A stretch of DNA of 64,000 nucleotides from Gemmatimonadota bacterium (GTDB lineage: Bacteria > Latescibacterota > UBA2968 > UBA8231). The notes below the pieces were generated by a model, which was not told the DNA's origin, did no database searches, and saw only the letters and a program-made list of their open reading frames with translations. Location of the stretch: positions 1-64,000 of the forward strand of contig VXML01000023.1 in NCBI GenBank assembly GCA_009841115.1, in the 5' to 3' direction. Of this stretch, positions 1 through 64,000 are shown in pieces (within the stretch, counting starts at the first letter, position 1; each line of letters opens with the position of its first letter). A program made the translations under genes and the position numbers.

Positions 1-1478
1 CCGGCGTGGAAGAGCTGTTATTGGGGGAATTAGCTCCGCCGTCGGTCGAGTATTTCCGTTTTGAGGGGGCTGGGCTCTTCGCCCCGCCGGTCTTCTCGCC
101 GATTGAGCCGGGGTTAGGGGGCTCTGGCGTCTTGACGGACTTGGATGGCGACGGCGATCTCGACCTGTTCTCCATTTGGAGTGGTAGAGGGTCCGGCTCG
201 GATAATCCCTTTATAAACGGCTGGGTTATGGCGCTCAATGACGGCCGAGGGACCTTTGAAATGGTGCGCACTGAGGCGCTCGAATCGGTGACTTACTTGA
301 GTGTGCGGAGTGGCGATCTGACCGGCGATGGGACCGACGAGATCGTGTTCGCTACCTCAGGCATAGCGGTTTGGTCCATCGAGCCGGATCTTCAGATTGA
401 GGTACTCACGCAGCTACCTGACCGCCGACTCGTAGGCTTGATGGATTGGGATGGGGACGGCGCGATCGAGTTGTTTGTATCAGACCGTACAGTGGTCGCG
501 GGAAGAGCGTTAGAGGTCTGGGAGGTCGAGCATGGGGAGTGGACGGCCACCCAGTTGGCGATGGCCGAAAACCATGCACCCTATCGGATAGGCAACTTTG
601 TGGGCGATGGGGGGTTGGAGGTGCTATGGGCTCCGTTATTGGGCGAGACGTGGATAGTGATGGACTTAGAAGCCGCGCCTGGGGAGGGCGACCCTCTCTT
701 AGAAGCCGATATGAGGAGTATTCCTTTTTCTCGTCTTTTCCAAGTGGGCGATTTTGATGGCGATGGGCAGGTGGACCTGCTCAGGGCGATCGAACACAAC
801 CTCTTCGAACAGAACAAGGGCCTGCTCCTATGGAGAGGTCAACCAACGGGTGGTGTGGAGGAGACGGTGCTGTATGATGATCGGCTGTTTGTACGCTCGC
901 CGGTAGTGGTGCGCGACCTGAATGGGGATGGGGTGGATGATTGGGTGTTTGTCGGTGGAGACCGCGCCTCGGGTTTGGGGGTGTTTGTCGAATGGGGAGG
1001 GGGCGTGAATCCGGCTAAGGAAGTGGAGCGACATCGTTTGGCCGGCGAGGGAGTACGGGTGTTGCCGGGGGATGTGGATGGTGACGGCGATCTCGATTTG
1101 GTGGTGTTAAATCCCATCTTGGGCGGGGTGCAAGTGTTGAAGAGTTCGGTGAGTGAGCAGATGACCGCCGTGATGACGCCAGAGGTAGCACGCCCCGCTC
1201 AGCATCGGCTGGGCGATAGCTATCCCAATCCGTTCAATCCGGCCGTGGTGCTCCCTCTTGATTTGGCAACGGACGCGGCGGGGGTGTCGCTGAGGGTGTA
1301 TGATGTGTTGGGTCGTCGGGTGCGGCAGGTGTGGCAGGGGCCGTTGGGGGCGGGCAGCCATCGGTTGGTGTGGGATGGCCGCGATGAGGCGGGTCAGGCG
1401 GTGGCTGCTGGGGTGTATATCTATCAGGTCGAGGTGGATGGACAGACAGAAGCCAAGAAGACGACCAAGCTGCCGTGA
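1..1478 (+). CDS. FG-GAP/VCBS-repeat secreted protein with C-terminal FlgD-like domain (5' partial)
   Basis: The frame is open to the left edge, so the start lies outside the window; the GTG at position 6 is inside the protein. Seven Asp-rich propeller motifs of the FG-GAP/VCBS type are visible, for example TDLDGDGDLDLF, GDFDGDGQVDLL and GDVDGDGDLDLV, spread over about residues 40-370. They typify calcium-binding integrin-like beta-propellers. After a linker with SYPNPFNP comes a FlgD-like Ig module (YDVLGRRVRQ, VWDGRDEAGQ, AAGVYIYQVE), the usual C-terminal module of exported proteins in FCB bacteria, often a type 9 sorting or anchoring signal. Function is otherwise unknown. Fragments of the same C-terminal tail recur at 1752 and 25.8 kb. 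Confidence 0.85.
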   Translation, partial: GVEELLLGELAPPSVEYFRFEGAGLFAPPVFSPIEPGLGGSGVLTDLDGDGDLDLFSIWSGRGSGSDNPFINGWVMALNDGRGTFEMVRTEALESVTYLSVRSGDLTGDGTDEIVFATSGIAVWSIEPDLQIEVLTQLPDRRLVGLMDWDGDGAIELFVSDRTVVAGRALEVWEVEHGEWTATQLAMAENHAPYRIGNFVGDGGLEVLWAPLLGETWIVMDLEAAPGEGDPLLEADMRSIPFSRLFQVGDFDGDGQVDLLRAIEHNLFEQNKGLLLWRGQPTGGVEETVLYDDRLFVRSPVVVRDLNGDGVDDWVFVGGDRASGLGVFVEWGGGVNPAKEVERHRLAGEGVRVLPGDVDGDGDLDLVVLNPILGGVQVLKSSVSEQMTAVMTPEVARPAQHRLGDSYPNPFNPAVVLPLDLATDAAGVSLRVYDVLGRRVRQVWQGPLGAGSHRLVWDGRDEAGQAVAAGVYIYQVEVDGQTEAKKTTKLP

Positions 1479-1521
1479 GGGCTTCCGGGCAGGTGTGAGG
1501 CACGGACGGGTTGCGCTATTA

Positions 1522-1581
1522 ATACGACAAATCGTATTAAATCATACGACAAATCGTATTAAATCATACGACAAATCGTAT
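1522..1581. repeat. Three tandem 16-bp palindromes, 22-bp period
   Basis: ATACGACAAATCGTAT occurs three times without change, at 1522-1537, 1544-1559 and 1566-1581. Each unit is an inverted repeat with 6-bp arms (ATACGA/TCGTAT) around CAAA. The 22-bp spacing puts the centres about two helical turns apart, as expected for cooperative operator sites or iterons. A related array (core ACGA-N4-TCGT) is at 29510-29565 in the same position relative to a hairpin. The function is unknown; operator array, RNA hairpin array and intergenic repeat family are all possible. Confidence 0.85.
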
Positions 1582-1652
1582 AATTCCTTGTAACCACGGA
1601 TAAGCCACGAAGAATAGAAAGTCCCATCATATATTTAAGTCGTATGTTTTTC

Positions 1653-1683
1653 AATCCTTTAGGATTTTCCTGAAGGATTTTTT
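1653..1683 (+). terminator. Rho-independent terminator-like hairpin
   Basis: AATCCTTTAGGA and TCCTGAAGGATT form a 12-bp stem with one G-U pair and a TTT loop, followed by a run of six T. It lies between the FG-GAP gene and the FMN_bind-like gene and could end transcription of the former. A similar hairpin is at 29640-29670, and the flanking sequence downstream is conserved too. Confidence 0.65.
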
Positions 1684-1751
1684 GTGCATGGCCTGCAGTG
1701 TGGCATGAAATGTGCTCATATCTTGGAGTCGAGGCTGATGCGGAAAAGTTC

Positions 1752-1793
1752 GTGGACGGACAAGTAGAAGCCAAGAAGACGACTAAGATTTAA
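1752..1793 (+). pseudogene. Remnant of a FlgD-like C-terminal tail
   Basis: The last 14 codons read VDGQVEAKKTTKI and stop. This nearly matches the end of the protein finishing at 1478 (VDGQTEAKKTTKLP). No open frame precedes it, so it appears to be the 3' stump of a deleted paralogous secreted-protein gene. The rest of 1479-1814 holds only the palindrome array and the hairpin. Confidence 0.7.
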
Positions 1794-1814
1794 CTCGAAC
1801 GAGAATAAGACGGC

Positions 1815-2405
1815 ATGGGACAGCCTAAGCATCCATTATACTGGATTTACTCTGGTTTAATCCTGCTATTAATACCTGCGATCATCATGCTTATTGGCCT
1901 GTATGAAAAGGGCCTCAGCCTTGAATCGCCCCTGCCGTCCATTCCGCCTAAAGAAATCATGCTTCTTCGTCTTGCTGAGTTCGATTCCACGGCGAGTGCT
2001 CTCCACTTAAAAGAAGTGTATCAGGCCACACCCGCGCCGCGTTCTGGGGTATTGTCAGCCTATCGCGTCCTTACAGATGACGAGGTGTTGGCCTACCGGC
2101 TGGTCGTCGCCCGCCACGATATTGCCTGTGCTAGCTGCCTCGATCTATTGGTTGGCATACTCATAGAGCCGAAAGGAGATCGCGTCGCGGCCGTTTTTCC
2201 CCTGGAATCTTGGGAGCTTGCCGACGGCCGCTTCGATCCTACCGACTTCTTTGCCCAACTGAGTGGGAGGGCACTCCTTGAGCCTTTGGTTGTAGGCCGG
2301 GATATCGATGGAATAACAGAGGCTACCCTATCCGTGAATGCCTTGGTGACTCAATGGAGCCAAGCGGGAAGTTGGCTAGCGGAGTCCAAGGGAACCGCTT
2401 TTTAA
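1815..2405 (+). CDS. Membrane-anchored FMN_bind-like protein
   Basis: A single membrane segment at about residues 8-28 is followed by an extracytoplasmic domain of about 160 residues. Its second half resembles the FMN-binding domain of NqrC/RnfG/NosR proteins: DFFAQLSGRALLEPLVVG followed by DIDGITEATLS, equivalent to the family pattern D-x-[IV]-[ST]-G-A-T-[LIV]-[ST], in which the Thr receives FMN from ApbE. The usual Gly is Glu here, so flavinylation is uncertain. A CASC pair at about residue 113 could be redox-active and fits the thioredoxin gene nearby. The family call is from motif reading only. It opens an AT-rich gene run; the prepilin peptidase gene follows after 13 nt. Confidence 0.55.
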   Translation: MGQPKHPLYWIYSGLILLLIPAIIMLIGLYEKGLSLESPLPSIPPKEIMLLRLAEFDSTASALHLKEVYQATPAPRSGVLSAYRVLTDDEVLAYRLVVARHDIACASCLDLLVGILIEPKGDRVAAVFPLESWELADGRFDPTDFFAQLSGRALLEPLVVGRDIDGITEATLSVNALVTQWSQAGSWLAESKGTAF

Positions 2406-2418
2406 GGAATATTTGGTT

Positions 2419-3576
2419 ATGGATATGTTGCTGAATGAGATTGATCCCGTCTTCTTGTTAGAATGGGTTCTGTTATGCTCAATCATGGTTATCGCCTCAT
2501 ACACAACCTATACGGACATCAGCCATAGAGAGATTTCCAACTCGGCTACTTGGACCTTGCTCGGTCTTGGGCTGATGGGGCAGATGGGGTTGTGGGTATT
2601 GGGCGAGGTTGCACTCGTACAGATCGGCCTATCCTTTCTGCTGGGCTTTGCCGTAGGCTACCTGTTGTTTATGTATGGCTTCTGGGGGGCAGGAGATGCC
2701 AAGCTATATTGGGCTATGGTCGCGGCGATGCCTAGTACGTTGTTTGGTCAGAAGTGGCCGACGGTCTCCTTAGCCTTCTTTTCACTAGATACCCCCATTT
2801 GGGCCTTGTTGGTCAATACCATCTTGACCAATACCGTTTTTCTTTTGGTCCTTCTGGTCATCCATAAACCCACAAAACCTATCGAGACCTCTACAAGCGA
2901 GAATAGAAAAGGCATGGGTTCGGGATGGTTGCGTTCTGGGCTTGAGGCGGCAGGACTGAGCGGACTGGTGTTAGGTGGAACGACTTTGGTCGGCGGGACC
3001 TTGACCCTCGCCGAGTCTATAGTAGTGGGGGCTGTGCTCTATTTGATCCATGAAGATCTGACGAAGACACCCAATAGAATCATTTGGGTCGTTCCCGGAA
3101 TTGTAATAGGTGTCTTTAGCGCAATTGGCACAGGGGACTACCTGATCTATCTAGTGCTTTGGGCCGTGCTGTGGGGCATACGGAACGTCTATGTGTATAT
3201 CCATTCTCTCGATTACCAGAAGTTTGTACAGCAGGTCTCTATCGATGCCTTACAGCCGGGCATGGTGCTACACCAGTCAATTTATGAAGCTCCTGCGAAA
3301 GATCGAGTCGAAGTGGTTTCATTTGGCGATCAGGGTACAAATACGCGGGAGCTAATAAGCCGAATGGGAAAGCCGTTGACCATTAGGAAAGTACGCCAAT
3401 TAAAAGACTTACAAAAAAAGGGATTGTTTAGCGAATGGAACGATCAGTTAGAGGTTGAACTGTCGCTCCCTTTCGCTCCAGCCTTAATGGTCGGCGTCGG
3501 CCTGACCCTGATATGGGCAGGAACTATCGTCGGGCCAGCCAATAGGTGGATTCAGCCATTGTTCAATGCGTTTTAG
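2419..3576 (+). CDS. A24-family prepilin peptidase with a C-terminal extension
   Basis: The polytopic membrane protein shows both catalytic aspartate motifs of A24 leader peptidases: YTDISHREI near residue 33 and GAGDAKL near residue 92. These enzymes cut type IV pilin-like leader peptides on the cytoplasmic face. More membrane segments follow, then a soluble-looking stretch (IDALQPGMVLHQSI...) recalling the C-terminal domain of archaeal-type A24 enzymes, and a last hydrophobic segment. The ATG at 2419 is preferred over the TTG at 2413 because AAGGAA lies 9 nt before it. No pilin-like substrate gene is visible nearby. The thioredoxin gene starts 19 nt downstream. Confidence 0.8.
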   Translation: MDMLLNEIDPVFLLEWVLLCSIMVIASYTTYTDISHREISNSATWTLLGLGLMGQMGLWVLGEVALVQIGLSFLLGFAVGYLLFMYGFWGAGDAKLYWAMVAAMPSTLFGQKWPTVSLAFFSLDTPIWALLVNTILTNTVFLLVLLVIHKPTKPIETSTSENRKGMGSGWLRSGLEAAGLSGLVLGGTTLVGGTLTLAESIVVGAVLYLIHEDLTKTPNRIIWVVPGIVIGVFSAIGTGDYLIYLVLWAVLWGIRNVYVYIHSLDYQKFVQQVSIDALQPGMVLHQSIYEAPAKDRVEVVSFGDQGTNTRELISRMGKPLTIRKVRQLKDLQKKGLFSEWNDQLEVELSLPFAPALMVGVGLTLIWAGTIVGPANRWIQPLFNAF

Positions 3577-3595
3577 GAAAGAGGAAAGATACATA

Positions 3596-4150
3596 ATGGG
3601 AGAGATACGCTCGCGACCACAAGCGACGATTCTGTTGCTTTCGACCGTGCTAGGTATCCTCTTGGGGACCAGCATATTGTTGGCTACAAAAATCAACAAT
3701 CCTCCAATCGTCCCAATGGCTATGGGCTTAGAAGATCTGTTGGGGAAAAGCGTCCCAGAATACGAACTTGAACAACTGGACGGTGCTCCGATCTCTACCC
3801 ATCTGTACAAGGAAAAATCCCATCTACTGGTCTTTACTCTGCCGGGCTGTGATGCCTGTGATACTATGTACCCCATTTTAGGGAAAACGGCTACAGATAT
3901 TCCCATCTTGATGGTTGCCAATACACGAGAAGGATTGATGGAAAAGGTCTCCGAACACGCCTTGACCTTTCCTATTGCCGTAGATACGCTGCTGCTGACA
4001 ATGGAGCATCTCAGCATCACGAATTTTCCGACTGTGCTCTTGGTGGATAGGGAACAAAGGATCGTCGAGGCCGTTAGGGGTGGAGGCTTCCCGATTGAGA
4101 AAATTGTGCAGTCCGCACAAAGGGTAATTGAAAAAGAGAAGACAGAATGA
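3596..4150 (+). CDS. Membrane-anchored thioredoxin-fold protein
   Basis: An N-terminal membrane anchor (about residues 12-32) is followed by a TlpA/AhpC-type redoxin fold. The CxxC active site is in LPGCDACD and the cis-proline motif is TNFPTVLLVD. Topology puts the domain outside the cytoplasm, where it may keep thiols reduced or exchange disulfides with neighbours such as the CASC-bearing FMN_bind-like protein. GAGGAAAG lies 7 nt before the ATG at 3596. The frame extends further upstream into the peptidase gene, but that part lacks a ribosome-binding site. Confidence 0.8.
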   Translation: MGEIRSRPQATILLLSTVLGILLGTSILLATKINNPPIVPMAMGLEDLLGKSVPEYELEQLDGAPISTHLYKEKSHLLVFTLPGCDACDTMYPILGKTATDIPILMVANTREGLMEKVSEHALTFPIAVDTLLLTMEHLSITNFPTVLLVDREQRIVEAVRGGGFPIEKIVQSAQRVIEKEKTE

Positions 4151-4180
4151 TGGCCGATCAAAAGCATTGGAGGATAGCTG

Positions 4181-4363
4181 GTGCAGCAAATCGCCGAGAA
4201 ACATGATCTAACGATACCTGTTTTGGTCGATTCGGCAGGCGTGGTCGCCCAGGCTTACCAAGTGGGGAGTGTACCGCAGTTTTACGTGGTGAGTGAGGAG
4301 GGGATCATTTCCTCTTTTGCAAGAGGGATGCCTCCGGTATGGGAAGCATTGCAAAAGCTATAA
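4181..4363 (+). pseudogene. Truncated thioredoxin-like gene (C-terminal half only)
   Basis: The 60 codons resemble only the second half of a TlpA-like redoxin: a VPVLVDS-type strand, VAQAYQVGSVPQFYVV with the cis-proline, and the last helix. The half carrying the CxxC is missing and no stop-free homologous sequence precedes it. It is probably the relic of a second redoxin gene after the intact one. Expression from the GTG at 4181 as a small protein cannot be excluded. Confidence 0.6.
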
Positions 4364-4384
4364 CCGAGGAAGCCACTGCAAGGT

Positions 4385-5590
4385 ATGGAAATCATTCCGT
4401 TAATTTCCGAACGCGACGTAGAGGTACAGCGTGCACATGTCGTACAAAATCGCGATCTACACACCCAAGCGAAGGCTTGTCTCCTTTTGGGCCGTTATCA
4501 CAAGGAACAAGGTGAACTCGACAAGGCTGAAGCATTGTATCAAAGAGCCCTTGCGAAGGCACGGCAGTTACAGGCACATGAGTTGGAAGCAGACGCGTGT
4601 AGCGGCTTGGGACTTATGTACCAGGTCAAGGGGCGGATGGACGAGGCAGTTCACCATCTCAATACGGCCTTTGAGATCAATAGTGAACGCCGGGATGAAG
4701 AGCGTCTGGCCGTCAACTATAGCAATAGGGGCTTTGTCGCCCATCTCCAAGGAAAAGTCGGAGAAGCGCAAGAACTACACACACGCGCTCAGCAACTCCA
4801 CGAGGCGTTGGGAAATAGGGCCTACTGGGCAGAAGAATGCGGCAACTTGGGGCAGTTGGCGCTTCTGCAGAACAAACGGGAGGAGGCCGCGGCTTACTTC
4901 CAGCAGGGACTAAACGTTTGCCGAGAGCTCGGCGATATGCAGGGTATTTCCGGCCACTATCAGGGCTTAGGTCTGGTCTATCTCGGACAGAAACGTTTGG
5001 CCGAGGCCGAAGACATCCTCAAAAAAGGCATTGAGATTGAGGAGCGGCTCCAGCGCGACGAGGGGTTGGCTCATCAGTACAGTGTACTGGGGGGAGTATA
5101 TAGACAGATGGGTCGATTTGATGAGGCGGAAGAAATGTACCGTCGGACGCTGGCTACCCAACGAAAATTAGGTAATAAACAGTTTGAAGCCCGCACCATG
5201 AGCGGCCTTGGGCTAGTGCTACGGGAGAAAGGCGACACGAGAGAAGCCGGGGTGTTGTTCCAGCAGGCTAGAGAGCTATTTGACGTGATCGGGGATAATA
5301 GGGGCAGGGCCGTACAAGCGGCCTTTTTAGGTGATACTTATATGGATGTTGAAAATTTTAATGCGGCTGAGGACGCATACCGGCAGGCCGTGCAATTGTT
5401 CACGAAAGTATCGGATTTAGAGGCCGTAGCCGCCGTTAAAGTCAGCTTAGGGAGAGCCTGCGTGTCTAATCGGGCACCCTATGATGCTCTACTCCCGTGG
5501 CAGCAAGCACTGGAGCTATACCGTGAACTTCAGCAAGACGACAAGGTTGAGTTAGTAGAAGAGCTGCTAAGGAATGGCATAAGAGGGTAA
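4385..5590 (+). CDS. Tetratricopeptide-repeat protein
   Basis: About nine tandem TPR units of roughly 40 residues fill the protein, recognisable by repeats such as LLGRYHKEQGELDKAEALY, GLGLVYLGQKRLAEAEDIL and VLGGVYRQMGRFDEAEEMY. No signal peptide, membrane segment or catalytic domain is seen, so it is probably a cytoplasmic scaffold. It lies in the AT-rich run between the redoxin genes and the glycosyltransferase fusion, 18 nt before the latter, which suggests co-transcription and perhaps a role in assembling the downstream enzymes. Confidence 0.85.
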   Translation: MEIIPLISERDVEVQRAHVVQNRDLHTQAKACLLLGRYHKEQGELDKAEALYQRALAKARQLQAHELEADACSGLGLMYQVKGRMDEAVHHLNTAFEINSERRDEERLAVNYSNRGFVAHLQGKVGEAQELHTRAQQLHEALGNRAYWAEECGNLGQLALLQNKREEAAAYFQQGLNVCRELGDMQGISGHYQGLGLVYLGQKRLAEAEDILKKGIEIEERLQRDEGLAHQYSVLGGVYRQMGRFDEAEEMYRRTLATQRKLGNKQFEARTMSGLGLVLREKGDTREAGVLFQQARELFDVIGDNRGRAVQAAFLGDTYMDVENFNAAEDAYRQAVQLFTKVSDLEAVAAVKVSLGRACVSNRAPYDALLPWQQALELYRELQQDDKVELVEELLRNGIRG

Positions 5591-5608
5591 AGAGAGGATT
5601 TTAAAGGG

Positions 5609-8098
5609 ATGCTCAAAACGGTACAGCACTGGATGTTAGATGGACTCCTCAAAGCAATTAGAAGCCTTCAGAAGAAGGAGGTCTCCCAGCGTCTTGATCG
5701 AGACAGATATTCAATACTGATCTTTTTTCACGGCTTTGATAGTGCTTCGACACATCGTTCTTTGGTGGTAGGTAAGGTACTTCGCCGAAAAGGATACAGG
5801 ATTGATTTTGCGGGTACTGGCCCAGTCACTGACCAAGTTCGGCAAGAGGGCTTTCCGCTGCACGACCTCGCCACGCCGATACAAGACTTGGGAGCAATAC
5901 TGGATTTTGACTTGAATGAAAATGAAGCAGATTACGATTTATTCATCGATCAAAGTGTGGAAGCCGAGCAGGCACTGATTAGCCGTTTGAAACCTGACCT
6001 CGTAATAGTGGATTCCCGTCCCACACTGAGATTGGCCGCTGCCCTAGAGGGAGTTGACCTAGTTTGGATAAAGGCGGCATATAATATGCCCGAATACTCT
6101 TGCCCTATTCACTCGCCTGAATTTGTGCGTACTTGGGATGACATAATCGAACGTACCGCACATCGAGAATGGTCTTATAGCGGGGCGACATTTAGGGAAA
6201 TGTATCTGCTCTGCGATACTCCAGAGGTTCATCCACTGGGACAAGAGACGCCTGTCAACTACTTCTTTGTGGGGCCTCTGCTTGAGGGAATCGATGCAGG
6301 GAAGCAAGGCGATGTGGAGAGGGAAGGAGTGTACTGGGATCTCAGAACACTGGGGGCCGATTGGTCCTCAATTCAAGAGGCTGTGCAAAAGTTGGGGATG
6401 AAGGGGATTCGGCAGTGGGTGGTTCCACCTATTGGAGAGCGTTTTGACCCAATAGAGAGTTGTGAGATCGTCGATCCGAGCTTTTTGCGGCAGGCCGCCT
6501 CCCAAGTGGCGATCTTTGCTGGCGGCGGAGATCACGGTTTCTTCTACCAAGCTTTGTTTAACGGCATACCAGTCATTGGGCTTCCCACGAATTTTACTCA
6601 AGAGTATTTCATCGACCGCCTGCAAGCACTAGGGCTGGGTATCAAATTGAGCCACCGAGACTTCACCCGACCGACGGCTCTCGGCCAAAGTGCCGAGGGG
6701 TTGTTAAATCAATATGCGATATTCGCTAGACGATGCCGTGCTTTTGCCGCCGATATACAGGAATGGCAGGACGCGAATCGCGTCGCGGATATCGTCGATA
6801 GGTACTGGATGAGTCGCACTGAAGAAGGCCGGCTCGATTCGCATTACCAGATGGCCCAACGCGATTTTGCTCGGCAGTTGTCGTTGAGTACAGTGCTCAG
6901 TGACGAGCATGTTGAAGAGATGCTTAGGAACGGGCGAAATCGCCAGATGCCGCATGAAGTAAAACAAGATGGCATCTGGTACGATCGCCTCGATTCATGG
7001 AACTGGCTCTACGACAATGACTCCCGCTTTTTTGAGTGTGATTACGAGGCGCGTGAAGAGATGCGATCTTACTTTATCAACAAAAAAAATGATGTGCTTC
7101 GTCCCGCTATGGACAGTCAGCGCTTGCGTCTGACGTACACCTTCACCTTGTCTGCTGTCGAGGATACAACACACGATACGCGGATATTTTTGCCCTATCC
7201 AATATCCACCGACTTTCAGAAGGATATAAAGCTACTATCCTGTCATCCAACGGAAATGCAGAACCACTTTTTGCCACACTCGGGTTTTTTTTATGGCTAT
7301 CCTGCCGTTTGTGATTTTAGCTCTGGTGAGGTATATACGTTTTCTTACGTATGTGAATTGACGGTTTATTCGAGAGGGATGGGTGCTACGCGAACGACAG
7401 AGATACTCAAACCCGAAGTATTCGAGCTCTATACTACCGTTGACGAATCCTTGGTAGAACATCCGCTCGTTCGCAGTTGTTGGGAGGATATAGGTATAGA
7501 CGGAACGTTGAGCGACTTAGAAAAAGCTCGTTCGTTATACTACTATTTGGCTAGGAACAAGCATTTCAAGAAGACCAAAGATAGCTGCCAATGTTATTCG
7601 TGTAGCACCCTAAAATCACTGATAGACGATGGAGGACATTGTATTACGCTATCCCGTGCCTTTATTACCCTTTGTCGTCTACTAAAAATACCAGCTCGCG
7701 AGCAAGCCGGAGCCATAGCGGTCAATCCTCTAGGGCCGAGTATATACGAAAACAGAACGTATGAAGAAGTTGTGTTTGGTCATACGTGGGCTGAGGTATT
7801 CATCTCGGATCTCGGATGGATCCCCGTAGAATTTCACGGTATTAGTATTGGCACTCCAGCACTAACGGAGGCCAATGTACAAAGTGAGACGTTGCGTCAT
7901 AAAGTCTTAGAGAATAGCGAGCCTTATTTTGATTTTTTCTTTGGCCATTTGGACTGTTTCCACATTGTATGCTCAAACTCTGCTGCCAAGGAAGTACCAC
8001 AAGCCGTTGTGTATGAAGAGACAGATGACGGCGTTCCTCGTATGTATAAGCCGGACTCTCTGAGAGAGGAATGCCGTTTGGTCTTTGAATGTATGTAA
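5609..8098 (+). CDS. Glycosyltransferase (GT-B-like) fused to transglutaminase-like domain
   Basis: Residues about 25-400 resemble UDP-glycosyltransferase or MurG-like GT-B enzymes: an N-terminal LIFFHGFDSASTH...VLRRKGYRI Rossmann strand, and a donor-site region with AGGGDHGFFYQALFNGIPVI near residue 305. Residues about 560-770 look like a transglutaminase-core (Cys protease fold) domain, with the nucleophile in GGHC (Cys678) and the histidine in GHTWAEVF (His725); the usual third acid appears as Glu in GWIPVE. The two activities in one chain are unusual. Substrate unknown; peptide or cell-surface glycan processing is an inference. A GT2 gene follows 13 nt downstream. Confidence 0.7.
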   Translation: MLKTVQHWMLDGLLKAIRSLQKKEVSQRLDRDRYSILIFFHGFDSASTHRSLVVGKVLRRKGYRIDFAGTGPVTDQVRQEGFPLHDLATPIQDLGAILDFDLNENEADYDLFIDQSVEAEQALISRLKPDLVIVDSRPTLRLAAALEGVDLVWIKAAYNMPEYSCPIHSPEFVRTWDDIIERTAHREWSYSGATFREMYLLCDTPEVHPLGQETPVNYFFVGPLLEGIDAGKQGDVEREGVYWDLRTLGADWSSIQEAVQKLGMKGIRQWVVPPIGERFDPIESCEIVDPSFLRQAASQVAIFAGGGDHGFFYQALFNGIPVIGLPTNFTQEYFIDRLQALGLGIKLSHRDFTRPTALGQSAEGLLNQYAIFARRCRAFAADIQEWQDANRVADIVDRYWMSRTEEGRLDSHYQMAQRDFARQLSLSTVLSDEHVEEMLRNGRNRQMPHEVKQDGIWYDRLDSWNWLYDNDSRFFECDYEAREEMRSYFINKKNDVLRPAMDSQRLRLTYTFTLSAVEDTTHDTRIFLPYPISTDFQKDIKLLSCHPTEMQNHFLPHSGFFYGYPAVCDFSSGEVYTFSYVCELTVYSRGMGATRTTEILKPEVFELYTTVDESLVEHPLVRSCWEDIGIDGTLSDLEKARSLYYYLARNKHFKKTKDSCQCYSCSTLKSLIDDGGHCITLSRAFITLCRLLKIPAREQAGAIAVNPLGPSIYENRTYEEVVFGHTWAEVFISDLGWIPVEFHGISIGTPALTEANVQSETLRHKVLENSEPYFDFFFGHLDCFHIVCSNSAAKEVPQAVVYEETDDGVPRMYKPDSLREECRLVFECM

Positions 8099-8111
8099 GG
8101 GAGCTAGCTAG

Positions 8112-9194
8112 ATGGATATTTCTGTCGTCATTGCCACACACAATCAGCGCGATAGGTTACGGCTTGTTTTAAGGGGCTTGGCCATTCAAACATTCTCTGA
8201 GGGCCAATTTGAGGTTATAGTAGTTGACGATGGCAGCACGGACGGAACGTATGACTTTCTGAGTGCGTATAAGCAAATTTCCATAAAAGTCGTTCCCTTG
8301 AATACCAATGTAGGACGCTGTCGAGCACGGAATATTGGTATATCTGAAGCGAGAGGAGATCTAGTCGCCTTCTTAGATGGAGACGCGCTACCCGATCCCG
8401 ATTGGTTGGCTCAACATTGGCATCTATTTCAGCGCTACAATGGCGTAACGAGCGGATTCCAATATTGCTTACCTCGTTTGGAATACGTTCAAAACCCACA
8501 CAGCGGCCTTCCTTGGGAAGATATTCCAGCATCAGTCGCTCATATTATACGTACGTACTCAGAGAAATTTGGGATGACCGAAGAGATGATACAGTCTGAT
8601 TTCGATGCGATTACCCTATTGGCCCGAGAAGGTGGGTATCCCTTTCCAGAGTTAAAATTAATGCAAGATCAGGTCCAAGTACTCTTTGACAAAGTACCCG
8701 ATTCGCCAATAGGTTGGATCTGTTTTTATCCACACAATGCTTCGGCTCCGCGCGTCGCTCTTGAGGAGGTTGGTGGTTTCGACGAAGAGATGCTCCACTC
8801 TGAAGGATGGGATTTGGCCTATCGCCTAATGCGGAATGGGTATAAGATGTGCTTTGGAGCCAATGCTCAGAGTTATCACCTGTATCACTACCACGATTTT
8901 TTTAGCCCACAAAATGCGTTTGCAGAATCGCAAAAGCGGCGTAGGGCTATAGCCCACATGATGGAGAAGAACGAGGAGCCTCGACTGTATCTAATCGAAT
9001 TTTGGCTTGCCTCTCTATGGGCGGATCACCTAATTCCAGAGGAGATACGCCTCAATAGCCTAATAGAGTTTCACGAAACGTATCAGGCCATTTCGGGTGA
9101 CGAATTGAAAGAACGCACATTAATGCTTGATCTTCATCCTTTGAGAGGGGCGTACCGTGAAACGACCATGGAAAGTACCATTCCACAAAAATAG
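8112..9194 (+). CDS. Family 2 glycosyltransferase
   Basis: A canonical GT-A start is visible: DISVVIATHNQRDRL, then FEVIVVDDGSTDGT (nucleotide-sugar binding Asp pair), then GDLVAFLDGDALPDPDW (DxD-like metal site). The acceptor half includes GGFDEEMLHSEGWDLAYRL, equivalent to the ED motif region. No membrane segment, so it is a cytoplasmic transferase of an activated sugar to an unknown acceptor. AAGGGAG precedes the ATG. It ends the AT-rich run; its last 38 nt overlap the next gene, where base composition changes. Confidence 0.9.
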   Translation: MDISVVIATHNQRDRLRLVLRGLAIQTFSEGQFEVIVVDDGSTDGTYDFLSAYKQISIKVVPLNTNVGRCRARNIGISEARGDLVAFLDGDALPDPDWLAQHWHLFQRYNGVTSGFQYCLPRLEYVQNPHSGLPWEDIPASVAHIIRTYSEKFGMTEEMIQSDFDAITLLAREGGYPFPELKLMQDQVQVLFDKVPDSPIGWICFYPHNASAPRVALEEVGGFDEEMLHSEGWDLAYRLMRNGYKMCFGANAQSYHLYHYHDFFSPQNAFAESQKRRRAIAHMMEKNEEPRLYLIEFWLASLWADHLIPEEIRLNSLIEFHETYQAISGDELKERTLMLDLHPLRGAYRETTMESTIPQK

Positions 9195-10494
9195 AAAACT
9201 CCAAAGGTGCCTAGCTTTATCACTGGCATTACATCTGCTGATTTTTGTAGTACCGCACCGCGTGGGGATTACTCAATTTCCCGTCCAACTCTCACCCGTG
9301 GTGAAGTTTATGAAACGCCTGCCGCCACAGCGCACTCTCACTCGCCGCCAACGGCCCATGCAGCGCCCGTTGGTGCGTCGTCCGGCACTCCAAGCGGCTG
9401 CGGTCGCCGCGGTCCGTCCCACTTCCTCGGCGTCGCGTCCGTTGTCGGTGTTCAAAACCTCGGCTCTTCGGCTGCCGTTGGCGTCGCTACCGGATCGGCT
9501 GATGTTGCCCGTGCCGGATTTCCCCGCTCGGCACATTGGGCCGCAGATGCGGGCTGGAGCGTTAGAAGGGACGCGACAGGGGGCGGATGAGATTGACTTG
9601 TCCTTAGAGTTAATGGATGTAGAGGCGCTGGACACGGGGAGGCATCGGGCAATGGTGGTCGTTGATCCAAAAGACCGGCGTCAGCTCAAAGGTTTTCTCT
9701 ATTTGTCCGGCATTTATAGCCCTTCCATCGAACGGGCTGAAGAAAGTGAACGGGCTGAAGAAAGCCTAGTGCGCTTCTATCACCAGCTGACGCGCCGGCT
9801 GGTAGAACGGCGGATGCTGCAGGGGTTGGCCGATAAGATGATCGCCAGTACGCAGGTCCACGTCAAAGTGCGCGACGCGGTCCGGCTCGACGATCCGCAG
9901 ATTTTACAAGTCCCTTTCGTCCTCCTGACCGTCAATACTCCCTTTGATTTTACGGATAGCGAAGCGGCCAATCTCGGAGCGTATTTGACCGGCGGAGGCT
10001 TCCTACTTGCGGATATTGTCCGTTTTTTGCTGCCCAATTATAGCGACGCCGAGTTAGACATTCCGGCGGCGCGCTCCCTCATTCGCGCCAGCTTCCAAGC
10101 GGTGGGCTATCAAGAATGGAAGGACTGGCAGTTCCACCGGCTGGAAATAACCCATCCGATTTATCATTGCTTTTACGATATAAACAGTCTGCCGCGGGGA
10201 ATGCGCGATATGCACTTTATAGTTGGAGAATATCCGCCACGAACTCCAGACTACTTGGAGGGCATAATGGTGGGGGAACAGTTGGTGGGAGTGTATTCGA
10301 TGCGCGGCTACGCCGATTTCTGGGCGGGAATCGGTAGAGAGTTGGTGGATTGGTCTTTGACGAATAACGTAAGCAATCACTCGTCTCTCGTCAGTGCCGA
10401 GGAGCCGTTAGTCTATAATTTGGGAGTGAATCTTGTGGTGTACGCATTGACGCGCGAGGGATCATTGGCACGGCAATTAATCGCTGTAGACTGA
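9157..10494 (+). CDS. DUF4159-domain protein with TonB-like N-terminus
   Basis: A GTG start is used. Residues about 14-32 form a membrane anchor (ALSLALHLLIFVV), followed by an Arg/Pro-rich stretch (RQRPMQRPLVRRP) like the periplasm-spanning part of TonB. Residues about 165-445 match a DUF4159-type domain of the glutamine-amidotransferase-like fold, with VPFVLLTVNTPFDFTD and LGAYLTGGGFLLAD. Such proteins occur beside MoxR/DUF58 genes in other bacteria; their biochemical role is unknown. The gene begins inside the GT2 gene, starts AT-rich and becomes GC-rich within about 100 bp. It is first in a coupled operon running to 18975. Confidence 0.75.
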   Translation: MKRPWKVPFHKNRKLQRCLALSLALHLLIFVVPHRVGITQFPVQLSPVVKFMKRLPPQRTLTRRQRPMQRPLVRRPALQAAAVAAVRPTSSASRPLSVFKTSALRLPLASLPDRLMLPVPDFPARHIGPQMRAGALEGTRQGADEIDLSLELMDVEALDTGRHRAMVVVDPKDRRQLKGFLYLSGIYSPSIERAEESERAEESLVRFYHQLTRRLVERRMLQGLADKMIASTQVHVKVRDAVRLDDPQILQVPFVLLTVNTPFDFTDSEAANLGAYLTGGGFLLADIVRFLLPNYSDAELDIPAARSLIRASFQAVGYQEWKDWQFHRLEITHPIYHCFYDINSLPRGMRDMHFIVGEYPPRTPDYLEGIMVGEQLVGVYSMRGYADFWAGIGRELVDWSLTNNVSNHSSLVSAEEPLVYNLGVNLVVYALTREGSLARQLIAVD

Positions 10495-10511
10495 GATCAG
10501 AGGGCATCAGC

Positions 10512-10808
10512 ATGGTGCGCATTAACACATTGAATCGCTGCGGCCGGACCGTAACCCTCGAACTCATGGGATATATCAATAAGACGGAGTTCGACATCTT
10601 GTATGATTGTCTGCAATCGCATGTAGAGGAGGGGGTAAAGGAGGTCTGCATCGTAGCTAACGAAGTGCGGAGTATTAGTCCATTGCTTGAGCGAGACGCG
10701 ATCCGTTTGGGACAACTGGGTCTGACGTTGCGCTTTCAACAACTCCCTTCCTCCATACAGAGATCGCTGGAGATTTGGGGTTTGGAGGAGTGGATAGATG
10801 ATGAGTAG
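10512..10808 (+). CDS. STAS-like small protein (copy 1)
   Basis: The 98-residue protein has the size and strand-helix pattern of a STAS domain (anti-sigma-factor antagonist fold): ELMGYINKTEFDILYDCL, KEVCIVANEVRSISPLLE with the serine near the usual phosphorylation site, GLTLRFQQLP and a terminal helix SIQRSLEIWGLEEW. It could be a switch for a regulatory partner. A close paralogue lies at 31853. Its last 11 nt overlap the start of the next gene, implying translational coupling. The STAS assignment is from fold-like pattern only. Confidence 0.6.
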   Translation: MVRINTLNRCGRTVTLELMGYINKTEFDILYDCLQSHVEEGVKEVCIVANEVRSISPLLERDAIRLGQLGLTLRFQQLPSSIQRSLEIWGLEEWIDDE

Positions 10809-12453
10809 AATGCGTTGTTGGCTCGGCATGATCTCCCTGAGCTGCGTCCCGGCGATGGCTGGAGAGTGGGTGCAAGAGGGAGCCGACAGTTTTTCAAACG
10901 GCCTTTTTGCCGGCACGGAGATAGACAGCTTGGGACGGGTGTCGTTGGCCTCCTTTCGCGGGGTCAATCTCGCCTTGGATGCTCCGGCTTCCTCCGGGCC
11001 GAACACCTTGAGCGGTCGCCGCAGCGTTACCGACGGCGATACCGGCACGGAGTGGCGCTTTGACAACGAGGTCGAAGTATTGGGCAAGTGGATTCGGCTC
11101 GACTTGGGCGGCGATCGCGGCGTCAGCCAAGTGCGCCTCCTGCCGGGCAAGACAGTTACCCAACGGCCGCTGTTTTTCGTCAAAGGCTATCGTCTCGAAG
11201 TGGCGCGGGAGGCCACGCCCGACGATTGGATATTGGTGGCGCAACAGGCGGAAAACACTCGCCCGACGGTTGATACATCGGTGGATTCGACGTGGATTGA
11301 GACCAGAGCGGATGGGGGGCCGCTGCCGGTGTTGGGCCGCTTTGTGCGTCTGCGGCTGACGCGGGAAGATCCGCCCAACTGGGTCTCCATCGGCGAGGTG
11401 GAAGTGTTCGGAGAGGGTTTCCGCGCAGAGGGGACGTTTGAGTCGGAGGTGTTTGATGCGGGGCAGCCGGTCAACTTTGGCAAGGCGTGGTTTGCAGGAC
11501 AGACGCCGCCGGGTACGGTTTTGCAGGTGCAGTTCCGCACGTCCGCCGATGGAGAGGCGTGGCCTGAGTGGCACCGGGTGCCAGCTTGGGACTTAGCGGA
11601 AGTCGGCGATGGCGTGGCTCTGACCGCGCCGGAGCCAGCGCGATTTTTGCAGTATCGGGCGGTTATGGAAACGCGCGCTCCGCTTAGTGCGCCGAGGCTC
11701 ATGCAGGTGAAGGTCGCCTTTGGGGAACAACTTTTTGCCCGTGCGGTGTCAGGGGCTATTGCGCCGTTGCGGCCGGTGTTGGGTGAGGAGACCGCGTTCA
11801 CTTATACCCTCGACGTGGAAATCGGCTCGGAAGATCTCGGCTTTGACCGAGTGCATATCGGTTTGCCGGGCATGGTGCGGCAAGTGCGGTTTGCCGGGTT
11901 GGCGCTGCCGGAGGATGGATATGAGGTCTGGTGGGACGATGAAGGCCTTTGGTTGGTGTTGGGGGAGGAGCACCACGTGAGCCGATCGGGACGACTCGAA
12001 GTGGAATTTGCGTCGGTGCTGTTGCGGCCAACACTGGTGGTGCAGGCGGCGGTGGCCTTGGGCGATAGCGCGGATTGGCAGCATGTGCGGCCCGAGGCGG
12101 AAGATGCCTGGACGTTGGTAGGAGAGGGGGTGGTCTCCCGTGCTCTGCCGCGCACGGGCGTGTCGGTGCGGTCCAATCCCTTCAATGCGGCCTCGGGTCC
12201 AGCCCAAATTCAAATCGACTTGGCCAAGGTGCAGCACCCGCAGGCGTTGACGGTGACTCTGTATGACTTAGCGGGCCGAAAGCGGCGGGTGCTGTGGGAT
12301 GGGCAACCGGCGGCGGCTGGTCGCAAGCGCTTGGAATGGGATGGCCGCGACGACAGCGGGCGGCTGGTCGCCCCCGGGCATTATCTGCTGCGCGTTGAAA
12401 TTGACGCTGACCGCGCTGATGTGTGGACGGGTCTAGTAGGGGTGGTATACTAA
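10798..12453 (+). CDS. Secreted discoidin-like protein with FlgD-like C-terminus (copy 1)
   Basis: A signal peptide ends at PAMA-GEW (about residue 21). A region at about residues 50-205 (GRRSVTDGDTGTEWRF, WIRLDLGGDRGVSQVRL, GRFVRLRLTR, IGEVEVFGEGF) resembles an F5/8 type C (discoidin) carbohydrate- or surface-binding domain. The C-terminal 80 residues form the FlgD-like module (NPFNAASGPAQIQI, YDLAGRKRRVLWDGQ) and end in GVVY, like the paralogue at 33397-35487. GGAGG lies 9 nt before the ATG at 10798. Likely a surface or periplasmic structural protein co-expressed with the envelope genes around it. Confidence 0.75.
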   Translation: MMSRMRCWLGMISLSCVPAMAGEWVQEGADSFSNGLFAGTEIDSLGRVSLASFRGVNLALDAPASSGPNTLSGRRSVTDGDTGTEWRFDNEVEVLGKWIRLDLGGDRGVSQVRLLPGKTVTQRPLFFVKGYRLEVAREATPDDWILVAQQAENTRPTVDTSVDSTWIETRADGGPLPVLGRFVRLRLTREDPPNWVSIGEVEVFGEGFRAEGTFESEVFDAGQPVNFGKAWFAGQTPPGTVLQVQFRTSADGEAWPEWHRVPAWDLAEVGDGVALTAPEPARFLQYRAVMETRAPLSAPRLMQVKVAFGEQLFARAVSGAIAPLRPVLGEETAFTYTLDVEIGSEDLGFDRVHIGLPGMVRQVRFAGLALPEDGYEVWWDDEGLWLVLGEEHHVSRSGRLEVEFASVLLRPTLVVQAAVALGDSADWQHVRPEAEDAWTLVGEGVVSRALPRTGVSVRSNPFNAASGPAQIQIDLAKVQHPQALTVTLYDLAGRKRRVLWDGQPAAAGRKRLEWDGRDDSGRLVAPGHYLLRVEIDADRADVWTGLVGVVY

Positions 12454-12464
12454 AAGGCGTCGCA

Positions 12465-15095
12465 ATGCCTAGGTGTGCATTCTTCCGAGTCGTCCTCTGG
12501 ATCGCCTTGCTGCTGTCTGGGCATCCGCTAGCAGCCGATCTGCCCGATGCCGAACCTCCGCGCCACTTTTTGCGTCGTCCGCCCCTGAGCGCCTACACCA
12601 ATTACGGCGAGGACCTCTACCGGCCCTATCGCCGCGAGATTCGCTTGGCCCCGCGCTACGACTTCCTCGGCCGCTTCCTCGCCGAGGGCTTCTTAGTCTA
12701 TGAGTTAGACGAGCAGCGGCCCGGTGGTAGCCGCATCCGCAAAGACCGACTCTACCGCTCGCTCAACAACCTAATCATCGCCCACGACAGCTACGGCCCG
12801 TGGCACTGGTCTTTGACCGTGGGCGACGAGGTGCGAACGGAGTTTACGCCGTTGACGTTGCGGCAGGCCGGCTTTAATGGCTTGCGCTGGGACGTGGTCT
12901 TTCCAGCCAATAAGATCACCTTGCTGACCACGCGCGGCTTTGACTCGTCGCTGTTTCCCACGCTCAACAGCTTTTCCGATCCGGTGGCCCAAGGGCGGGG
13001 GTCCCTCATTGACTTCTTGGAGCGAACCGAAGAAGACCCGGTGTACAATATCGCTGGCCACTGGCAGACCCGCGTGGGCGACGTGCTGCGCTTTGGTGCG
13101 ACCTTTGTCAACCAGCATCAAGCCAATACGGCCCGAGGCAGTACCGGCGGCCTTTTGAGCGGCGGTATCCCCTATCCGGCCATGCAGCCGCCGAGCGAGA
13201 TTACCGTGCGCGTGCGAGACGACTCGCCGCAAAGCGGCGAGGCCGGGGCCATCGTGTACGACATCGTGCTTGAGCTAGAAGGGGAAGGGCCGGAGGGTGG
13301 GGCCACGATCAGCAGCGACCCGGCTGACGACCGCTTTGCGCCGGTGTTGCAAGCCCAAGTGCTGGGTGGGCGGCGCGGCGATGGCTTTCGGGAGGTGCGT
13401 GGCGAGGAGGCAGTGGAATATCTGTTTGTCGTGCCGGAGGATTTCGCGCCGCGCCGGGCGCGGGTGCGGGCACTAGTGGCCAATGATTACCGCATTGAGG
13501 TGGCACAACAGCACCCCTTTTTCGACGCGCTGCGCAATCAGTTTACTCCGCGCAACACGTCTTTTGAGACGCGGGCGCGGGCGGCTGGAGAGGTGCGGGA
13601 TTTTTCCAATCGGCGGGCCGTGGAATTTGAACACGGCTTTGCTACCGGGCAGACGATTTTTGGCTTTGATGCGGCGGCCACGTTTGTCGGCTTGAAGGTG
13701 CGCGGCGAATACCAGCGCAACCTGCTCTACCGCAGCTTCCCGGTGTTGCGAGGCCAGCGCGACCAGCAGCGGGCGGCTGCGTGGTACGTCCACGCGATCA
13801 AGGATGTGGGTCGCTGGGAGGTGGGCGGGGAAGTGTTCCGCTTGGAGCCGCGCTACGGTGGAGGGTACGACAGTCGGCGCGGTGGGGTGCGGCTGTACAC
13901 GGACTTGGGCGGGGAAAGCCAAGACCAACAGATGCTGTCGGAGTTTCCTCTCGTCGATGACAACGACGACAACGACCGCTACGCCGACGACAACTTGCGC
14001 GATTATCCCAACGGCTCGGAGACCGAGTCGGGCGTGTTCCCCGGGCTAGACGAGGACAACGACAACATCCCCGACGACGACAAAAACGCCAATGGCATCC
14101 CCGATTTTGAGGAGCCGTTTTTGCTGTACTACTCCGATCCACAGGAATTTGTCTATGGCATTGACCTAAACAACAACGGTGTGATTGACGAGCGCGAAAA
14201 CGATAACAAGCCCGACTATCCCTACGACCGCGACCGGCGGGGCCTGCATGGGTTTGTCGCCCTGCCGGATTGGCGCGGCCTATCGGCTGGGGTGGGCTAC
14301 TATCGCCAGGACGAGATTGCCGGGCCGGGCCGGGCGGTGTCGCGCTACGGGCGGGTGTCCTATGGCTTTGATGTGCCGCGGTGGGGGCAAGTCCAGTTCG
14401 ATCACGACAGCAAGCGGGTCGAGGACACGGTGCCGGACTCGGTGTATGTCTTTCGCGCTGGCGAGAATAACAACCCGGATCAGCCCCCCACGCCCGATGC
14501 CTTGCTGATGGCTGACTCGTGGGTACACACCTCGTTTGTCGGCACCCGGTTTAAACGGCTGGACCAGCTCCACATTGAAAACAACGCGCAGTGGATCTTG
14601 AACCGGCAGTTGGCGGCGGATGCTCGCGTGCAGACCTTCACGATGGTCAACAAGGCCGACTACACGTACGAGTGGGCCCGCCTGCGCGTCCAAGCCATGA
14701 TCAAGCATCTGTACAAGCACGTCACCGTCAGCGATCGGCGGCGGGCCGTGGAGTCGTGGAACCAGATCGCGCCCATCCTGCGCGTGGATTGGACGCTGAC
14801 GGAAAACACCTTAGTGCAATTTGGCCAGCAGGGGATGGGGGTGCCGTTTACGCGCACGTTGTTGCCGGTGCTGGCCTTCCGCTTTATCGACCGAGTGGAT
14901 CGGGAGCGCGAACTGCGCTCGGCGAGTTCGGTGCTGATGTTTACAGTGCGCGGCACGTACATCGGCTATACTATTGTTTCCAACACCGGGATTGAGTTGC
15001 GCCACGAAGAATTCGCCGATCCAGCCGTGGCGCGGACGCGCGACGGCGGGGTGTCGCGGTTTTTCATCTCGGTTATCGCCGGATACGATCGCTAA
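12465..15095 (+). CDS. Large exported envelope protein with acidic Ca-binding-type repeats
   Basis: A signal peptide (FFRVVLWIALLLSGHPLAA) starts at the ATG 12465; the GTG at 12423 lies inside the previous gene. The 876-residue mature region is rich in alternating aromatic and polar strands, consistent with an outer-membrane beta-barrel. At about residues 485-595 a run of DNDDND, DEDNDNIPDDDKN and DLNNNGVIDERE motifs resembles thrombospondin-type-3/EF-like calcium loops. Not recognised as a named family. It overlaps the next gene by one base (TAATG), so barrel and TPR partner are probably made together, perhaps as an envelope or export complex. Confidence 0.65.
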   Translation: MPRCAFFRVVLWIALLLSGHPLAADLPDAEPPRHFLRRPPLSAYTNYGEDLYRPYRREIRLAPRYDFLGRFLAEGFLVYELDEQRPGGSRIRKDRLYRSLNNLIIAHDSYGPWHWSLTVGDEVRTEFTPLTLRQAGFNGLRWDVVFPANKITLLTTRGFDSSLFPTLNSFSDPVAQGRGSLIDFLERTEEDPVYNIAGHWQTRVGDVLRFGATFVNQHQANTARGSTGGLLSGGIPYPAMQPPSEITVRVRDDSPQSGEAGAIVYDIVLELEGEGPEGGATISSDPADDRFAPVLQAQVLGGRRGDGFREVRGEEAVEYLFVVPEDFAPRRARVRALVANDYRIEVAQQHPFFDALRNQFTPRNTSFETRARAAGEVRDFSNRRAVEFEHGFATGQTIFGFDAAATFVGLKVRGEYQRNLLYRSFPVLRGQRDQQRAAAWYVHAIKDVGRWEVGGEVFRLEPRYGGGYDSRRGGVRLYTDLGGESQDQQMLSEFPLVDDNDDNDRYADDNLRDYPNGSETESGVFPGLDEDNDNIPDDDKNANGIPDFEEPFLLYYSDPQEFVYGIDLNNNGVIDERENDNKPDYPYDRDRRGLHGFVALPDWRGLSAGVGYYRQDEIAGPGRAVSRYGRVSYGFDVPRWGQVQFDHDSKRVEDTVPDSVYVFRAGENNNPDQPPTPDALLMADSWVHTSFVGTRFKRLDQLHIENNAQWILNRQLAADARVQTFTMVNKADYTYEWARLRVQAMIKHLYKHVTVSDRRRAVESWNQIAPILRVDWTLTENTLVQFGQQGMGVPFTRTLLPVLAFRFIDRVDRERELRSASSVLMFTVRGTYIGYTIVSNTGIELRHEEFADPAVARTRDGGVSRFFISVIAGYDR

Positions 15096-18000
15096 TGGCT
15101 ATTTGGCTTCCCTTAGTGTTGGCTGGCTTGGTGACCGGCAGCCAATTCGTGACCAATCCAGAGGACTTGGGCAAGCGCTTCGCGCGGGCGCAAAAACTAT
15201 TGGCGACCGGCGACTTTGCCGGAGCTCAGCAGATATACGAGGGGGTGTTGGCCGTGCCGGATGGGGCGCTGATACGTGCCTCGGCCGTGCGCGTGGTGGT
15301 GGATGAGCACGCGGTGGGTGTGCAAGCGGCGGCGCGCTACCAATTGGCCAACATGGGCCGCAAGCAGGCGCAGTTGTGGCGGGAAGAGGCCGTGCTGGCT
15401 GATTCCGTGGAAGCCGATTCGTTGGCTAGGCTGTCCACGGCGTCCTTGCAGGCGGCCGCAGACCGCTTTGCCGTACTGCGCGATGAGGAAGGCTTTGAAT
15501 TGCGCGAGACCGCGGCGTATCTGGTGGTGGAGTGCTTTTTTGAGGCCGAGGAGTACGCGGCCGCGGCCAAGGCTGGGGAGGTGTTGTTGCGCTTGTTTCC
15601 CAAGGGGCGTTACGCCGAGCGGACGCGCTATACCTTGGGGTGGGCGTGGTTTTACCAAGAAGAGTACGCCGAGGCGGTGGCGGCCTTTGGGGCGTATGTG
15701 CAGGACGCGCCAGCGGGGATTCGGGCGGATCGGGCGCGGTTGCAGATGGGGTTGGCGTTGGAGGCGTTGGCGCGGTATGAGGACGCGCTAGCGGCGTTTG
15801 GGACGTTGGCCAACGCGTACGATCCGGCGGGTATGGACGACGCGGAAAAGCGGGCGGTGGCTTTGGCCGGATTGCGCGAAGGGCAGTCGCGGCGCTTGCT
15901 GGCAGCCAAGGCGTGGATCAAGCGCGGGGATATGCTCAAGGCGCTGGAACGCTACGAGGACGCGCTGGCGGCGTACAAGAAGGTCAGCCGGGACTTTCCG
16001 CAGGAGCCGCAGCTTGCCGAGCAGGCGTGGGTACGGCAGGCGCTGTTGGCTCAGACCGCACACGGGGTGGATGCCAGCTTGGAGGTGTATCGCTATGCGG
16101 CCGAGCAGGCCGAGCGGCCAGCGTTCCGGGCGCGGATGCAGGCCGGGTTGATGAGCTTGTTGTTTGACGAGGGCCGCTACGAGGAGGCGCTGGCGGCGCA
16201 TCGGTTCTACCTGACGGCGTACCGGGCGTTTGCGGATGAGGCCGGGGTATCGGTTGACGAGGCCGTGTTCCGCCAGGCCGAATGTCTGCGGTTGATGGGC
16301 GAGGCGAGTGCAGTCGCCGACAGTGCTGCCGCGTGGTTCGCCGAGGCGCTGGGCCTGTACGGGGAGGTGGGGTCGTATTTGGCGGCTGAGGCCCGGTTTT
16401 GGCAGGGGACGATCCATCAGGCTCTCCGCGACTCGGCTGCGGCCTTGGCGCAGTTTGAGCAGGTTGTGGCCGGGGAGGCCGCGCCAGAGCTGGCTTGCCG
16501 CGCCCTGTTGCAGATCGCCCGCCTGCGCCACGATCAAAGCGACGCGCTCTACGAACAGATTTTGACTCAATGTACCGACGAGGGGGTACGCGGGTTGGCC
16601 GCGCTGATGTTGGGCCGACGCTATCGGCAGGCCGGGCGTGGCGAGCACGCGCGCCGGGTGCTGGAGTCCATCGCCCCGACCCAGCCCCAGTACGCGTACG
16701 CCCAGTTGGAACTGGCGCAACTGCACGTCGAGGCAGGAAAGGCCGATGAGGCCATAGAGCTGATTGGGCGGCAGATCGCGCAGGCCCCGAGTGCCGAGTT
16801 GACCGCGCAGTTGGGGCTGTTGCACCAGCGGCGTGGCGAGCACGCGCAGGCCCTGCCCCTGTTGCGCGAGGCCCTGCCCCTGTTGGAGGCGGCTACGGCG
16901 GCTACGGTGCAGGTGGGGTTGGGCTGGAGCTTGTACAAGACCGGGCAGTACGAGGCCGCGTGGACGGCGTGGCAGGCGGCGTGGCAGGCGGGTGCGTTGG
17001 TCGGTGACCAGCAGCGCACCTTGTTACAGGCTATGAGCGCGTGCGCCCAGACCTTGGAGGACAGCCAACGCATGGAAGCAGTCTATCGGGCGATGGTTGC
17101 AAACGAGGCCACCCGCGTCGAGGGCTTGTTGGGGTTGGGGCAGTGGTATTTGGATCAAGGGGCGGCGGCGCAGGCAGCAGCCCAAGTGCGGCCTTTGCTG
17201 GCGCAGGAAGAGCGGGCGGGGCTGCTGCTGGGGCGGGCGTTGGCGGCCCAGGATAGCTTGGCCGCGGCGCGGACGGTCTTGGAAGAAGGGCTGGTGCGCA
17301 CCTCCGGGCCGGCTCAGGCCGCGGAATTCCATTTTGAGCTAGGTAGCGTGGCCTTGGGCGAGCGCGACTACGAGGCCGCGGAGCAGGCATTTGGTGCGGT
17401 CTTGGATATGGCCTCGCGCCGGGCACTGCGGGCCGCGGCCCTGTTTTACAAGGGACACAGCCTCCAAGCGCGGGGCGAACGGGCGGCCGCGCAGACGGCC
17501 TTTGAGGAGCTGGTCGCGGCCTATCCCGAGCAGCCGCAGGCACCGGAGGCCGAGTTGCTGATCGGGGAACTGTACTACGAGACGGCTGAGTACGAACGGG
17601 CGCTGGTGTGGTACGAGCGGGTCTTCGGCACCTATCCAGACAGCAAGGACGCACCCGAGGCCCTGTACGGGGCCGCTTGGTGTCAGTTGGAACTGGAACG
17701 CATCGAGCCGATGCGCGACCTATTTTTGCGCTTAGTGCGCCAGTATCCCCAGCACGAACGCGCCCATCAGGGGCTTATGCACCTCGGTGATTACTACTAC
17801 AACGGCCACCAATTCCTCAAGGCGTCGCGGCTCTACGAGCAGGTAGTGGAACGCTTCCCAGAGACAGCGGAGGCCGTGCAAGCGCGTCAGTTATTGGCCT
17901 ATCTGGCGGACGCGGAAGCCGACTCGCTCTACAGCAAGGGCATGGTGCTGTATGACCAAGGCGAGTTTGTCCAGGCCATTGCGGTGTTAGAGGAGGTGAT

Positions 18001-18217
18001 TGCGCGCTACCCTAACACGCCCAGTGAGGCAGCAGCGCGGTGCAATATCGGGGTGTCCTATTACCAGATGGACAACTGGCGCTTGGCCGCCCTAGCATAC
18101 GAGGAGGCGATTGCGGCTTTAGAGGGAAGAGAGGAAGAATGGCGCGCTTTGGAATTTGCCCGCAGCAATCGGGAACTGATCAGCCGCACGTATCTGGGCG
18201 AGGTGGCGGCGGAATGA
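15095..18217 (+). CDS. Exported 1040-residue TPR protein
   Basis: A short hydrophobic N-terminus (WLPLVLAGLVTG) looks like a signal peptide. The rest is a long array of TPR-like units with BamD/YbgF-type sequence, e.g. RTRYTLGWAWFYQEEYAEA, QAWVRQALLAQTAHGV, DYEAAEQAFGAVLDMASRRA and ARCNIGVSYYQMDNWRLAAL. Such periplasmic TPR solenoids scaffold outer-membrane assembly or Tol-Pal-like complexes. It starts on the TAATG overlap with the barrel-like gene and ends on an ATGA overlap with the lipoprotein gene. No enzymatic domain is visible. Confidence 0.8.
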   Translation: MAIWLPLVLAGLVTGSQFVTNPEDLGKRFARAQKLLATGDFAGAQQIYEGVLAVPDGALIRASAVRVVVDEHAVGVQAAARYQLANMGRKQAQLWREEAVLADSVEADSLARLSTASLQAAADRFAVLRDEEGFELRETAAYLVVECFFEAEEYAAAAKAGEVLLRLFPKGRYAERTRYTLGWAWFYQEEYAEAVAAFGAYVQDAPAGIRADRARLQMGLALEALARYEDALAAFGTLANAYDPAGMDDAEKRAVALAGLREGQSRRLLAAKAWIKRGDMLKALERYEDALAAYKKVSRDFPQEPQLAEQAWVRQALLAQTAHGVDASLEVYRYAAEQAERPAFRARMQAGLMSLLFDEGRYEEALAAHRFYLTAYRAFADEAGVSVDEAVFRQAECLRLMGEASAVADSAAAWFAEALGLYGEVGSYLAAEARFWQGTIHQALRDSAAALAQFEQVVAGEAAPELACRALLQIARLRHDQSDALYEQILTQCTDEGVRGLAALMLGRRYRQAGRGEHARRVLESIAPTQPQYAYAQLELAQLHVEAGKADEAIELIGRQIAQAPSAELTAQLGLLHQRRGEHAQALPLLREALPLLEAATAATVQVGLGWSLYKTGQYEAAWTAWQAAWQAGALVGDQQRTLLQAMSACAQTLEDSQRMEAVYRAMVANEATRVEGLLGLGQWYLDQGAAAQAAAQVRPLLAQEERAGLLLGRALAAQDSLAAARTVLEEGLVRTSGPAQAAEFHFELGSVALGERDYEAAEQAFGAVLDMASRRALRAAALFYKGHSLQARGERAAAQTAFEELVAAYPEQPQAPEAELLIGELYYETAEYERALVWYERVFGTYPDSKDAPEALYGAAWCQLELERIEPMRDLFLRLVRQYPQHERAHQGLMHLGDYYYNGHQFLKASRLYEQVVERFPETAEAVQARQLLAYLADAEADSLYSKGMVLYDQGEFVQAIAVLEEVIARYPNTPSEAAARCNIGVSYYQMDNWRLAALAYEEAIAALEGREEEWRALEFARSNRELISRTYLGEVAAE

Positions 18218-18975
18218 GGTGGGGATGGAGTATGCTTGTGCTGCTTGTGCTGCTTGTGCTGCTTGTGCTGGCGAGTTGCATTCGATTTCCGCCGGATTTG
18301 CGCTATGCACTGCGCATTGTGCCGCAGGAGGCACTGCTAGAGGATAGGCGCTATTACTTCGACGCGGAGGATAGTACCGCGGTCTTTGAGCAGGAGGGGT
18401 TCCGTCTCAAGCTGCGCTACCTAAGCGATCAGGCCCTGAATCGGGAGTACGCCCGTTTTACCTTCCGCGAGCCGAATCTGAATCCCTTCACATACGGACA
18501 GGATCGCGACTTGGACCGGGGCTATGCTCCGCCGCGTTTTACCGTCTTCGAGATGACGGTGGTCAATCAGACCTATCCCAAGGTGATGGTCGATCCGGCG
18601 AAGATGGTGTTGCGCACAGACCGAGGCGGCGAGTACAGATACTGGGGCGTGCTCAAGCGCGACGCGGATAATAGTTTTGAGCGCTACTACATGGAGCGGC
18701 GCGGCAAAGGCGGCAATGAAGATTACTACTATCAGGAACGCATGGGCTTGGTGCGGGAGGCGTTGTTTAGGCGGCACACCTTTGTATTTAAAGGAGACGA
18801 CTATACCGGCAAGGTGGTCTTTGCGCCGCTGCACGCCGAGGTGCGTGCGATTACCGTCGAGGTGGAGGATATGGTCTTGCGGGTCGATGCTTTTGACCGT
18901 CCCAAGGAGGTGACGAGTGCCTCGTTTGCGTTTGCGGTGGCGCATGAGATTGCCCCGGTGCCGCCAATTGAATAG
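18214..18975 (+). CDS. Lipoprotein of unknown function
   Basis: The ATG at 18214 overlaps the TPR stop (ATGA). A lipoprotein signal with lipobox LASC follows a core made of four LVL triplets. The mature part (about 225 residues) has beta-rich stretches (RFTFREPNLNPFTYG, FTVFEMTVVNQTYPKVMV) and no recognised domain. As last gene of the operon it probably joins the envelope complex. A longer frame upstream (from 18040) is an out-of-frame shadow of the TPR gene and was rejected. Confidence 0.75.
   Translation: MRWGWSMLVLLVLLVLLVLASCIRFPPDLRYALRIVPQEALLEDRRYYFDAEDSTAVFEQEGFRLKLRYLSDQALNREYARFTFREPNLNPFTYGQDRDLDRGYAPPRFTVFEMTVVNQTYPKVMVDPAKMVLRTDRGGEYRYWGVLKRDADNSFERYYMERRGKGGNEDYYYQERMGLVREALFRRHTFVFKGDDYTGKVVFAPLHAEVRAITVEVEDMVLRVDAFDRPKEVTSASFAFAVAHEIAPVPPIE
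18235..18270 (+). repeat. Four perfect 9-bp tandem repeats in a signal peptide
   Basis: CTTGTGCTG is repeated four times without change and encodes Leu-Val-Leu four times in the hydrophobic core of the lipoprotein signal. Because the unit is a multiple of three, slippage would change core length without breaking the frame. Confidence 0.9.
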
Positions 18976-19024
18976 ATGTTTGGCCTCCCAATCCTATTCG
19001 TAGCCTTATGAAAGGAGCCACGTT

Positions 19025-20008
19025 ATGACCTATCGATCTCTACTAGTCGTCTGCTTGGCAACGCTGGGGCTGGCCGTCGCTGGCTGGGCGCAAGCCAATG
19101 GCAAAATCGCATTTCTCTCCCACCGCGAGGGGTACAATGACGTGTGGATTATGAATGCGGATGGGAGCGATCCCGTGAACCTAACCCAAGGACAGTATTG
19201 CGCTAGTCCGATTTGGTCTCCAGATGGCACGAAGATCGCCTATCTCGACGTTGGTGCCGATTATTCCGGTAGGGACATCTGGGTGATGGACGCCGACGGC
19301 GGCAATCGAAAGCAGCTAACAGACGATATTGAAAAAATAGGTCCTAATAACGCAGAAGACCTGTTTTGGTCTGAAGACGGTCAAAGCATTTACTACTTTG
19401 TGTGGGACCGCTCTGAGTTGTTCGCCGTGGCACCGGACGGCAGCGGATCTTCACTTGTGGAATGGAGAGGTGTGGAATGGAGGGAGGCGGCTTCGATAAT
19501 CCGCCGCTTCTGGGATCGCCGCTATCTTTCTCCAGACGAAACCAAACGGGCAATCGTCGGCGTGCTGCATGGTGACGAAGAGGGCCAAGCTGATGACGAA
19601 GAGAGCCGAGATATCTTCATTATGATCAGCGAGGAGCCCTTTATGGTCGGTTCAGACGAGGTCACGGTCATGCTTCCGTCCGGCCAGCCCGTTGATCTCG
19701 ATTTTATGGATGTCGGCGGTTCTTGGGCCTCTGCTCCTTTTCCCATTACTTGGGCACCCAACAGCACGAGGGTAGCCTTCACTTCATACACTATTTTCAA
19801 TAGTTTTGGCACTTCTTTGTCCTATTACCCCGACACTGGAGAGATTTGGGCTGTCGATATAGACGGGAGCAACTTGGTCAATCTGACCAACGGTTTGGGC
19901 GGAGATTCTCCCGTTTGGCAACCGGTTTCCCCTTCTACTACTGCGACGAGCGTCAAAGCCCAGTCGTGGGGACAGGTCAAATCGCTGCTTTCAACGGGTA
20001 CTCATTAA
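19025..20008 (+). CDS. Secreted TolB-like beta-propeller (copy A)
   Basis: A signal peptide (LATLGLAVAGWAQA) precedes PD40/WD40-like propeller motifs: GKIAFLSHREG, DVWIMNADGSDPVNLTQG, PIWSPDGTKIAYLDV and WAVDIDGSNLVNLTNG. This is the pattern of the TolB C-terminal propeller, a periplasmic protein- or ligand-binding fold. All copies here end with the same tail (TSVKAQSWGQVKSLLS). GAAAGGAG precedes the ATG. Paralogues lie at 23531 and 24502, with a remnant at 29086. A regulator gene follows after 302 bp of repeat-bearing intergenic DNA. Confidence 0.8.
   Translation: MTYRSLLVVCLATLGLAVAGWAQANGKIAFLSHREGYNDVWIMNADGSDPVNLTQGQYCASPIWSPDGTKIAYLDVGADYSGRDIWVMDADGGNRKQLTDDIEKIGPNNAEDLFWSEDGQSIYYFVWDRSELFAVAPDGSGSSLVEWRGVEWREAASIIRRFWDRRYLSPDETKRAIVGVLHGDEEGQADDEESRDIFIMISEEPFMVGSDEVTVMLPSGQPVDLDFMDVGGSWASAPFPITWAPNSTRVAFTSYTIFNSFGTSLSYYPDTGEIWAVDIDGSNLVNLTNGLGGDSPVWQPVSPSTTATSVKAQSWGQVKSLLSTGTH
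19861..19995 (+). repeat. 3' coding repeat shared by four TolB-like genes
   Basis: A stretch of about 135 bp beginning AGACGGGAGCAACTTGGTCA recurs with few changes at 24313-24446, 25311-25445 and 29244-29378. It encodes the last propeller blade and conserved tail. Conservation is higher than in the middle of the same genes, which points to recent duplication or gene conversion. Confidence 0.85.
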
Positions 20009-20019
20009 TCTCGCCTCGC

Positions 20020-20054
20020 CGTAGGGGCGGTGCGGAGTTCAAGCCGCCCCTACG
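20020..20054. repeat. REP-like palindrome (GTAGGGGCGG type)
   Basis: CGTAGGGGCGG and CCGCCCCTACG form a perfect 11-bp inverted repeat with a 13-nt loop just after the TolB-like stop. A degenerate copy is at 29403-29434. In the rest of 20009-20310 a single CGTGGAAAGCC unit near 20153 and a 6-bp-arm hairpin at 20230-20244 align with the longer element at 29391-29752. Confidence 0.8.
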
Positions 20055-20310
20055 CGCCCTTCCGCACCCATCCTGCCTTATCGCTCCACAAGCTCAGAAT
20101 CCAAAAGCACTACCCCAAAAAAGTCGTAGGGGGCCAACGCAGCCCAGTCGTGGAAAGCCTTGCGCTGACGGCTGAAGCTGCACATTGTTCCGCCTCTCGT
20201 GCGCTGCTGGTGAAATTCAACTTGAGGCAATCCTAGCTTAGGATCAGATTTAGGATGTCTTCAGTAGTGGGTCCTGTATTAAAGGCCGGGACATTCCCAT
20301 CGTCGAAAGC

Positions 20311-23300
20311 ATGAATATGAGCGACCTATCCTTTGAGCACGTGCTGAGCAGCCAGTACACGGTCTTCGACGGGTTGGCGGGGATGCACGTGGAAGACATC
20401 TACCAAGATCGCCAAGGCTTTCTCTGGATCGCCACGGCCGACGGTGGCGTCAGCCGATTCGACAGCGCCCGGTTTGATACGTTTGGCCTCAAGGACGGCC
20501 TACCCAATCTGACGGTCATGGCCATTGCCGAGGACGCGGATGGGCGGCTTTTGTTCGGCACGTTCGGTGGGGGGATTGCCGCGTACGACGGGCGCGGCTT
20601 TCAGGTGTACACCACTGAGCACGGCCTGCCTTCCAACGAGATTTTGGGTTTGCAAGCTCAGCCGGATGGTTCGATTGTGGTGTTGACTAGCACGGGTGTG
20701 GCGTGGTTTGTCGAGGGCCGCTGCGTAAGGAGCATAACCGACGTTGGCGGCCAACCGTTGGAGCGGGTGTACGATATGGCTACCGATGCGGCTGGTACTA
20801 CTTGGCTGGCTACATTGGGTCAAGGTGTCATCAGCTTAGATGGGCAGCGCATAGGTATTGGGGACCAAATAATCCAATGGCCTTGGAAGCTCGCCCAAGA
20901 CTCCTCTGGCCATCTATGGATCGCCTTCCGTTACACGGGTACTGAAGCCTTGATCGGTTGCTACAATCCGAGCGATGAGCAGTTTGCGTTCATTAGCGTG
21001 GGCCATGGAGCCGATAGAGCCGCGCAGAACGGGACGCGACACGTGAGGGCCGACAAGAGGGGTTGGCTCTGGTTAACCCACCGTGGCGTAATGGTACACG
21101 ACGGGCAAGAGTGGTATCCCTTTTCTGCTTCCTTACCGGATATTGACTTTTCGGATACGCGTCTTACGTACGAGGATCGCGAGGGCAATATCTGGATCGG
21201 GCTTTGGGGCGGTGGACTGATTTTTTGTGACCCGACTAGTATCCGGCGCTACGCGGAAGTCGATGGCTTGCCTGACCGCGAGATTCGTCTCTTGGGCGAA
21301 GACCATGAGGGTCGGATGTGGATCGGTACGATGGGGGGTATGGCCTACATGGAAGATGGCCAGATCCTCCCGGTGGGGCCCCGTGAAATCGTCTCGGCGA
21401 TGGTAGTGGATGGCCAAGGGCAGGTCTGGAGCGGTGGGGACGCGGGCAAAGTGTTCAGATGGGAGGGGCAAACACCGCAAATGATCGCAGTGGCCGAAGA
21501 TCCCCACTCCGGAGAAATCTCGGGGTTGTGCGAAGATGGGCAAGGGCGTATATGGGCCACTGAGCTTATGGGCCGCCTCGGCTGGATAGAGGAAAATCGC
21601 TTCACCCCTCTCACCGGTTGGATGTTTGAAGAATGCCGCGCCCTACTGCAAGACCAAAATGGAGTATTCTGGGTTAGTTCATACGGAATGATACCGGCGC
21701 TCTACTATTACGAGGACGGTCAGTTCCGCCCAGCGGAAGTGGCCGAGACGGAAACCATCGCCTATGTCAACGTCTTGTGGGAACACGCAAACACTCTGTG
21801 GATAGGCACGGCCAAGGGGCTTTTTGCCCTTGATCTCGCGTCGCGAAAGGTGCGCCACTTCACTGCCGAACAGTTTGGGCTGTCGGCCAATGGCATCTTG
21901 GCGCTGACAGCCGATCTGCAGGGCAATATCTGGATGGGTACCAGCGGCGGCGGCGTCCTTCGCTACGACGGCCAGACCTTCCAAAGCATCCGCTTGGGGC
22001 CATCTGCCCTCGAAAACAAGGTCGAAGCGGTACTATGCGATTGTCGCGGTCGTCTGTGGTTTGGCACGCGGGCAGGACTGGTCGCCTACCAGCCAGGCCA
22101 CACGCCGCCGCTGTTAGTGATCCGCGAGGTGATGGCTGGCACGCTCTTGGCCGCGCCCGAAGCCGTATCCTGCCCAGAGAGCACGCCTGAGATCCGCATT
22201 CGCTTCCAAGGTATCAGCTTCCGCACCGGCGCGGGGCAGATGCGCTACAGCCATCGACTGTTAGGCCACGATCCGGCGGAATCGTGGAGTGCGTTTACGG
22301 CTGCCAATACGGTTGCATATAATGCCTTGCCGGTGGGCGAGTATTGCTTTGAAGTGCGGACGATGGACCGCGATGGTCTGCTATCCGAAGTAGTCAGTTT
22401 AGAGATTCAAATCCTCCCCGACGCCAAAACCGAACGCATTCACGCCCTTGAAAGCGTCTTGCGAGCGAGCGACCACGTGGTGCACAGTCAGAGTTGGGCG
22501 ATGCGCCAAGTGATGGAACAGACTGTGCGCGTCGCCGAGACGGCGATGACTGTGTTGGTGTTAGGCGAGACCGGCACCGGCAAGGGCTTACTGGCGCAGA
22601 CCATCCACGAAACAAGCACCCGCCGCAAGCGGCCCTTTATCCAAGTCAACTGCGGGGCGCTGCCGACCGGGTTGGTCGAAAGCGAGTTGTTCGGCCACGA
22701 GAAAGGGGCCTTTACCGGCGCGGCGAGCCGTCAACTCGGCCGCTTTGAACTGGCCGATGGCGGCACTCTCTTTTTGGACGAGATCGGCGATTTGCCGTTG
22801 GAGTCTCAGCGGGTGCTGCTGCACATCTTAGAGGAGAATGCCCTAACCCGCGTTGGTGGTAAGCAGCCTGTAAAGGTGGACGTGCGGGTCATCGCGGCGA
22901 CCAACCGGGACCTGCGGCGAGCCATCCAAGAGGGCGCGTTCCGCGAAGACCTATTCTATCGCCTGAGCGTCTTTACCTTAGAGCTTCCACCGCTGCGGCA
23001 GCGGCAAGAGGATATCCCGGCTTTGGCGGCGCATTTTGCCGAGCGGTATGCTCAGCATCTGCGGCGTCCGGTGCCGACGCTAGACGAGGGGGTGGTCGCT
23101 CACTTGCAGGGGTATGCTTGGCCGGGGAATGTGCGGGAGTTGGAGCACCTGATCAACAGGGCGGTTTTGCTGTGCGAGGACGGGGTGATCCGCGTTGGTG
23201 ATTTGCTGCTGCCGTCGGTTGGTCGGCAGGCTGGCGATGCGGTGCCTCCAGTGCCAGCGGCTGGCGAAGGTTTGGATGAAAAGCAGCAGCTTGTAGAGGC

Positions 23301-23424
23301 TCTGCAAGCGACCAACTGGATGATCTATGGCGAGCGGGGTGCGGCGCATTTGTTGGGTATGAACCCGGAGAAACTGCGCTATCGCATGAGGAAATACGGG
23401 TTGCGCCGACCGAAGACGTCGTAA
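20311..23424 (+). CDS. Sensor-propeller / sigma-54 activator / Fis regulator (copy A)
   Basis: Residues about 1-600 carry many ligand-binding sensor (reg_prop) strands such as [27 protein letters not shown] and [16 protein letters not shown], followed by a Y_Y_Y-like Ig module at about 610-705. Then comes a sigma-54 interaction AAA+ domain with Walker A GETGTGKG, the sigma-54 contact loop GAFTGA, Walker [10 protein letters not shown] and an arginine-rich sensor region. The C-terminal Fis helix-turn-helix is [20 protein letters not shown]. No signal peptide, membrane segment, kinase or receiver domain is seen, so it reads as a cytoplasmic one-component activator of sigma-54 promoters. The ligand is unknown. 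Confidence 0.85.
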   Translation: MNMSDLSFEHVLSSQYTVFDGLAGMHVEDIYQDRQGFLWIATADGGVSRFDSARFDTFGLKDGLPNLTVMAIAEDADGRLLFGTFGGGIAAYDGRGFQVYTTEHGLPSNEILGLQAQPDGSIVVLTSTGVAWFVEGRCVRSITDVGGQPLERVYDMATDAAGTTWLATLGQGVISLDGQRIGIGDQIIQWPWKLAQDSSGHLWIAFRYTGTEALIGCYNPSDEQFAFISVGHGADRAAQNGTRHVRADKRGWLWLTHRGVMVHDGQEWYPFSASLPDIDFSDTRLTYEDREGNIWIGLWGGGLIFCDPTSIRRYAEVDGLPDREIRLLGEDHEGRMWIGTMGGMAYMEDGQILPVGPREIVSAMVVDGQGQVWSGGDAGKVFRWEGQTPQMIAVAEDPHSGEISGLCEDGQGRIWATELMGRLGWIEENRFTPLTGWMFEECRALLQDQNGVFWVSSYGMIPALYYYEDGQFRPAEVAETETIAYVNVLWEHANTLWIGTAKGLFALDLASRKVRHFTAEQFGLSANGILALTADLQGNIWMGTSGGGVLRYDGQTFQSIRLGPSALENKVEAVLCDCRGRLWFGTRAGLVAYQPGHTPPLLVIREVMAGTLLAAPEAVSCPESTPEIRIRFQGISFRTGAGQMRYSHRLLGHDPAESWSAFTAANTVAYNALPVGEYCFEVRTMDRDGLLSEVVSLEIQILPDAKTERIHALESVLRASDHVVHSQSWAMRQVMEQTVRVAETAMTVLVLGETGTGKGLLAQTIHETSTRRKRPFIQVNCGALPTGLVESELFGHEKGAFTGAASRQLGRFELADGGTLFLDEIGDLPLESQRVLLHILEENALTRVGGKQPVKVDVRVIAATNRDLRRAIQEGAFREDLFYRLSVFTLELPPLRQRQEDIPALAAHFAERYAQHLRRPVPTLDEGVVAHLQGYAWPGNVRELEHLINRAVLLCEDGVIRVGDLLLPSVGRQAGDAVPPVPAAGEGLDEKQQLVEALQATNWMIYGERGAAHLLGMNPEKLRYRMRKYGLRRPKTS
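20380..20642 (+). repeat. 263-bp tract identical to regulator copy B
   Basis: This tract is identical base for base to 26009-26271. It is the first of three perfect tracts shared by the two regulator genes. Sequence immediately outside is clearly diverged at synonymous and non-synonymous sites, as expected for gene conversion. Confidence 0.9.
22085..22253 (+). repeat. 169-bp tract identical to regulator copy B
   Basis: Identical to 27720-27888, covering the junction between the last propeller strands and the Y_Y_Y-like module. Confidence 0.9.
22777..23195 (+). repeat. 419-bp tract identical to regulator copy B
   Basis: Identical to 28412-28830. It covers the AAA+ domain from Walker B to the region before the Fis helix-turn-helix. 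Flanking sequence differs between copies. Confidence 0.9.
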
Positions 23425-23426
23425 AA

Positions 23427-23475
23427 GGATTTTTTGTCGGTGGCCGGATTTCTGGTACGGAATGTGCATCATATA
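23427..23475 (+). repeat. Interspersed intergenic repeat
   Basis: GGATTTTTTGT...GTGGCC...TGG-A-GGAATGTGC-TCATAT is shared, imperfectly, with 1675-1723 and 29661-29710. At those two places it follows a terminator-like hairpin; here only the downstream half remains. It precedes a TolB-like, an FMN_bind-like and a TlpA-like gene, so it may be a conserved leader or part of a mobile intergenic element. Confidence 0.55.
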
Positions 23476-23530
23476 TATTTACTGTTAGCAGTGCATTCTA
23501 TTCTCATACCTCATGTTAAGGAGGCACGTT

Positions 23531-24454
23531 ATGGCCTATCGATCCTTACTAATCGCCTGCTTGGCAACGCTGGGGATAGCTGTTGCTGGTTGGGGGCAAG
23601 CCGACGGTAAAATAGCATTTACCTCGTGGCGCGAGGGGTTCGGGGACGTGTGGATTATGAATGTGGATGGGAGCGACCCCGTCAACTTAACCCAAGGCCG
23701 GCATGGGCATTGCGTTGACTTGGCTTGGTCTCTGGATGGTACGAAGATCGCCTATCTCGCCTATAGTGATGATTCCGATTCCGCCTGGGTCGATTATTCC
23801 GTTGCCGATATCTGGGTGATGGACGCCGATGGCGGCAATTCGCAACAATTGGCACATCTAACAGACATCAGATTTCAGGAGCTTTTTTGGGCTGAAGACG
23901 GAAATAGCATTTACTATTACGTGCAGTCCCGCTCTGAACTGTTCGTTGTGCCCCTGGACGGCAGTGGCTCCTCACTTATGGACTGGAGGGAGGCGGCTGG
24001 GATAGTCCGCGGTTTCCTCGATAATCGCGATCGTTCTCCAGACGGGACCAAACGAGCAGATGTCGTGTTGCGGGACGACGAGGGCAATGCCTATCTACGC
24101 CTAGTTATCTACGCTTCCCCTGAGGGGCCTCAGTCTTCTGACCAGATAGAAGATTTCAAGGAGATTCTCCTTCCTGATCTACCCTATCAACAAGCTGAAC
24201 TTGAACCCGGCCGGTATCTAGTGTCCCAATTTACTTGGTCGCCCGACAGCACGAGAATCGCCTTCTATGCCGATAGCGAGCAAGGGTACAGGGAGGTTTG
24301 GGTTATTGATATAGACGGGAGCAACTTGGTCAATCTGACCGACGGTTTGGGCGGAGATTATCCCGCTTGGCAACCCGTTTTCCCTTCGGCTACTGCGACG
24401 AGCGTCGAAGCTCAATCGTGGGGACGGATCAAAGCGCGGCTTTCAGTACCATGA
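23531..24454 (+). CDS. Secreted TolB-like beta-propeller (copy B)
   Basis: AAGGAGG lies 6 nt before the ATG at 23531, which fixes the start. A signal peptide (CLATLGIAVAGWGQA) is followed by propeller motifs DVWIMNVDGSDPVNL, DIWVMDADGGNSQQL, TWSPDSTRIAFYAD and EVWVIDIDGSNLVNLTDG. It lacks nothing obvious relative to copy A apart from a shorter C-terminal end (ARLSVP). Copy C starts 47 bp downstream with an almost identical leader, which marks a tandem duplication. Confidence 0.8.
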   Translation: MAYRSLLIACLATLGIAVAGWGQADGKIAFTSWREGFGDVWIMNVDGSDPVNLTQGRHGHCVDLAWSLDGTKIAYLAYSDDSDSAWVDYSVADIWVMDADGGNSQQLAHLTDIRFQELFWAEDGNSIYYYVQSRSELFVVPLDGSGSSLMDWREAAGIVRGFLDNRDRSPDGTKRADVVLRDDEGNAYLRLVIYASPEGPQSSDQIEDFKEILLPDLPYQQAELEPGRYLVSQFTWSPDSTRIAFYADSEQGYREVWVIDIDGSNLVNLTDGLGGDYPAWQPVFPSATATSVEAQSWGRIKARLSVP

Positions 24455-24501
24455 CATACTTCTAACCGTCTTATTCATAACCTTATGAAAGGAGGCATGT
24501 T

Positions 24502-25458
24502 ATGACCTATCGATCCCTACTAATCGTCTGCTTGGCAACGCTGGGGCTGGCCGTCGCTAGCTGGGGGCAAGCCGACGGTAAAATCGCATTTATTTCGGGG
24601 CGCGAGGGGGCCAGTGACGTGTGGATTATGAATGCGGATGGGAGCGCCCCGGTCAACTTAACCCAAGGCCGGCATGGGCAGTGCGTTAGCCCCGCTTGGT
24701 CTCCAGATGGCACGAAGATCGCCTATCTCGCCTTTAGGGCCGATCCCGCTTCCGGCCAGGTCGATTATTCCATTGGTGACGTCTGGGTGATGGACCCCGA
24801 CGGCGGCAACTCGCAACAAATGGGATCGCTAACAAATCCCGGACATGCGTATCCCCTTATTTGGGCTGAAGACGGAAGTCTCATTTACTCCGTAAAGTAC
24901 CTCACAGGGCGGCATGAAGTGTTCGTTGTGCCGCTGGACGGCAGTGGCTCCGCACTTATGGATTGGCGGGAGGCGGCTTGGATAGTCAGAGGCCCCGTCG
25001 AGAATCTCGGTCGTTCTCCAGACGGAACCAAACTAGCATCCGTCGTGTTGCAGGACTCTGAGGGCGATGCCTACCTACGCCTACTTATCTTCTCTTCCGG
25101 TGAATGGCCTTATGAACGGGAAGAGCGCATGAACTTGGTAGAAGATTCCCGGAAGATTCCTCTTGATCTGCCCCAACAAACAGGACTAGAACTTGAACCC
25201 GGCTCGTTTATTTCGTCCAACTCTGAGCCTACTTGGTCGCCCGACAGCATGAGAATCGCCTTTTCTGCCAGAAACGAGCAAAGGGATAAGGAGGTTTGGG
25301 TTGTTGATATAGACGGGAGCAACTTGGTCAATCTGACCGACGGTTTGGGCGGAGATTATCCCGCTTGGCAACCCGTTTCCCCTTCGGCTACTGCGACGAG
25401 CGTCGAGGCTCAGTCGTGGGGACGGATCAAAGCGCTGCTTTCAACAGGTATTCGTTAA
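24502..25458 (+). CDS. Secreted TolB-like beta-propeller (copy C)
   Basis: Tandem paralogue of copy B with leader GAAAGGAGGCATGTT before the ATG. The signal peptide (CLATLGLAVASWGQA) and the first 60 and last 60 codons are nearly those of copies A and B, while the central blades differ (for example LTGRHEVFVVPLDGSG). This conserved-edge, variable-middle pattern suggests that the exposed central blades vary in binding specificity, although ordinary divergence is also possible. Confidence 0.8.
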   Translation: MTYRSLLIVCLATLGLAVASWGQADGKIAFISGREGASDVWIMNADGSAPVNLTQGRHGQCVSPAWSPDGTKIAYLAFRADPASGQVDYSIGDVWVMDPDGGNSQQMGSLTNPGHAYPLIWAEDGSLIYSVKYLTGRHEVFVVPLDGSGSALMDWREAAWIVRGPVENLGRSPDGTKLASVVLQDSEGDAYLRLLIFSSGEWPYEREERMNLVEDSRKIPLDLPQQTGLELEPGSFISSNSEPTWSPDSMRIAFSARNEQRDKEVWVVDIDGSNLVNLTDGLGGDYPAWQPVSPSATATSVEAQSWGRIKALLSTGIR

Positions 25459-25593
25459 TGGCTGCGAGGAGATCGGCAAGGGGACAGCCGGGAGGCGGAT
25501 GGATAGGTAGAAGCATACAGGCGACGAAGCTGCCTTGAGGGGATAGCACCAACTACGCAGTCTTCCCGAAATGTTTCCTATGGAGGCGACGTC

Positions 25594-25934
25594 ATGTCGA
25601 GGTTCTCCGTTGTTGTATGCGTGATGCTATGGAGCGGCCCTGTCGCGGCGATCACTTGGGAGTTCGACGGCAGATGGATTTCCTCTCGGAGTTCACACGC
25701 AATCCAGTAGAAGGTGACAAGGGGCTGGTCTTACAGCAAGTCTCCTTGATACTCTACGACGTGTTGGGTCGTCGGGTGCGGCAGTTGTGGCAGGGGCCGC
25801 TTGGGGCGGGTAGCCATCGGTTTGTGTGGGATGGTCGCGACGCGACGGGTAAGGCGGTGGCCGCTGGGGTGTATTTCTATAAGGTCGAGGTGGACGGACA
25901 GATAGAAGCCAAGAAGGCGACCAAGCTGCCATAG
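25594..25934 (+). pseudogene. Collapsed secreted FlgD-domain gene (signal peptide plus tail)
   Basis: From the ATG at 25594 (ribosome-binding site GGAGG) the frame encodes a signal peptide (FSVVVCVMLWSGPVAA) and stops at 25710. The FlgD-like module (LILYDVLGRRVRQLWQG, FVWDGRDATGKAVAAG, ending KKATKLP) continues in another frame to 25934. The body of a large secreted protein has been deleted and the two ends joined out of frame. The tail closely matches the protein ending at 1478. The 135 bp between copy C and this relic show no other feature. Confidence 0.8.
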
Positions 25935-25939
25935 TATGC

Positions 25940-28900
25940 ATGAATATGAGCGACCTATCCTTTGAGCACGTGTTGAGTAGCCAGTACATGGTCTTTGATG
26001 GGCTGGCTGGGATGCACGTGGAAGACATCTACCAAGATCGCCAAGGCTTTCTCTGGATCGCCACGGCCGACGGTGGCGTCAGCCGATTCGACAGCGCCCG
26101 GTTTGATACGTTTGGCCTCAAGGACGGCCTACCCAATCTGACGGTCATGGCCATTGCCGAGGACGCGGATGGGCGGCTTTTGTTCGGCACGTTCGGTGGG
26201 GGGATTGCCGCGTACGACGGGCGCGGCTTTCAGGTGTACACCACTGAGCACGGCCTGCCTTCCAACGAGATCGTGGGCCTGCAAGCTCAGCCGGATGGGT
26301 CGGTGCTGGCGTTGACCGGCGCGGGCGTGGCTTGGTTTGCCGAGGGCCGTTGCATAAGGAGTATAACCGAAGTTGGCGGCCAACTGTTGGGGCGAGTGTA
26401 CGATATGGTCACTGACGCGAGTGGTACTACCTGGCTGGCGACGTTGCGAGGCGTCCTCAGCTTGGACGGGCAGCGCATAGATATCCAATGGCCTTGGAAA
26501 TTCGCCCAAGACTCCTCCGGCCATCTATGGATCGCCTTCGGTTACTCAGGTAGCGAAGTCTTGATCGGCCGCTACGATCCACAAGACCAACATTTTGCGT
26601 GCATTAATGTGGGCAAGGGCGATGAGGGGGTGGTGCAGAGCGGAACGCGGCACGTGCGGACTGACGAGAGGGGCTGGCTCTGGCTGACCCACCGAGGCGT
26701 GATCTGCTACGACGGGCAGGAGTGGCATCCCTTTTCTGCTTCCTTGCCAGATATTGACTTTTCGGCTACGCGTCTGACGTACGAAGACCGCGAGGGCAAT
26801 ATCTGGATCGGACTTTGGGGTGGCGGACTGATTTTTTGTGACCCAACTAGCATCCGTCGCTACACGGAAGCCGACGGCCTACCGGACCGAGAGATTCGCC
26901 ACTTGGGAGAAGACCATGAGGGACAGATGTGGATCGGTACGATGGGGGGCATGGCCTGCATGGAAGAGGGACGAGTCCACCCGGTCGAGACAGGGGAAAC
27001 CGTCTGGGCGATGGTAGTGGATGGCCAAGGGCAGGTCTGGAGCGGTGGGGGTGCAGGCAAGGTGTACAAGTGGGAGGGCCAAACGCCACAAGCGATCCCA
27101 GTAGCCGAAGGAACTCATCCAGAAGAAATCGCTGGGCTATGCGAAGATGAGCAAGGGCGTATCTGGGTCGGTACGTCAGAGGGCCGCTTCGGCTGGATAG
27201 AGGAAAATCGCTTTATCCATCTTGATGAATGCAGCACCGTACTACAAGAACAAGACGGGGTATTCTGGGTTGAAGCGCTGCTGCAAGACCAAGATGGAGT
27301 ACTCTGGATCGGTTCATACGGAGTAGTACCGGCACTCTACTGTTACGAGGATGGGCACTTGCGTCCGGCGGATATAGCCGAAGCGGAGTCCATCGCCTAT
27401 GTCAATGTCTTGTGGGAACACCAGAACACCCTGTGGGTGGGTACGGGCAAGGGACTGTTCGCCCTTGATCTTTCGTCGCGGAAGGTGCGTCACTTTACGG
27501 CCGAACAGTTTGGATTGTCGGCCAATGGCATCTTGGCACTGACCGCTGACTCGCAGGGCAATATCTGGATGGGTACCAGCGGCGGCGGAGCTCTCCGCTA
27601 CGATGGCCAAACCTTCCAGAGCATCCGCTTGGGGCCATCCGCCCTCGAAAACAAGGTTGAAGCCGTCCTGTGCGACCATCGCGGTCGGCTGTGGTTTGGC
27701 ACGCGGGCGGGGCTGGTTTCCTACCAGCCAGGCCACACGCCGCCGCTGTTAGTGATCCGCGAGGTGATGGCTGGCACGCTCTTGGCCGCGCCCGAAGCCG
27801 TATCCTGCCCAGAGAGCACGCCTGAGATCCGCATTCGCTTCCAAGGTATCAGCTTCCGCACCGGCGCGGGGCAGATGCGCTACAGCCACCGCCTGTTAGG
27901 CCATGATCCGACGGAATCGTGGAGTGCATTTACGGTCGCCGATACGGTTGCGTATAGCTCTCTGCCGGTGGGCGAGTATTGCTTTGAGGTGCGGACGATG
28001 GACCGCGATGGTCTGCTGTCCGAGGTCACTAGTCTAGAAATTCAGATCCTCCCCGACGCCAAAACCGAACGCATTCATGCCCTTGAAAGCGTCCTGCGCG
28101 CGACCGACCACGTCGTGCACAGTCAGAGTTGGGCGATGCGCCAAGTGATGGAACAGACCGTACGCGTCGCCGAGACCGCGATGACTGTGTTGGTGTTAGG
28201 CAAGACCGGTACCGGCAAAGGCTTACTGGCGCAGACCATTCACGAGACAAGCACTCGGCGCAAGCGGCCCTTTATCCAAGTCAATTGCGGGGCGCTGCCG
28301 GCCGGGTTGATCGAAAGCGAGTTGTTCGGCCACGAGAAAGGAGCCTTTACCGGCGCGGCGAGCCGTCAACTCGGTCGATTTGAACTGGCCGATGGCGGTA
28401 CGCTCTTTCTCGACGAGATCGGCGATTTGCCGTTGGAGTCTCAGCGGGTGCTGCTGCACATCTTAGAGGAGAATGCCCTAACCCGCGTTGGTGGTAAGCA
28501 GCCTGTAAAGGTGGACGTGCGGGTCATCGCGGCGACCAACCGGGACCTGCGGCGAGCCATCCAAGAGGGCGCGTTCCGCGAAGACCTATTCTATCGCCTG
28601 AGCGTCTTTACCTTAGAGCTTCCACCGCTGCGGCAGCGGCAAGAGGATATCCCGGCTTTGGCGGCGCATTTTGCCGAGCGGTATGCTCAGCATCTGCGGC
28701 GTCCGGTGCCGACGCTAGACGAGGGGGTGGTCGCTCACTTGCAGGGGTATGCTTGGCCGGGGAATGTGCGGGAGTTGGAGCACCTGATCAACAGGGCGGT
28801 TTTGCTGTGCGAGGACGGGGTGATCCGCGTGGGCGATTTGCTGCTGCCGTCGGTTGGTCGGCAGGCTGGCGATGCGGTGCCATCTGCGCCAGCGGCCGGC

Positions 28901-29056
28901 GAAGGTTTGGATGAAAAGCAGCAGCTTGTGGAGGCGCTGCAGGCGACTAACTGGATGATCTATGGCGAGCGGGGTGCGGCGCGCTTGTTGGGTATGAACC
29001 CGGAGAAGCTGCGCTATCGCATGAGGAAATACGGGTTGCGCCGACCGAAGAGATAG
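25940..29056 (+). CDS. Sensor-propeller / sigma-54 activator / Fis regulator (copy B)
   Basis: Same domain order and length as copy A: reg_prop propellers, Y_Y_Y-like module, AAA+ domain with GAFTGA and LFLDEIGD, and Fis helix-turn-helix. Three tracts are identical to copy A at DNA level. Differences concentrate in the middle of the propeller, consistent with a changed ligand. Walker A reads GKTGTGKG, with Lys755 in place of the Glu conserved in most sigma-54 activators, which may affect ATP use. A small internal duplication ([12 protein letters not shown] / [12 protein letters not shown]) adds one strand near residue 435-455. Confidence 0.85.
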
Positions 29057-29085
29057 AAGATCTCCTGAACCGGATAGATTTCCGG

Positions 29086-29391
29086 GTGATTCCTCTTCCT
29101 GATCTACCCCATCAACAAGCTGAACTTGAACCCGGCTCGTTTAGACCAGCCACCCCTGAACCTGCTTGGTCGCCCGACAGCACGAGAATCGCCTTCTCTG
29201 CCGATAACGAGCAAGGGGACCAGGAGGTTTGGGTTATTGATATAGACGGGAGCAACTTGGTCAATCTGACCGACGGTTTGGGCGGAGATTATCCCGCTTG
29301 GCAACCCGTTTCTCCTTCGGCTACTACGACGAGCGTTGAGGCTCAGTCGTGGGGACGGATCAAAGCACTGCTTTCAACAGATACTCGTTAA
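29086..29391 (+). pseudogene. TolB-like 3' remnant (copy D)
   Basis: The roughly 100 codons match the C-terminal third of copies A-C (LPHQQAELEPGSF, AWSPDSTRIAFSAD, EVWVIDIDGSNLVNLTDG and the conserved SWGRIKALLS tail). The first two thirds, including the signal peptide, are missing, and sequence similarity starts abruptly about 35 bp after the regulator B stop. A partial duplication left this fragment. Confidence 0.8.
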
Positions 29392-29402
29392 TTGCGCCTC
29401 GT

Positions 29403-29434
29403 GCGTAGGGGTGGCGTGCATGCCACCTCTACGC
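29403..29434. repeat. REP-like palindrome, second copy
   Basis: GCGTAGGGGTGGC and GCCACCTCTACGC pair over 13 positions with one G-U, around a 6-nt loop. It stands just after the TolB-like remnant, as the copy at 20020 stands just after the intact TolB-like gene. Confidence 0.75.
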
Positions 29435-29509
29435 GCCTTTCCGTTCCAACCCCGCCCCATCGTTTCACAAGCGCAAAATCCAAAAGTAATCGCTACCCGA
29501 ATCGGTCAA

Positions 29510-29565
29510 CACGGAAAGTCGTGGAAAGCCCACGGAAAGTCGTGGAGATTGCACGAAAAATCGTG
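29510..29565. repeat. Three tandem palindromic units, 21-bp period
   Basis: CACGGAAAGTCGTG (29510-29523 and 29531-29544) and CACGAAAAATCGTG (29552-29565) repeat every 21 bp. The core ACG-N5-TCGT agrees with the 1522-1581 array (ACGACAAATCGT). A terminator-like hairpin follows after about 75 bp, as it follows after about 70 bp at the first array. Confidence 0.75.
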
Positions 29566-29639
29566 GAAAGCCTTGTGTTGACGGCTGAGGTCTCGCATTG
29601 AGAAAGCCTCACCGCATTACTTTAAGTGTTCTATTTTTC

Positions 29640-29670
29640 AATCCTTTAGGTCGATCCTAAAGAATTTTTT
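29640..29670 (+). terminator. Rho-independent terminator-like hairpin
   Basis: AATCCTTTAGG and CCTAAAGAATT form an 11-bp stem with one mismatch around a 5-nt loop, and the last stem bases run into six T. It is homologous to the hairpin at 1653-1683. Confidence 0.55.
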
Positions 29671-29752
29671 ATTCAAGGCGTGGTACATGGCACGGAATAT
29701 GCTTATGTTTCCTCAGCCGCGCTCCTCAAACCCCAGCAGAAGAGGAAATCTG

Positions 29753-31813
29753 ATGAACGTATATTCCGCCGCCCTAATGACCCTGAGCCTTTGTCTAACC
29801 GCAGTAGGTGCTCAAAACCAGCCTCGCGCCGCAATCGTCACCGGCGAAGTCCACAACGCTCCGTCGCGGGATGTCGCGTTCCACCACGAGCCCCTACTCG
29901 CTCCCGGGCCGTCCGAGCACCACATCGTCTTGGACGAGCAAAACCGCTTTGCCCTGCTCTTGAACATTTCCAAAGGAACTTTAGTTACCGGGTATTACAG
30001 AGGTGAGCGATACTTCCTCATCCCCTTCTTCGTCGAACCCGGCGACAGCCTGCACGCGGTCGTAACCTTCGCCGAGATGACGGAGGCAGTGGAATCTGAC
30101 AGTTTGGACCCTGCCGAAGAGGAGGCCCCGCCCGCCTATTCCCTGACTTTTAGCGGCCGGGGCGCGGACAACAATCGCTTTTTGGCCGAGTTCTGGCCTC
30201 AACACAATGCCTTCGACCCAGACAATGGGCTGAAGCCCGAAGAGTTTGTACGCCAAATCAAACAGCGGCGTCAGGATGAATTTGCCTTGCTAGCCGAGGG
30301 GCGCGAAAACCACGCGCTTTCTGCGGGATTTATCGACTATATGACGGCCTTTTTCAACTACAAATGGGCCGATCTGATGATTTCCTATCCGATGTTTGCG
30401 TTTAGAGACGGCCATTGGATGCGCCGATTCCACGTCAAACCCTCCGACCGAAGAGAAGTTCCCCCGGATTACTACGATTTCCTGCAAGAAATCCCCTTGA
30501 TAGATGAAAAGGCGATTGGCGTGCAGGAGTATCGCTGGTTTGTGGTGAACGCGCTAGACTTGGAGGTGGATAACGCGGAGGAGGACAGGCCATATAGGCT
30601 TGCCGATAGGTACAAGCTGTCGGGGTTGGGTTTGTCGCCCGCTGTCCACGCCCGGCTCGACTCCATGTACAGCGCGGACATCCAAACCCACGCCCACCCT
30701 AAACTATCGCAGATGATTGATCTGGCGGGGATAGGGCTAGCGGAGAGTACCCACTCCCAACTCGACTCTATATACGAATACGAACACCACAAAAAGATCA
30801 GTGCGTCCGAAAAGGCCGCTTGGTTGGGGTTGGAGTTATCGCCGGCTGCCCAAGCCGAACTCGACTCGTATGGTGAGGAGTATGCTGCGGCCCCCAGTAG
30901 GGAAGATACCACGAAGATCGATACGACGGGCGGGCGTTTGACCTTCTATATGCCCATAGCAAAAATCAGAGAGTGGTATGAATACCTAAACAATCGCCCG
31001 CTATCGGCAAGGATTGACTTGTCGGGTTTGGAGTTATCGGAGGCCGTCCAAACCCAACTCGACTCCATGTACTTCGCGTACCAAAATAGTCCACCGCCCA
31101 AGCTGTCTGAGAGGATAGACTTAGCGGCTTTGGGTCTATCGGAGGAGACCCAAGCTCAACTCGACTCCATCTTTGCCGGACCGAGTTTTCCAGTTTTTCG
31201 CAGGACTCCAGAACGATACGACCTAGCCCAACAAAGACTGCAAGGGCGAGTGCTCTATTGGTCTCTGGCTAGGGATTTGATGCTTGGAATTAGCTTCGAC
31301 AACGAAGCCTTTGTGGATGCCCGCTGGCAATCCTTTGTAGAGAGCAACCCCTTCCCCGAATACACCGAGGCTATCCAAGCGGAACTGAACAAGCTCTCGA
31401 TGCTGCAACCGGGGCAACCCGCGCCCGATTTCGCCGTGAAAGACCTCGACGGCCAAGCCGTATCGCTGAGCCAGTTTCAGGGCAAGGTCGTCTTGATAGA
31501 TTTTTGGGCGAGTTGGTGCGGACCGTGCATCGGCGATTTGCCCAATCTCCGCAAGATCAAGGAACAAGTAGCCGCTCAGCCGGTCGTCTTCCTCAACGTC
31601 TCGTTGGACGCGAATGAAGCAGCCTGGAAGCAGGCCATTGCCAAACACGAAATCAAAGGCGTCCACGTGCGCTCGGAGCAAGTAGCGCAAGCCTATAATG
31701 TGAGCGGCATCCCTCGGTATTATCTGGTGGATCCGCAGGGGGTGATTGTAGAGGATCGTTTGCGGTTATTTGACGTTGAGGAGGTTGTGGCAAAAATCAA
31801 GAAGAGCTTGTGA
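29753..31813 (+). CDS. TlpA-like thioredoxin protein with five internal repeats
   Basis: AGAGGAAA precedes the ATG at 29753, followed by a signal peptide (LMTLSLCLTAVGAQ). The N-terminal third resembles the DUF4369-like part of Bacteroidetes-type redoxins. The C-terminal 140 residues are a full TlpA/ResA domain: PAPDFAVKDLDGQ, the active site WASWCGPC, and cis-Pro SGIPRYYLVD. Between them, five units of about 32-65 residues share the pattern KLS-x-(I)DLxGLxLSxxxQxQLDSxY. TlpA-like proteins reduce periplasmic disulfides; the repeat block is not part of the family and may be a binding surface. Confidence 0.8.
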   Translation: MNVYSAALMTLSLCLTAVGAQNQPRAAIVTGEVHNAPSRDVAFHHEPLLAPGPSEHHIVLDEQNRFALLLNISKGTLVTGYYRGERYFLIPFFVEPGDSLHAVVTFAEMTEAVESDSLDPAEEEAPPAYSLTFSGRGADNNRFLAEFWPQHNAFDPDNGLKPEEFVRQIKQRRQDEFALLAEGRENHALSAGFIDYMTAFFNYKWADLMISYPMFAFRDGHWMRRFHVKPSDRREVPPDYYDFLQEIPLIDEKAIGVQEYRWFVVNALDLEVDNAEEDRPYRLADRYKLSGLGLSPAVHARLDSMYSADIQTHAHPKLSQMIDLAGIGLAESTHSQLDSIYEYEHHKKISASEKAAWLGLELSPAAQAELDSYGEEYAAAPSREDTTKIDTTGGRLTFYMPIAKIREWYEYLNNRPLSARIDLSGLELSEAVQTQLDSMYFAYQNSPPPKLSERIDLAALGLSEETQAQLDSIFAGPSFPVFRRTPERYDLAQQRLQGRVLYWSLARDLMLGISFDNEAFVDARWQSFVESNPFPEYTEAIQAELNKLSMLQPGQPAPDFAVKDLDGQAVSLSQFQGKVVLIDFWASWCGPCIGDLPNLRKIKEQVAAQPVVFLNVSLDANEAAWKQAIAKHEIKGVHVRSEQVAQAYNVSGIPRYYLVDPQGVIVEDRLRLFDVEEVVAKIKKSL

Positions 31814-31852
31814 GGGAGGAGCCCAGTCCTCTAAGGATGGTCTATAATCAGC

Positions 31853-32149
31853 ATGGTGCGTATCAACACATTGAATCGCTGCGGTCGGACCTTAACCATC
31901 GAACTCATGGGGTATATCAATAAGACGGAGTTCGATATCCTGCATGACTGCATGGAATCGTATGTCGAGGAGGGGGTAAGGGAGGTCTGTATAGTGGCTA
32001 ACGAAGTGCGGAGCATCAGTCCATTGCTCGAACGAGACGTAATCGGCTTGGGGCAATTGGGCCTGACTTTGCGCTTCCAGCAACTGGCTCCTTCTATCCA
32101 GCGATCATTGGAAAGTTGGGGCTTGCAGGCGTGGATAGATGATGAGTAA
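31853..32149 (+). CDS. STAS-like small protein (copy 2)
   Basis: The 98 residues align without gaps to the protein at 10512-10808 and differ at about fifteen positions; the start (MVRINTLNRCGRT) and end (WIDDE) are conserved. Same STAS-like interpretation. Its final bases GATAGATGATGAGT equal those at copy 1, where they contain the start codon of the discoidin-like gene. Here that start is cut off, and a convergent gene begins directly after the stop codon. Confidence 0.6.
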   Translation: MVRINTLNRCGRTLTIELMGYINKTEFDILHDCMESYVEEGVREVCIVANEVRSISPLLERDVIGLGQLGLTLRFQQLAPSIQRSLESWGLQAWIDDE

Positions 32150-33244
32150 TCAGCGGACTTTGCCGCGACCGGCGATTTCCCAAATCGCTTCCAGCCGATT
32201 GGCGCGCAGTGCGTAGAGGTGGTCGTGGAGATTGACGGTGGTGCAGCCGTGGCCCGGGATAAATTCGAGCAGGTCGCCGGGGTGGAGGTCGGTGCAGGGG
32301 CCGGCTACGGTCTTGAGGCGACCGTGTTCTTCGGACAGGGCGTGGCATTCCAAATCGGGGCGATCCTTGACGAAGGGGAAGCCGTGCTCGGGCGTCAGAC
32401 TCTTGAGTCCGGCGTCTGTGATAACCTGTTCGGGCGCGGGGCGGCTGGTAACGGTGGTCAGCACGCTGAGGGCGTTTTTGAAGCCCAAGTTTAGCTTGGC
32501 ATACGCCGCGTCCATCAGCGCGTACGAGCCTGCTTGGACCTCGGTAATGCCGTCGAAGGAAGTGCTGATGTAGTAATCGCCCGTGCCCGAGGCGCTGCAA
32601 ATTAGGCAGTCGAGACCAGCGCGTTCCACGTCGTCGCGGGCATCGACGAGGCGCTGGAGGCAGGTGCGGGCACCATCGTCGCGGGCTGCTTTGTCTTCGA
32701 GGTCGATGATGTGGCCTTCGTAGCCCATTAGGCCGCAGAAGCGCAGGTGCGGTGCTTGGGAGGCTGCGCGTGCGAGATCGACGACGGTGGCGGGCGCGAC
32801 GCCGCAGCGGTTGTGGCCGATGTTGACCTCCACGAGGACGCGGGGGCTGACCTTGTAGGCTTGGGCGGCCTCGTTGAGATCGGCGAGATTTTGCGGGTCA
32901 TCGACTGCGACCATGATGTCGCAACGAGCGGCCAGCGCCATGAGGCGCTCGATCTTGCGGCGGCCTACTACTTCGTTGGCAATGAGAATGTCTTGGATGC
33001 CGGCGTCGGCCATGACCTCGGCCTCTCCGACTTTGGCGCAGGTGATCCCCTGCGCGCCGGCTGTGAGCTGGAGGTGGGCGATGGCCGGGGTTTTGTGCGA
33101 CTTGGTGTGCGGCCGGAGATTTTTGCCCGCCGTGCGGAAGTGCTCGGCGAGTAGGTCAATGTTGTATTCGAGCGCATCGAGATCGACCAAGAGGACGGGG
33201 GTGTCGATGGCGTCGCGGGTCATGCCGATGTGTTCGATGGTCAT
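32150..33244 (-). CDS. PLP fold-III enzyme, D-threonine aldolase / D-serine dehydratase-like
   Basis: The N-terminal alanine-racemase barrel carries the PLP-lysine motif RPHTKSHKT (Lys at about residue 49) after DTPVLLVDLDALEYN. The C-terminal beta domain has FIPGHGCTTVNLHDHLYAL, matching the His/Cys metal site of DSD1-type D-serine dehydratases and D-threonine aldolases. These enzymes break down D-3-hydroxy amino acids in the cytoplasm. The length (364) is normal. Its stop codon abuts that of the STAS-like gene with no spacer. Confidence 0.8.
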   Translation of the reverse strand: MTIEHIGMTRDAIDTPVLLVDLDALEYNIDLLAEHFRTAGKNLRPHTKSHKTPAIAHLQLTAGAQGITCAKVGEAEVMADAGIQDILIANEVVGRRKIERLMALAARCDIMVAVDDPQNLADLNEAAQAYKVSPRVLVEVNIGHNRCGVAPATVVDLARAASQAPHLRFCGLMGYEGHIIDLEDKAARDDGARTCLQRLVDARDDVERAGLDCLICSASGTGDYYISTSFDGITEVQAGSYALMDAAYAKLNLGFKNALSVLTTVTSRPAPEQVITDAGLKSLTPEHGFPFVKDRPDLECHALSEEHGRLKTVAGPCTDLHPGDLLEFIPGHGCTTVNLHDHLYALRANRLEAIWEIAGRGKVR

Positions 33245-33396
33245 AGTCGGGGCTTTGTGGGTTGGGTGGATATTGTTTGCGAATAAAGAAACCGGGCTAT
33301 CGTTTCTTGTCCAGTGCTTGAGCTTCGCGTGGACGACTGCGTGGCAAAATCGTTATTATCGACCTAGCGCAGCGTCGATTTGCTGGAGGCAAGTGC

Positions 33397-35487
33397 ATGG
33401 GCTTGCGGCGTCGCTTGGCCCTAATAGGATTGCTGGGAGCATCCGTTGAAGTCGCGGCCGAAGTGTCCACATTGCACTTTGGCGGCATCGGCGGCGCGCC
33501 ATGGTCGGAATGGACGCTGTTGGATCTGATGGTGGAGGATGCGACCCCAGGGCTGCAGCCGCTGGAATTAAGGCCCGACGAGAATGTAATCACCCAATTG
33601 TCCTACTGGGAGCGCTCGCTCTACCGGCGACCCGTCGATCCACTCTGGCGCTCCGGTATGCCCCGGATATGGCAGGGCACGGGCACGTCTTCGCGGGGAT
33701 TGCAGTTCCAAAACTTCCTGAAGTTCATAGACGGCGACGTCAATACCGCTTTTGTCGATGTTATCATGCCGGCCGGCGAGGTCTTTTTTACGCTAGATAT
33801 GGGATCTCAGATACCGGCGGAGCGCTTTGTGGTTGTACCGCCGGAGGGGGTGGATCCGGGAACTCAGATACCCTATCGTCCCTTCTGGGTCTTTGAGGGC
33901 TATGCGCTGACGGCCAGCAACGACGAGCAGCTAGTCAATACGCAAGAGCCGAAATTCCTCTCTTCGTACACTTATCTCGGTCAGGTGTTCCCCATCGCCG
34001 GGTTTGCCAAATCGGTCGCGCCGTTGGATATCGTCTTGGCCGATGAGGAACAGAATTTCGATTCGATTATTGAGGTGGAATTTCCGCTGAGCTATCTGCG
34101 CTTTTTTCGCTTCCGGCCCTTTCCCGATGGCGAGGCCGACATGGCCCTCGGTTCGTCTCCACAGGCCGGGCCGCCGCTCGGCTCTGGTTTCTACTCTCGC
34201 TTTGCCATCGCGGAAATGGAGGTTTACGGTCGTGGTTTCGTCCCGCAGGCGCGCTGGGAATCGCGGGTCATAGATTTGGGGCAGGTGGCCAATGTGGGAC
34301 GGGTGTCGTTTAAGACGAGTACTTGGCGGCGCGAAGCGGGCGCACTAGTGCCAGCCCCGCAGGCACCGGCTGTGGTCAAGGTCTCGATCAAGAGCGGTCG
34401 GGACGACACACCCACGATCTATTATACCTTCGACGATTTGGGGCAGGCGATAGAAGTGCCGCTCTCTGAGTACGAGTTTCTGAAGGTGCGCCGATTTACT
34501 AACGACCCGTTGGCCCTCGGCTGGCAGGGGCCGGTCACGGACGATACGGACAACTGGAGTTTTTGGACGGCTCCGTTGCGCGAGGGTGGGGATCGTCCAT
34601 GGGTACCGCCGGGGCGCTACGTCCAAATACAAGTGCGTTTTGCGACCGAGCATCTGTGGGAGTTTGCCCGCCTCGACTCGCTGGCGTTGGAGTTTGCGCC
34701 GCTGTTGGCCGACCGTGTGCTAGGCGAAGTGGCCGCGGTCGGCGATCTGCACCCCGAGGGAGCTGTAGCCGAGGTACACGCCGGAGACCGCGTTGAGCTG
34801 ATCTGCGACATTGGGGCGCGTTTTACCGAGGATGCGCAGACCGGCTTTGATGCCGTGCGGGTTCTTACGCCGGCCGAGGGGATGTTGCGCGGATTGGAGA
34901 TGGGTGCGCCTTGGGAAGCCGTCACGCCCGATAGCGTCGTGGACGAGGCCGGAGGTTTTGTGGTGTACCTGCCGCAGCCGATCCAGCGGGATGGTGTCAA
35001 GCGGCTGCGGTTGCGGCTGGAGACGGCACTCTACAACGCGGCCGGGGAGATTGCCGCCGAGGTCTTTGCGCGCGGCCAAGCGGGTTTTCCCCAGTTAGTA
35101 GTGGCCGGGGATGTGAGCGAGGAAATGGGCACTAATCAGTTGCGGATCGTGGCCACAGCACAGGGGTCGGTGTTGGCCGCAATGGAGGTAGAGCCGGTTG
35201 CTTTTACGCCGCAGGGGGACGCGGTGAACGACGAGGTGCGGATCGGCTATACGCTGCTGAAGGTACTGGATGCGTCCGAAGTGTCAGTGGAGGTGTTCGA
35301 TCTGCGCGGTCGTTGTTTATGGCGGGCCGGTCCAAGCGAGAGGGAGGCCGGTCGCCATGCGGTGCTATGGGATGGCCGCGATCAATCGGGCCGGTTGGTC
35401 GGGCCGGGGTTGTATTTGGTCCGGGTGGAGGTGGAGACGGATCGGCAGCGCGAGGAGCGGATGGCGTGTGTAGCGGTGGTTTACTGA
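33397..35487 (+). CDS. Secreted discoidin-like protein with FlgD-like C-terminus (copy 2)
   Basis: GGAGG precedes the ATG. A signal peptide (LALIGLLGASVEVAA) is followed by a long region with repeated discoidin-like features (FIDGDVNTAFVDVI, FFTLDMGSQIPAERFVVVP, LRFFRFRPFPDG, AIAEMEVYGRGFVPQ). The C-terminus is the FlgD-like module (VEVFDLRGRCLWRAG, AVLWDGRDQSGRLVGPG) ending in AVVY. It is longer than copy 1 by about 145 residues. Likely surface-exposed or cell-envelope bound; ligand unknown. Confidence 0.75.
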   Translation: MGLRRRLALIGLLGASVEVAAEVSTLHFGGIGGAPWSEWTLLDLMVEDATPGLQPLELRPDENVITQLSYWERSLYRRPVDPLWRSGMPRIWQGTGTSSRGLQFQNFLKFIDGDVNTAFVDVIMPAGEVFFTLDMGSQIPAERFVVVPPEGVDPGTQIPYRPFWVFEGYALTASNDEQLVNTQEPKFLSSYTYLGQVFPIAGFAKSVAPLDIVLADEEQNFDSIIEVEFPLSYLRFFRFRPFPDGEADMALGSSPQAGPPLGSGFYSRFAIAEMEVYGRGFVPQARWESRVIDLGQVANVGRVSFKTSTWRREAGALVPAPQAPAVVKVSIKSGRDDTPTIYYTFDDLGQAIEVPLSEYEFLKVRRFTNDPLALGWQGPVTDDTDNWSFWTAPLREGGDRPWVPPGRYVQIQVRFATEHLWEFARLDSLALEFAPLLADRVLGEVAAVGDLHPEGAVAEVHAGDRVELICDIGARFTEDAQTGFDAVRVLTPAEGMLRGLEMGAPWEAVTPDSVVDEAGGFVVYLPQPIQRDGVKRLRLRLETALYNAAGEIAAEVFARGQAGFPQLVVAGDVSEEMGTNQLRIVATAQGSVLAAMEVEPVAFTPQGDAVNDEVRIGYTLLKVLDASEVSVEVFDLRGRCLWRAGPSEREAGRHAVLWDGRDQSGRLVGPGLYLVRVEVETDRQREERMACVAVVY

Positions 35488-35501
35488 TGGCAGTTTACGC
35501 G

Positions 35502-36356
35502 CTATGCGGATGGTGGCCGCCGCGGCACGTTGGGCACAATAATTGCCCGTCTTTCTGGGGTCAAACGTTGTAACAGTTCTTCTGAAATTTGATAGTTGAA
35601 TCGCTCGCGCACGTATTTTGGAGAATAGCGATAGACAATCGTTCGCCGATAACCGGGATTGGTGCGTTCTGCCGAGCCGTGTGTTATCGCATCGGTGAAT
35701 AACAAAACGTCTCCTGCCTTCAGATACATTTCTTGCATGGCGATGGCTGTTCCGGCGGGTTTGCCGCTCACGCTATCGTAAATTAGACCCCGACCATCCA
35801 TCTCTAACCGAGGGTGAATTTCCGTACACTTGTGGCTGCCCGGAATTAGGACAGGTGGGCCATCGCCCTCGCCGATGTCGTTGAGAGCCATCAATACGTT
35901 GATCTGTCCGACCAGCCATTCTCCAGTGTTGTTCTGGCGAAACGTCAAGTAACTGAGTGGAACATGGCCACCGCAGTGGATGTGGAGGTAACCACCTGGG
36001 CCGCGGACGTTGAGAAAGTTCTCGTGAATGGAGAGGCCGTTTGCTGAAGAGTGAATGTACTTTTTGACCAAGTCGATCCAGGCGGGATGATCTATCAGCC
36101 TCTCGAAAACGGGGCCACCTTCGATGATGCTTTGGAAGTTGACGCCATTTTCTTCATTGTAGGTGTGCGTTTCTATGTGACCAATCCAGCGGCCTTTTTT
36201 CTTTCGATCACCATCGGTTGACCACGGCTCTTGTACATACGATGCGTGGTCGTCTATCCACTGGTTCATCTCGCGCAAATCTGCTGACGAGATTGCATTT
36301 TTTAAGACCAGATAACCTTGGAGGTCGAAGAGATAGTCTTGGACGTTGTTATCCAT
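35502..36356 (-). CDS. Phytanoyl-CoA dioxygenase-like protein lacking the usual metal-binding acid
   Basis: Overall PhyH (PF05721-type) pattern: start DYLFDLQGYLVLKNAI, VLIPGSHK, GDVLLFTDAITHGS (distal His226) and the 2OG-binding Arg about eleven residues on (RRTIVYRYSP). At the first metal site the motif is HIHCGGH, so the residue two after His127 is Gly and not Asp/Glu. The family normally has HxD. The start codon overlaps the restriction gene stop by one base (TAATG), so it is translated with the restriction-modification genes. It may hydroxylate, halogenate or be inactive; this is inference. Confidence 0.75.
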   Translation of the reverse strand: MDNNVQDYLFDLQGYLVLKNAISSADLREMNQWIDDHASYVQEPWSTDGDRKKKGRWIGHIETHTYNEENGVNFQSIIEGGPVFERLIDHPAWIDLVKKYIHSSANGLSIHENFLNVRGPGGYLHIHCGGHVPLSYLTFRQNNTGEWLVGQINVLMALNDIGEGDGPPVLIPGSHKCTEIHPRLEMDGRGLIYDSVSGKPAGTAIAMQEMYLKAGDVLLFTDAITHGSAERTNPGYRRTIVYRYSPKYVRERFNYQISEELLQRLTPERRAIIVPNVPRRPPSA

Positions 36357-37477
36357 TATTCATCGCTTTCAGCCGCTTGTCGCAGGGCTAGGAAAGCCTC
36401 CTTGAGTGTTTGACTTACGGCTGAATCCGGCTCGTTTAAAACCAGTTCTTGGTAGGCGTTCAAATAGTCAGCGCGGATGCGGTGGAACAGATGCAAGAAG
36501 TGCCGAAGAAATCCGATGCAGTCCAAGATAGCAATCTCGACTCCATCGATCTGTTCGTAAAATCCGGCTGCGTATTCGGCTACTCTCGGATCGATTGCAT
36601 CCGTGGTGACGAATAGATAATTGTCAATCCTATGTGGCGCTCCGATGATCTTGGCTAGTGCTGTGTCGATGTCATTATAATCGACTCGCTTGGCCTTCAT
36701 TTCGTAAGCCGTTACAACAGAATCTTCTCCAACGAGACAAATTTCCACATCTCCCAATGAGCCGGTTTGCAGATCGGCGGCATTGTGTGGGTTTAGCGGC
36801 AATATACGTTCGGCAAGCCGCTTTCCGGCTGCCTGATAGGCCGCCGCCACGACGAGGACCGGCAAACGGCTTGCATGTTTGCAGGCCAAGTGCTGTTTGA
36901 GCAGGGTGACGATAGCCTCTGAGGATAGGGGTAAGGCTCCTTCGGTTTGTTCCAATCCCTTGAGCAGTGAATTTATGCGAGCCAGTTTCTCATCTCGCAT
37001 CTGAAGCAAGAGGCGGACGATTTCGACAAATAGCACATCAGCGGCTACTCGCTGTTCGGCCACATCTTCGAGTAGTTCAAGGGTCTTTCTATACAGGTCG
37101 CGTGGCCTGCCGACAAGCTCGCGGTCCGTGGTCAGCGGATGATCGATGTTCCTCAGCGTTGGCGTAAGGAAGGCCGTCGTCTGATTAACGGGCAAGCGGT
37201 ATTCACTGATGAATGGAGCTAGGTGTTGTTCATCATAGGTGCGGCCAGAAAAACTGTCTGAGTCGCCAATTTCAGTATAGGGTTTGCGTGGATCGACGTT
37301 GGGCTTGTCTAGCTTTCCTAGTAGGCACGACATAAGTAGGCGCACTCCGGCGCGGTTGCTGGTGCATCGGCAGACATAGGTAGCACGCTCTCTGATGTAT
37401 AGGTCGGGGATAACGGATTTATCTGAAGCCGCCTCAGCACGCTCGTAAATACCACGCAGGATGTTTTCTGATGTCAT
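36356..37477 (-). CDS. Type II restriction endonuclease, SacI-like family
   Basis: The N-terminal half (SNRAGVRLLMSCLLGKLD, SFSGRTYDE, LTPTLRNIDHPLT, LVGRPRDLY) follows the pattern I associate with SacI-type restriction enzymes. The C-terminal part has a PD-(D/E)XK core: GSLGDVEICLVG then VVTAYEMKAKRVDYND, with Asp and Glu-x-Lys. Length 373 is normal. It overlaps the adenine methyltransferase gene upstream by four bases (ATGA), the expected arrangement of a restriction-modification pair. The recognition site cannot be read from the sequence. SacI itself pairs with a cytosine methyltransferase as I recall, so specificity here probably differs. Confidence 0.65.
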   Translation of the reverse strand: MTSENILRGIYERAEAASDKSVIPDLYIRERATYVCRCTSNRAGVRLLMSCLLGKLDKPNVDPRKPYTEIGDSDSFSGRTYDEQHLAPFISEYRLPVNQTTAFLTPTLRNIDHPLTTDRELVGRPRDLYRKTLELLEDVAEQRVAADVLFVEIVRLLLQMRDEKLARINSLLKGLEQTEGALPLSSEAIVTLLKQHLACKHASRLPVLVVAAAYQAAGKRLAERILPLNPHNAADLQTGSLGDVEICLVGEDSVVTAYEMKAKRVDYNDIDTALAKIIGAPHRIDNYLFVTTDAIDPRVAEYAAGFYEQIDGVEIAILDCIGFLRHFLHLFHRIRADYLNAYQELVLNEPDSAVSQTLKEAFLALRQAAESDE

Positions 37478-38382
37478 TCAAACAACTCTTTTTGTACTTC
37501 CGGCTTATAGTTAGTCCACAGCACTTCGCGCCGGCTGTCTTTGGTAGAATGGATGGTCTTGTCCGGGCCCTCCGTCTTGAACCAGCGATTGGGTGGGAAC
37601 AACTCGTCCATTAGGGGATGATGGTAGCCGGACATGGCCACCTTACCCTCGCACTCGTTGACGACTTCCGCCAACGTGCGATGCTCGGCCTCGTCCATTT
37701 CAAAGCCGTATGCTTTGGCATCGCCACGAGTGGCATGTAAGTAGGGAGGGTCGCAGTAGAACAAGGTTTTGTGGCTGTCGTAGAGTTGAATCACATCGAC
37801 AGCGGGTCGGTTTTCAATCTGAACGCGGATCAGACGCTGGGCAATCTCGTCGAGCGCATTTACTCCCCCTAACCAGCGAGAAACTACACCAGACATACCA
37901 GCGCGGCTCGTATTCTTGCAATTGGCCCAACGGCCGAGGGAGGCCGTCTGCGCCAGCCCGGTGCGGGTCTGCCGCGCTCTGATGTAGAAACGTCGAGCTC
38001 GTTCTAAGTCAGTGATGTCTTCCGCGCTGCCGTAGATGGCGTAGTAGTATTCTTCACGTGAGAATGGCGTCAGGGCGATAGCGCGGATCAGTGCTTGGTG
38101 CTGGTCGCGCAGCACCCGAAAGAAGTTCACTACTTCACCGTCGAGATCGTTATAGGTCTCGACAGGAGCCGGTGCTCGGTTGATGAGTACGGCCCCGGAA
38201 CCGGCAAACGGCTCGCAGTAATGGTGACACTCCGGCAGCAGGGGTAGCAGCCAGTCGAGGTGAGAGAACTTACCACCGTACCAGCCGAACACAATGCGGC
38301 GGCGCGTATAGCCTACGGTTGATGGATGTTGCGGCTTTTCGTCCAAGAAAATAGGGGACACGCCTCGCGATTTTTTGGTCAT
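37474..38382 (-). CDS. DNA N6-adenine methyltransferase (D12/Dam class)
   Basis: Motif X/I region FGWYGGKFSHLDWLLP and EPFAGSGAVLINR (SAM binding), and catalytic motif IV FYCDPPYLHAT (DPPY), identify the alpha-type adenine methyltransferase class that includes Dam and many type II partners. Length 302 is standard. It methylates adenine in the site protected against the adjacent nuclease. The start lies 3 nt from the LarA-like stop, and the end overlaps the endonuclease start, so the defence pair is embedded in a longer minus-strand operon with metabolic genes. Confidence 0.85.
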   Translation of the reverse strand: MTKKSRGVSPIFLDEKPQHPSTVGYTRRRIVFGWYGGKFSHLDWLLPLLPECHHYCEPFAGSGAVLINRAPAPVETYNDLDGEVVNFFRVLRDQHQALIRAIALTPFSREEYYYAIYGSAEDITDLERARRFYIRARQTRTGLAQTASLGRWANCKNTSRAGMSGVVSRWLGGVNALDEIAQRLIRVQIENRPAVDVIQLYDSHKTLFYCDPPYLHATRGDAKAYGFEMDEAEHRTLAEVVNECEGKVAMSGYHHPLMDELFPPNRWFKTEGPDKTIHSTKDSRREVLWTNYKPEVQKELFE

Positions 38383-38385
38383 GTG

Positions 38386-39645
38386 CTAAAACGCAAGCGG
38401 CAAGTCGCCGTTGTCGTCGAAGGGCATTGCCTCGGCCTCGGCGATGATTTCCAAGTCCTCGCGCTGTTCGACTTCGGAGCGATAGGCTTCCGAGACGAGG
38501 AGTTCACCTAGCTCTAGGGTGTTGTGGATGCGCAGGACCTTGGCGTTTTCAGGCGCGACTAGGCCGACGGTTTCTAGGGCCTTTTCGACGCAGATGCGGT
38601 CCGTGTCAAAGTAGAGCGGGATGTGCGCGCCCGAGGGATGGTTGCCGGTCATGCAGTTGATGTAGGTGATCTCGCGATCCATCTGCTCGATGGCGCGCTT
38701 GTGGGCGTATTCAGCGATGCCGATGCCCGAGGCGTTGCCGTGGGTTTCCTCGGTCAGGCTGCGGACTAGGATGCGAGTGACCTTGGGGTACTCCTTGTCG
38801 GCGGCGTGGTTGTCGTGGAATTTGCGGCCAATGACGTTGGTGTCCATGCCAGCGCCGGAGATGTTTTTGCCGATTGCATCGACGATGAGTAAATCGACTT
38901 CGTCGAAGGGCAGGCGCGGCATCCATTCCTTGGCGAGGACTAGCAATTCCTTTTCGCGCTCCACGAACTCGTCGGCTCCTACGCCCTTGATAAGCGCGGT
39001 TTGGTCGTACTGGTTTTCGACTAAGCCCAGTCCCATGAGCACGCCGCACTGGTCGATGACGGCTTGGCCGACCGAGCGGATGATGCGATCGAAGCTGTAG
39101 TGGACAATGGCTTGGTGGTACAGGGCCGCGCCTTTGTGCTTGCCCAAGCCGATGAGCATCATCTTGTGCAGGCCGCTCTCGATTTCGCCGACAAAGTTAG
39201 TGTGCGGCTTGACGCGACCGACGACGGCTACGTGGTCGGCTTCAAAGGCGTACTTGTCGAAAAAGACCGGGACGCCGTCTTCGGTCGCGCCCACCTGTAC
39301 GGTTTCCATAGACGACTTGATAGGTGCGCCGGTGTACTCTTCGGTGACGCCGTAGCCTTCGATGATTTCCTGTTGCGCCTCGGCAATGCCGCCGCCGTGG
39401 CTGCCCATGGCGGGGACGAGAAAGGGCTGGAGGCCGAGGGCCTTGAACTCGGCTACGAGGCTTTTGATTATGAGCGCGATGTTGGCAATGCCACGGCTGC
39501 CGACGGAGATGGCGATGGTCTCGCCGGGATTGATTTTCGGGCCTAGGTCGAGGCGCTGGACTTCGGTGCGCACGGCCGCGGGAATGTCCTCGACGGTGGG
39601 CGCGGAAAAAAGTTGGCGGACGCGGAGCATGCGGGGCAGGGACAT
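38386..39645 (-). CDS. LarA-like protein (DUF2088 family)
   Basis: Conserved DUF2088/LarA features: ETIAISVGSRGIAN, PAMGSHGGG, GRVKPHTNFVGEIESGLHKM and IGLGKHKGAALYH. LarA is a lactate racemase with a nickel-pincer cofactor; this bacterial subfamily is broader and substrates are mostly unknown. AGGAGG stands before the ATG. It sits 11 nt after the iron-dependent dehydrogenase gene, so both may act on the same hydroxy acid or sugar acid. Confidence 0.8.
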   Translation of the reverse strand: MSLPRMLRVRQLFSAPTVEDIPAAVRTEVQRLDLGPKINPGETIAISVGSRGIANIALIIKSLVAEFKALGLQPFLVPAMGSHGGGIAEAQQEIIEGYGVTEEYTGAPIKSSMETVQVGATEDGVPVFFDKYAFEADHVAVVGRVKPHTNFVGEIESGLHKMMLIGLGKHKGAALYHQAIVHYSFDRIIRSVGQAVIDQCGVLMGLGLVENQYDQTALIKGVGADEFVEREKELLVLAKEWMPRLPFDEVDLLIVDAIGKNISGAGMDTNVIGRKFHDNHAADKEYPKVTRILVRSLTEETHGNASGIGIAEYAHKRAIEQMDREITYINCMTGNHPSGAHIPLYFDTDRICVEKALETVGLVAPENAKVLRIHNTLELGELLVSEAYRSEVEQREDLEIIAEAEAMPFDDNGDLPLAF

Positions 39646-39656
39646 AAGTGTACCTC

Positions 39657-40808
39657 CTAAATGGCTTGTTGGAATATAATTTCGAGATCGCGTTGGGTAG
39701 TCTTGCGCGGGTTGACGGCGATGTTGCCGCTCTGCATGGCAGTGCGCGCCATGGTGGAGATGCGGGCTGTATCGACGCCGACGTCTCCTAGCTTAGCGGG
39801 GATGCCTAAGTCGGCGTTGATGTGCCGCACTGCGGCGATGGCGGCTTGCGCGGCTTGGCGTTGGTCTAAGCCGGAGATATGCGCGCCGAGTGCTTCGGCG
39901 ATGGCGGCGAATTTGTCCGGGCAAGCAAACCAATTGAACTCCATGACATAGGGTAGCAAGATGGCGTTGAGCAGCCCGTGATGCACGTGGTAGTGCGCGC
40001 CGACCGGGTGAGACATGGCGTGGACATTGCCGAGGCGCGTTTGCGAAAAGGCGACGCCGGCCAGCATACTGGCGATGAGCATATTTTCGGTGGCGGCTAG
40101 CGCGTGGTCGTTGGCGCAGGCTAGGCGCAGGTTATCGCCGATGAGGCGGATAGCGTGCAGCGCGATGCCTTCGGTGATGGGCGTGGCTGCTAAGTTGATA
40201 TAGGATTCGAGCGCGTGGGTCAGGGCGTCCATGCCAGTGGCTGCGCCGACGAGAGCGGGCAGGGCGACCGACAGGTCGGGATCGAGGACGCCGAGTTGGG
40301 GGGCGATTTTCCAGCTAATGACCGGGTCTTTGTTGCCGCTGGCGGGGTTGTCCAGCACGGCGAAGGGCGTGACTTCGCTGGCAGTGCCATAGGTCGTGGG
40401 GACGCAGGCGAGATAGGGCAGGTCGTTTGCGACTTTGTCACTGCCCAGATACTGGGTAATGCGTCCGGCATTGGACGCGAGGACGCCGATCATCTTGGCC
40501 ACGTCCATGGGCGAGCCACCGCCGAGGCCGATGATGGCGGTGCAGTGTTCTTGGCGGTAAGCCTGGATTCCATCTTCGACGGATTCTTGGGTCGGCTCAC
40601 TCGAACCGTCTTTGAGATAGACGGCATGGGGGATGTCGCCGAGGGCAGCGGTGACAGCTTCCACGGTGCCGATTTCTCCTAAGACCTGATCGGAGACGAT
40701 CAGAACTTTATCGGCCGGCGAGAAGCAATCCGCCAAGCAGGCGATAGACCCAGGACCATGGACGATGCGGGTGGGATGACGGAAGTCGAAGTGGGTTTGG
40801 AAGGGCAT
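39657..40808 (-). CDS. Iron-containing alcohol dehydrogenase
   Basis: The NAD-binding motif GGGSPMDVAK (about residue 97) and the metal-site region THALESY...AMSHPVGAHYHVHHG with the conserved histidines define the family III Fe-ADH. Length 383 is typical. It reduces or oxidises short-chain alcohols, aldehydes or hydroxy acids in the cytoplasm. First gene of the minus-strand operon ADH-LarA-methyltransferase-endonuclease-PhyH. Its start region lies in one of two direct repeats that flank the acyltransferase gene. Confidence 0.88.
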   Translation of the reverse strand: MPFQTHFDFRHPTRIVHGPGSIACLADCFSPADKVLIVSDQVLGEIGTVEAVTAALGDIPHAVYLKDGSSEPTQESVEDGIQAYRQEHCTAIIGLGGGSPMDVAKMIGVLASNAGRITQYLGSDKVANDLPYLACVPTTYGTASEVTPFAVLDNPASGNKDPVISWKIAPQLGVLDPDLSVALPALVGAATGMDALTHALESYINLAATPITEGIALHAIRLIGDNLRLACANDHALAATENMLIASMLAGVAFSQTRLGNVHAMSHPVGAHYHVHHGLLNAILLPYVMEFNWFACPDKFAAIAEALGAHISGLDQRQAAQAAIAAVRHINADLGIPAKLGDVGVDTARISTMARTAMQSGNIAVNPRKTTQRDLEIIFQQAI

Positions 40809-40874
40809 GGACGATCCTCTATGTACAAGAGGGAAAGTAGCTAGCGCTCGTCGTTGATGTCAAGGTAACTGGCG
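40795..40874. repeat. Direct repeat, copy 1 (overlaps ADH start)
   Basis: About 80 bp beginning GTTTGGAAGGGCATGGAC is repeated at 42122-42199 in the same orientation with roughly 85 percent identity, and both end near GTCAAGGTAA. It contains the ATG region of the ADH gene and its upstream leader. The acyltransferase gene lies exactly between the two copies. Confidence 0.8.
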
Positions 40875-40893
40875 GGGCGCTACCTGTATAAGG

Positions 40894-42111
40894 TTAGGAT
40901 GACCCGCCGACCAAACTCTGAACCGATGTTTCAAGTTCATGGGTTATCTGTTCTACTGTTTCTCTTTTCTGAGTTCTGTAGGTATCGTAATATTCCCGGA
41001 GATCTTTCGGTTCGCCGACGCGGACGGACGCCACTCGCGGTCCACGCATTTCTGACCTGCCAAAAACTTCTCTTTCAAGACGGAGGATCACATCGAGAAA
41101 CCGCTCTGGCGACGGGTCTTCAGCAACATACCCATCGGAAATTGATATAAAATTGATCAATCGCTCCAGGTCGGGATAGAATTGCTGAAATTTCTGGAGC
41201 TGCTCTCCGTGTATTTTCTGCTCGTACTCCGTCATCTGCTCAACGTCCTTATAGATCTCGGCATCGACTATGTTTTTCAACGCACGCGTCCTTGTGAGTA
41301 TGTCGGCTTCAGTGTGGATACCCATAATCCCTTCGGCATGGGATAGGATCGCATCTTTCAGCCTTTCGATATGTACATCAAAGGACACGGTTTCGTCTAT
41401 CTCATACTGATATTCCGCGGCGAGTGTCCTGAATATCGCGACACCGATGCGACGCAATCGGTCGTAGCGTTCTACCGGCGTCTGTTCGGCAGGCGGGAGG
41501 ATATACCGTTCTAATCTCGTGAGAGCAGCATCAATAGAATTCCACATGTCGCGCGGATAGTGATATTTGATGCCGACGGGTACGGCGTAGAGCGGTTTGC
41601 TGACGTTCGCTTTTTCCATATCGTCCAACGCCCAGAAGCACATCTGGACAATGCCTCTCTCAAAGCGCATGACGGTGTCATTCTGGCGCGAAATTTCCCC
41701 TTCGCCAAAGATGACAATCGGCCAGTCGCCCTTAAACAAAAGCGCCCGCGTCGTGCGGAAGGCATCTCTATCTACAGTGCCGCGCACCACCGAGTACACG
41801 CCGCACCGCTGCATCAGATAGCATCGGATAGCTCCGAATCTACCCCTGTCGAAGGCTTCCCGAGCCGCCATGTAGTAGAACGGTTGCGATAACCGCTTTG
41901 ACAAGAGGAACATAACCATGGGGTCTTCGTGCGCCGGATGGTTAGGGGCTAAGACCGCAGAATGCCCACGTATGGCCTCCAGCCGAGCAATGGATTCTGC
42001 ATCGACATCCAGCGTTAGCCCTTTCAAATACAAGCGATTCACAAGCGGTATCAGGGCTTGTATAGTTTGAATCGCTGTCACACTCGGTTTAGGTGGCTTG
42101 AAAGCTAACAT
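40894..42111 (-). CDS. PlsC-like 1-acylglycerol-phosphate acyltransferase family protein
   Basis: The acyltransferase HX4D motif is NHPAHEDP (about residue 58) and the substrate-binding block is FGEGEIS (about residue 135), in order and spacing as in PlsC. At 405 residues it is longer than simple PlsC; the second half is helical (EMRGPRVASVRVGEPK near the end) without a known domain. It may act on phospholipid or another lipid acceptor. It is flanked by 80-bp direct repeats. Confidence 0.75.
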   Translation of the reverse strand: MLAFKPPKPSVTAIQTIQALIPLVNRLYLKGLTLDVDAESIARLEAIRGHSAVLAPNHPAHEDPMVMFLLSKRLSQPFYYMAAREAFDRGRFGAIRCYLMQRCGVYSVVRGTVDRDAFRTTRALLFKGDWPIVIFGEGEISRQNDTVMRFERGIVQMCFWALDDMEKANVSKPLYAVPVGIKYHYPRDMWNSIDAALTRLERYILPPAEQTPVERYDRLRRIGVAIFRTLAAEYQYEIDETVSFDVHIERLKDAILSHAEGIMGIHTEADILTRTRALKNIVDAEIYKDVEQMTEYEQKIHGEQLQKFQQFYPDLERLINFISISDGYVAEDPSPERFLDVILRLEREVFGRSEMRGPRVASVRVGEPKDLREYYDTYRTQKRETVEQITHELETSVQSLVGGSS

Positions 42112-42121
42112 CGCGTCCTAT

Positions 42122-42199
42122 GTTTGGAAGGGCATGGACAATCCTGAGTGCAGGAGGGAAAGTAGTTAGCGCTCGTCGCCGACGTCAAGGTAATCGGCG
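42122..42199. repeat. Direct repeat, copy 2 (left edge of the BrnT-CBASS operon)
   Basis: Matches 40795-40874. The ADH coding continuation is absent here, so this copy is a displaced leader of the ADH gene. It ends 28 bp before the promoter of the toxin/CBASS operon. Confidence 0.8.
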
Positions 42200-42227
42200 A
42201 AGGCTGGATTGGTAGCCCGAGCCTTCA

Positions 42228-42256
42228 TTGACGTAACTACGGGAATCCCGTATATT
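42228..42256 (+). promoter_or_regulatory. Sigma-70-type promoter with palindrome between -35 and -10
   Basis: TTGACG (42228-42233), a 17-bp spacer and TATATT (42251-42256) give a strong consensus-like promoter. The palindrome TACGGGAATCCCGTA (42238-42252; 7-bp arms around a central A) occupies the spacer and touches the -10 box, the ideal place for a repressor. The likely transcription start is about five bases before the toxin ATG at 42268, and no Shine-Dalgarno sequence is present, so the toxin message would be nearly leaderless. The XRE domain encoded downstream is the natural candidate repressor. Confidence 0.75.
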
Positions 42257-42267
42257 CGTCTTATCTT

Positions 42268-42537
42268 ATGGAATTCGAATGGGATGAGGACAAAGCGGCG
42301 ATCAATCTGGACAAACATGGGATTCCGTTTGAATACGCCGCGCGAGTGTTCCTCGATCCCTACCGATTAGAAGAAGAGGAGTTGATAGAATACGAAGAGG
42401 AAGTGCGCCGTCGCGTTATTGGCATGGTTGATGATCACGTATTGCTCGTAGTTTACACAGAACGTTTTCCACGAACTCGAATCATCTCTGCCCGGAGAGC
42501 AACGCGTCATGAGCGAAGAAAATACCACGAAATTTAG
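42268..42537 (+). CDS. brnT: BrnT-family toxin
   Basis: The 89 residues match BrnT: start FEWDEDKAAINLDKHGIPFEYAARVFLDP-like block at residues 3-31, central RRRVIGMVDDHVLLVVYTE, and end RIISARRATRHERRKYHE with the basic and tyrosine residues of these RelE-fold ribonucleases. BrnT toxins cut RNA and stop translation; they are neutralised by a DNA-binding antitoxin encoded directly downstream. Here the downstream gene overlaps by 29 bp and its first 135 codons are the antitoxin-like part. No Shine-Dalgarno is visible. Only the identity of the partner is unusual. Confidence 0.85.
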   Translation: MEFEWDEDKAAINLDKHGIPFEYAARVFLDPYRLEEEELIEYEEEVRRRVIGMVDDHVLLVVYTERFPRTRIISARRATRHERRKYHEI

Positions 42538-43948
42538 GTTGGACGAAAAGAACCTACCGCGTCTGAGCAAGTCCCAATCGCAACGTCTCGATTCCATGCG
42601 TGACGAGGAGATCGAGCAGGCCGCGTTGTCCGATCCGGACAATCCGCCTTTGACGGATGAGGAGCTCGCAGCATTCAGGCGCGTTCCTGACACTAAGGCG
42701 ATCCGCAAAGCCTTGCGTTTAACTCAGCACGAATTCGCCATTACGTTTCAGCTCTCTTTGGCGACAGTACGAGACTGGGAACAGGGGCGCTACCGGCCGG
42801 ATCAGGCGGCTCGTACGCTCCTGCGCGTGATCGCGCTTGATCCCAAAGCGGTCAAGCGTGTCCTAGAAGTGATACAACATCTCAACACGCAACTTAGGTC
42901 TAAAGGAGGAAAAATGGGAATCCAGACCCACTTCGACAAATTCCATGACAAGATCAAGCTTGGGCAAAAAGACGATGCCTACAAAAAGGCTCGCGAACGC
43001 GACGACAGCATTTCCGGTGATGTCAAGGATGCCTTCAAGGAAGCGGGCTATCCAGTCGTTACTGAGTTTATTCAAGGTTCGCTAGCGACCAGCACAGCCG
43101 TCGTGCCAATCGATGGGGACTATGACATTGATCGAGCTTTGGTGATCGATGCTGACTCGGCACCTGACAACCCGGTGGACCCAAAGATCGAGACGCTGGA
43201 GGTAATGGAAAGCCGAGGCTTCAAAAATGCGAAGATCAAGAAGCCCTGTGTGACAGCGGACTATACGAGCGATAGCGTCCACATCGACTTCATTATTTAC
43301 AAGAAGTCGGGCGAGCAACACTACTTGGCAGTCGGCAAGAAGAACTCCGATGAGAACAATCGAGAATGGGCGAAAGCGGACCCTCGCGGGTTGATTGACT
43401 GGATTAACGATACAAGCGGTTACGGAGAGGACGCCGACGAGATACGTGCACAATTCCGACGGTTGGTGAGGTACCTCAAGCGATGGCGTGATAGCCAGTT
43501 CAGTGAGGCCGTAGTTGCGAAGGTGTACTCGATTGGACTCACCGTGATGGCTAAGGAGCAGCTTCAATGGTCGTTCAATACCGAGGGATTTAGGCAGGAT
43601 CTGATCGCCTTAAGGTGCACGGTCTCTAGGATGCTGGATGCAACGTATTTCCGCAACGAAGAAAATGACCAGTATCGGGTCAGCGTTTTTCTGCCAAAGG
43701 AACCTTGGCGTGATATCTTCGATGGGTCGAGTCTGGATACGGGAACTCAGTTCCGCAACAAGCTGCAGCACCTAAAGGATAAGCTTATCCAGGTGGAGGA
43801 CTTGACCGACGAACGCAAGCAATGTGAGATCCTGAACAAACTATTTGGCGATGATTTTGTCGTTCCCGATCCACCGAAGAGTGAGTCGCAGACAAGCAAA
43901 GCTGTTTATTCGACGGCGGGAGTGGTAGGAACGTCTCAGGGCGGATGA
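42509..43948 (+). CDS. XRE antitoxin fused in frame to CBASS CD-NTase
   Basis: Residues 1-135 resemble the HTH antitoxins that pair with BrnT/RelE-type toxins: an acidic linker (MRDEEIEQAALSDPDNPPL), then HTH AIRKALRLTQHEFAITFQ...TVRDWEQGRYRPDQA. Residues 136-479 are a cGAS/DncV-like nucleotidyltransferase: QGSLATST (Gly190-Ser191), DYDID (Asp206, Asp208), third Asp in SVHIDF (Asp260), and YLKRWRD. Such enzymes make cyclic di- or trinucleotides on phage infection. The C-terminus ends in Gly-Gly, as expected of a Cap2 substrate. No stop separates the halves; an internal AGGAGG before Met136 suggests the CD-NTase is also made alone. It overlaps cap2 by ATGA. Confidence 0.85.
   Translation: MSEENTTKFRLDEKNLPRLSKSQSQRLDSMRDEEIEQAALSDPDNPPLTDEELAAFRRVPDTKAIRKALRLTQHEFAITFQLSLATVRDWEQGRYRPDQAARTLLRVIALDPKAVKRVLEVIQHLNTQLRSKGGKMGIQTHFDKFHDKIKLGQKDDAYKKARERDDSISGDVKDAFKEAGYPVVTEFIQGSLATSTAVVPIDGDYDIDRALVIDADSAPDNPVDPKIETLEVMESRGFKNAKIKKPCVTADYTSDSVHIDFIIYKKSGEQHYLAVGKKNSDENNREWAKADPRGLIDWINDTSGYGEDADEIRAQFRRLVRYLKRWRDSQFSEAVVAKVYSIGLTVMAKEQLQWSFNTEGFRQDLIALRCTVSRMLDATYFRNEENDQYRVSVFLPKEPWRDIFDGSSLDTGTQFRNKLQHLKDKLIQVEDLTDERKQCEILNKLFGDDFVVPDPPKSESQTSKAVYSTAGVVGTSQGG
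42903..42916 (+). promoter_or_regulatory. Internal ribosome-binding site and start for a stand-alone CD-NTase
   Basis: AAGGAGG (42903-42909) lies four bases before an in-frame ATG (42914) at the exact border between the antitoxin-like and CD-NTase parts. The following residues MGIQTHFDKFHDKI look like a native CD-NTase N-terminus. The site encodes the linker SKGGK in the fused reading frame. Confidence 0.75.
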
Positions 43949-45666
43949 ATCGAGAAGAGATCTGCAACCATCTGATAAACGCTGGCTATAAGGCTAGCCT
44001 TACAGCGGACCAAACCCTGCTGATGGTTGAGTCTAGCGCTGGTGGTCAATCGGTAACCCTTGTTCATCAATTTCCCGATGAATTGCTTGGTCCGCCGAAA
44101 TTCTGTCTTGTCGATGCGGCAAAATTTGGCAAATTGGCCCACATAATTGTTGGTCAAAATAAAGATCTCGGTCTTGTTTGCGTAGCCGAAGAAGACTCCA
44201 TCTCGGTAAACGTCGATGTTCCCGAATTGGTTTATGAGGATTGGCTCGACCGGCACATCAGGCAGCTAAGTCGGCTATTTGAGGAACCGGACTGGAACCG
44301 CCAAGAGTTGCTGCGTGAGTTTCAGACTAATTGGCGGTTCCTGTGCAAGCAATTTGGGGGAAAAGCAGGTGATATCTACGTTGCTTGGGATAAGGATTGT
44401 GTTGATTCCCTTCAGGTACGGGCACCAAAAAGTAATTCTCCTGTAAGCGTTGGGAAAAAATACTTCGCGTTGGCTGATGACTTGATCAACGGTAAGCATT
44501 TGGAAGCGGTTCGCCGAAGTGCGGATTGGTCGTCACGTACCTCAGTCGGAAAGGGAATTTTGGTCCATCTGACCAAGCTCGAACCGGCACCGAATACCGG
44601 CGGAGAACTTCTGCCATGGTATGTATCAGCAATGAATCGGATCGATGAGTCTGGCTGTCGCGCGTTAAATCGGTTGCGCAAACAGCCGGGGAAGATGTAT
44701 TGGGTAGTGTTCGTTGCGGAGATCCCAGGCAGTGTTACTTCATTTGCGATCCATTTTCGCTCGCAGAAGAAAGGCCGAATGCCGGTGTCCGAGGAAGAGG
44801 CACGGGACTGGACAATGGTTCCATACAATGTACGGTCCCTTTCACGAGATGCGTTGGTCCCACGAGGAGGAGGGTCAATCGAACTGGCTAAAAAATCGGT
44901 ACTGCTGGTGGGTTGTGGATCGGTTGGTAGCGAAGTGGCTTATCGATTGACCTCGGCTGGGATTGGAAATTTGACGATTACCGATTCCGATGTGTTTTCG
45001 GAGGACAACCTATACCGCCATACTCTTTGTGTAAAAGATATAGGCTTCTCGAAAAGCGTGGCGGTCGCTTTGGACCTGCAGTCGAAGCACCCGTGGGCGA
45101 ATGTGGTATGGCGCAAGGATCGCTTGGAAGATCTAAGAGATCCTGAGGCGCTGGAGCCGTTCGACCTCATCGTGGTTGCCATTGGTTCGCCCACCGTTGA
45201 ACGCGTATTCGCTGAATATTGCAGGGAGCATCGTATTGAGGTTCCTGTAATCAATTGCTGGGTCGAAGCATACGGCGTCGGTGGACATGCGATCTTGGAC
45301 GTTCCGGGCATGAAAGGATGCTGGCATTGTGCGTACGTGGACCCAGATACATTAGGGCGGGGATTGGCTTCCAACCTCAATTTCCTAAAGCCCAACCAGG
45401 ATCTGACGCTGACCCACGGGGGCTGTGGCATTCAATTCCTTCCATATAGCGGTATCGCGGCGGGTCTCACAGCGACGATGACCAGCGATTTATGCGTTCG
45501 TTTTTTGAAGGACGACATAAGGACATCGTCGACTGTTAGTTGGAAGGGAAGTTCGGTTGAGGCAGAAGAAAGAGGATTCAAGCTTACCTACCGGTATCGA
45601 CATTTCGTGGAACCGTTGACCGTACGTCCGCTGTACAACCAATACTGTGACTTCTGTTCTGAGTGA
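43945..45666 (+). CDS. cap2: Cap2: E2-E1 ubiquitin-transfer-like fusion of type II CBASS
   Basis: The N-terminal 150 residues have the size and position of the E2-like domain, with Cys79 (GLVCVAEED) a candidate E2 cysteine. From about residue 315 comes an E1/ThiF adenylation domain: SVLLVGCGSVGSEVAYRL, TITDSDVFSEDNLYRH and HGGCGIQFLPYSG (a candidate E1 cysteine is in the C-terminal part). Cap2 links the CD-NTase C-terminus to cellular targets and so primes nucleotide synthesis, as established for other type II systems. It overlaps the CD-NTase gene by four bases and cap3 by twenty. The length, 573, is normal for the family. Confidence 0.88.
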   Translation: MNREEICNHLINAGYKASLTADQTLLMVESSAGGQSVTLVHQFPDELLGPPKFCLVDAAKFGKLAHIIVGQNKDLGLVCVAEEDSISVNVDVPELVYEDWLDRHIRQLSRLFEEPDWNRQELLREFQTNWRFLCKQFGGKAGDIYVAWDKDCVDSLQVRAPKSNSPVSVGKKYFALADDLINGKHLEAVRRSADWSSRTSVGKGILVHLTKLEPAPNTGGELLPWYVSAMNRIDESGCRALNRLRKQPGKMYWVVFVAEIPGSVTSFAIHFRSQKKGRMPVSEEEARDWTMVPYNVRSLSRDALVPRGGGSIELAKKSVLLVGCGSVGSEVAYRLTSAGIGNLTITDSDVFSEDNLYRHTLCVKDIGFSKSVAVALDLQSKHPWANVVWRKDRLEDLRDPEALEPFDLIVVAIGSPTVERVFAEYCREHRIEVPVINCWVEAYGVGGHAILDVPGMKGCWHCAYVDPDTLGRGLASNLNFLKPNQDLTLTHGGCGIQFLPYSGIAAGLTATMTSDLCVRFLKDDIRTSSTVSWKGSSVEAEERGFKLTYRYRHFVEPLTVRPLYNQYCDFCSE

Positions 45667-46144
45667 TCGCGTCCTATACTTTGCCGAGTATCGACGGCGG
45701 GTGTGTGTCTGTGATAGGGTCACCGACATTTGGCAGGCCCATCGTCAGGTAGAAAGAAGGGCCGCTGAGTCGTTTGGTGTTTTGGTTGGAACCACGTCTG
45801 TTGATAGGCGTGAACTATGGATTGAAGCCGTGACAACGCCGATGGCGCTGGATCGGCGGTCTCGACTCCATTTCGAACTTCGAGACCCGGGACATCAGCA
45901 GTTTGTGGATCAAGCATTTGCCCGATCCTGTGGATCGCAGATTTATCTTGGCACATGGCACACTCACCCGCAGCCGAGGCCTATGCCATCGTCTGTTGAC
46001 GAAAGTGATTGGCAGCAGTGTTTGCGGCGCAACAGAAACCGGCCGCTAGTGTTTGTGATTGTCGGTATTGAAGTAGTACGGGTTTTCGTACGCTGGGGAA
46101 ACAGTTTCAGATTCTTGGAGGTGGAATTTAGTGATGTCGTCTGA
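45647..46144 (+). CDS. cap3: Cap3: JAB/JAMM isopeptidase of type II CBASS
   Basis: The metalloprotease signature is complete: Glu in AAESFGVLVG, then WHTHPQPRPMPSSVDESDW with the His-x-His, Ser and Asp zinc ligands. Cap3 removes CD-NTase from its conjugates and counteracts Cap2. The GTG at 45647 starts inside cap2 (20-bp overlap) and the gene ends inside cap5 (11-bp overlap), typical of translational coupling. Length 165 is normal. Confidence 0.88.
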   Translation: MTSVLSDRVLYFAEYRRRVCVCDRVTDIWQAHRQVERRAAESFGVLVGTTSVDRRELWIEAVTTPMALDRRSRLHFELRDPGHQQFVDQAFARSCGSQIYLGTWHTHPQPRPMPSSVDESDWQQCLRRNRNRPLVFVIVGIEVVRVFVRWGNSFRFLEVEFSDVV

Positions 46145-47771
46145 TCGCGAGAGAGATACCGTCCTGCAAACGAGGTTGGTACCGATGGTTTCGTTGGATG
46201 AAGTTAGGGACCACGCGGAGGCTGTTCGACGCCTTGTGAAGTGGGAAGCCATCGGAGTCCTGTTAGATGAAGGGCCTGGGGCAATTGTAGTAGTGCTGTT
46301 GGAGGATACAAGGGTGGTTGGGGCGTTGCGTTTTTGCCTCTCAAGTGCAGAGAGCGTGAAGGCTATCCAAGCTTATGGCCGAGACTCGGATTTAACGGAG
46401 ATGCGCTGTTGGCAGGGGCATACGATGTCTGACGAGCAGCTCGTGGACCTAGATAAGCTTACGGCTATTTGGCAGGAGTCGTCCGACCAAGCGTCTTCCC
46501 TAGACACGCAAGAGGTGGAGGATTTCTTTAACCAGATCGAAACGGGGACTCGGAAGAGAGGGCGTGGTGCGGATATGACCGTGGAAACACGTAACCAGGT
46601 TTTGTTCGATGCACATGGTCGCTGCATGTTCGAAGGGTGCGGCACCGCCCTCACCGTAGATCCATTGACAGGCCAGCGCGGTAATTTCGCATACTTGGCG
46701 CATAATGTAGCGTCGTCTGAAGGGGGCGCACGAGGTGTCCCTTATCTTTCCGACCGGCTATCTAATCGTCCCGACAACATTTTGTTGCTCTGTGACACCC
46801 ATCATCGAATCATTGACACGGTGGCTAAGGCGGACTACCCAGCCGAGAGGCTGTCGGCAATGCGACAGCGCTTCTGTCGCGATGTTGAAAGGTTGTTGGA
46901 CGGTTTGTCAAGGCCCCCGGTCCCGGCCTTCTGCGTAGCTTGGCCCGTTCATCAGCAGACGATCTCCGTACCGTCGGAGCTACAGATCGCCCAGGCGTTG
47001 ACTCCCATTGGTGTACGACTAGATGGACAGCCGAATGTGCTGAGTGATAACGAAACTGTATTGAGATCGGCGGAAGCGGACACGGATAACTTCTGGGAGT
47101 TGATGAGGTCAACCGTTGAACATGTGGCCGAACAGATTCTGAGGCAAAGCCACGTTAAGGCGTATCGAGCTGCCTTGTTCGCAATGGGGCTAATGCCTTC
47201 GTTGATCGCCTTGGGGGCGAAGCTTGGAAACAAGTGCGAGATTACACCTATTCTACGGTCCCGAAAGCATGGTCTTTGGTACTGGCCAGCGAACCAACCT
47301 CGAGGTGAATTCTTTGGTATAGAAGGTCTAGAGGATCTCTCGAACAGCGAACATGAGGTTTGTTTGAAGTTGGCCCTGACCGCATCTCCGGAGATAATGG
47401 ATGCCACTGCCGAAGCACTCGGTTATAGAGTTGTGTCAGTAGTCGCAAATAAGGATGTGATAGGTAATGAGGCATTAGGGCACCCTGATGATGGCAATCT
47501 CTTCCGACAACGGATGCAGGAGCTTCTACACAAGCTCGGGGATAATCACGGGGTTGAGCGCATTCACCTACTCCCGTGCGCATCAAACGCGGCTTGCGTT
47601 TTCTTTGGACAGGCATTTGACAGCCATCATCCGGAATTGATGATCTACGACTTCGACCCTGCAAAAGGGCCCATGGTGGCGAGGTTGCGAGTTCGAAACA
47701 TTGACAATCGGTGCTCGGTTGACGCAAACGTCGATTCGAATAGCGGACCAAGGGGTGAAATGCCTCGCTGA
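46134..47771 (+). CDS. cap5: Cap5-like HNH-SAVED nuclease with an extra N-terminal domain
   Basis: GGAGG stands about 12 nt before the ATG at 46134; a GTG directly before it is also possible. Numbering here is from that GTG. Residues about 1-145 form an unrecognised alpha/beta domain. Residues 155-255 are an HNH nuclease: Cys165 and Cys170 (GRCMFEGC), His191 (YLAHN) and NILLLCDTHHRIID. From about 275 to 535 is a SAVED domain (ALFAMGLMPSLIALGAKLG, YRVVSVVANKDVIG, IHLLPCASNAACVFFGQ). In Cap5, cyclic nucleotide binding to SAVED assembles the protein and activates DNA degradation by HNH. Known Cap5 proteins, as I recall, are near 400 residues, so the extra domain is notable. Last gene of the operon. 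Confidence 0.85.
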   Translation: MSSDRERDTVLQTRLVPMVSLDEVRDHAEAVRRLVKWEAIGVLLDEGPGAIVVVLLEDTRVVGALRFCLSSAESVKAIQAYGRDSDLTEMRCWQGHTMSDEQLVDLDKLTAIWQESSDQASSLDTQEVEDFFNQIETGTRKRGRGADMTVETRNQVLFDAHGRCMFEGCGTALTVDPLTGQRGNFAYLAHNVASSEGGARGVPYLSDRLSNRPDNILLLCDTHHRIIDTVAKADYPAERLSAMRQRFCRDVERLLDGLSRPPVPAFCVAWPVHQQTISVPSELQIAQALTPIGVRLDGQPNVLSDNETVLRSAEADTDNFWELMRSTVEHVAEQILRQSHVKAYRAALFAMGLMPSLIALGAKLGNKCEITPILRSRKHGLWYWPANQPRGEFFGIEGLEDLSNSEHEVCLKLALTASPEIMDATAEALGYRVVSVVANKDVIGNEALGHPDDGNLFRQRMQELLHKLGDNHGVERIHLLPCASNAACVFFGQAFDSHHPELMIYDFDPAKGPMVARLRVRNIDNRCSVDANVDSNSGPRGEMPR

Positions 47772-47836
47772 TTGATAGATGACGGCTTCGACCGGCACCA
47801 TTATACCACAGCTCCCATGGTCATCGTCTGCCGGGG

Positions 47837-48337
47837 TTAGAGTTGCAATTCTCGTTGATGCTCGCGAATATGGCTTCGTGGCGGCGGCAGAGAACCAATT
47901 ATCCCGTTGGGCTTGAAGCCCTTGCGGGCATATAGGGCGATGGCCGGCTGGTTATGGTCGCCGACATCCAAGAACACCCGCCGAGCGCCACTGATCCGCG
48001 CCCACTCAACGACGGCGTCAATGAGTGCTTCCCCCACGCCTTGTCCTCTGACCTTCGGGGACGCCCACATCGAAATCAGCCAAGCGGCGTCAGGTTGCAA
48101 GTCATCGCGCGCGCCCCGCACTAGGCCTACGTCCTCTCCATCCACGACCGCTACGAAGGTGGCGATTTCTTGGAGTTGTGCCGTCCAACTGTCCAGCGGT
48201 TGTCCAGCGGCCTCGTCATAGGTGGTACCAAAGGCGTCAGGCGCATCGGCCAGGGCCCGCAACCGGATCGTGCGCAGACGCAGCTCCTCGTCGGCCGCAA
48301 GGCGTTCAATGTTAATTGGGGTCTCTCGAGATGTCAT
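47837..48337 (-). CDS. GNAT-family N-acetyltransferase
   Basis: A compact 166-residue GNAT fold: ATFVAVVDGEDVGLVRG strand pair, acetyl-CoA loop SPKVRGQGVGEALIDAV, and ARRVFLDVGDHNQPAIALYARKGF (motif B). The ATG at 48337 is chosen because the frame upstream is a shadow of the neighbouring oxygenase gene. It acetylates an amine on a small molecule or protein; substrate unknown. Confidence 0.85.
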   Translation of the reverse strand: MTSRETPINIERLAADEELRLRTIRLRALADAPDAFGTTYDEAAGQPLDSWTAQLQEIATFVAVVDGEDVGLVRGARDDLQPDAAWLISMWASPKVRGQGVGEALIDAVVEWARISGARRVFLDVGDHNQPAIALYARKGFKPNGIIGSLPPPRSHIREHQRELQL

Positions 48338-48404
48338 CCTAAAGCGCCTCTCCCTCACCGCGTTTCCGATCTCGGCAACAACCGCCGAGCTGTCCACGCG
48401 GGCA

Positions 48405-49250
48405 CTATTCCCGTCTGGCGGCCTCTTCCATAACGCGCTGGTCGTCCTGAGCCCACTGATGCCAGCGCGCTTCGTCGGGCTGTTGGAAACCGCTGTTGGC
48501 GCGGCTCTGCAAGTGTTCGTCCTGACCCAACAGGCGCAGGGCCCGATGGTCCTGCTGGCTTCGGGCCCAATTGATGAGCTGTTGGCAGTTGGGGCCGGTG
48601 AACGTATCCGTGTGTTTGAGCCAGGAGATGTTGTAGTACACACTGAAGAAGTAGCGCTTGCGTCCCGAGGTATTGGGCGTCCCCGAGTGCAGCAGGCCAT
48701 TGTGGGTCAAAACCACGTCGCCAGCTTTCATGTAGATCAATAGCTCGTCTTGGTGCGGCTTGCGGATCTCGTCCTCGGCTAGGGCGATGGGTTCGACGTG
48801 AGAACCGGGCAGCACCCTGAGCGGTCCGTACTTGTCGTCCAGATCCTGTAGATAGCAGATGGCATTGAAGGCCAGAGGGCGTTCGTACGCGCCGTTGGGC
48901 ATGCGACCCCAGCGGTCTCGGTGCCAAGCACTGACCTTGCCGGCGGCTTCTTCCGGATCCATGGAGGGAAAGGCGGCTAAGGTGAGGTTGTCGAGCTGCA
49001 CGAAAGGCCCCACCACCTGCTCGGCAAAGTCGAGAATGATTGGATGAGCCACTGCTGGCCACATCAGTTGCGGCGCTCGTTCGAGCATATTGCCGAACCA
49101 ATGGGTCCGTTCTTGCACATGGGGCCCTTCTGTGGAGAGGGCTTGTAGGCGATCCTGCTCGTCGCGCCAAGCCTGCATAGTGGTTTCGTCGTACAGCCCC
49201 TCGAATACGGTATAACCCTGAGCGCGGTATTCTTCCATTCTGTGGTCCAT
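48405..49250 (-). CDS. Phytanoyl-CoA dioxygenase-family protein
   Basis: Canonical non-haem Fe/2OG features are visible: SAWHRDRWG (HxD), VLPGSHVEP, GDVVLTHNGLLHSGTPN with the distal His, and Arg in GRKRYFFSVYY for 2OG binding. At 281 residues it fits the bacterial PhyH subfamily that hydroxylates small metabolites. The start at 49250 (MDHRMEEYRAQGY) is selected because the longer frame runs through the kelch gene upstream; the two genes are 7 bp apart, so probably co-transcribed. Confidence 0.85.
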   Translation of the reverse strand: MDHRMEEYRAQGYTVFEGLYDETTMQAWRDEQDRLQALSTEGPHVQERTHWFGNMLERAPQLMWPAVAHPIILDFAEQVVGPFVQLDNLTLAAFPSMDPEEAAGKVSAWHRDRWGRMPNGAYERPLAFNAICYLQDLDDKYGPLRVLPGSHVEPIALAEDEIRKPHQDELLIYMKAGDVVLTHNGLLHSGTPNTSGRKRYFFSVYYNISWLKHTDTFTGPNCQQLINWARSQQDHRALRLLGQDEHLQSRANSGFQQPDEARWHQWAQDDQRVMEEAARRE

Positions 49251-49257
49251 AAGACAC

Positions 49258-50199
49258 CTATTCCCTGCGCGAAAGCCTCCAAGCATCCGGCTCCATATTA
49301 TTCCCGGCCACCATCCACAGCGACCCATCGTACACAAACACGCTCCCGGCATGGCGGGGTGCCCAAGGGGTGTCGGGCAATTCGGTCCAGTCCACGCCAT
49401 CGGGTGAATACCACACATCGCGGCGATTGCCGCTCTCTGCCGCGTAGCCTTCTAACACCCATAGATGGTCATCGAACGCGGCCACCTCGTGGTATTGTCT
49501 GGGCGTCCACGAGGCGTGCGCTGTGTGCTGTTTCCAGTTAATCCCATCGTCCGAACTCCATACGTCGTTGTAGAAATTGCGCATGGGAGTTGCAGGCGTA
49601 TCGTAGGTGCCTCCACCCAGAATCCACATCCTGTTGTCGTGCACAGCGGCTCCGCCGATCATCCCTCTGGGCACCCACGGAGCGTTCTCGGTAACTTGGG
49701 TCCAGTTTACTCCATCGTCCGAACTCCACACGTCGTTGTGGAAGACCTCGTCGGCGTCGGCAAAATTGGGAATGGTCTGTCCGCCCATAACCCAGATCCG
49801 ACCGTCGAAGGCCAAGGTATAATGGAGTACTCGGGGTGCCCATGGCACGTGAGCATTGGCTAGATCCCAATGAATGCCGTCCGCACTGCTCCAGACATCG
49901 TTTTGATAATGGCCTTGGTTGCAATCGCCGCCCACGATCCACATCCGGTCGTTGTGCACCACATATCCGGCCGTATGCCTTCCTTCCCAGGGCGCTTGGG
50001 GATTCTCAAGCGTCCAGGCGGCACCATCGGTCGACGACCAGACCTCACTGTTGCAGATCAGCGGGAAATGGACTTTATCGCCGGGATTCCAGCCGCCGAG
50101 CAGCCACATTTTATTCTGGAACACCAATGCGCCAGCGCCATCGCGAGCCGCGAAGGCCGCGTTCTCCGTGACGCAGTGCCATTCGTATTTTGCGCTCAT
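49258..50199 (-). CDS. Kelch-like beta-propeller protein
   Basis: About five to six kelch-like blades are visible through repeats of DVWSSDDGVNW, APWVPRGMIGGAAVHDNRMWILGG and related motifs. No signal peptide is seen from the ATG at 50199. Kelch propellers bind proteins or carbohydrates. It lies just upstream of a PhyH gene on the same strand. Not assignable to a pathway. Confidence 0.75.
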   Translation of the reverse strand: MSAKYEWHCVTENAAFAARDGAGALVFQNKMWLLGGWNPGDKVHFPLICNSEVWSSTDGAAWTLENPQAPWEGRHTAGYVVHNDRMWIVGGDCNQGHYQNDVWSSADGIHWDLANAHVPWAPRVLHYTLAFDGRIWVMGGQTIPNFADADEVFHNDVWSSDDGVNWTQVTENAPWVPRGMIGGAAVHDNRMWILGGGTYDTPATPMRNFYNDVWSSDDGINWKQHTAHASWTPRQYHEVAAFDDHLWVLEGYAAESGNRRDVWYSPDGVDWTELPDTPWAPRHAGSVFVYDGSLWMVAGNNMEPDAWRLSRRE

Positions 50200-50383
50200 T
50201 GCTATCTGTTTCCTAACTCCTGTAATCAAGCTGATATGTCTGACTGATTTTCAAATTTGCTAATTGTGTTGGATCGGCACCAGCGAAAGGTTGGACGAGG
50301 GTGCGGATCTGTTCGGCCAGCTACCCGTTTGACGGGTGCGGAGATTGCCCTAGCTTGTTGGGCCTTCGCTTATCCCCAATCAT

Positions 50384-50917
50384 ATGAAACAAGCCATGCG
50401 CTTCCATGTCTACATAGCCATGAGTCTCGACGGGTACGTCGCCACCCCCAACGGCGATGTTCAGTGGCTCGAACCCTTCAACGGCTGCGACTACGGCTAC
50501 GAGAAGTTCATCGCCTCGATCGATACCATTGTCATCGGCAGAGTTACTTACGAACAGTCATTGGCGTTCGGCGAATGGCCCTATAAAGGAAACAGGGTCA
50601 TCGTTCATAGCTCCCGACTGTTGGATGACCTTCCTCCGGACACCGAGCTCTGGGAAGGCACGACAGCAGAGTTGGTCACCCATCTGAGAGAGCGGCCGCA
50701 GGGTAAGGACGTTTGGCTGATAGGAGGCCCAAGGAGTATTGAGTCTTTTGCTGAGCTTGGTGCGGTTGACGTCTACGACGTCTTCGTCATGCCTGTTCTG
50801 CTGGGCGACGGTATCCCCCTCTTTCAAGCCTCGACGAGACAGACTTGCCTCAAGCTCGTCTCGTCGGAAACCTATGACAACGGAGTCGTCCGCCTCGTCT
50901 ACGAACCAGTCCGATAA
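50384..50917 (+). CDS. Dihydrofolate reductase-like protein (RibD C-terminal family)
   Basis: Motifs of the YyaP/YwjB-type RibD C-terminal family: FHVYIAMSLDGYVATPNGDVQW, TIVIGRVTYEQSL, GKDVWLIGGP and VYDVFVMPVLLGDGIPLF. The fold is that of NADPH-dependent dihydrofolate reductase; the substrate is unknown. ATG 50384 or 50396 could be the start; neither has a clear Shine-Dalgarno. Isolated plus-strand gene between minus-strand genes. Confidence 0.85.
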   Translation: MKQAMRFHVYIAMSLDGYVATPNGDVQWLEPFNGCDYGYEKFIASIDTIVIGRVTYEQSLAFGEWPYKGNRVIVHSSRLLDDLPPDTELWEGTTAELVTHLRERPQGKDVWLIGGPRSIESFAELGAVDVYDVFVMPVLLGDGIPLFQASTRQTCLKLVSSETYDNGVVRLVYEPVR

Positions 50918-51058
50918 AGAGGCTTCGGCGGGGAGTGAGAATAGAAATTTCTCATTCCGATCTTCCCCAGAAAGGCGCAGTAGCGGACGTGTGTCGTCGC
51001 CTGCTTGCGGTCGACGATCTCGAAATCGATGCTCGCGAAGACTTCAAGCTGTGCATGG

Positions 51059-51874
51059 CTACAGGTCGAACAGGGAGGGAGGGTCTCCCTCGGGATAGTT
51101 GTCGAGGTAACTCTGGATGTACTGCCGCGTAATGGGGGGCATTTGCTCTAGATGTCCCTGCTGGGTCAGCGGCTCGCGCTGTCCGTACTCGTGAGTCATC
51201 ACCGTCGCCCCAGCGTTCCAGAAGGCGCAGTGCATGGTCCAGCGCTTGTGCCCCTCCGGGTTCCAGCCCCGGTGCCAGAGGTTGGCATTGTAGTAGGCGA
51301 TGTCTCCCGGTTCCAATTTGACGACGTGAGCGTTGGGCATTTCCCCCGATTCGCTGCGGGACGCTTCGATCTCCGCCGTCGTCGATGCCCGCAGGTGACT
51401 CCCGGGGACGATATGGAGAAAACGGTCTCCGGCAACGAGCGGGGCGTTGAACTGCACGAAGCTGCCCTCGTGTCGGCGCAGGTACGCGGTTTCCTCCTCG
51501 TCTCCTGGTTTGCCGAGGTCTCGGTGCCACTTCTGGGTGTACGGCTTCCCGCCGCCTGAGGCGAGCATGCCGAACAGGCTGTGGCGCACTCCTGGGCTGC
51601 AGATTAGGGATTCAAGATGGGGTGCGAGATCCGCGTCGATCCAATCGGCAAAAGCGGGGTGGTACTTGTCGGGGTTGAGCAGGTGGCCGGTGCGGGACGG
51701 CAGACGGCGCTCGCGGTCAATCCAGCCTATCTCGCACTCTCCCGTAAGCCCCTTGTCGATCAGGCGTTCGATCCCTTCAAGTAGCGCCGCGATGCGGGTT
51801 TGAGTAAAGGCTTGGCGCAGAATGAGAAACCCTTGCTCGGCGTACGTCTCTTTGTCTTTTTCCGAGATCATCAT
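51059..51874 (-). CDS. Phytanoyl-CoA dioxygenase-family protein
   Basis: Complete Fe/2OG triad: QKWHRDLG (HxD), then VPGSHLRAST, GDIAYYNANLWHRGWNPEG (distal His) and the following Arg (HKRWTMHCAF). Length 271 is usual. The start MMISEKDKETYAEQGFLIL is supported by conservation of the PhyH N-terminus. Substrate unknown. The oppositely oriented enolase-superfamily gene starts 186 bp away. Confidence 0.85.
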   Translation of the reverse strand: MMISEKDKETYAEQGFLILRQAFTQTRIAALLEGIERLIDKGLTGECEIGWIDRERRLPSRTGHLLNPDKYHPAFADWIDADLAPHLESLICSPGVRHSLFGMLASGGGKPYTQKWHRDLGKPGDEEETAYLRRHEGSFVQFNAPLVAGDRFLHIVPGSHLRASTTAEIEASRSESGEMPNAHVVKLEPGDIAYYNANLWHRGWNPEGHKRWTMHCAFWNAGATVMTHEYGQREPLTQQGHLEQMPPITRQYIQSYLDNYPEGDPPSLFDL

Positions 51875-51989
51875 TACCGGCGGATTGACCTCCGTGAGAG
51901 GTTAGTTTTGCGCTACGTTCGATGCACCCGTGAAATCACGCCGTAAGGTAACGTCCCCCGCACACTCGTCAACGGGAACCAATCAAACA

Positions 51990-52019
51990 TTGACAACAAG
52001 GCGCGAAGGGTGTTAGGCT
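51990..52019 (+). promoter_or_regulatory. Possible sigma-70 promoter for the enolase-superfamily gene
   Basis: TTGACA at 51990-51995, an 18-bp spacer and TAGGCT at 52014-52019. The -35 box is perfect; the -10 box is poor, so this is a weak prediction. Confidence 0.3.
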
Positions 52020-52060
52020 ACGCCAAGCGGAAACCACAAATCTCATGTAGAGGTGCGAAA

Positions 52061-53128
52061 ATGAAAATCAAGCGGATTACAGAAACCAGCGTCGCCATCC
52101 CATACGCTTCGCCTGTTGGCCCTTACGTTGGACGCGGTGGCGGTAGTGGCACTTTGGGCGCAGCGGGACTTATCGTAAAAGTAGAAACAGACGCGGATGT
52201 AGTGGGTTGGGGCGAAGGAACGGGACGGTTTGAAACGGATCCAAACGCAATTCTGGCCGGCAAAGATGTGGCCAACATCGAAGGGGCCATTGCAGCGCTG
52301 GAATCAGAGGGCATCAGCAAAGGCCCGATGTCTGGCATTGAGATGGCACTGTGGGACGCTATGGGCAAGGGAGCGGATTTGCCGGTATGTAAATTGCTCG
52401 GCGGCGTGGTGCGGGAGGAAGTGGACTTTTGCGCCTGCATGGGACTCAAAGCACCATCGGAGTCCGCTGCAACTGCTCGCGAGTACATAGATCGGTGGGG
52501 ATTTCGCTTCTTAAAAACAAAAGCGGGTGACGATTCACAACAGGACTTGGAGATTGCCGAGGCGATACAGGCCGCTGTTGGCGACGAAGCCATACTCCGC
52601 CCAGATGCAAATAGCGGGTATTCGCCCGAAGAGGCAGAAGTTATAATGCGAAAAATGAAAGACCTCGGGATTCGCTATTTTGAAGACCCGTGCTCGCCCG
52701 AGTACTCCGACGCGCTGATCCGGTGCCGGACGGAAATCGGCATGGGTATCTTGGTGAACACGGGCGTTGGCACGGCGGACACCGTTGTGAACCTGCTCGC
52801 CAATGAGGTTGCTGATATGCTGATGCCAGACACTCCAGCGGCGGGCGGAGTGCTTCCTGTGAAGAAAGTCGCTACTGTCGCAGGGGCGTATGCCGTGCCG
52901 TGCCTGATGCACTGTGCGCACGACCTCGGCCTCAAGACCGCCGCTATTACGCATATCGCGGCCTCAACCCCCAATTTTTCCGGGCCGAATGATACCTGCT
53001 ACCACGGCCTGACGGATGATGTGCTGACTGAACCGCTGCAGTTTGAAAATGGGCGCATCCGCGTGCCGTTGGGGCCAGGACTAGGCGTTGAAGTAGATGA
53101 AGCGAAAATTGAGCAATACAGTTCGTAA
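52061..53128 (+). CDS. Enolase-superfamily enzyme (mandelate racemase / muconate lactonising type)
   Basis: Catalytic pattern of the MR/MLE group: FLKTKAGDD (KxK base), LRPDANSGYS (Asp metal ligand), YFEDPCSPEYSDA (Glu), and a C-terminal CLMHCAHDLGLKTAAITHIA with histidines suited as second base. The start at 52061 is used because the frame upstream (from 52010) lacks family similarity; GAGGTG precedes it. These enzymes abstract a proton alpha to a carboxylate and often dehydrate sugar acids. It is next to a Gfo/Idh/MocA gene, consistent with sugar-acid catabolism (inference). Confidence 0.85.
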   Translation: MKIKRITETSVAIPYASPVGPYVGRGGGSGTLGAAGLIVKVETDADVVGWGEGTGRFETDPNAILAGKDVANIEGAIAALESEGISKGPMSGIEMALWDAMGKGADLPVCKLLGGVVREEVDFCACMGLKAPSESAATAREYIDRWGFRFLKTKAGDDSQQDLEIAEAIQAAVGDEAILRPDANSGYSPEEAEVIMRKMKDLGIRYFEDPCSPEYSDALIRCRTEIGMGILVNTGVGTADTVVNLLANEVADMLMPDTPAAGGVLPVKKVATVAGAYAVPCLMHCAHDLGLKTAAITHIAASTPNFSGPNDTCYHGLTDDVLTEPLQFENGRIRVPLGPGLGVEVDEAKIEQYSS

Positions 53129-53137
53129 TCGTCTAAT

Positions 53138-54142
53138 TCATTCGACTTCGTCCAAGCCCAAGCCCGTCAAATCTGCAATCTGCCCCGCTTGCTCGGCTTC
53201 GTATAGTCGCCAGATCACGCGCAACCCCTGCAAGCTGCTTTTGCCATCGGTCAGCGGCGTTTGCCCGGTTTCAATGCAATCGAGGAAATGGGCCATCTCG
53301 TTTTCCGTGTGTTTGCCCGGCTCTGCTTCGAACAAAACTTCCTCTTGACCGCGCAGGATATGCACGAGTTTGCCGCCTGAGATATCGGCGTCGAGCATAC
53401 CTTCGGTACAATGCGCGTGGATTGAGTAGCGCAACCGGGTGCCCCGCGCGCCCCAAGTGCCGAAGTGATAGCCGAGGCGGCCATCGGCAAATTCCATTGT
53501 CACATTGCTGGTGCCTTCGCGCTCCATCCACGGCGTGCCAAAATTGGTGCCCATGTGCATGCCCCGCACAGGTCGCCCCAAAAACCAGAGCAGCAAATCG
53601 ATGTAATGACAGCCGTGACTAAATAGCTGCCCGCCGCCCAAGCGCTCTTGGCTCGAAGCCCAGTGATCGGGGGGATAGCGAGTGAGTTGCTCGGTCCAGA
53701 TCGACACTTGAAATACATCGCCGTACGCGCCTGCATTTAACAATGCTTGCAAACGCTGGACAATGGGATGAAAGCGCATGCAATACGCAATCATCAGCAC
53801 TTTGCCCGAGGCTGCCGATGCTTCCATCAGTTTTTTGCAGGAGGCTTCGTCATTGGCCATAGGTTTTTCGAGCAAGACGTGAACGCCCGCATTGAGACAC
53901 TCGCATCCTACAGAAGCGTGCAAATGGTGGGGTAGTGCGAGCAATACGGCATCTACCGAGTCTAAAATCTCGCGGTAATCCGTCGCTACACAGGCTCTTG
54001 GAAATTGTTGCGCGACGGCTTCTGCGCGTTCTGGAACAACATCGACCGCCGCGGTCAATGCGACCCGATCGCTCAGGGTGTGAAACCGCCGCATGTGAGC
54101 ACCTCCCATGCCGCCACAGCCGATCATACCTAATTTAATCAT
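53138..54142 (-). CDS. Gfo/Idh/MocA-family oxidoreductase
   Basis: An N-terminal Rossmann motif KLGMIGCGGMGGAHMRRF, the family signature VLLEKPMANDEA with the catalytic-region Lys-Pro, and the C-terminal substrate-domain motif SHGCHYIDLLLWFLG. NAD(P)-dependent oxidation of sugars or inositols is the usual reaction. It converges with the enolase-superfamily gene (9-bp gap) and diverges from the FAD oxidoreductase gene. Confidence 0.88.
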   Translation of the reverse strand: MIKLGMIGCGGMGGAHMRRFHTLSDRVALTAAVDVVPERAEAVAQQFPRACVATDYREILDSVDAVLLALPHHLHASVGCECLNAGVHVLLEKPMANDEASCKKLMEASAASGKVLMIAYCMRFHPIVQRLQALLNAGAYGDVFQVSIWTEQLTRYPPDHWASSQERLGGGQLFSHGCHYIDLLLWFLGRPVRGMHMGTNFGTPWMEREGTSNVTMEFADGRLGYHFGTWGARGTRLRYSIHAHCTEGMLDADISGGKLVHILRGQEEVLFEAEPGKHTENEMAHFLDCIETGQTPLTDGKSSLQGLRVIWRLYEAEQAGQIADLTGLGLDEVE

Positions 54143-54283
54143 GGACCTATCTCCCTAAGGAAATTGCAACATTTTTATTGGTTATACTGCAAACGATACA
54201 GAGGGTCAAGGTCATCGGTCGTTCGTTCTGTTTCCGCCGCACCATGCACTGTATATTCAGGGACAGAAGTAGGAGGACAGAGT

Positions 54284-55606
54284 TTGAGATCGCATCAGGA
54301 ACCGGCCCGGGACGTTCCCATCGTTGAGGAAACAGACGTGGTCGTCTGTGGTGGGGGGCCTGCGGGTGTGGCCGCGGCGATTGCCGCTGCTCGCCAAGGG
54401 GTGAAGACGCGGCTGATTGAGTTGCACGGCTGCTTGGGCGGCGTTTGGACCACGGGAGCGCTTAGCTGGATTATCGACTCGGCGAACAAGCCGGGGATCA
54501 TGGCCGAGATTACGGCGCGGCTAGATCAGCGCGATGCTAGGCGGCTGCGGCACGACGGCGGCAAGAACTACGCCTATGATGTGGAGGAGATGAAGCGGCT
54601 GCTCGACGATATGTGTCTGGAGGCCGGCGTCGATGTTAGGCTGCTGACGCGGGTTGTGGCAGCGGGACGCGATTCGGACAATCGGCTTTCCGTTGTCATC
54701 ACGGAGTCGAAGGCTGGGCGCGAAGCCTGGCACGCCAGGGCCTTTATTGATGCGACCGGCGACGGCGATCTGGGCGCGCAAGCCGGCTGTGGGTTCGACA
54801 TGGGCCATCCGGAAACAGGTGCAGTTCAGCCCATGAGTCTGATGGCCCTGATTGGGGGCATTCAGTTCGACGCGGTGGAGTCCTATGTGGGCGGATCCCT
54901 GCGCGAGCCCAAAGAGCGCTTGGGGGCGCTGATGAGCGAAATCGGCGTGGCAGCGTCGTACGGCCACCCGACGCTGTTCCGCATCCGCGACGACCTATTC
55001 GCGTTGATGTCGAATCATCAATACGGTGTGACCTGCGACGAGCCAGACCGGATTACGCAGGCGACCATCAGCGGCCGACGCGAGGTCCACCAGCAGGTGG
55101 CCGCGCTGCGGCAGCTAGGCGGAGTCTGGTCTGGTATCCGCATTGTATCCACTGCGGCGCAGATCGGCGTGCGGGAAGGGCGTCGCATACATGGTCGCTA
55201 TGAAGTGACGGGAAAGGATCTGCTTGAGGGGGCGCGTTTCGACGACGCTGTCTGCCGCGTGACCATGGGAATCGATGTGCATTCGACCGATCCGGCAAAG
55301 ACCAAGGTGGTCGAGGCTAAGCCGCATCGGTCACAACCCTACGACATTCCCCTGCGGTCACTGATCGCCCGGGACGTGGACGGGCTCCTCATGGCTGGGC
55401 GCTGCATCAGCGGGGATTTCATCGCCCATTCGAGCTATCGGGTCACTGGCAATGCCGTGGCCATGGGCCAAGCGGCGGGCGTCTGTGCGGCCCGAGCAGC
55501 TCTGACCGGTGTACTTCCTCATCAGGTTGCGTGGAGCGATGTCAAGCAACCTCTCGACGCACTCAACCGGTACGTGCCCACCGAAGAATCGGTTCAGGTG
55601 CCGTGA
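54284..55606 (+). CDS. FAD-dependent oxidoreductase (TTG start)
   Basis: The FAD-binding Rossmann motif is TDVVVCGGGPAGVAAAIAAA, followed by GCLGGVWTTGAL and later VDGLLMAGRCISGDFIAHSS, matching the FAD_oxidored family (PF12831-type) common in Planctomycetes and Latescibacterota. AGGAGG at 54271-54276 stands 7 nt before an in-frame TTG at 54284, which fits the motif start better than the upstream ATG at 54164. It probably oxidises a sugar- or polyol-type substrate; the acceptor is unknown. Confidence 0.85.
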   Translation: MRSHQEPARDVPIVEETDVVVCGGGPAGVAAAIAAARQGVKTRLIELHGCLGGVWTTGALSWIIDSANKPGIMAEITARLDQRDARRLRHDGGKNYAYDVEEMKRLLDDMCLEAGVDVRLLTRVVAAGRDSDNRLSVVITESKAGREAWHARAFIDATGDGDLGAQAGCGFDMGHPETGAVQPMSLMALIGGIQFDAVESYVGGSLREPKERLGALMSEIGVAASYGHPTLFRIRDDLFALMSNHQYGVTCDEPDRITQATISGRREVHQQVAALRQLGGVWSGIRIVSTAAQIGVREGRRIHGRYEVTGKDLLEGARFDDAVCRVTMGIDVHSTDPAKTKVVEAKPHRSQPYDIPLRSLIARDVDGLLMAGRCISGDFIAHSSYRVTGNAVAMGQAAGVCAARAALTGVLPHQVAWSDVKQPLDALNRYVPTEESVQVP

Positions 55607-55621
55607 CTATTGGCTCGATCC

Positions 55622-56464
55622 CTACACCAGCATGCGCTGGTCGCTGAGATCCTTGCTGCCTATGGTCTTGCTGATGGTGCCGCTGCGGAATTCCTTGATT
55701 TCTAGGTTGTGGAACGCGTTGACAATCATGTACTGGGTCGGCATGTCCTCCCAGCGCGCCGAGTGAAACTCGACCGTCCCGTCGCCCTTCCACAACCCGG
55801 TCAGGCGGCTGTTACTCTCCTCAGGGGTCAGGCAGGCGTAGGCCGCGTCCGCTTCGCCCCAGTGGCCAGTGCGGGGGATGTACTTGTAATGGAGCAGCCC
55901 GGTCAGCACGCCGTCGGTGCGCGGCGCTGCTGGTGCCGGATAGTCGGCGGGCATCACTTCGCGCATGTTGGTCAGCTTCATGTCCAGAAAGCGAAATCCC
56001 TGCCAGTGCGCTGTGACGTGAGTCTCGCCTCGACACACGGCCGGGTCCGGCATCTCACAGTAAATCTTCGAGAATCCGAGTTGTTCTCGGCCGGTGAGGA
56101 TCGGCTCGGTCATGTTCTCCCACAGGACGGTCAGAAACGGTCCCATTGCGCGGTCGCGCTCGCCGGTGTAGATCGCCGGAAAGGTCACGCCCATCATGTT
56201 GTAGCCGCGTCCGGCCAACCACTCGATCTCCTTCATGTGGATCTGGTACACCGTCACCACCGGCTCGCCGTGCAGCGCGAATCCCTCCGGGAGTAGCTCT
56301 TTGAGTTGTTCGGCGTTGGTCAGGAAGCTGACCGAGTAGCTGGTGTTCTTGGGGGTATCGATGCAGTCATACCCCTTGCCGTCGGGGCCGCGCCGCGGTC
56401 CCGTCATCGGTCCGAAGTGAGTGGGCATGAGGTACATCACGCCCGGCTGAAATTGGTACGCCAC
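55622..56464 (-). CDS. Acetoacetate decarboxylase-like protein
   Basis: Acetoacetate decarboxylase (PF06314) features: SFLTNAEQLKELLPEGF, YNMMGVTFPAIYTGE, and GREQLGFSKIYCEMPD with the Schiff-base lysine in the GFSK segment. Length 280 is normal. True decarboxylase activity is proven for only some members; many act as aldolases or dehydratases. Lies between the FAD oxidoreductase and a PhyH gene. Confidence 0.8.
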   Translation of the reverse strand: MAYQFQPGVMYLMPTHFGPMTGPRRGPDGKGYDCIDTPKNTSYSVSFLTNAEQLKELLPEGFALHGEPVVTVYQIHMKEIEWLAGRGYNMMGVTFPAIYTGERDRAMGPFLTVLWENMTEPILTGREQLGFSKIYCEMPDPAVCRGETHVTAHWQGFRFLDMKLTNMREVMPADYPAPAAPRTDGVLTGLLHYKYIPRTGHWGEADAAYACLTPEESNSRLTGLWKGDGTVEFHSARWEDMPTQYMIVNAFHNLEIKEFRSGTISKTIGSKDLSDQRMLV

Positions 56465-56541
56465 TAGTGATCTCCTCTCTTGGCTTGATTTATTGTCATA
56501 GTATCGGCGAGTCAGGCGCGCGCTATGTCTGTCGTCGCGGC

Positions 56542-57363
56542 TTATCCATAGGCCATTTCGGGGTGTTTGCCGAGAACGCGCAGGAGGCGTTCGTCGGCAC
56601 CTTCGAGGACGTAATCGGGCATATGATAGTTGAGATAGGGCCAGAAGCGCTGGGCGACGAAGCGCTGACCATAGACTTGGTGAAAGAGGTAGCGGACGCG
56701 ATCCGATGTATTGGGGGCACCGCGATGCCAGGTTTGGCTGCTGAGGAGGTAGAGGTCTCCCGCTTGCATGAGCATGGATGTGGGGCCTTGGCCGTCGAAG
56801 GTTGGATTTTCTGGATCGTTGGGTTGTCTGCCTGCATAGTGGCTGCCCGGCACGAATTGGCTGGGGCCATACTGGTCTTCGTCCTGGTCGGTCAGGGCGA
56901 TCTGGAACGACATGCGAAAAACGGGCATCTGCAGACGCCGGTCGTGACTGCTGATATTGTCGTCCGCAATTGGAAATTCCAAGCTGTCATCTACGTGAAA
57001 GCGGTTAATGCCCATATCCCGGCGATTCAAGATGCAGCCCTGTGCCATGCAGTGGCACTGTGGGCCGAGGACTGTTTCGGCAATGGATATGATAGGCTCG
57101 CGCACGAGCAGATCGCGGAACATTCGGTCGCATTCAAATAGTCGATGGACAACGATGGGCGCTTTGCCATCGAGCTCTGGCCTTATTTTTACATTCCGCA
57201 TTTCGGTGAAATAGGGTTCGGCGAAGATCTGGTCGACGCGTCTGCATATTTGCTCGCATTCTTCTCGGGATAAGACGTTGCGGATGATGGTCGCGCCTTT
57301 TTTGTAAAAGTCTTCGAGAATCGGCGCTAGTTCTTCTTCTGTAAAGGGTTTGTGCAGTGACAT
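56542..57363 (-). CDS. Phytanoyl-CoA dioxygenase-family protein
   Basis: Complete Fe/2OG site: INRFHVDDSLEF (HxD), FVPGSHYAG, GDLYLLSSQTWHRGAPN (distal His) and RVRYLFHQVYG (Arg for 2OG). GAGGAA lies 7 nt before the ATG at 57363, which is preferred over the upstream start at 57399. Fourth PhyH-type gene of the window. The phosphotransferase gene upstream is separated by 32 bp on the same strand. Confidence 0.85.
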   Translation of the reverse strand: MSLHKPFTEEELAPILEDFYKKGATIIRNVLSREECEQICRRVDQIFAEPYFTEMRNVKIRPELDGKAPIVVHRLFECDRMFRDLLVREPIISIAETVLGPQCHCMAQGCILNRRDMGINRFHVDDSLEFPIADDNISSHDRRLQMPVFRMSFQIALTDQDEDQYGPSQFVPGSHYAGRQPNDPENPTFDGQGPTSMLMQAGDLYLLSSQTWHRGAPNTSDRVRYLFHQVYGQRFVAQRFWPYLNYHMPDYVLEGADERLLRVLGKHPEMAYG

Positions 57364-57395
57364 GGGATATTCCTCGCTATAGCTAGTTCGCGTTC

Positions 57396-58460
57396 TCAAC
57401 GCAGTAGTTCATCGCATTCCCAGTCTCGGTAGGCTCGCATCGCGGACTCAATATAGGAATTGCTCTCCCAGACTAAAGCATGCGGAATATTGGCCAACAC
57501 ACTCAAGCGGTAATCGGCAATACAAGCTTCACGACTGTAATCCTTTATTCCGCGTTCTACCAACGCAGCCTGATAACGGGCCAGAAGCACTTCCTCAATT
57601 TCTAGCCTCTTATTCGAGGGTAACTCGGTCTGGATCATAGTTCGGGCCAAATCCCATACTCCAATGCCTCGTATGCATCCTTCCCAGTCTATGATCACGG
57701 GCCGATCTAATTGCGGGTTACGCGGCAGCAGCACGTTCCCCAGTTGCGCATCGCCGTGGACCAGGGTCAGTCCCGTACCCCTCCTGATACGTTCCACAAA
57801 CATGTCTGCCCACGATGCGATCACCCTTTTGCAGAACTCTTTCCAACCACCCCCAAACGTTCCCCTCAACTGATCAATCCGTGCCGGCAAAACCTCGTTA
57901 GAGAAGTGCTGCTCATTTCTGCGAATTACTTGCGCTGAGATGGCCTCATGCGCGACCCCCGCCCCAGTATCTCTTAGAATATCCGACTGACCGATCCGCG
58001 GGTGGTCCCACCAGCGTACATGAACCTCCAAGTAAGCATCCACAACCTGCTCAAAAGTCTCCCTGCTCAGGCAATCGTAGGGAGGTGATGCGACAAAATG
58101 ACTGGCCGACAGATCTTCCAGCAGAATATGCGTCTCACCAGCATTCCAACCTACACGGACATCATAGAACAGAGGCACAGGAGGGTCAGACATCGCCGGC
58201 GCAATCTGATCAAAGAAGAGCCCCTCACCTAAACCAAATGGATACTCACTGCGATACCATTTCAGAATGAAATTCCGCGGTGACGAGTCCGATGCGTCTG
58301 CGGAGTATGAAACCTCCAATGCAAAATGATGCTTCTCAGCTACCTTGATGTTGACTGTAACGACCTTTCCCCGGGGCAGATGTCCATTATCTCGAAGCCG
58401 GTTTGTCAACCAATGAGCACGAAGCTCGTCAGGCGTCGCTTCCAATTCAGAGACTTTCAT
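57396..58460 (-). CDS. Aminoglycoside phosphotransferase-family kinase
   Basis: The kinase-like C-lobe is clear: LTLVHGDAQLGNVLLP (catalytic HGD and Asn) and PVIIDWEGCIRGIGVWDLA (DxE metal-binding motif). N-lobe strands precede, with HILLEDLSASHFV as hinge. Length 354 is normal for APH/choline-kinase-like proteins. It phosphorylates a small molecule; the substrate is unknown and drug resistance should not be assumed. Confidence 0.8.
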   Translation of the reverse strand: MKVSELEATPDELRAHWLTNRLRDNGHLPRGKVVTVNIKVAEKHHFALEVSYSADASDSSPRNFILKWYRSEYPFGLGEGLFFDQIAPAMSDPPVPLFYDVRVGWNAGETHILLEDLSASHFVASPPYDCLSRETFEQVVDAYLEVHVRWWDHPRIGQSDILRDTGAGVAHEAISAQVIRRNEQHFSNEVLPARIDQLRGTFGGGWKEFCKRVIASWADMFVERIRRGTGLTLVHGDAQLGNVLLPRNPQLDRPVIIDWEGCIRGIGVWDLARTMIQTELPSNKRLEIEEVLLARYQAALVERGIKDYSREACIADYRLSVLANIPHALVWESNSYIESAMRAYRDWECDELLR

Positions 58461-58510
58461 TTGGATTACTTACCGATTAATCACTCGCATACCATACCAT
58501 GCGGACTTCC

Positions 58511-58906
58511 CTAAAGCACTTCAAATCGTACATCACCTTTTAAGGCGCGATCAAAACTGAGCGTTTTTTCGCACCCAGACTTTTCGCCCACGCGCCCAAT
58601 CACATAGTCGGCAAAGTCGCCCCTGCCCTTTTTGTAATCGCCCAGCCCCTGCCAGAGCAGGTCTTTGTCCACAAAATGAAATGAGCGCGTCTGCAAAATG
58701 CCCTCCAGAGCGTCGCCAATCTGCGCCCGGCTGTATCCATAGGCCCGATCGAGCACCCATACTAGTTCGCAGACGACGACATCGGCGATAAAATATATCT
58801 CGCCCGCATCCGATCCCGCTTCGATCTCTTTTGCCGCGCGCCGCGCCTGTGCCGCATCGTCCTGCACTAGATAGCGCACCAGCACATTGGTATCCAGCCC
58901 CCTCAC
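58511..58906 (-). CDS. vapC: PIN-domain toxin (VapC-like)
   Basis: The 131-residue PIN domain has acidic residues in order: GLDTNVLVRYL (Asp), ADVVVCELVWVL (Glu), GDFADYVIGR (Asp) and a terminal LSFDRALKG (Asp). VapC toxins are Mg-dependent RNases that cut tRNA or rRNA. Its start overlaps the AbrB-type antitoxin gene by four bases, the standard toxin-antitoxin layout. Confidence 0.9.
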   Translation of the reverse strand: MRGLDTNVLVRYLVQDDAAQARRAAKEIEAGSDAGEIYFIADVVVCELVWVLDRAYGYSRAQIGDALEGILQTRSFHFVDKDLLWQGLGDYKKGRGDFADYVIGRVGEKSGCEKTLSFDRALKGDVRFEVL

Positions 58907-59145
58907 AGCGCTTTTTCCGCGCCCTCGCGCACCGCGCGATCCATTTCCTCTAGCGATACGGCCTTCTTGGGTTTTGGCAGGATATTCTTTAGGTCTCGCA
59001 CATCCCGGGTGGCCGGTCTGACGACCACTTCGCCATCGTCTTGGATGATAAAATCCACGCTGTCGCCCTGCTGTAGGTGCAGGTGCTGGCGTATGGCTTG
59101 GGGAATGACTAGTTGTCCTTTGGAGGTTAGTTTGGCGACGGCCAT
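58903..59145 (-). CDS. vapB: AbrB/SpoVT-type antitoxin (VapB-like)
   Basis: SwapHairpin AbrB motif AVAKLTSKGQLVIPQAIRQHL, followed by GDSVDFIIQDDGEVVVRPAT and an acidic-basic C-terminal tail that would bind the toxin. The 80-residue size is usual. It would bind its own promoter, in the bases just above 59145, and neutralise the PIN toxin downstream. Confidence 0.9.
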   Translation of the reverse strand: MAVAKLTSKGQLVIPQAIRQHLHLQQGDSVDFIIQDDGEVVVRPATRDVRDLKNILPKPKKAVSLEEMDRAVREGAEKAL

Positions 59146-59545
59146 CGCGCGATCCTTTCGTTGATTCCTACTTTTTTGAAGAATCCAACTTTATAGTAAG
59201 AACCTAGCGAACTCTTCATACTTTGCCAATATGTACTTGGCCATGATTTTCTATCTTTGCGTACCAGAGGTCACCTCGTGCGCTGGCTGGGCGCGGAACA
59301 TTGCCGTCTAAACGGTTTCTAAAAAGTAGTTTCTAATTCGAGAAAGCTTGCAGCAACTCCCGGAATTGTATAGGAGTTATAAAGGGCCTTTCAGGGAACA
59401 GGTCAGGCGGTGTCGGCGTCTTTGGAGCGGCTTGGCGGCGCTCTTAATTGGGGTATTGGCCCTCTTGGGGAGGAGGTCGGGGTGGCGTAATCGACGGAGA
59501 TTGGGTCGCTAGCCCGACGCCGAGAACTCTATGCCAAGGGAGTAA
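59146..59545. other. 400-bp intergenic region without recognised gene
   Basis: No convincing reading frame, RNA or repeat was seen. It is presumably the divergent control region for the vapBC-like pair (leftward) and the nuclease gene (rightward). The AT-rich part nearest the antitoxin may hold its promoter; no clear boxes were identified. Confidence 0.5.
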
Positions 59546-59548
59546 GTG

Positions 59549-60796
59549 ATGACGAGTGAGCCGATTGGAGGTAAACAGTCTAAGGAGGAGCTTGCCCTGC
59601 AAAAGCTCATCATGGACTCCGACTTCGAGCGCTTGGAGGACCTGCTGGCTGAGTTCAATCTCTTTGACGTGCTCGGCATACAAAAACGGGAGCTTCAGCA
59701 TTCAGCATTTCTTGCTTGGTTGCTTAACCCTCGCGGCTCTCACGGATTGCGCGACTATTTCTTACGTCATTTCCTTTCGCAGGCGGCTGCCACGGGCCTA
59801 GATAGCGGAATCGAAAGTTTCACTCCGATCGATGTGGATCGCTGGAAGCTTGATGACATAGACATAGCGACGGAGCGACACAATATAGATATCCTGATAG
59901 TAGATAGGAACAACGAGTTCGTCTGCCTGATAGAGAACAAAGTCGGCTTTTATGAGCATGATGAGCAACTCAGCCGGTATCTTGACATCGTCGACAGCGA
60001 GTATGAAGGGCTCCCCGCTTTTCCGATATTCCTAACGCCGGACGGGATAAAGCCATCCTTGGAGACAGATGCCGAACGCTGGGTAGCTTTTGACTATAGC
60101 AGGGTCGCGAATATCATAAAGCGTGTGTTGTGTATGCGTCGGTCGACCATTAGCGCAAGCGTAGCTAGCTTCTTGGAGCAGTATGAACGCAGTCTAGGGA
60201 GGCATGTATTGGAAACTCCAAGCAATATCGAGCAATTAGCACGACAGATCTACGACAAGCACCGAGAGGCCATTGACCTAATCATCAAAGCTAAATCCAC
60301 ACGAGAGGTCGCGGGCTGGCCTAATATAGATGCGGCCATTGAGGAGCATGCCCCCGACCTTTGTAGTGATCATCACGATAAATGGTATCACAGATTTTAT
60401 GTTCCAACCCTCGAAGAGATACCCGAGTTAAAGGGGGGAATCGGATGGACTCCATCGGGGCGTATCCTTCTGTTCGAAGTCAGGTACCGCGATAAGTCGC
60501 TCGTGTTATTGATAGGGCCGGGTCCGTCAGACACCCGGAGGAGGCTGTACGACTTTGTCCAAAGGGGGGGTGTCCCCGGAGTGGACATGAAAGAAAAGTC
60601 GAGGCTCAATGGGTCTTTTCACACGGTATACAGCAAGCGTTTAATCCCGAGTGGTTCCTCGTATGATCTAGTCTCAGATCAGGCTAAGGCAAGCATCCAG
60701 CAAGCAGTAGGGGAATTCTACAAAAACGACTATTGGCCCATAGTCAACGCCATCCGCGAGGAGTTCGGGCTGGAGTCAATTTCTCCGGACACATAG
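59549..60796 (+). CDS. PD-(D/E)XK nuclease superfamily protein (PDDEXK_4-like)
   Basis: The nuclease core follows the PDDEXK_4 pattern: RELQHSAFLAWLLNPRGSHG, RHNIDILIVDRNNEFVCLIENKVGF (Asp, Glu-x-Lys) and EHDEQLSRYLDIVD. AAGGGAG lies 6 nt before the ATG at 59549. Proteins of this family are often in defence or mobile loci, but their target is unknown. It stands alone next to a toxin-antitoxin pair. Confidence 0.8.
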   Translation: MTSEPIGGKQSKEELALQKLIMDSDFERLEDLLAEFNLFDVLGIQKRELQHSAFLAWLLNPRGSHGLRDYFLRHFLSQAAATGLDSGIESFTPIDVDRWKLDDIDIATERHNIDILIVDRNNEFVCLIENKVGFYEHDEQLSRYLDIVDSEYEGLPAFPIFLTPDGIKPSLETDAERWVAFDYSRVANIIKRVLCMRRSTISASVASFLEQYERSLGRHVLETPSNIEQLARQIYDKHREAIDLIIKAKSTREVAGWPNIDAAIEEHAPDLCSDHHDKWYHRFYVPTLEEIPELKGGIGWTPSGRILLFEVRYRDKSLVLLIGPGPSDTRRRLYDFVQRGGVPGVDMKEKSRLNGSFHTVYSKRLIPSGSSYDLVSDQAKASIQQAVGEFYKNDYWPIVNAIREEFGLESISPDT

Positions 60797-60837
60797 ACGG
60801 CCAGGGTTTGTTTCCGTCGATATCTATAGGAGGAAAA

Positions 60838-61578
60838 ATGAAAAGGTGTAATTATTGGTCTTTAACGGTCGGCACATTGCTGATTTTAACACTCACTGCC
60901 TGTGATGTGAATATTGCCTCGGAGGTATTATCGTCTTCAGCAACGGACAGAACTATCCATGTAACCGGGAGTGGTTCAGTTACTGGTGAACCAGATATTG
61001 CAACGCTCGATATAGGTGTGTCTGTTGAGAGAGAAACCGTTGCAGAGGCACGTGAAGAAGCGGCAAGTGCGATGACAGCGTTAATAAATTCTCTGCAAGG
61101 GAACAATGTAGCTGAAAAAGACATTAAAACTGAGAATTTCAGTATCTATCCTCAGTACGACTATACAGACGACGGACGAGTACTTCGCGGTTACAGAGTA
61201 AACAACACCGTTCGGGCGAAGGTCCGAGACTTGGCAACCCTCAGTGATGTCATAGATGATGCCGCCGGAGCGGGAGGGGATAGCATTGTTATTAGCTCTA
61301 TCCAATTTATGATTGATGATACTACGCCATTGCAAACCGAGGCGCGTAGTTTGGCGGTAAAGGATGCCGAAGCGAAAGCACAAACCTTAGCGAAAGCAAG
61401 TGGTGTAAGGCTAGGGGAACCTCTTACTATCACTGAAAGCACCTATTTCGAAGGTCCGCCAATCCCGTTTGCGACTGCAGAAGTAGCCTTCGATGATGCC
61501 GCGCGTGCTTCCACTCCCATTGCCCCAGGTGAACTCACTGTCACCGTAACTGTCACTGTGGTGTATGAAATTGAGTGA
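60838..61578 (+). CDS. SIMPL-domain (DUF541) lipoprotein
   Basis: AGGAGG directly precedes the ATG at 60838. A lipoprotein signal with lipobox LTAC is followed by a SIMPL/DUF541 domain: HVTGSGSVTGEPDIATLDIGV, NVAEKDIKTENFSIYPQYDY, YRVNNTVRAKVRDL and the last strand TVTVTVTVVYEIE. Members are envelope proteins linked to stress tolerance in various bacteria; the mechanism is unknown. The mature protein should be membrane-anchored outside the cytoplasm. Confidence 0.85.
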   Translation: MKRCNYWSLTVGTLLILTLTACDVNIASEVLSSSATDRTIHVTGSGSVTGEPDIATLDIGVSVERETVAEAREEAASAMTALINSLQGNNVAEKDIKTENFSIYPQYDYTDDGRVLRGYRVNNTVRAKVRDLATLSDVIDDAAGAGGDSIVISSIQFMIDDTTPLQTEARSLAVKDAEAKAQTLAKASGVRLGEPLTITESTYFEGPPIPFATAEVAFDDAARASTPIAPGELTVTVTVTVVYEIE

Positions 61579-61608
61579 GGCAATTATCTCGGCACATATG
61601 GAGAGTAT

Positions 61609-61637
61609 GCAGAGAAGCCGGTTTCGGTCTTCTCTGC
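61609..61637. terminator. Possible bidirectional terminator hairpin
   Basis: GCAGAGAAGCCG pairs with CGGTCTTCTCTGC over 12 bp with one bulged T and a GTTT loop, between the convergent SIMPL and nuclease-like genes. No clear T tract follows on either strand, so termination may be weak. Confidence 0.4.
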
Positions 61638-61766
61638 AACAATAAGACACTTCATTCTTTCAGGATCGCGCTTGTCTAAGAATTCGGACACAGTACTCAG
61701 AAATCAGCATCTGAATACTGTCGATAACTCTACCGAGTTCGTCGAATTTCTTTGATGCGGTAGAGG

Positions 61767-62759
61767 CTACTCCCATGTTCGGCATTTCAAAAGCTCCCCA
61801 ATTTCTGCAATATTGGGCAACTCCTTTCGCTTAAGCACTTCTCCGAGATCGAAGTAGCGGTGGCCTTGAATCCCTCCCGAGGAAATCTTTCGAAAGTCCG
61901 TCTCGACCATCTCGTCACAAAGGTAGAATTTGCAGTTGTCACTGATGTCCCATCCTCGGTCACGGGCAGATAGGGCCGCACCTAAGATACGTCGGCACTC
62001 TTCTTCTACAATCTCGCCCTCATCAGGGACTACTGTACCCTGTTCTATGTCGATGTTGCAGGCAACGATCTTCGTGATCCGCCCGATTCTGCGGACCGAT
62101 TTGTTGGCATAGATGCCGAGAAATCGGCTAGCTCTTCGGTTCCAAGACTGGGGACAGTAGTAGAGGTCGTACTCGACGTTGTCGTCGAACGATTGCCCGC
62201 AGGGTGGCGTGAACATCGTGAATTTGTCTCGGGGCAGCAGATTCTCACTACTGCAAAATGCCTCAAAGTCCGCAAGTACTGCGAGCATTTCTTCGTCATG
62301 AGCAGACAGACATTTCTCTGCCGCCACGAGAACGCGCTCGAACGTCGTGTGTAACGTAGGGATCTCTTGGCGGATACCTTCCAGAACATCCCGAAACGGG
62401 CCAGTCGGTCCAGGACTCAAGAGAACCAACAGTCTGTGATTTTCTCCACCAAACGCCAATGAGTGACGCCTAAGCTGATCAAGAGAAAAGTTACTGTCTT
62501 CAAGTTTTGTCTCGATGACGATCTTCATACTCTCTTGTGCGATGAACCCGTCGACGACACTGGCACCCGTTCCCTTCTGCTGAGTGAACTGAAGGTCCAA
62601 GTTTTCCGCGATGCCGCTAGTCTCGTCACCAAGCTCGGCGAGGAACTTGCCGAACTTCAGACGGTTGTAGTCATAAAGCCTACTCATCATCAGCAGGGTA
62701 TTGTTAGTGACGATGTTCTCTCTCTGGGAGTACCTCGGAAAGTAACTGATCTGAGTCAT
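61767..62759 (-). CDS. Putative PD-(D/E)XK-type nuclease of unknown family
   Basis: AAGGAA lies before the ATG at 62759, which is preferred over the start at 62798. A nuclease-like core is suggested by GASVVDGFIAQESMKIVIETKLEDS-type spacing (Asp, then Glu-x-Lys in VIETKLED) followed by LDQLRRHSLAFG. The remainder is unassigned, with Cys-rich parts (TPPCGQSF, LYYCPQSWN). Predicted DNA-acting enzyme, by motif only. Confidence 0.5.
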   Translation of the reverse strand: MTQISYFPRYSQRENIVTNNTLLMMSRLYDYNRLKFGKFLAELGDETSGIAENLDLQFTQQKGTGASVVDGFIAQESMKIVIETKLEDSNFSLDQLRRHSLAFGGENHRLLVLLSPGPTGPFRDVLEGIRQEIPTLHTTFERVLVAAEKCLSAHDEEMLAVLADFEAFCSSENLLPRDKFTMFTPPCGQSFDDNVEYDLYYCPQSWNRRASRFLGIYANKSVRRIGRITKIVACNIDIEQGTVVPDEGEIVEEECRRILGAALSARDRGWDISDNCKFYLCDEMVETDFRKISSGGIQGHRYFDLGEVLKRKELPNIAEIGELLKCRTWE

Positions 62760-62840
62760 AACTTTTCCTTCGTTAAATGTGTTAGGACTGCCCGACACAA
62801 ATGTTCGCTAAACATAGAATGATGGATTGAAGAAAGGTAG

Positions 62841-63839
62841 TCAATCGCTTACAGGGGCTGCTAGATGGGCGACGCAGTCTCCGGCTTCCACCCTGCCTAG
62901 GTGCCGTTTGCAGACTACCGTACCCTCGCCTCGGAAAGTGACGGGCACGGGGGGCCGCGAAGGATTCTCCGGAAACAGGACCTGACCGCACAGATCGCCG
63001 ACATTCACCTCATCGCCCAGATCGGTAGCCGGATCGAATAGGCCTGGTTCCGGTGCATAAGCGTACGCGTCGGGGCCGAATATGTGGAGGACCTGAGGCG
63101 TCTCAAGGTCGTCCGGCAGCGCGCCTTTAACCCCCAAGGCTGCCAGCAATCGGTCAACCGCCTGTTGCACCAGCTTTACCCCGGACCGCGATACGCTACC
63201 CGTGCCGCCGTATTCTCCTCCCAGAGAGATCACGTCCTGCCGGATGGCGGCATCGGGTAATCCTCCCTTATCAGTGCGGTTCTCGAAAACCATTACATGC
63301 GGCACGCCCAGCTTGGAAACCAAATCCAGGCTTAGGCGCTTGTGCTCAGAGGAAGTGTTGGGGCCGAAGTGGGTGCTGGCGTGCGGTCGGTAGTCTAGGG
63401 AGGCCCCGCCGCCGTGGAAGTCAGCTACCACTTCAACCCGAGGTAGCAGATGCTGTTCGACATAGTCCGCAATTTTCCACGTCGGTCCGCCTCCGGGGTC
63501 GCCCGGGAAGACCCTGTTCAGATTCCCTGCGTCTAGCGGGCTGACCCGCGCTGCCGCTAGCACGGCTGGTTGATTCAGCGCCGGTATGATGATGAGGCTG
63601 CCGCGGATTTGCTCGGGCTGCACCTCTTGGATCAAGCGCGTCAGGACCACCTGGCCCTCGTACTCGTCGCCGTGATTGCCGGCGGTCAGCAGGACCTGCG
63701 GCCCGGAGCCATTGCGAATGACGGCGACGGGGACGGGCAGTACCCCGTAGGCGCTGCGAGTGACTGAATGCGGCACATGCAGCCAGCCGATTTGCTTGCC
63801 ATCGCGGTCAAAGTCGACAGTGGAGATTATTTGTGTCAT
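62841..63839 (-). CDS. AstE/AspA-family zinc deacylase, DoeB-like
   Basis: The zinc site is visible: LTAGNHGDEYEG (His, Glu) and VVADFHGGGASLDY (His). The preceding IGWLHVPHSVTRSAYG and ALNQPAVLAAARVSPLD closely recall DoeB, which removes the acetyl group from N-acetyl-diaminobutyrate in ectoine degradation, more than AstE or aspartoacylase. Length 332 fits. Substrate assignment is tentative; the partly visible gene downstream may belong to the same pathway. Confidence 0.75.
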   Translation of the reverse strand: MTQIISTVDFDRDGKQIGWLHVPHSVTRSAYGVLPVPVAVIRNGSGPQVLLTAGNHGDEYEGQVVLTRLIQEVQPEQIRGSLIIIPALNQPAVLAAARVSPLDAGNLNRVFPGDPGGGPTWKIADYVEQHLLPRVEVVADFHGGGASLDYRPHASTHFGPNTSSEHKRLSLDLVSKLGVPHVMVFENRTDKGGLPDAAIRQDVISLGGEYGGTGSVSRSGVKLVQQAVDRLLAALGVKGALPDDLETPQVLHIFGPDAYAYAPEPGLFDPATDLGDEVNVGDLCGQVLFPENPSRPPVPVTFRGEGTVVCKRHLGRVEAGDCVAHLAAPVSD

Positions 63840-63854
63840 GTCAAGATAACCGGC

Positions 63855-64000
63855 TTAGGCAAAGAGGCGCGTGATTTCGTCCACCGGGAAAGTTGGCAAT
63901 GGCGTAAGATGGCCGTCGCGACGTAGCTGAAACCCGAAGGAGGGGGGACGCACCGTGCCGATGCGGGCTGCGGCTATGTTGGCGTCGTGCAGGGCCGCGA
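63855..64000 (-). CDS. C-terminal end of an unidentified gene (5' partial)
   Basis: Reading from the right edge on the minus strand gives ALHDANIAAARIGTVRPPSF, then GFQLRRDGHLTPLPTFPVDE and ITRLFA before a stop at 63855. The frame is open to the edge. It stands 15 bp upstream of the DoeB-like gene on the same strand, so both probably share a transcript. Family not recognised from about 48 residues. Confidence 0.6.
   Translation of the reverse strand, partial: AALHDANIAAARIGTVRPPSFGFQLRRDGHLTPLPTFPVDEITRLFA

Follow-up and report, generated by a model that had tools for sequence, protein, structure and literature searches.

The HTH antitoxin of a BrnT toxin joined in one reading frame to the CD-NTase of a type II CBASS operon

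Described systems closest to the locus

Type II CBASS operons and BrnT toxins paired with an HTH antitoxin are the described systems that most resemble the locus presented here. Among BrnT-antitoxin fusions, 2 of 33 are reported to carry an HTH domain in place of the ribbon-helix-helix (PMC11980606), and P0238 is likewise a single BrnT-HTH protein. DNA-binding repressors at the promoter side of an immune operon are found in CapH/CapP, CapW and CapK/CapS, which are presented in PMC13373217 as separate proteins linked to DNA-damage sensing. The same source describes VapKSC, in which a CapS-like immune regulator is the antitoxin of a VapC RNase; the operon, as described, has three genes and no CBASS enzyme among them.

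The locus lies in a window of 64,000 nucleotides, the whole stretch of DNA that was analysed. It shares with type II CBASS all four genes in order, their overlapping ends and the key motifs, and its unfused type II relatives (loci L011-L013) have the same gene order with about 61% identity in Cap5; it differs in that the CD-NTase carries an in-frame N-terminal antitoxin. As in BrnT + HTH pairs, the toxin comes first, the genes overlap and the antitoxin is an HTH protein, but here the fusion partner of this antitoxin is a signalling enzyme and not the toxin. A putative DNA-binding repressor encoded on the promoter side recalls the Cap regulators, whereas in the window it is the antitoxin of a toxin, fused with the cyclase. 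The eight proteins scanned around the locus (40894-49418) include no M78 peptidase or other sensor partner; an M78-type peptidase does occur in two loci of other genomes (L126, L128). Known parts are found in a new arrangement, an antitoxin joined to a CBASS enzyme, and our literature search returned no earlier report of an in-frame fusion of an antitoxin to a CD-NTase.

One open frame with an internal start

All genes are encoded on the forward strand in the order brnT, HTH/CD-NTase, Cap2, Cap3 and Cap5. The brnT gene (42268..42537) overlaps by 29 bp a single open frame of 479 codons (42509-43948) that holds an HTH antitoxin, a linker and a complete CD-NTase. Each CBASS gene overlaps the preceding one: Cap2 (E1-E2) occupies 43945..45666, Cap3 (JAB isopeptidase) 45647..46144 and Cap5 (HNH-SAVED effector) 46131..47771, the last two with GTG starts. 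The open reading frames and profile matches thus agree with a preliminary description of this DNA in its coordinates, the 29-bp overlap, the in-frame fusion and the overlapping Cap2, Cap3 and Cap5 genes. That description had assigned the first 135 codons to the antitoxin and the rest to the CD-NTase. The enzyme is indeed complete from codon 136, yet the HTH part itself comprises codons 1-123 (42509..42877) and is followed by a linker of 12 codons, 124-135 (42878..42913). At the junction, stops occur in two of the three frames (TGA 42870 in one, TAG 42895 and TAA 42901 in the other) and the HTH frame alone is open.

The source genome is assembled in 112 contigs with an estimated contamination of 7.6%, a setting in which an assembly or sequencing artefact might join two genes. 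We regard such an artefact as extremely improbable, since a public protein on a 49-kb contig, P0001, is 92% identical over 479/479 residues, without gaps and with an identical junction; the stop or frameshift sought near 42900 in a relative is absent from it. The fusion is real and common to two divergent sequences.

The CdnB-like CD-NTase (codons 136-479, 42914..43948; 344 aa alone) is matched from residue 136 by the best CD-NTase model of PADLOC (E 2.4e-114). Residues S191, D204, D206 and D260 are invariant across 61 aligned CD-NTases, which suggests an intact active site, and the enzyme core within the fusion is modeled with high confidence and, as modeled, matches CdnB structures. This second structure model was built from 61 rows, two of which span the HTH, and its first 135 residues are mostly below a pLDDT of 60; a helix at 112-131 was disregarded, as it lies in that region. 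The first model (mf2b7c3a2db5b) was left unused for the enzyme because MAFFT had aligned CD-NTase sequence over HTH columns in an alignment (A1) mixing HTH-only and CD-NTase-only rows; its HTH part served for a single structural match.

That match is to 2ppx (60 residues, TM 0.92 by target, 1.0 A), and the antitoxin assignment rests on profile and structure matches together (2ppx, HigA2). Residues 58-117 match HTH antitoxin models of the MqsA family (E 3.5e-9) and NadS (E 9e-9), both below the curated cut-offs. The Pfam HTH models stay below cut-off for the window's protein, and HTH_3 is above it for the fused homologue P0001. The antitoxin is an HTH protein and not a ribbon-helix-helix BrnA, so that the locus represents a BrnT-HTH pair, not BrnTA. 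The linker sequence was sought in the C-termini of 30 HTH proteins and is common to none.

Cap2 shows profile matches and key motifs, Cap3 contains a JAMM-like motif, and Cap5 is covered over residues 7-530 by the PADLOC SAVED-HNH effector model, with SAVED (PF18145) but no HNH domain matched by Pfam. The key motifs checked are present in all of BrnT, CD-NTase, Cap2, Cap3 and Cap5. With a CD-NTase whose active site appears intact, Cap2 and Cap3, and a putative cyclic-nucleotide-sensing effector, the gene content points to a type II CBASS.

The enzyme has also retained a start of its own. Its ATG at 42914 stands behind a near-perfect Shine-Dalgarno site, AAAGGAGG (42902..42909, forward strand; -11.6 kcal/mol), and only 0.22% of the 1805 ATGs in the window have an equal or stronger site. 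Exactly at this internal methionine begin 114 of the 120 homologues listed (the best 120 of 753 CD-NTase homologues). Because the CD-NTase keeps both this ATG and its Shine-Dalgarno site, a joined and a free enzyme are likely both made. The internal start had been missed earlier; the in-frame fusion stands, but the notion that the enzyme exists as a fusion alone is weakened.

Toxin, promoter and palindrome

The 89-aa product of brnT, a ribonuclease-type toxin, matches PF04365 over its full length (77/77 positions, E 2e-24). K16, H17 and R72 are the residues named for Brucella BrnT in PMC13284704, and the window's protein appears to retain the catalytic K16 and H17, matched by residue number and a KHG stretch common to 7vd7 rather than by alignment to 3U97. 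When the window is compared with three genomes of the same genus (G007, G009, G010), dN/dS is 0.18-0.38 for BrnT and 0.15-0.19 for the HTH, values that chiefly reflect divergence predating the fusion. No closer antitoxin for BrnT was found elsewhere in the source genome (94.6% complete), where the other HTH matches reach 38-47% identity over 60-66 residues. The fused protein would therefore be the present antitoxin of BrnT and the repressor of its operon.

Upstream of brnT lies a sigma-70-like promoter, TTGACG-N17-TATATT (42228..42256, forward strand), with 10/12 consensus matches; about 1.3 promoters of such quality are expected by chance in the shuffled region. Its -10 box is 11 bp from the brnT start codon, so the leader is likely very short or absent. 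The spacer between -35 and -10 contains a perfect palindrome, TACGGGAATCCCGTA (42238..42252), a probable operator of the HTH antitoxin, for which 0.15 sites would be expected in the window with two mismatches allowed; the preliminary description had not mentioned it. The same three genomes (G007, G009, G010) retain the palindrome, the -10 box and its 17-bp spacing from the -35 box, which itself differs by one or two bases; their ATG follows the -10 box after 6 bp. Across 11 genomes of the genus the palindrome occurs in five, at one site each (four in brnT promoters, one before a brnT/HTH remnant), and in none of the other six; all four genomes with brnT-HTH at this promoter have it. It is missing from further remnants of brnT/HTH, one of the points against the reading favoured below; these lie in G001 and G007. 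Since the palindrome stands between the two promoter boxes and, in these 11 genomes, occurs just at the module or a remnant of it, we infer that the fused HTH likely represses the whole operon, as the preliminary description had surmised.

Spread of the fusion and its possible roles

The preliminary description called for a count of homologous loci. P0001 shares the fusion and, by exact words shared with residues 1-150, is the sole long protein among those found that carries this HTH; homologue starts were inspected in the best 120 of 753, the remainder being covered only insofar as they share such words. No comparable N-terminal extension is present at 18 other CD-NTase places in 64 genomes of the phylum, and neither BrnT nor this HTH was found beside 21 related CBASS loci. 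Four of the listed homologues are longer at the N-terminus by 34-107 residues (P0018, P0093, P0101, P0106); none has an HTH match at E 0.1, and they were rejected as HTH-CD-NTase fusions. The search of viral contigs gave no relative, and in none of the 208 matching plasmid records does a single region span 80% of the query.

Relatives of the same genus indicate what probably preceded the fusion. In G007 and G010 the left flank is the same and is followed by brnT-HTH, with an antitoxin that ends at codon 122 and no cassette DNA, and G003 and G001 have neither module at this site. The interval missing from the other genomes of the genus examined, 42861..47798 on the forward strand, delimits a CBASS cassette; its left edge derives from G007/G010 and its right edge from G002, both being approximate. 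A stand-alone antitoxin, P0121 (90% identical), groups in the tree with the window's HTH to the exclusion of the fused P0001 (support 98/87 and 98/77, bootstrap not settled); loss of the fusion, its exchange or its repeated origin may account for this. Confinement to one lineage in our searches, the antitoxin alone at this site within the genus and the grouping of P0121 weaken the idea of a widespread designed system.

With modest confidence, we favour the reading that a CBASS cassette, placed at the 3' end of a BrnT/HTH operon with antitoxin and CD-NTase in one frame, is likely expressed from the antitoxin-repressed toxin promoter and yields both a fusion and a free cyclase. The cassette would have been inserted into or just behind the last codons of the antitoxin, with loss of its stop. 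The free 344-aa cyclase, perhaps together with the fusion, would work with Cap2 and Cap3 in the manner usual for type II CBASS and, on infection, would turn on the Cap5 nuclease. Such coupling would make loss of the locus costly and place the dose of CBASS under toxin-antitoxin control. The fused tail could, on the other hand, weaken binding of BrnT or DNA.

The cassette may instead have come into frame by accident, with CBASS operating through the free cyclase only, the promoter alone being shared and the fusion a by-product that is maybe still an antitoxin. We consider this explanation possible, though doubtful. The strong internal ribosome site, the listed homologues beginning there (114 of the best 120) and the restriction of the fusion to one lineage in our searches all fit it. 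By a rough estimate, the frame would stay open by chance in about one in six insertions; the origin of the fusion thus needs no selection, and a linker common to two sequences is weak functional evidence. Against mere read-through, P0001 keeps the junction without gaps and, with the frame open, every translated antitoxin molecule carries the cyclase unless processed.

A more elaborate role, put forward in the preliminary description, would be a two-layer guard: when CBASS is attacked and the fusion is degraded, inhibited by the virus or conjugated by Cap2, BrnT would be freed to kill by a second route. The apparently retained K16 and H17 of BrnT and the finding of a close antitoxin in the fused protein only, within the source genome, are consistent with this, and the parts that immune regulators share with toxin-antitoxin loci in CapK/CapS and VapKSC (PMC13373217) offer a precedent. 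A parallel free cyclase would, however, soak up inhibitors and leave BrnT untouched, and BrnT-HTH persists without CBASS in relatives; we judge such a guard quite unlikely. A circuit in which one protein combines RNase antitoxin, operon repressor and alarm enzyme, so that a phage destroying or blocking the cyclase would lift repression of the operon and also release BrnT, with free cyclase for normal signalling coming from the internal start, is in our view unlikely.

The locus is a natural physical join between a CBASS alarm enzyme and a toxin-antitoxin module, and sites free of CBASS in close relatives show the likely prior state. If the fused protein works, one insertion would be enough for a newly acquired immune operon to take over a ready, self-repressed promoter and become addictive, and the locus offers a compact place for asking whether antitoxins guard immune enzymes. 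Against the favoured reading, the antitoxin copy of G009 has an in-frame stop while its brnT is open, so either this BrnT may not always need the whole antitoxin or the module is able to decay.

The cassette edges show only short imperfect repeats in place of mobile-element ends or target duplications, and we claim no insertion mechanism. The tail of P0121 resembles the out-of-frame reading before TAG 42895, as if native to the toxin-antitoxin locus, but the likeness covers four residues and was not used. As a sign of foreign origin base composition is uninformative, with overlapping GC ranges of 51-54% in the CBASS genes and 51-62% in seven neighbours.

Architecture of the fused locus

On the forward strand, the last 29 bp of brnT (42268-42537) are shared with a 479-codon frame that joins an HTH antitoxin part (residues 1-123) via a linker (residues 124-135) to a CD-NTase part (residues 136-479). 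Cap2, Cap3 and the HNH-SAVED Cap5 follow in that order with overlapping ends, and the coordinates and gene calls of the preliminary description were correct on re-analysis. In a profile search, the HTH model scores of the antitoxin part lie below the curated cut-offs. Residues 30-117 clearly match 2ppx in a sequence search (E 7e-26), the modelled fold resembles both 2ppx and the HigA2 antitoxin, and in four genus genomes an HTH gene directly follows brnT and overlaps it. In the CD-NTase part, S191, D204, D206 and D260, which we take to be the serine and aspartates of the active site, are invariant among 61 aligned sequences. Confidence is high for the CD-NTase core in the model of the fusion (mean pLDDT 73.4; 75-97 for blocks between 141 and 450), the core's best structural matches being CdnB enzymes (8ysd, TM 0.82 by target). 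The C-terminal end of the CD-NTase is used by Cap2 in type II CBASS; here the tail is modelled as disordered, and both fused sequences end in GG, whereas 114 of the best 120 of 753 CD-NTase homologues end in A. BrnT has K16 and H17, placed by residue number and by a stretch common to 7vd7; PMC13284704 lists K and H at these positions among the residues contributing to toxicity.

The in-frame joining of an HTH antitoxin to a complete CD-NTase, as originally claimed, is borne out by a public homologue, P0001, which represents a cluster of 24 member sequences. Since P0001 is 92% identical over 479/479 residues, gap-free and with the identical junction, an assembly or sequencing artefact appears very unlikely. 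The component parts of the locus are already known. BrnT-antitoxin fusions have been reported, with HTH in 2 of 33 (PMC11980606), and CapH/CapP, CapW and CapK/CapS have been described, as has VapKSC, in which an immune-type regulator serves as antitoxin (PMC13373217). An antitoxin-CD-NTase fusion is absent from the titles and abstracts found by a search that mostly lay outside subscription papers and bioRxiv. The gene architecture is real and well delimited, and within the reach of these searches it is new.

Distribution of the fusion and origin of the cassette

With residues 1-150 as query, P0001 was the single match among 1282 candidate proteins of 263-838 aa, in a search that detects only relatives with exact five-residue words in common. 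The HTH part alone retrieved 161 small proteins, 120 of them listed; among these listed matches, 15 of the 27 closest are 122 aa long, and the linker sequence is absent from all 30 C-termini inspected. The internal Met of the fusion is the exact start of 114 of the best 120 of 753 CD-NTase homologues; one of the others has 7 extra N-terminal residues and five have at least 34, P0001 alone among these five giving an HTH match. Across 64 genomes of the phylum, 19 CD-NTase places occur in 12 genomes, and the open frame before the GS motif spans 208 codons in the window vs 47-116 at the other 18, whose prefixes were compared by length only. In named genomes, 21 related CBASS loci have neither BrnT nor a window-type HTH beside them (~1.3 to 6 kb of upstream DNA covered). 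The preliminary description had left the frequency of the fusion to a count: the window and P0001 carry it, and no other does among the relatives searched. Within these searches, the fusion was seen in a single lineage. A second CD-NTase gene of the window's genome (G000:C50:7381-7800) differs from the fused one and lacks a comparable N-terminal extension.

Among 11 genus genomes, the window's own included, only the latter contains the CBASS cassette DNA. G007 and G010 have the left flank, brnT and HTH gene as in the window (~93% DNA identity), with an antitoxin that ends at codon 122, and the next DNA in common is a right-hand neighbour. In G001 and G003, window 42115 is followed directly by 48397; in G002, 42229 is joined to 47799. 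These sites place the cassette at approximately 42861-47798, where the antitoxin gene ends. In G009, whose contig ends inside the HTH gene, brnT is open, yet the antitoxin copy has an in-frame stop (G009:C522:1-312); G004 and G005 have an HTH stretch of 70-74% identity, lacking both brnT and the palindrome described below. In a tree of 31 HTH proteins, the stand-alone antitoxin P0121 joins the window's HTH, and P0001 branches immediately outside that pair (98/87 and 98/77; bootstrap values not yet settled), unlike plain identity, by which G010 is nearest to the window's HTH (93%). The tree grouping suggests either an old fusion followed by a single loss or an exchange of the fusion, which would count against a permanently locked system.

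The variable site between an acyltransferase and a kelch-like gene (window 42115-49258) has gained or lost toxin-antitoxin, CBASS, GNAT and PhyH genes across the genus. A repeat of ~80 bp (84% alike), lying upstream of an alcohol-dehydrogenase-like gene (40795-40874) and beside the acyltransferase (42122-42199), could serve as a substrate for recombination at this site.

Expression signals and proposed function

The CD-NTase start, ATG 42914, is preceded by AAAGGAGG, with a predicted ribosome pairing of -11.6 kcal/mol that is equalled or surpassed at 0.22% of 1805 window ATGs, calculated with an assumed ribosomal RNA end that may not be the host's own. The same calculation predicts no pairing at the brnT start, and -3.9 to -11.1 before the CD-NTase start in 21 related loci. 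Given the strong pairing at ATG 42914, one frame would very likely yield two proteins, the fused form and a free CD-NTase.

TTGACG-N17-TATATT before brnT is the sole promoter-like site in 42100-44000; because 1.3 sites of that quality are expected there by chance, its position and conservation outweigh its score. Its spacer contains a perfect palindrome, TACGGGAATCCCGTA, present once in the window vs 0.15 expected with two mismatches allowed. The palindrome occurs in 5 of the 11 genus genomes, one copy each, including at the brnT promoter in all four with brnT-HTH there. The fifth copy, in G003 (G003:C1, ~1859-1990), precedes a degenerate BrnT end and HTH beginning, seemingly a decayed copy of the module; similar brnT/HTH remnants inspected in G001 and G007 lack a perfect palindrome. 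There is good evidence for the palindrome as a candidate operator of the BrnT-HTH module. The toxin-antitoxin DNA in common with relatives ends only ~50 bp before the CD-NTase start, leaving little room for a promoter brought by the cassette itself.

We propose that the fused 479-aa protein would act as antitoxin of BrnT and as repressor, because no closer antitoxin was found in the window's genome (94.6% complete), where other HTH matches are 38-47% identical over 60-66 residues. The free cyclase would run ordinary type II CBASS. Against relatives, dN/dS of BrnT and HTH is low (0.15-0.38), though the underlying divergence may mostly be older than the fusion. The two-layer guard put forward earlier, in which loss of the fused protein releases BrnT, is a possible alternative, but free cyclase made in parallel would blunt its effect.

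Two other genomes of the class contain what appear to be defence islands neighboured by toxin-antitoxin genes (L126, G026:C46, 4401-8466; L128, G028:C22, 2993-7251). In both, a CD-NTase gene adjoins a patatin gene, recognised by a Pfam test in L128 and by eye in L126, together with a CapH/CapP-like XRE/M78-peptidase pair and an unfused HTH antitoxin gene, which in L128 is accompanied by a RelE-type toxin.
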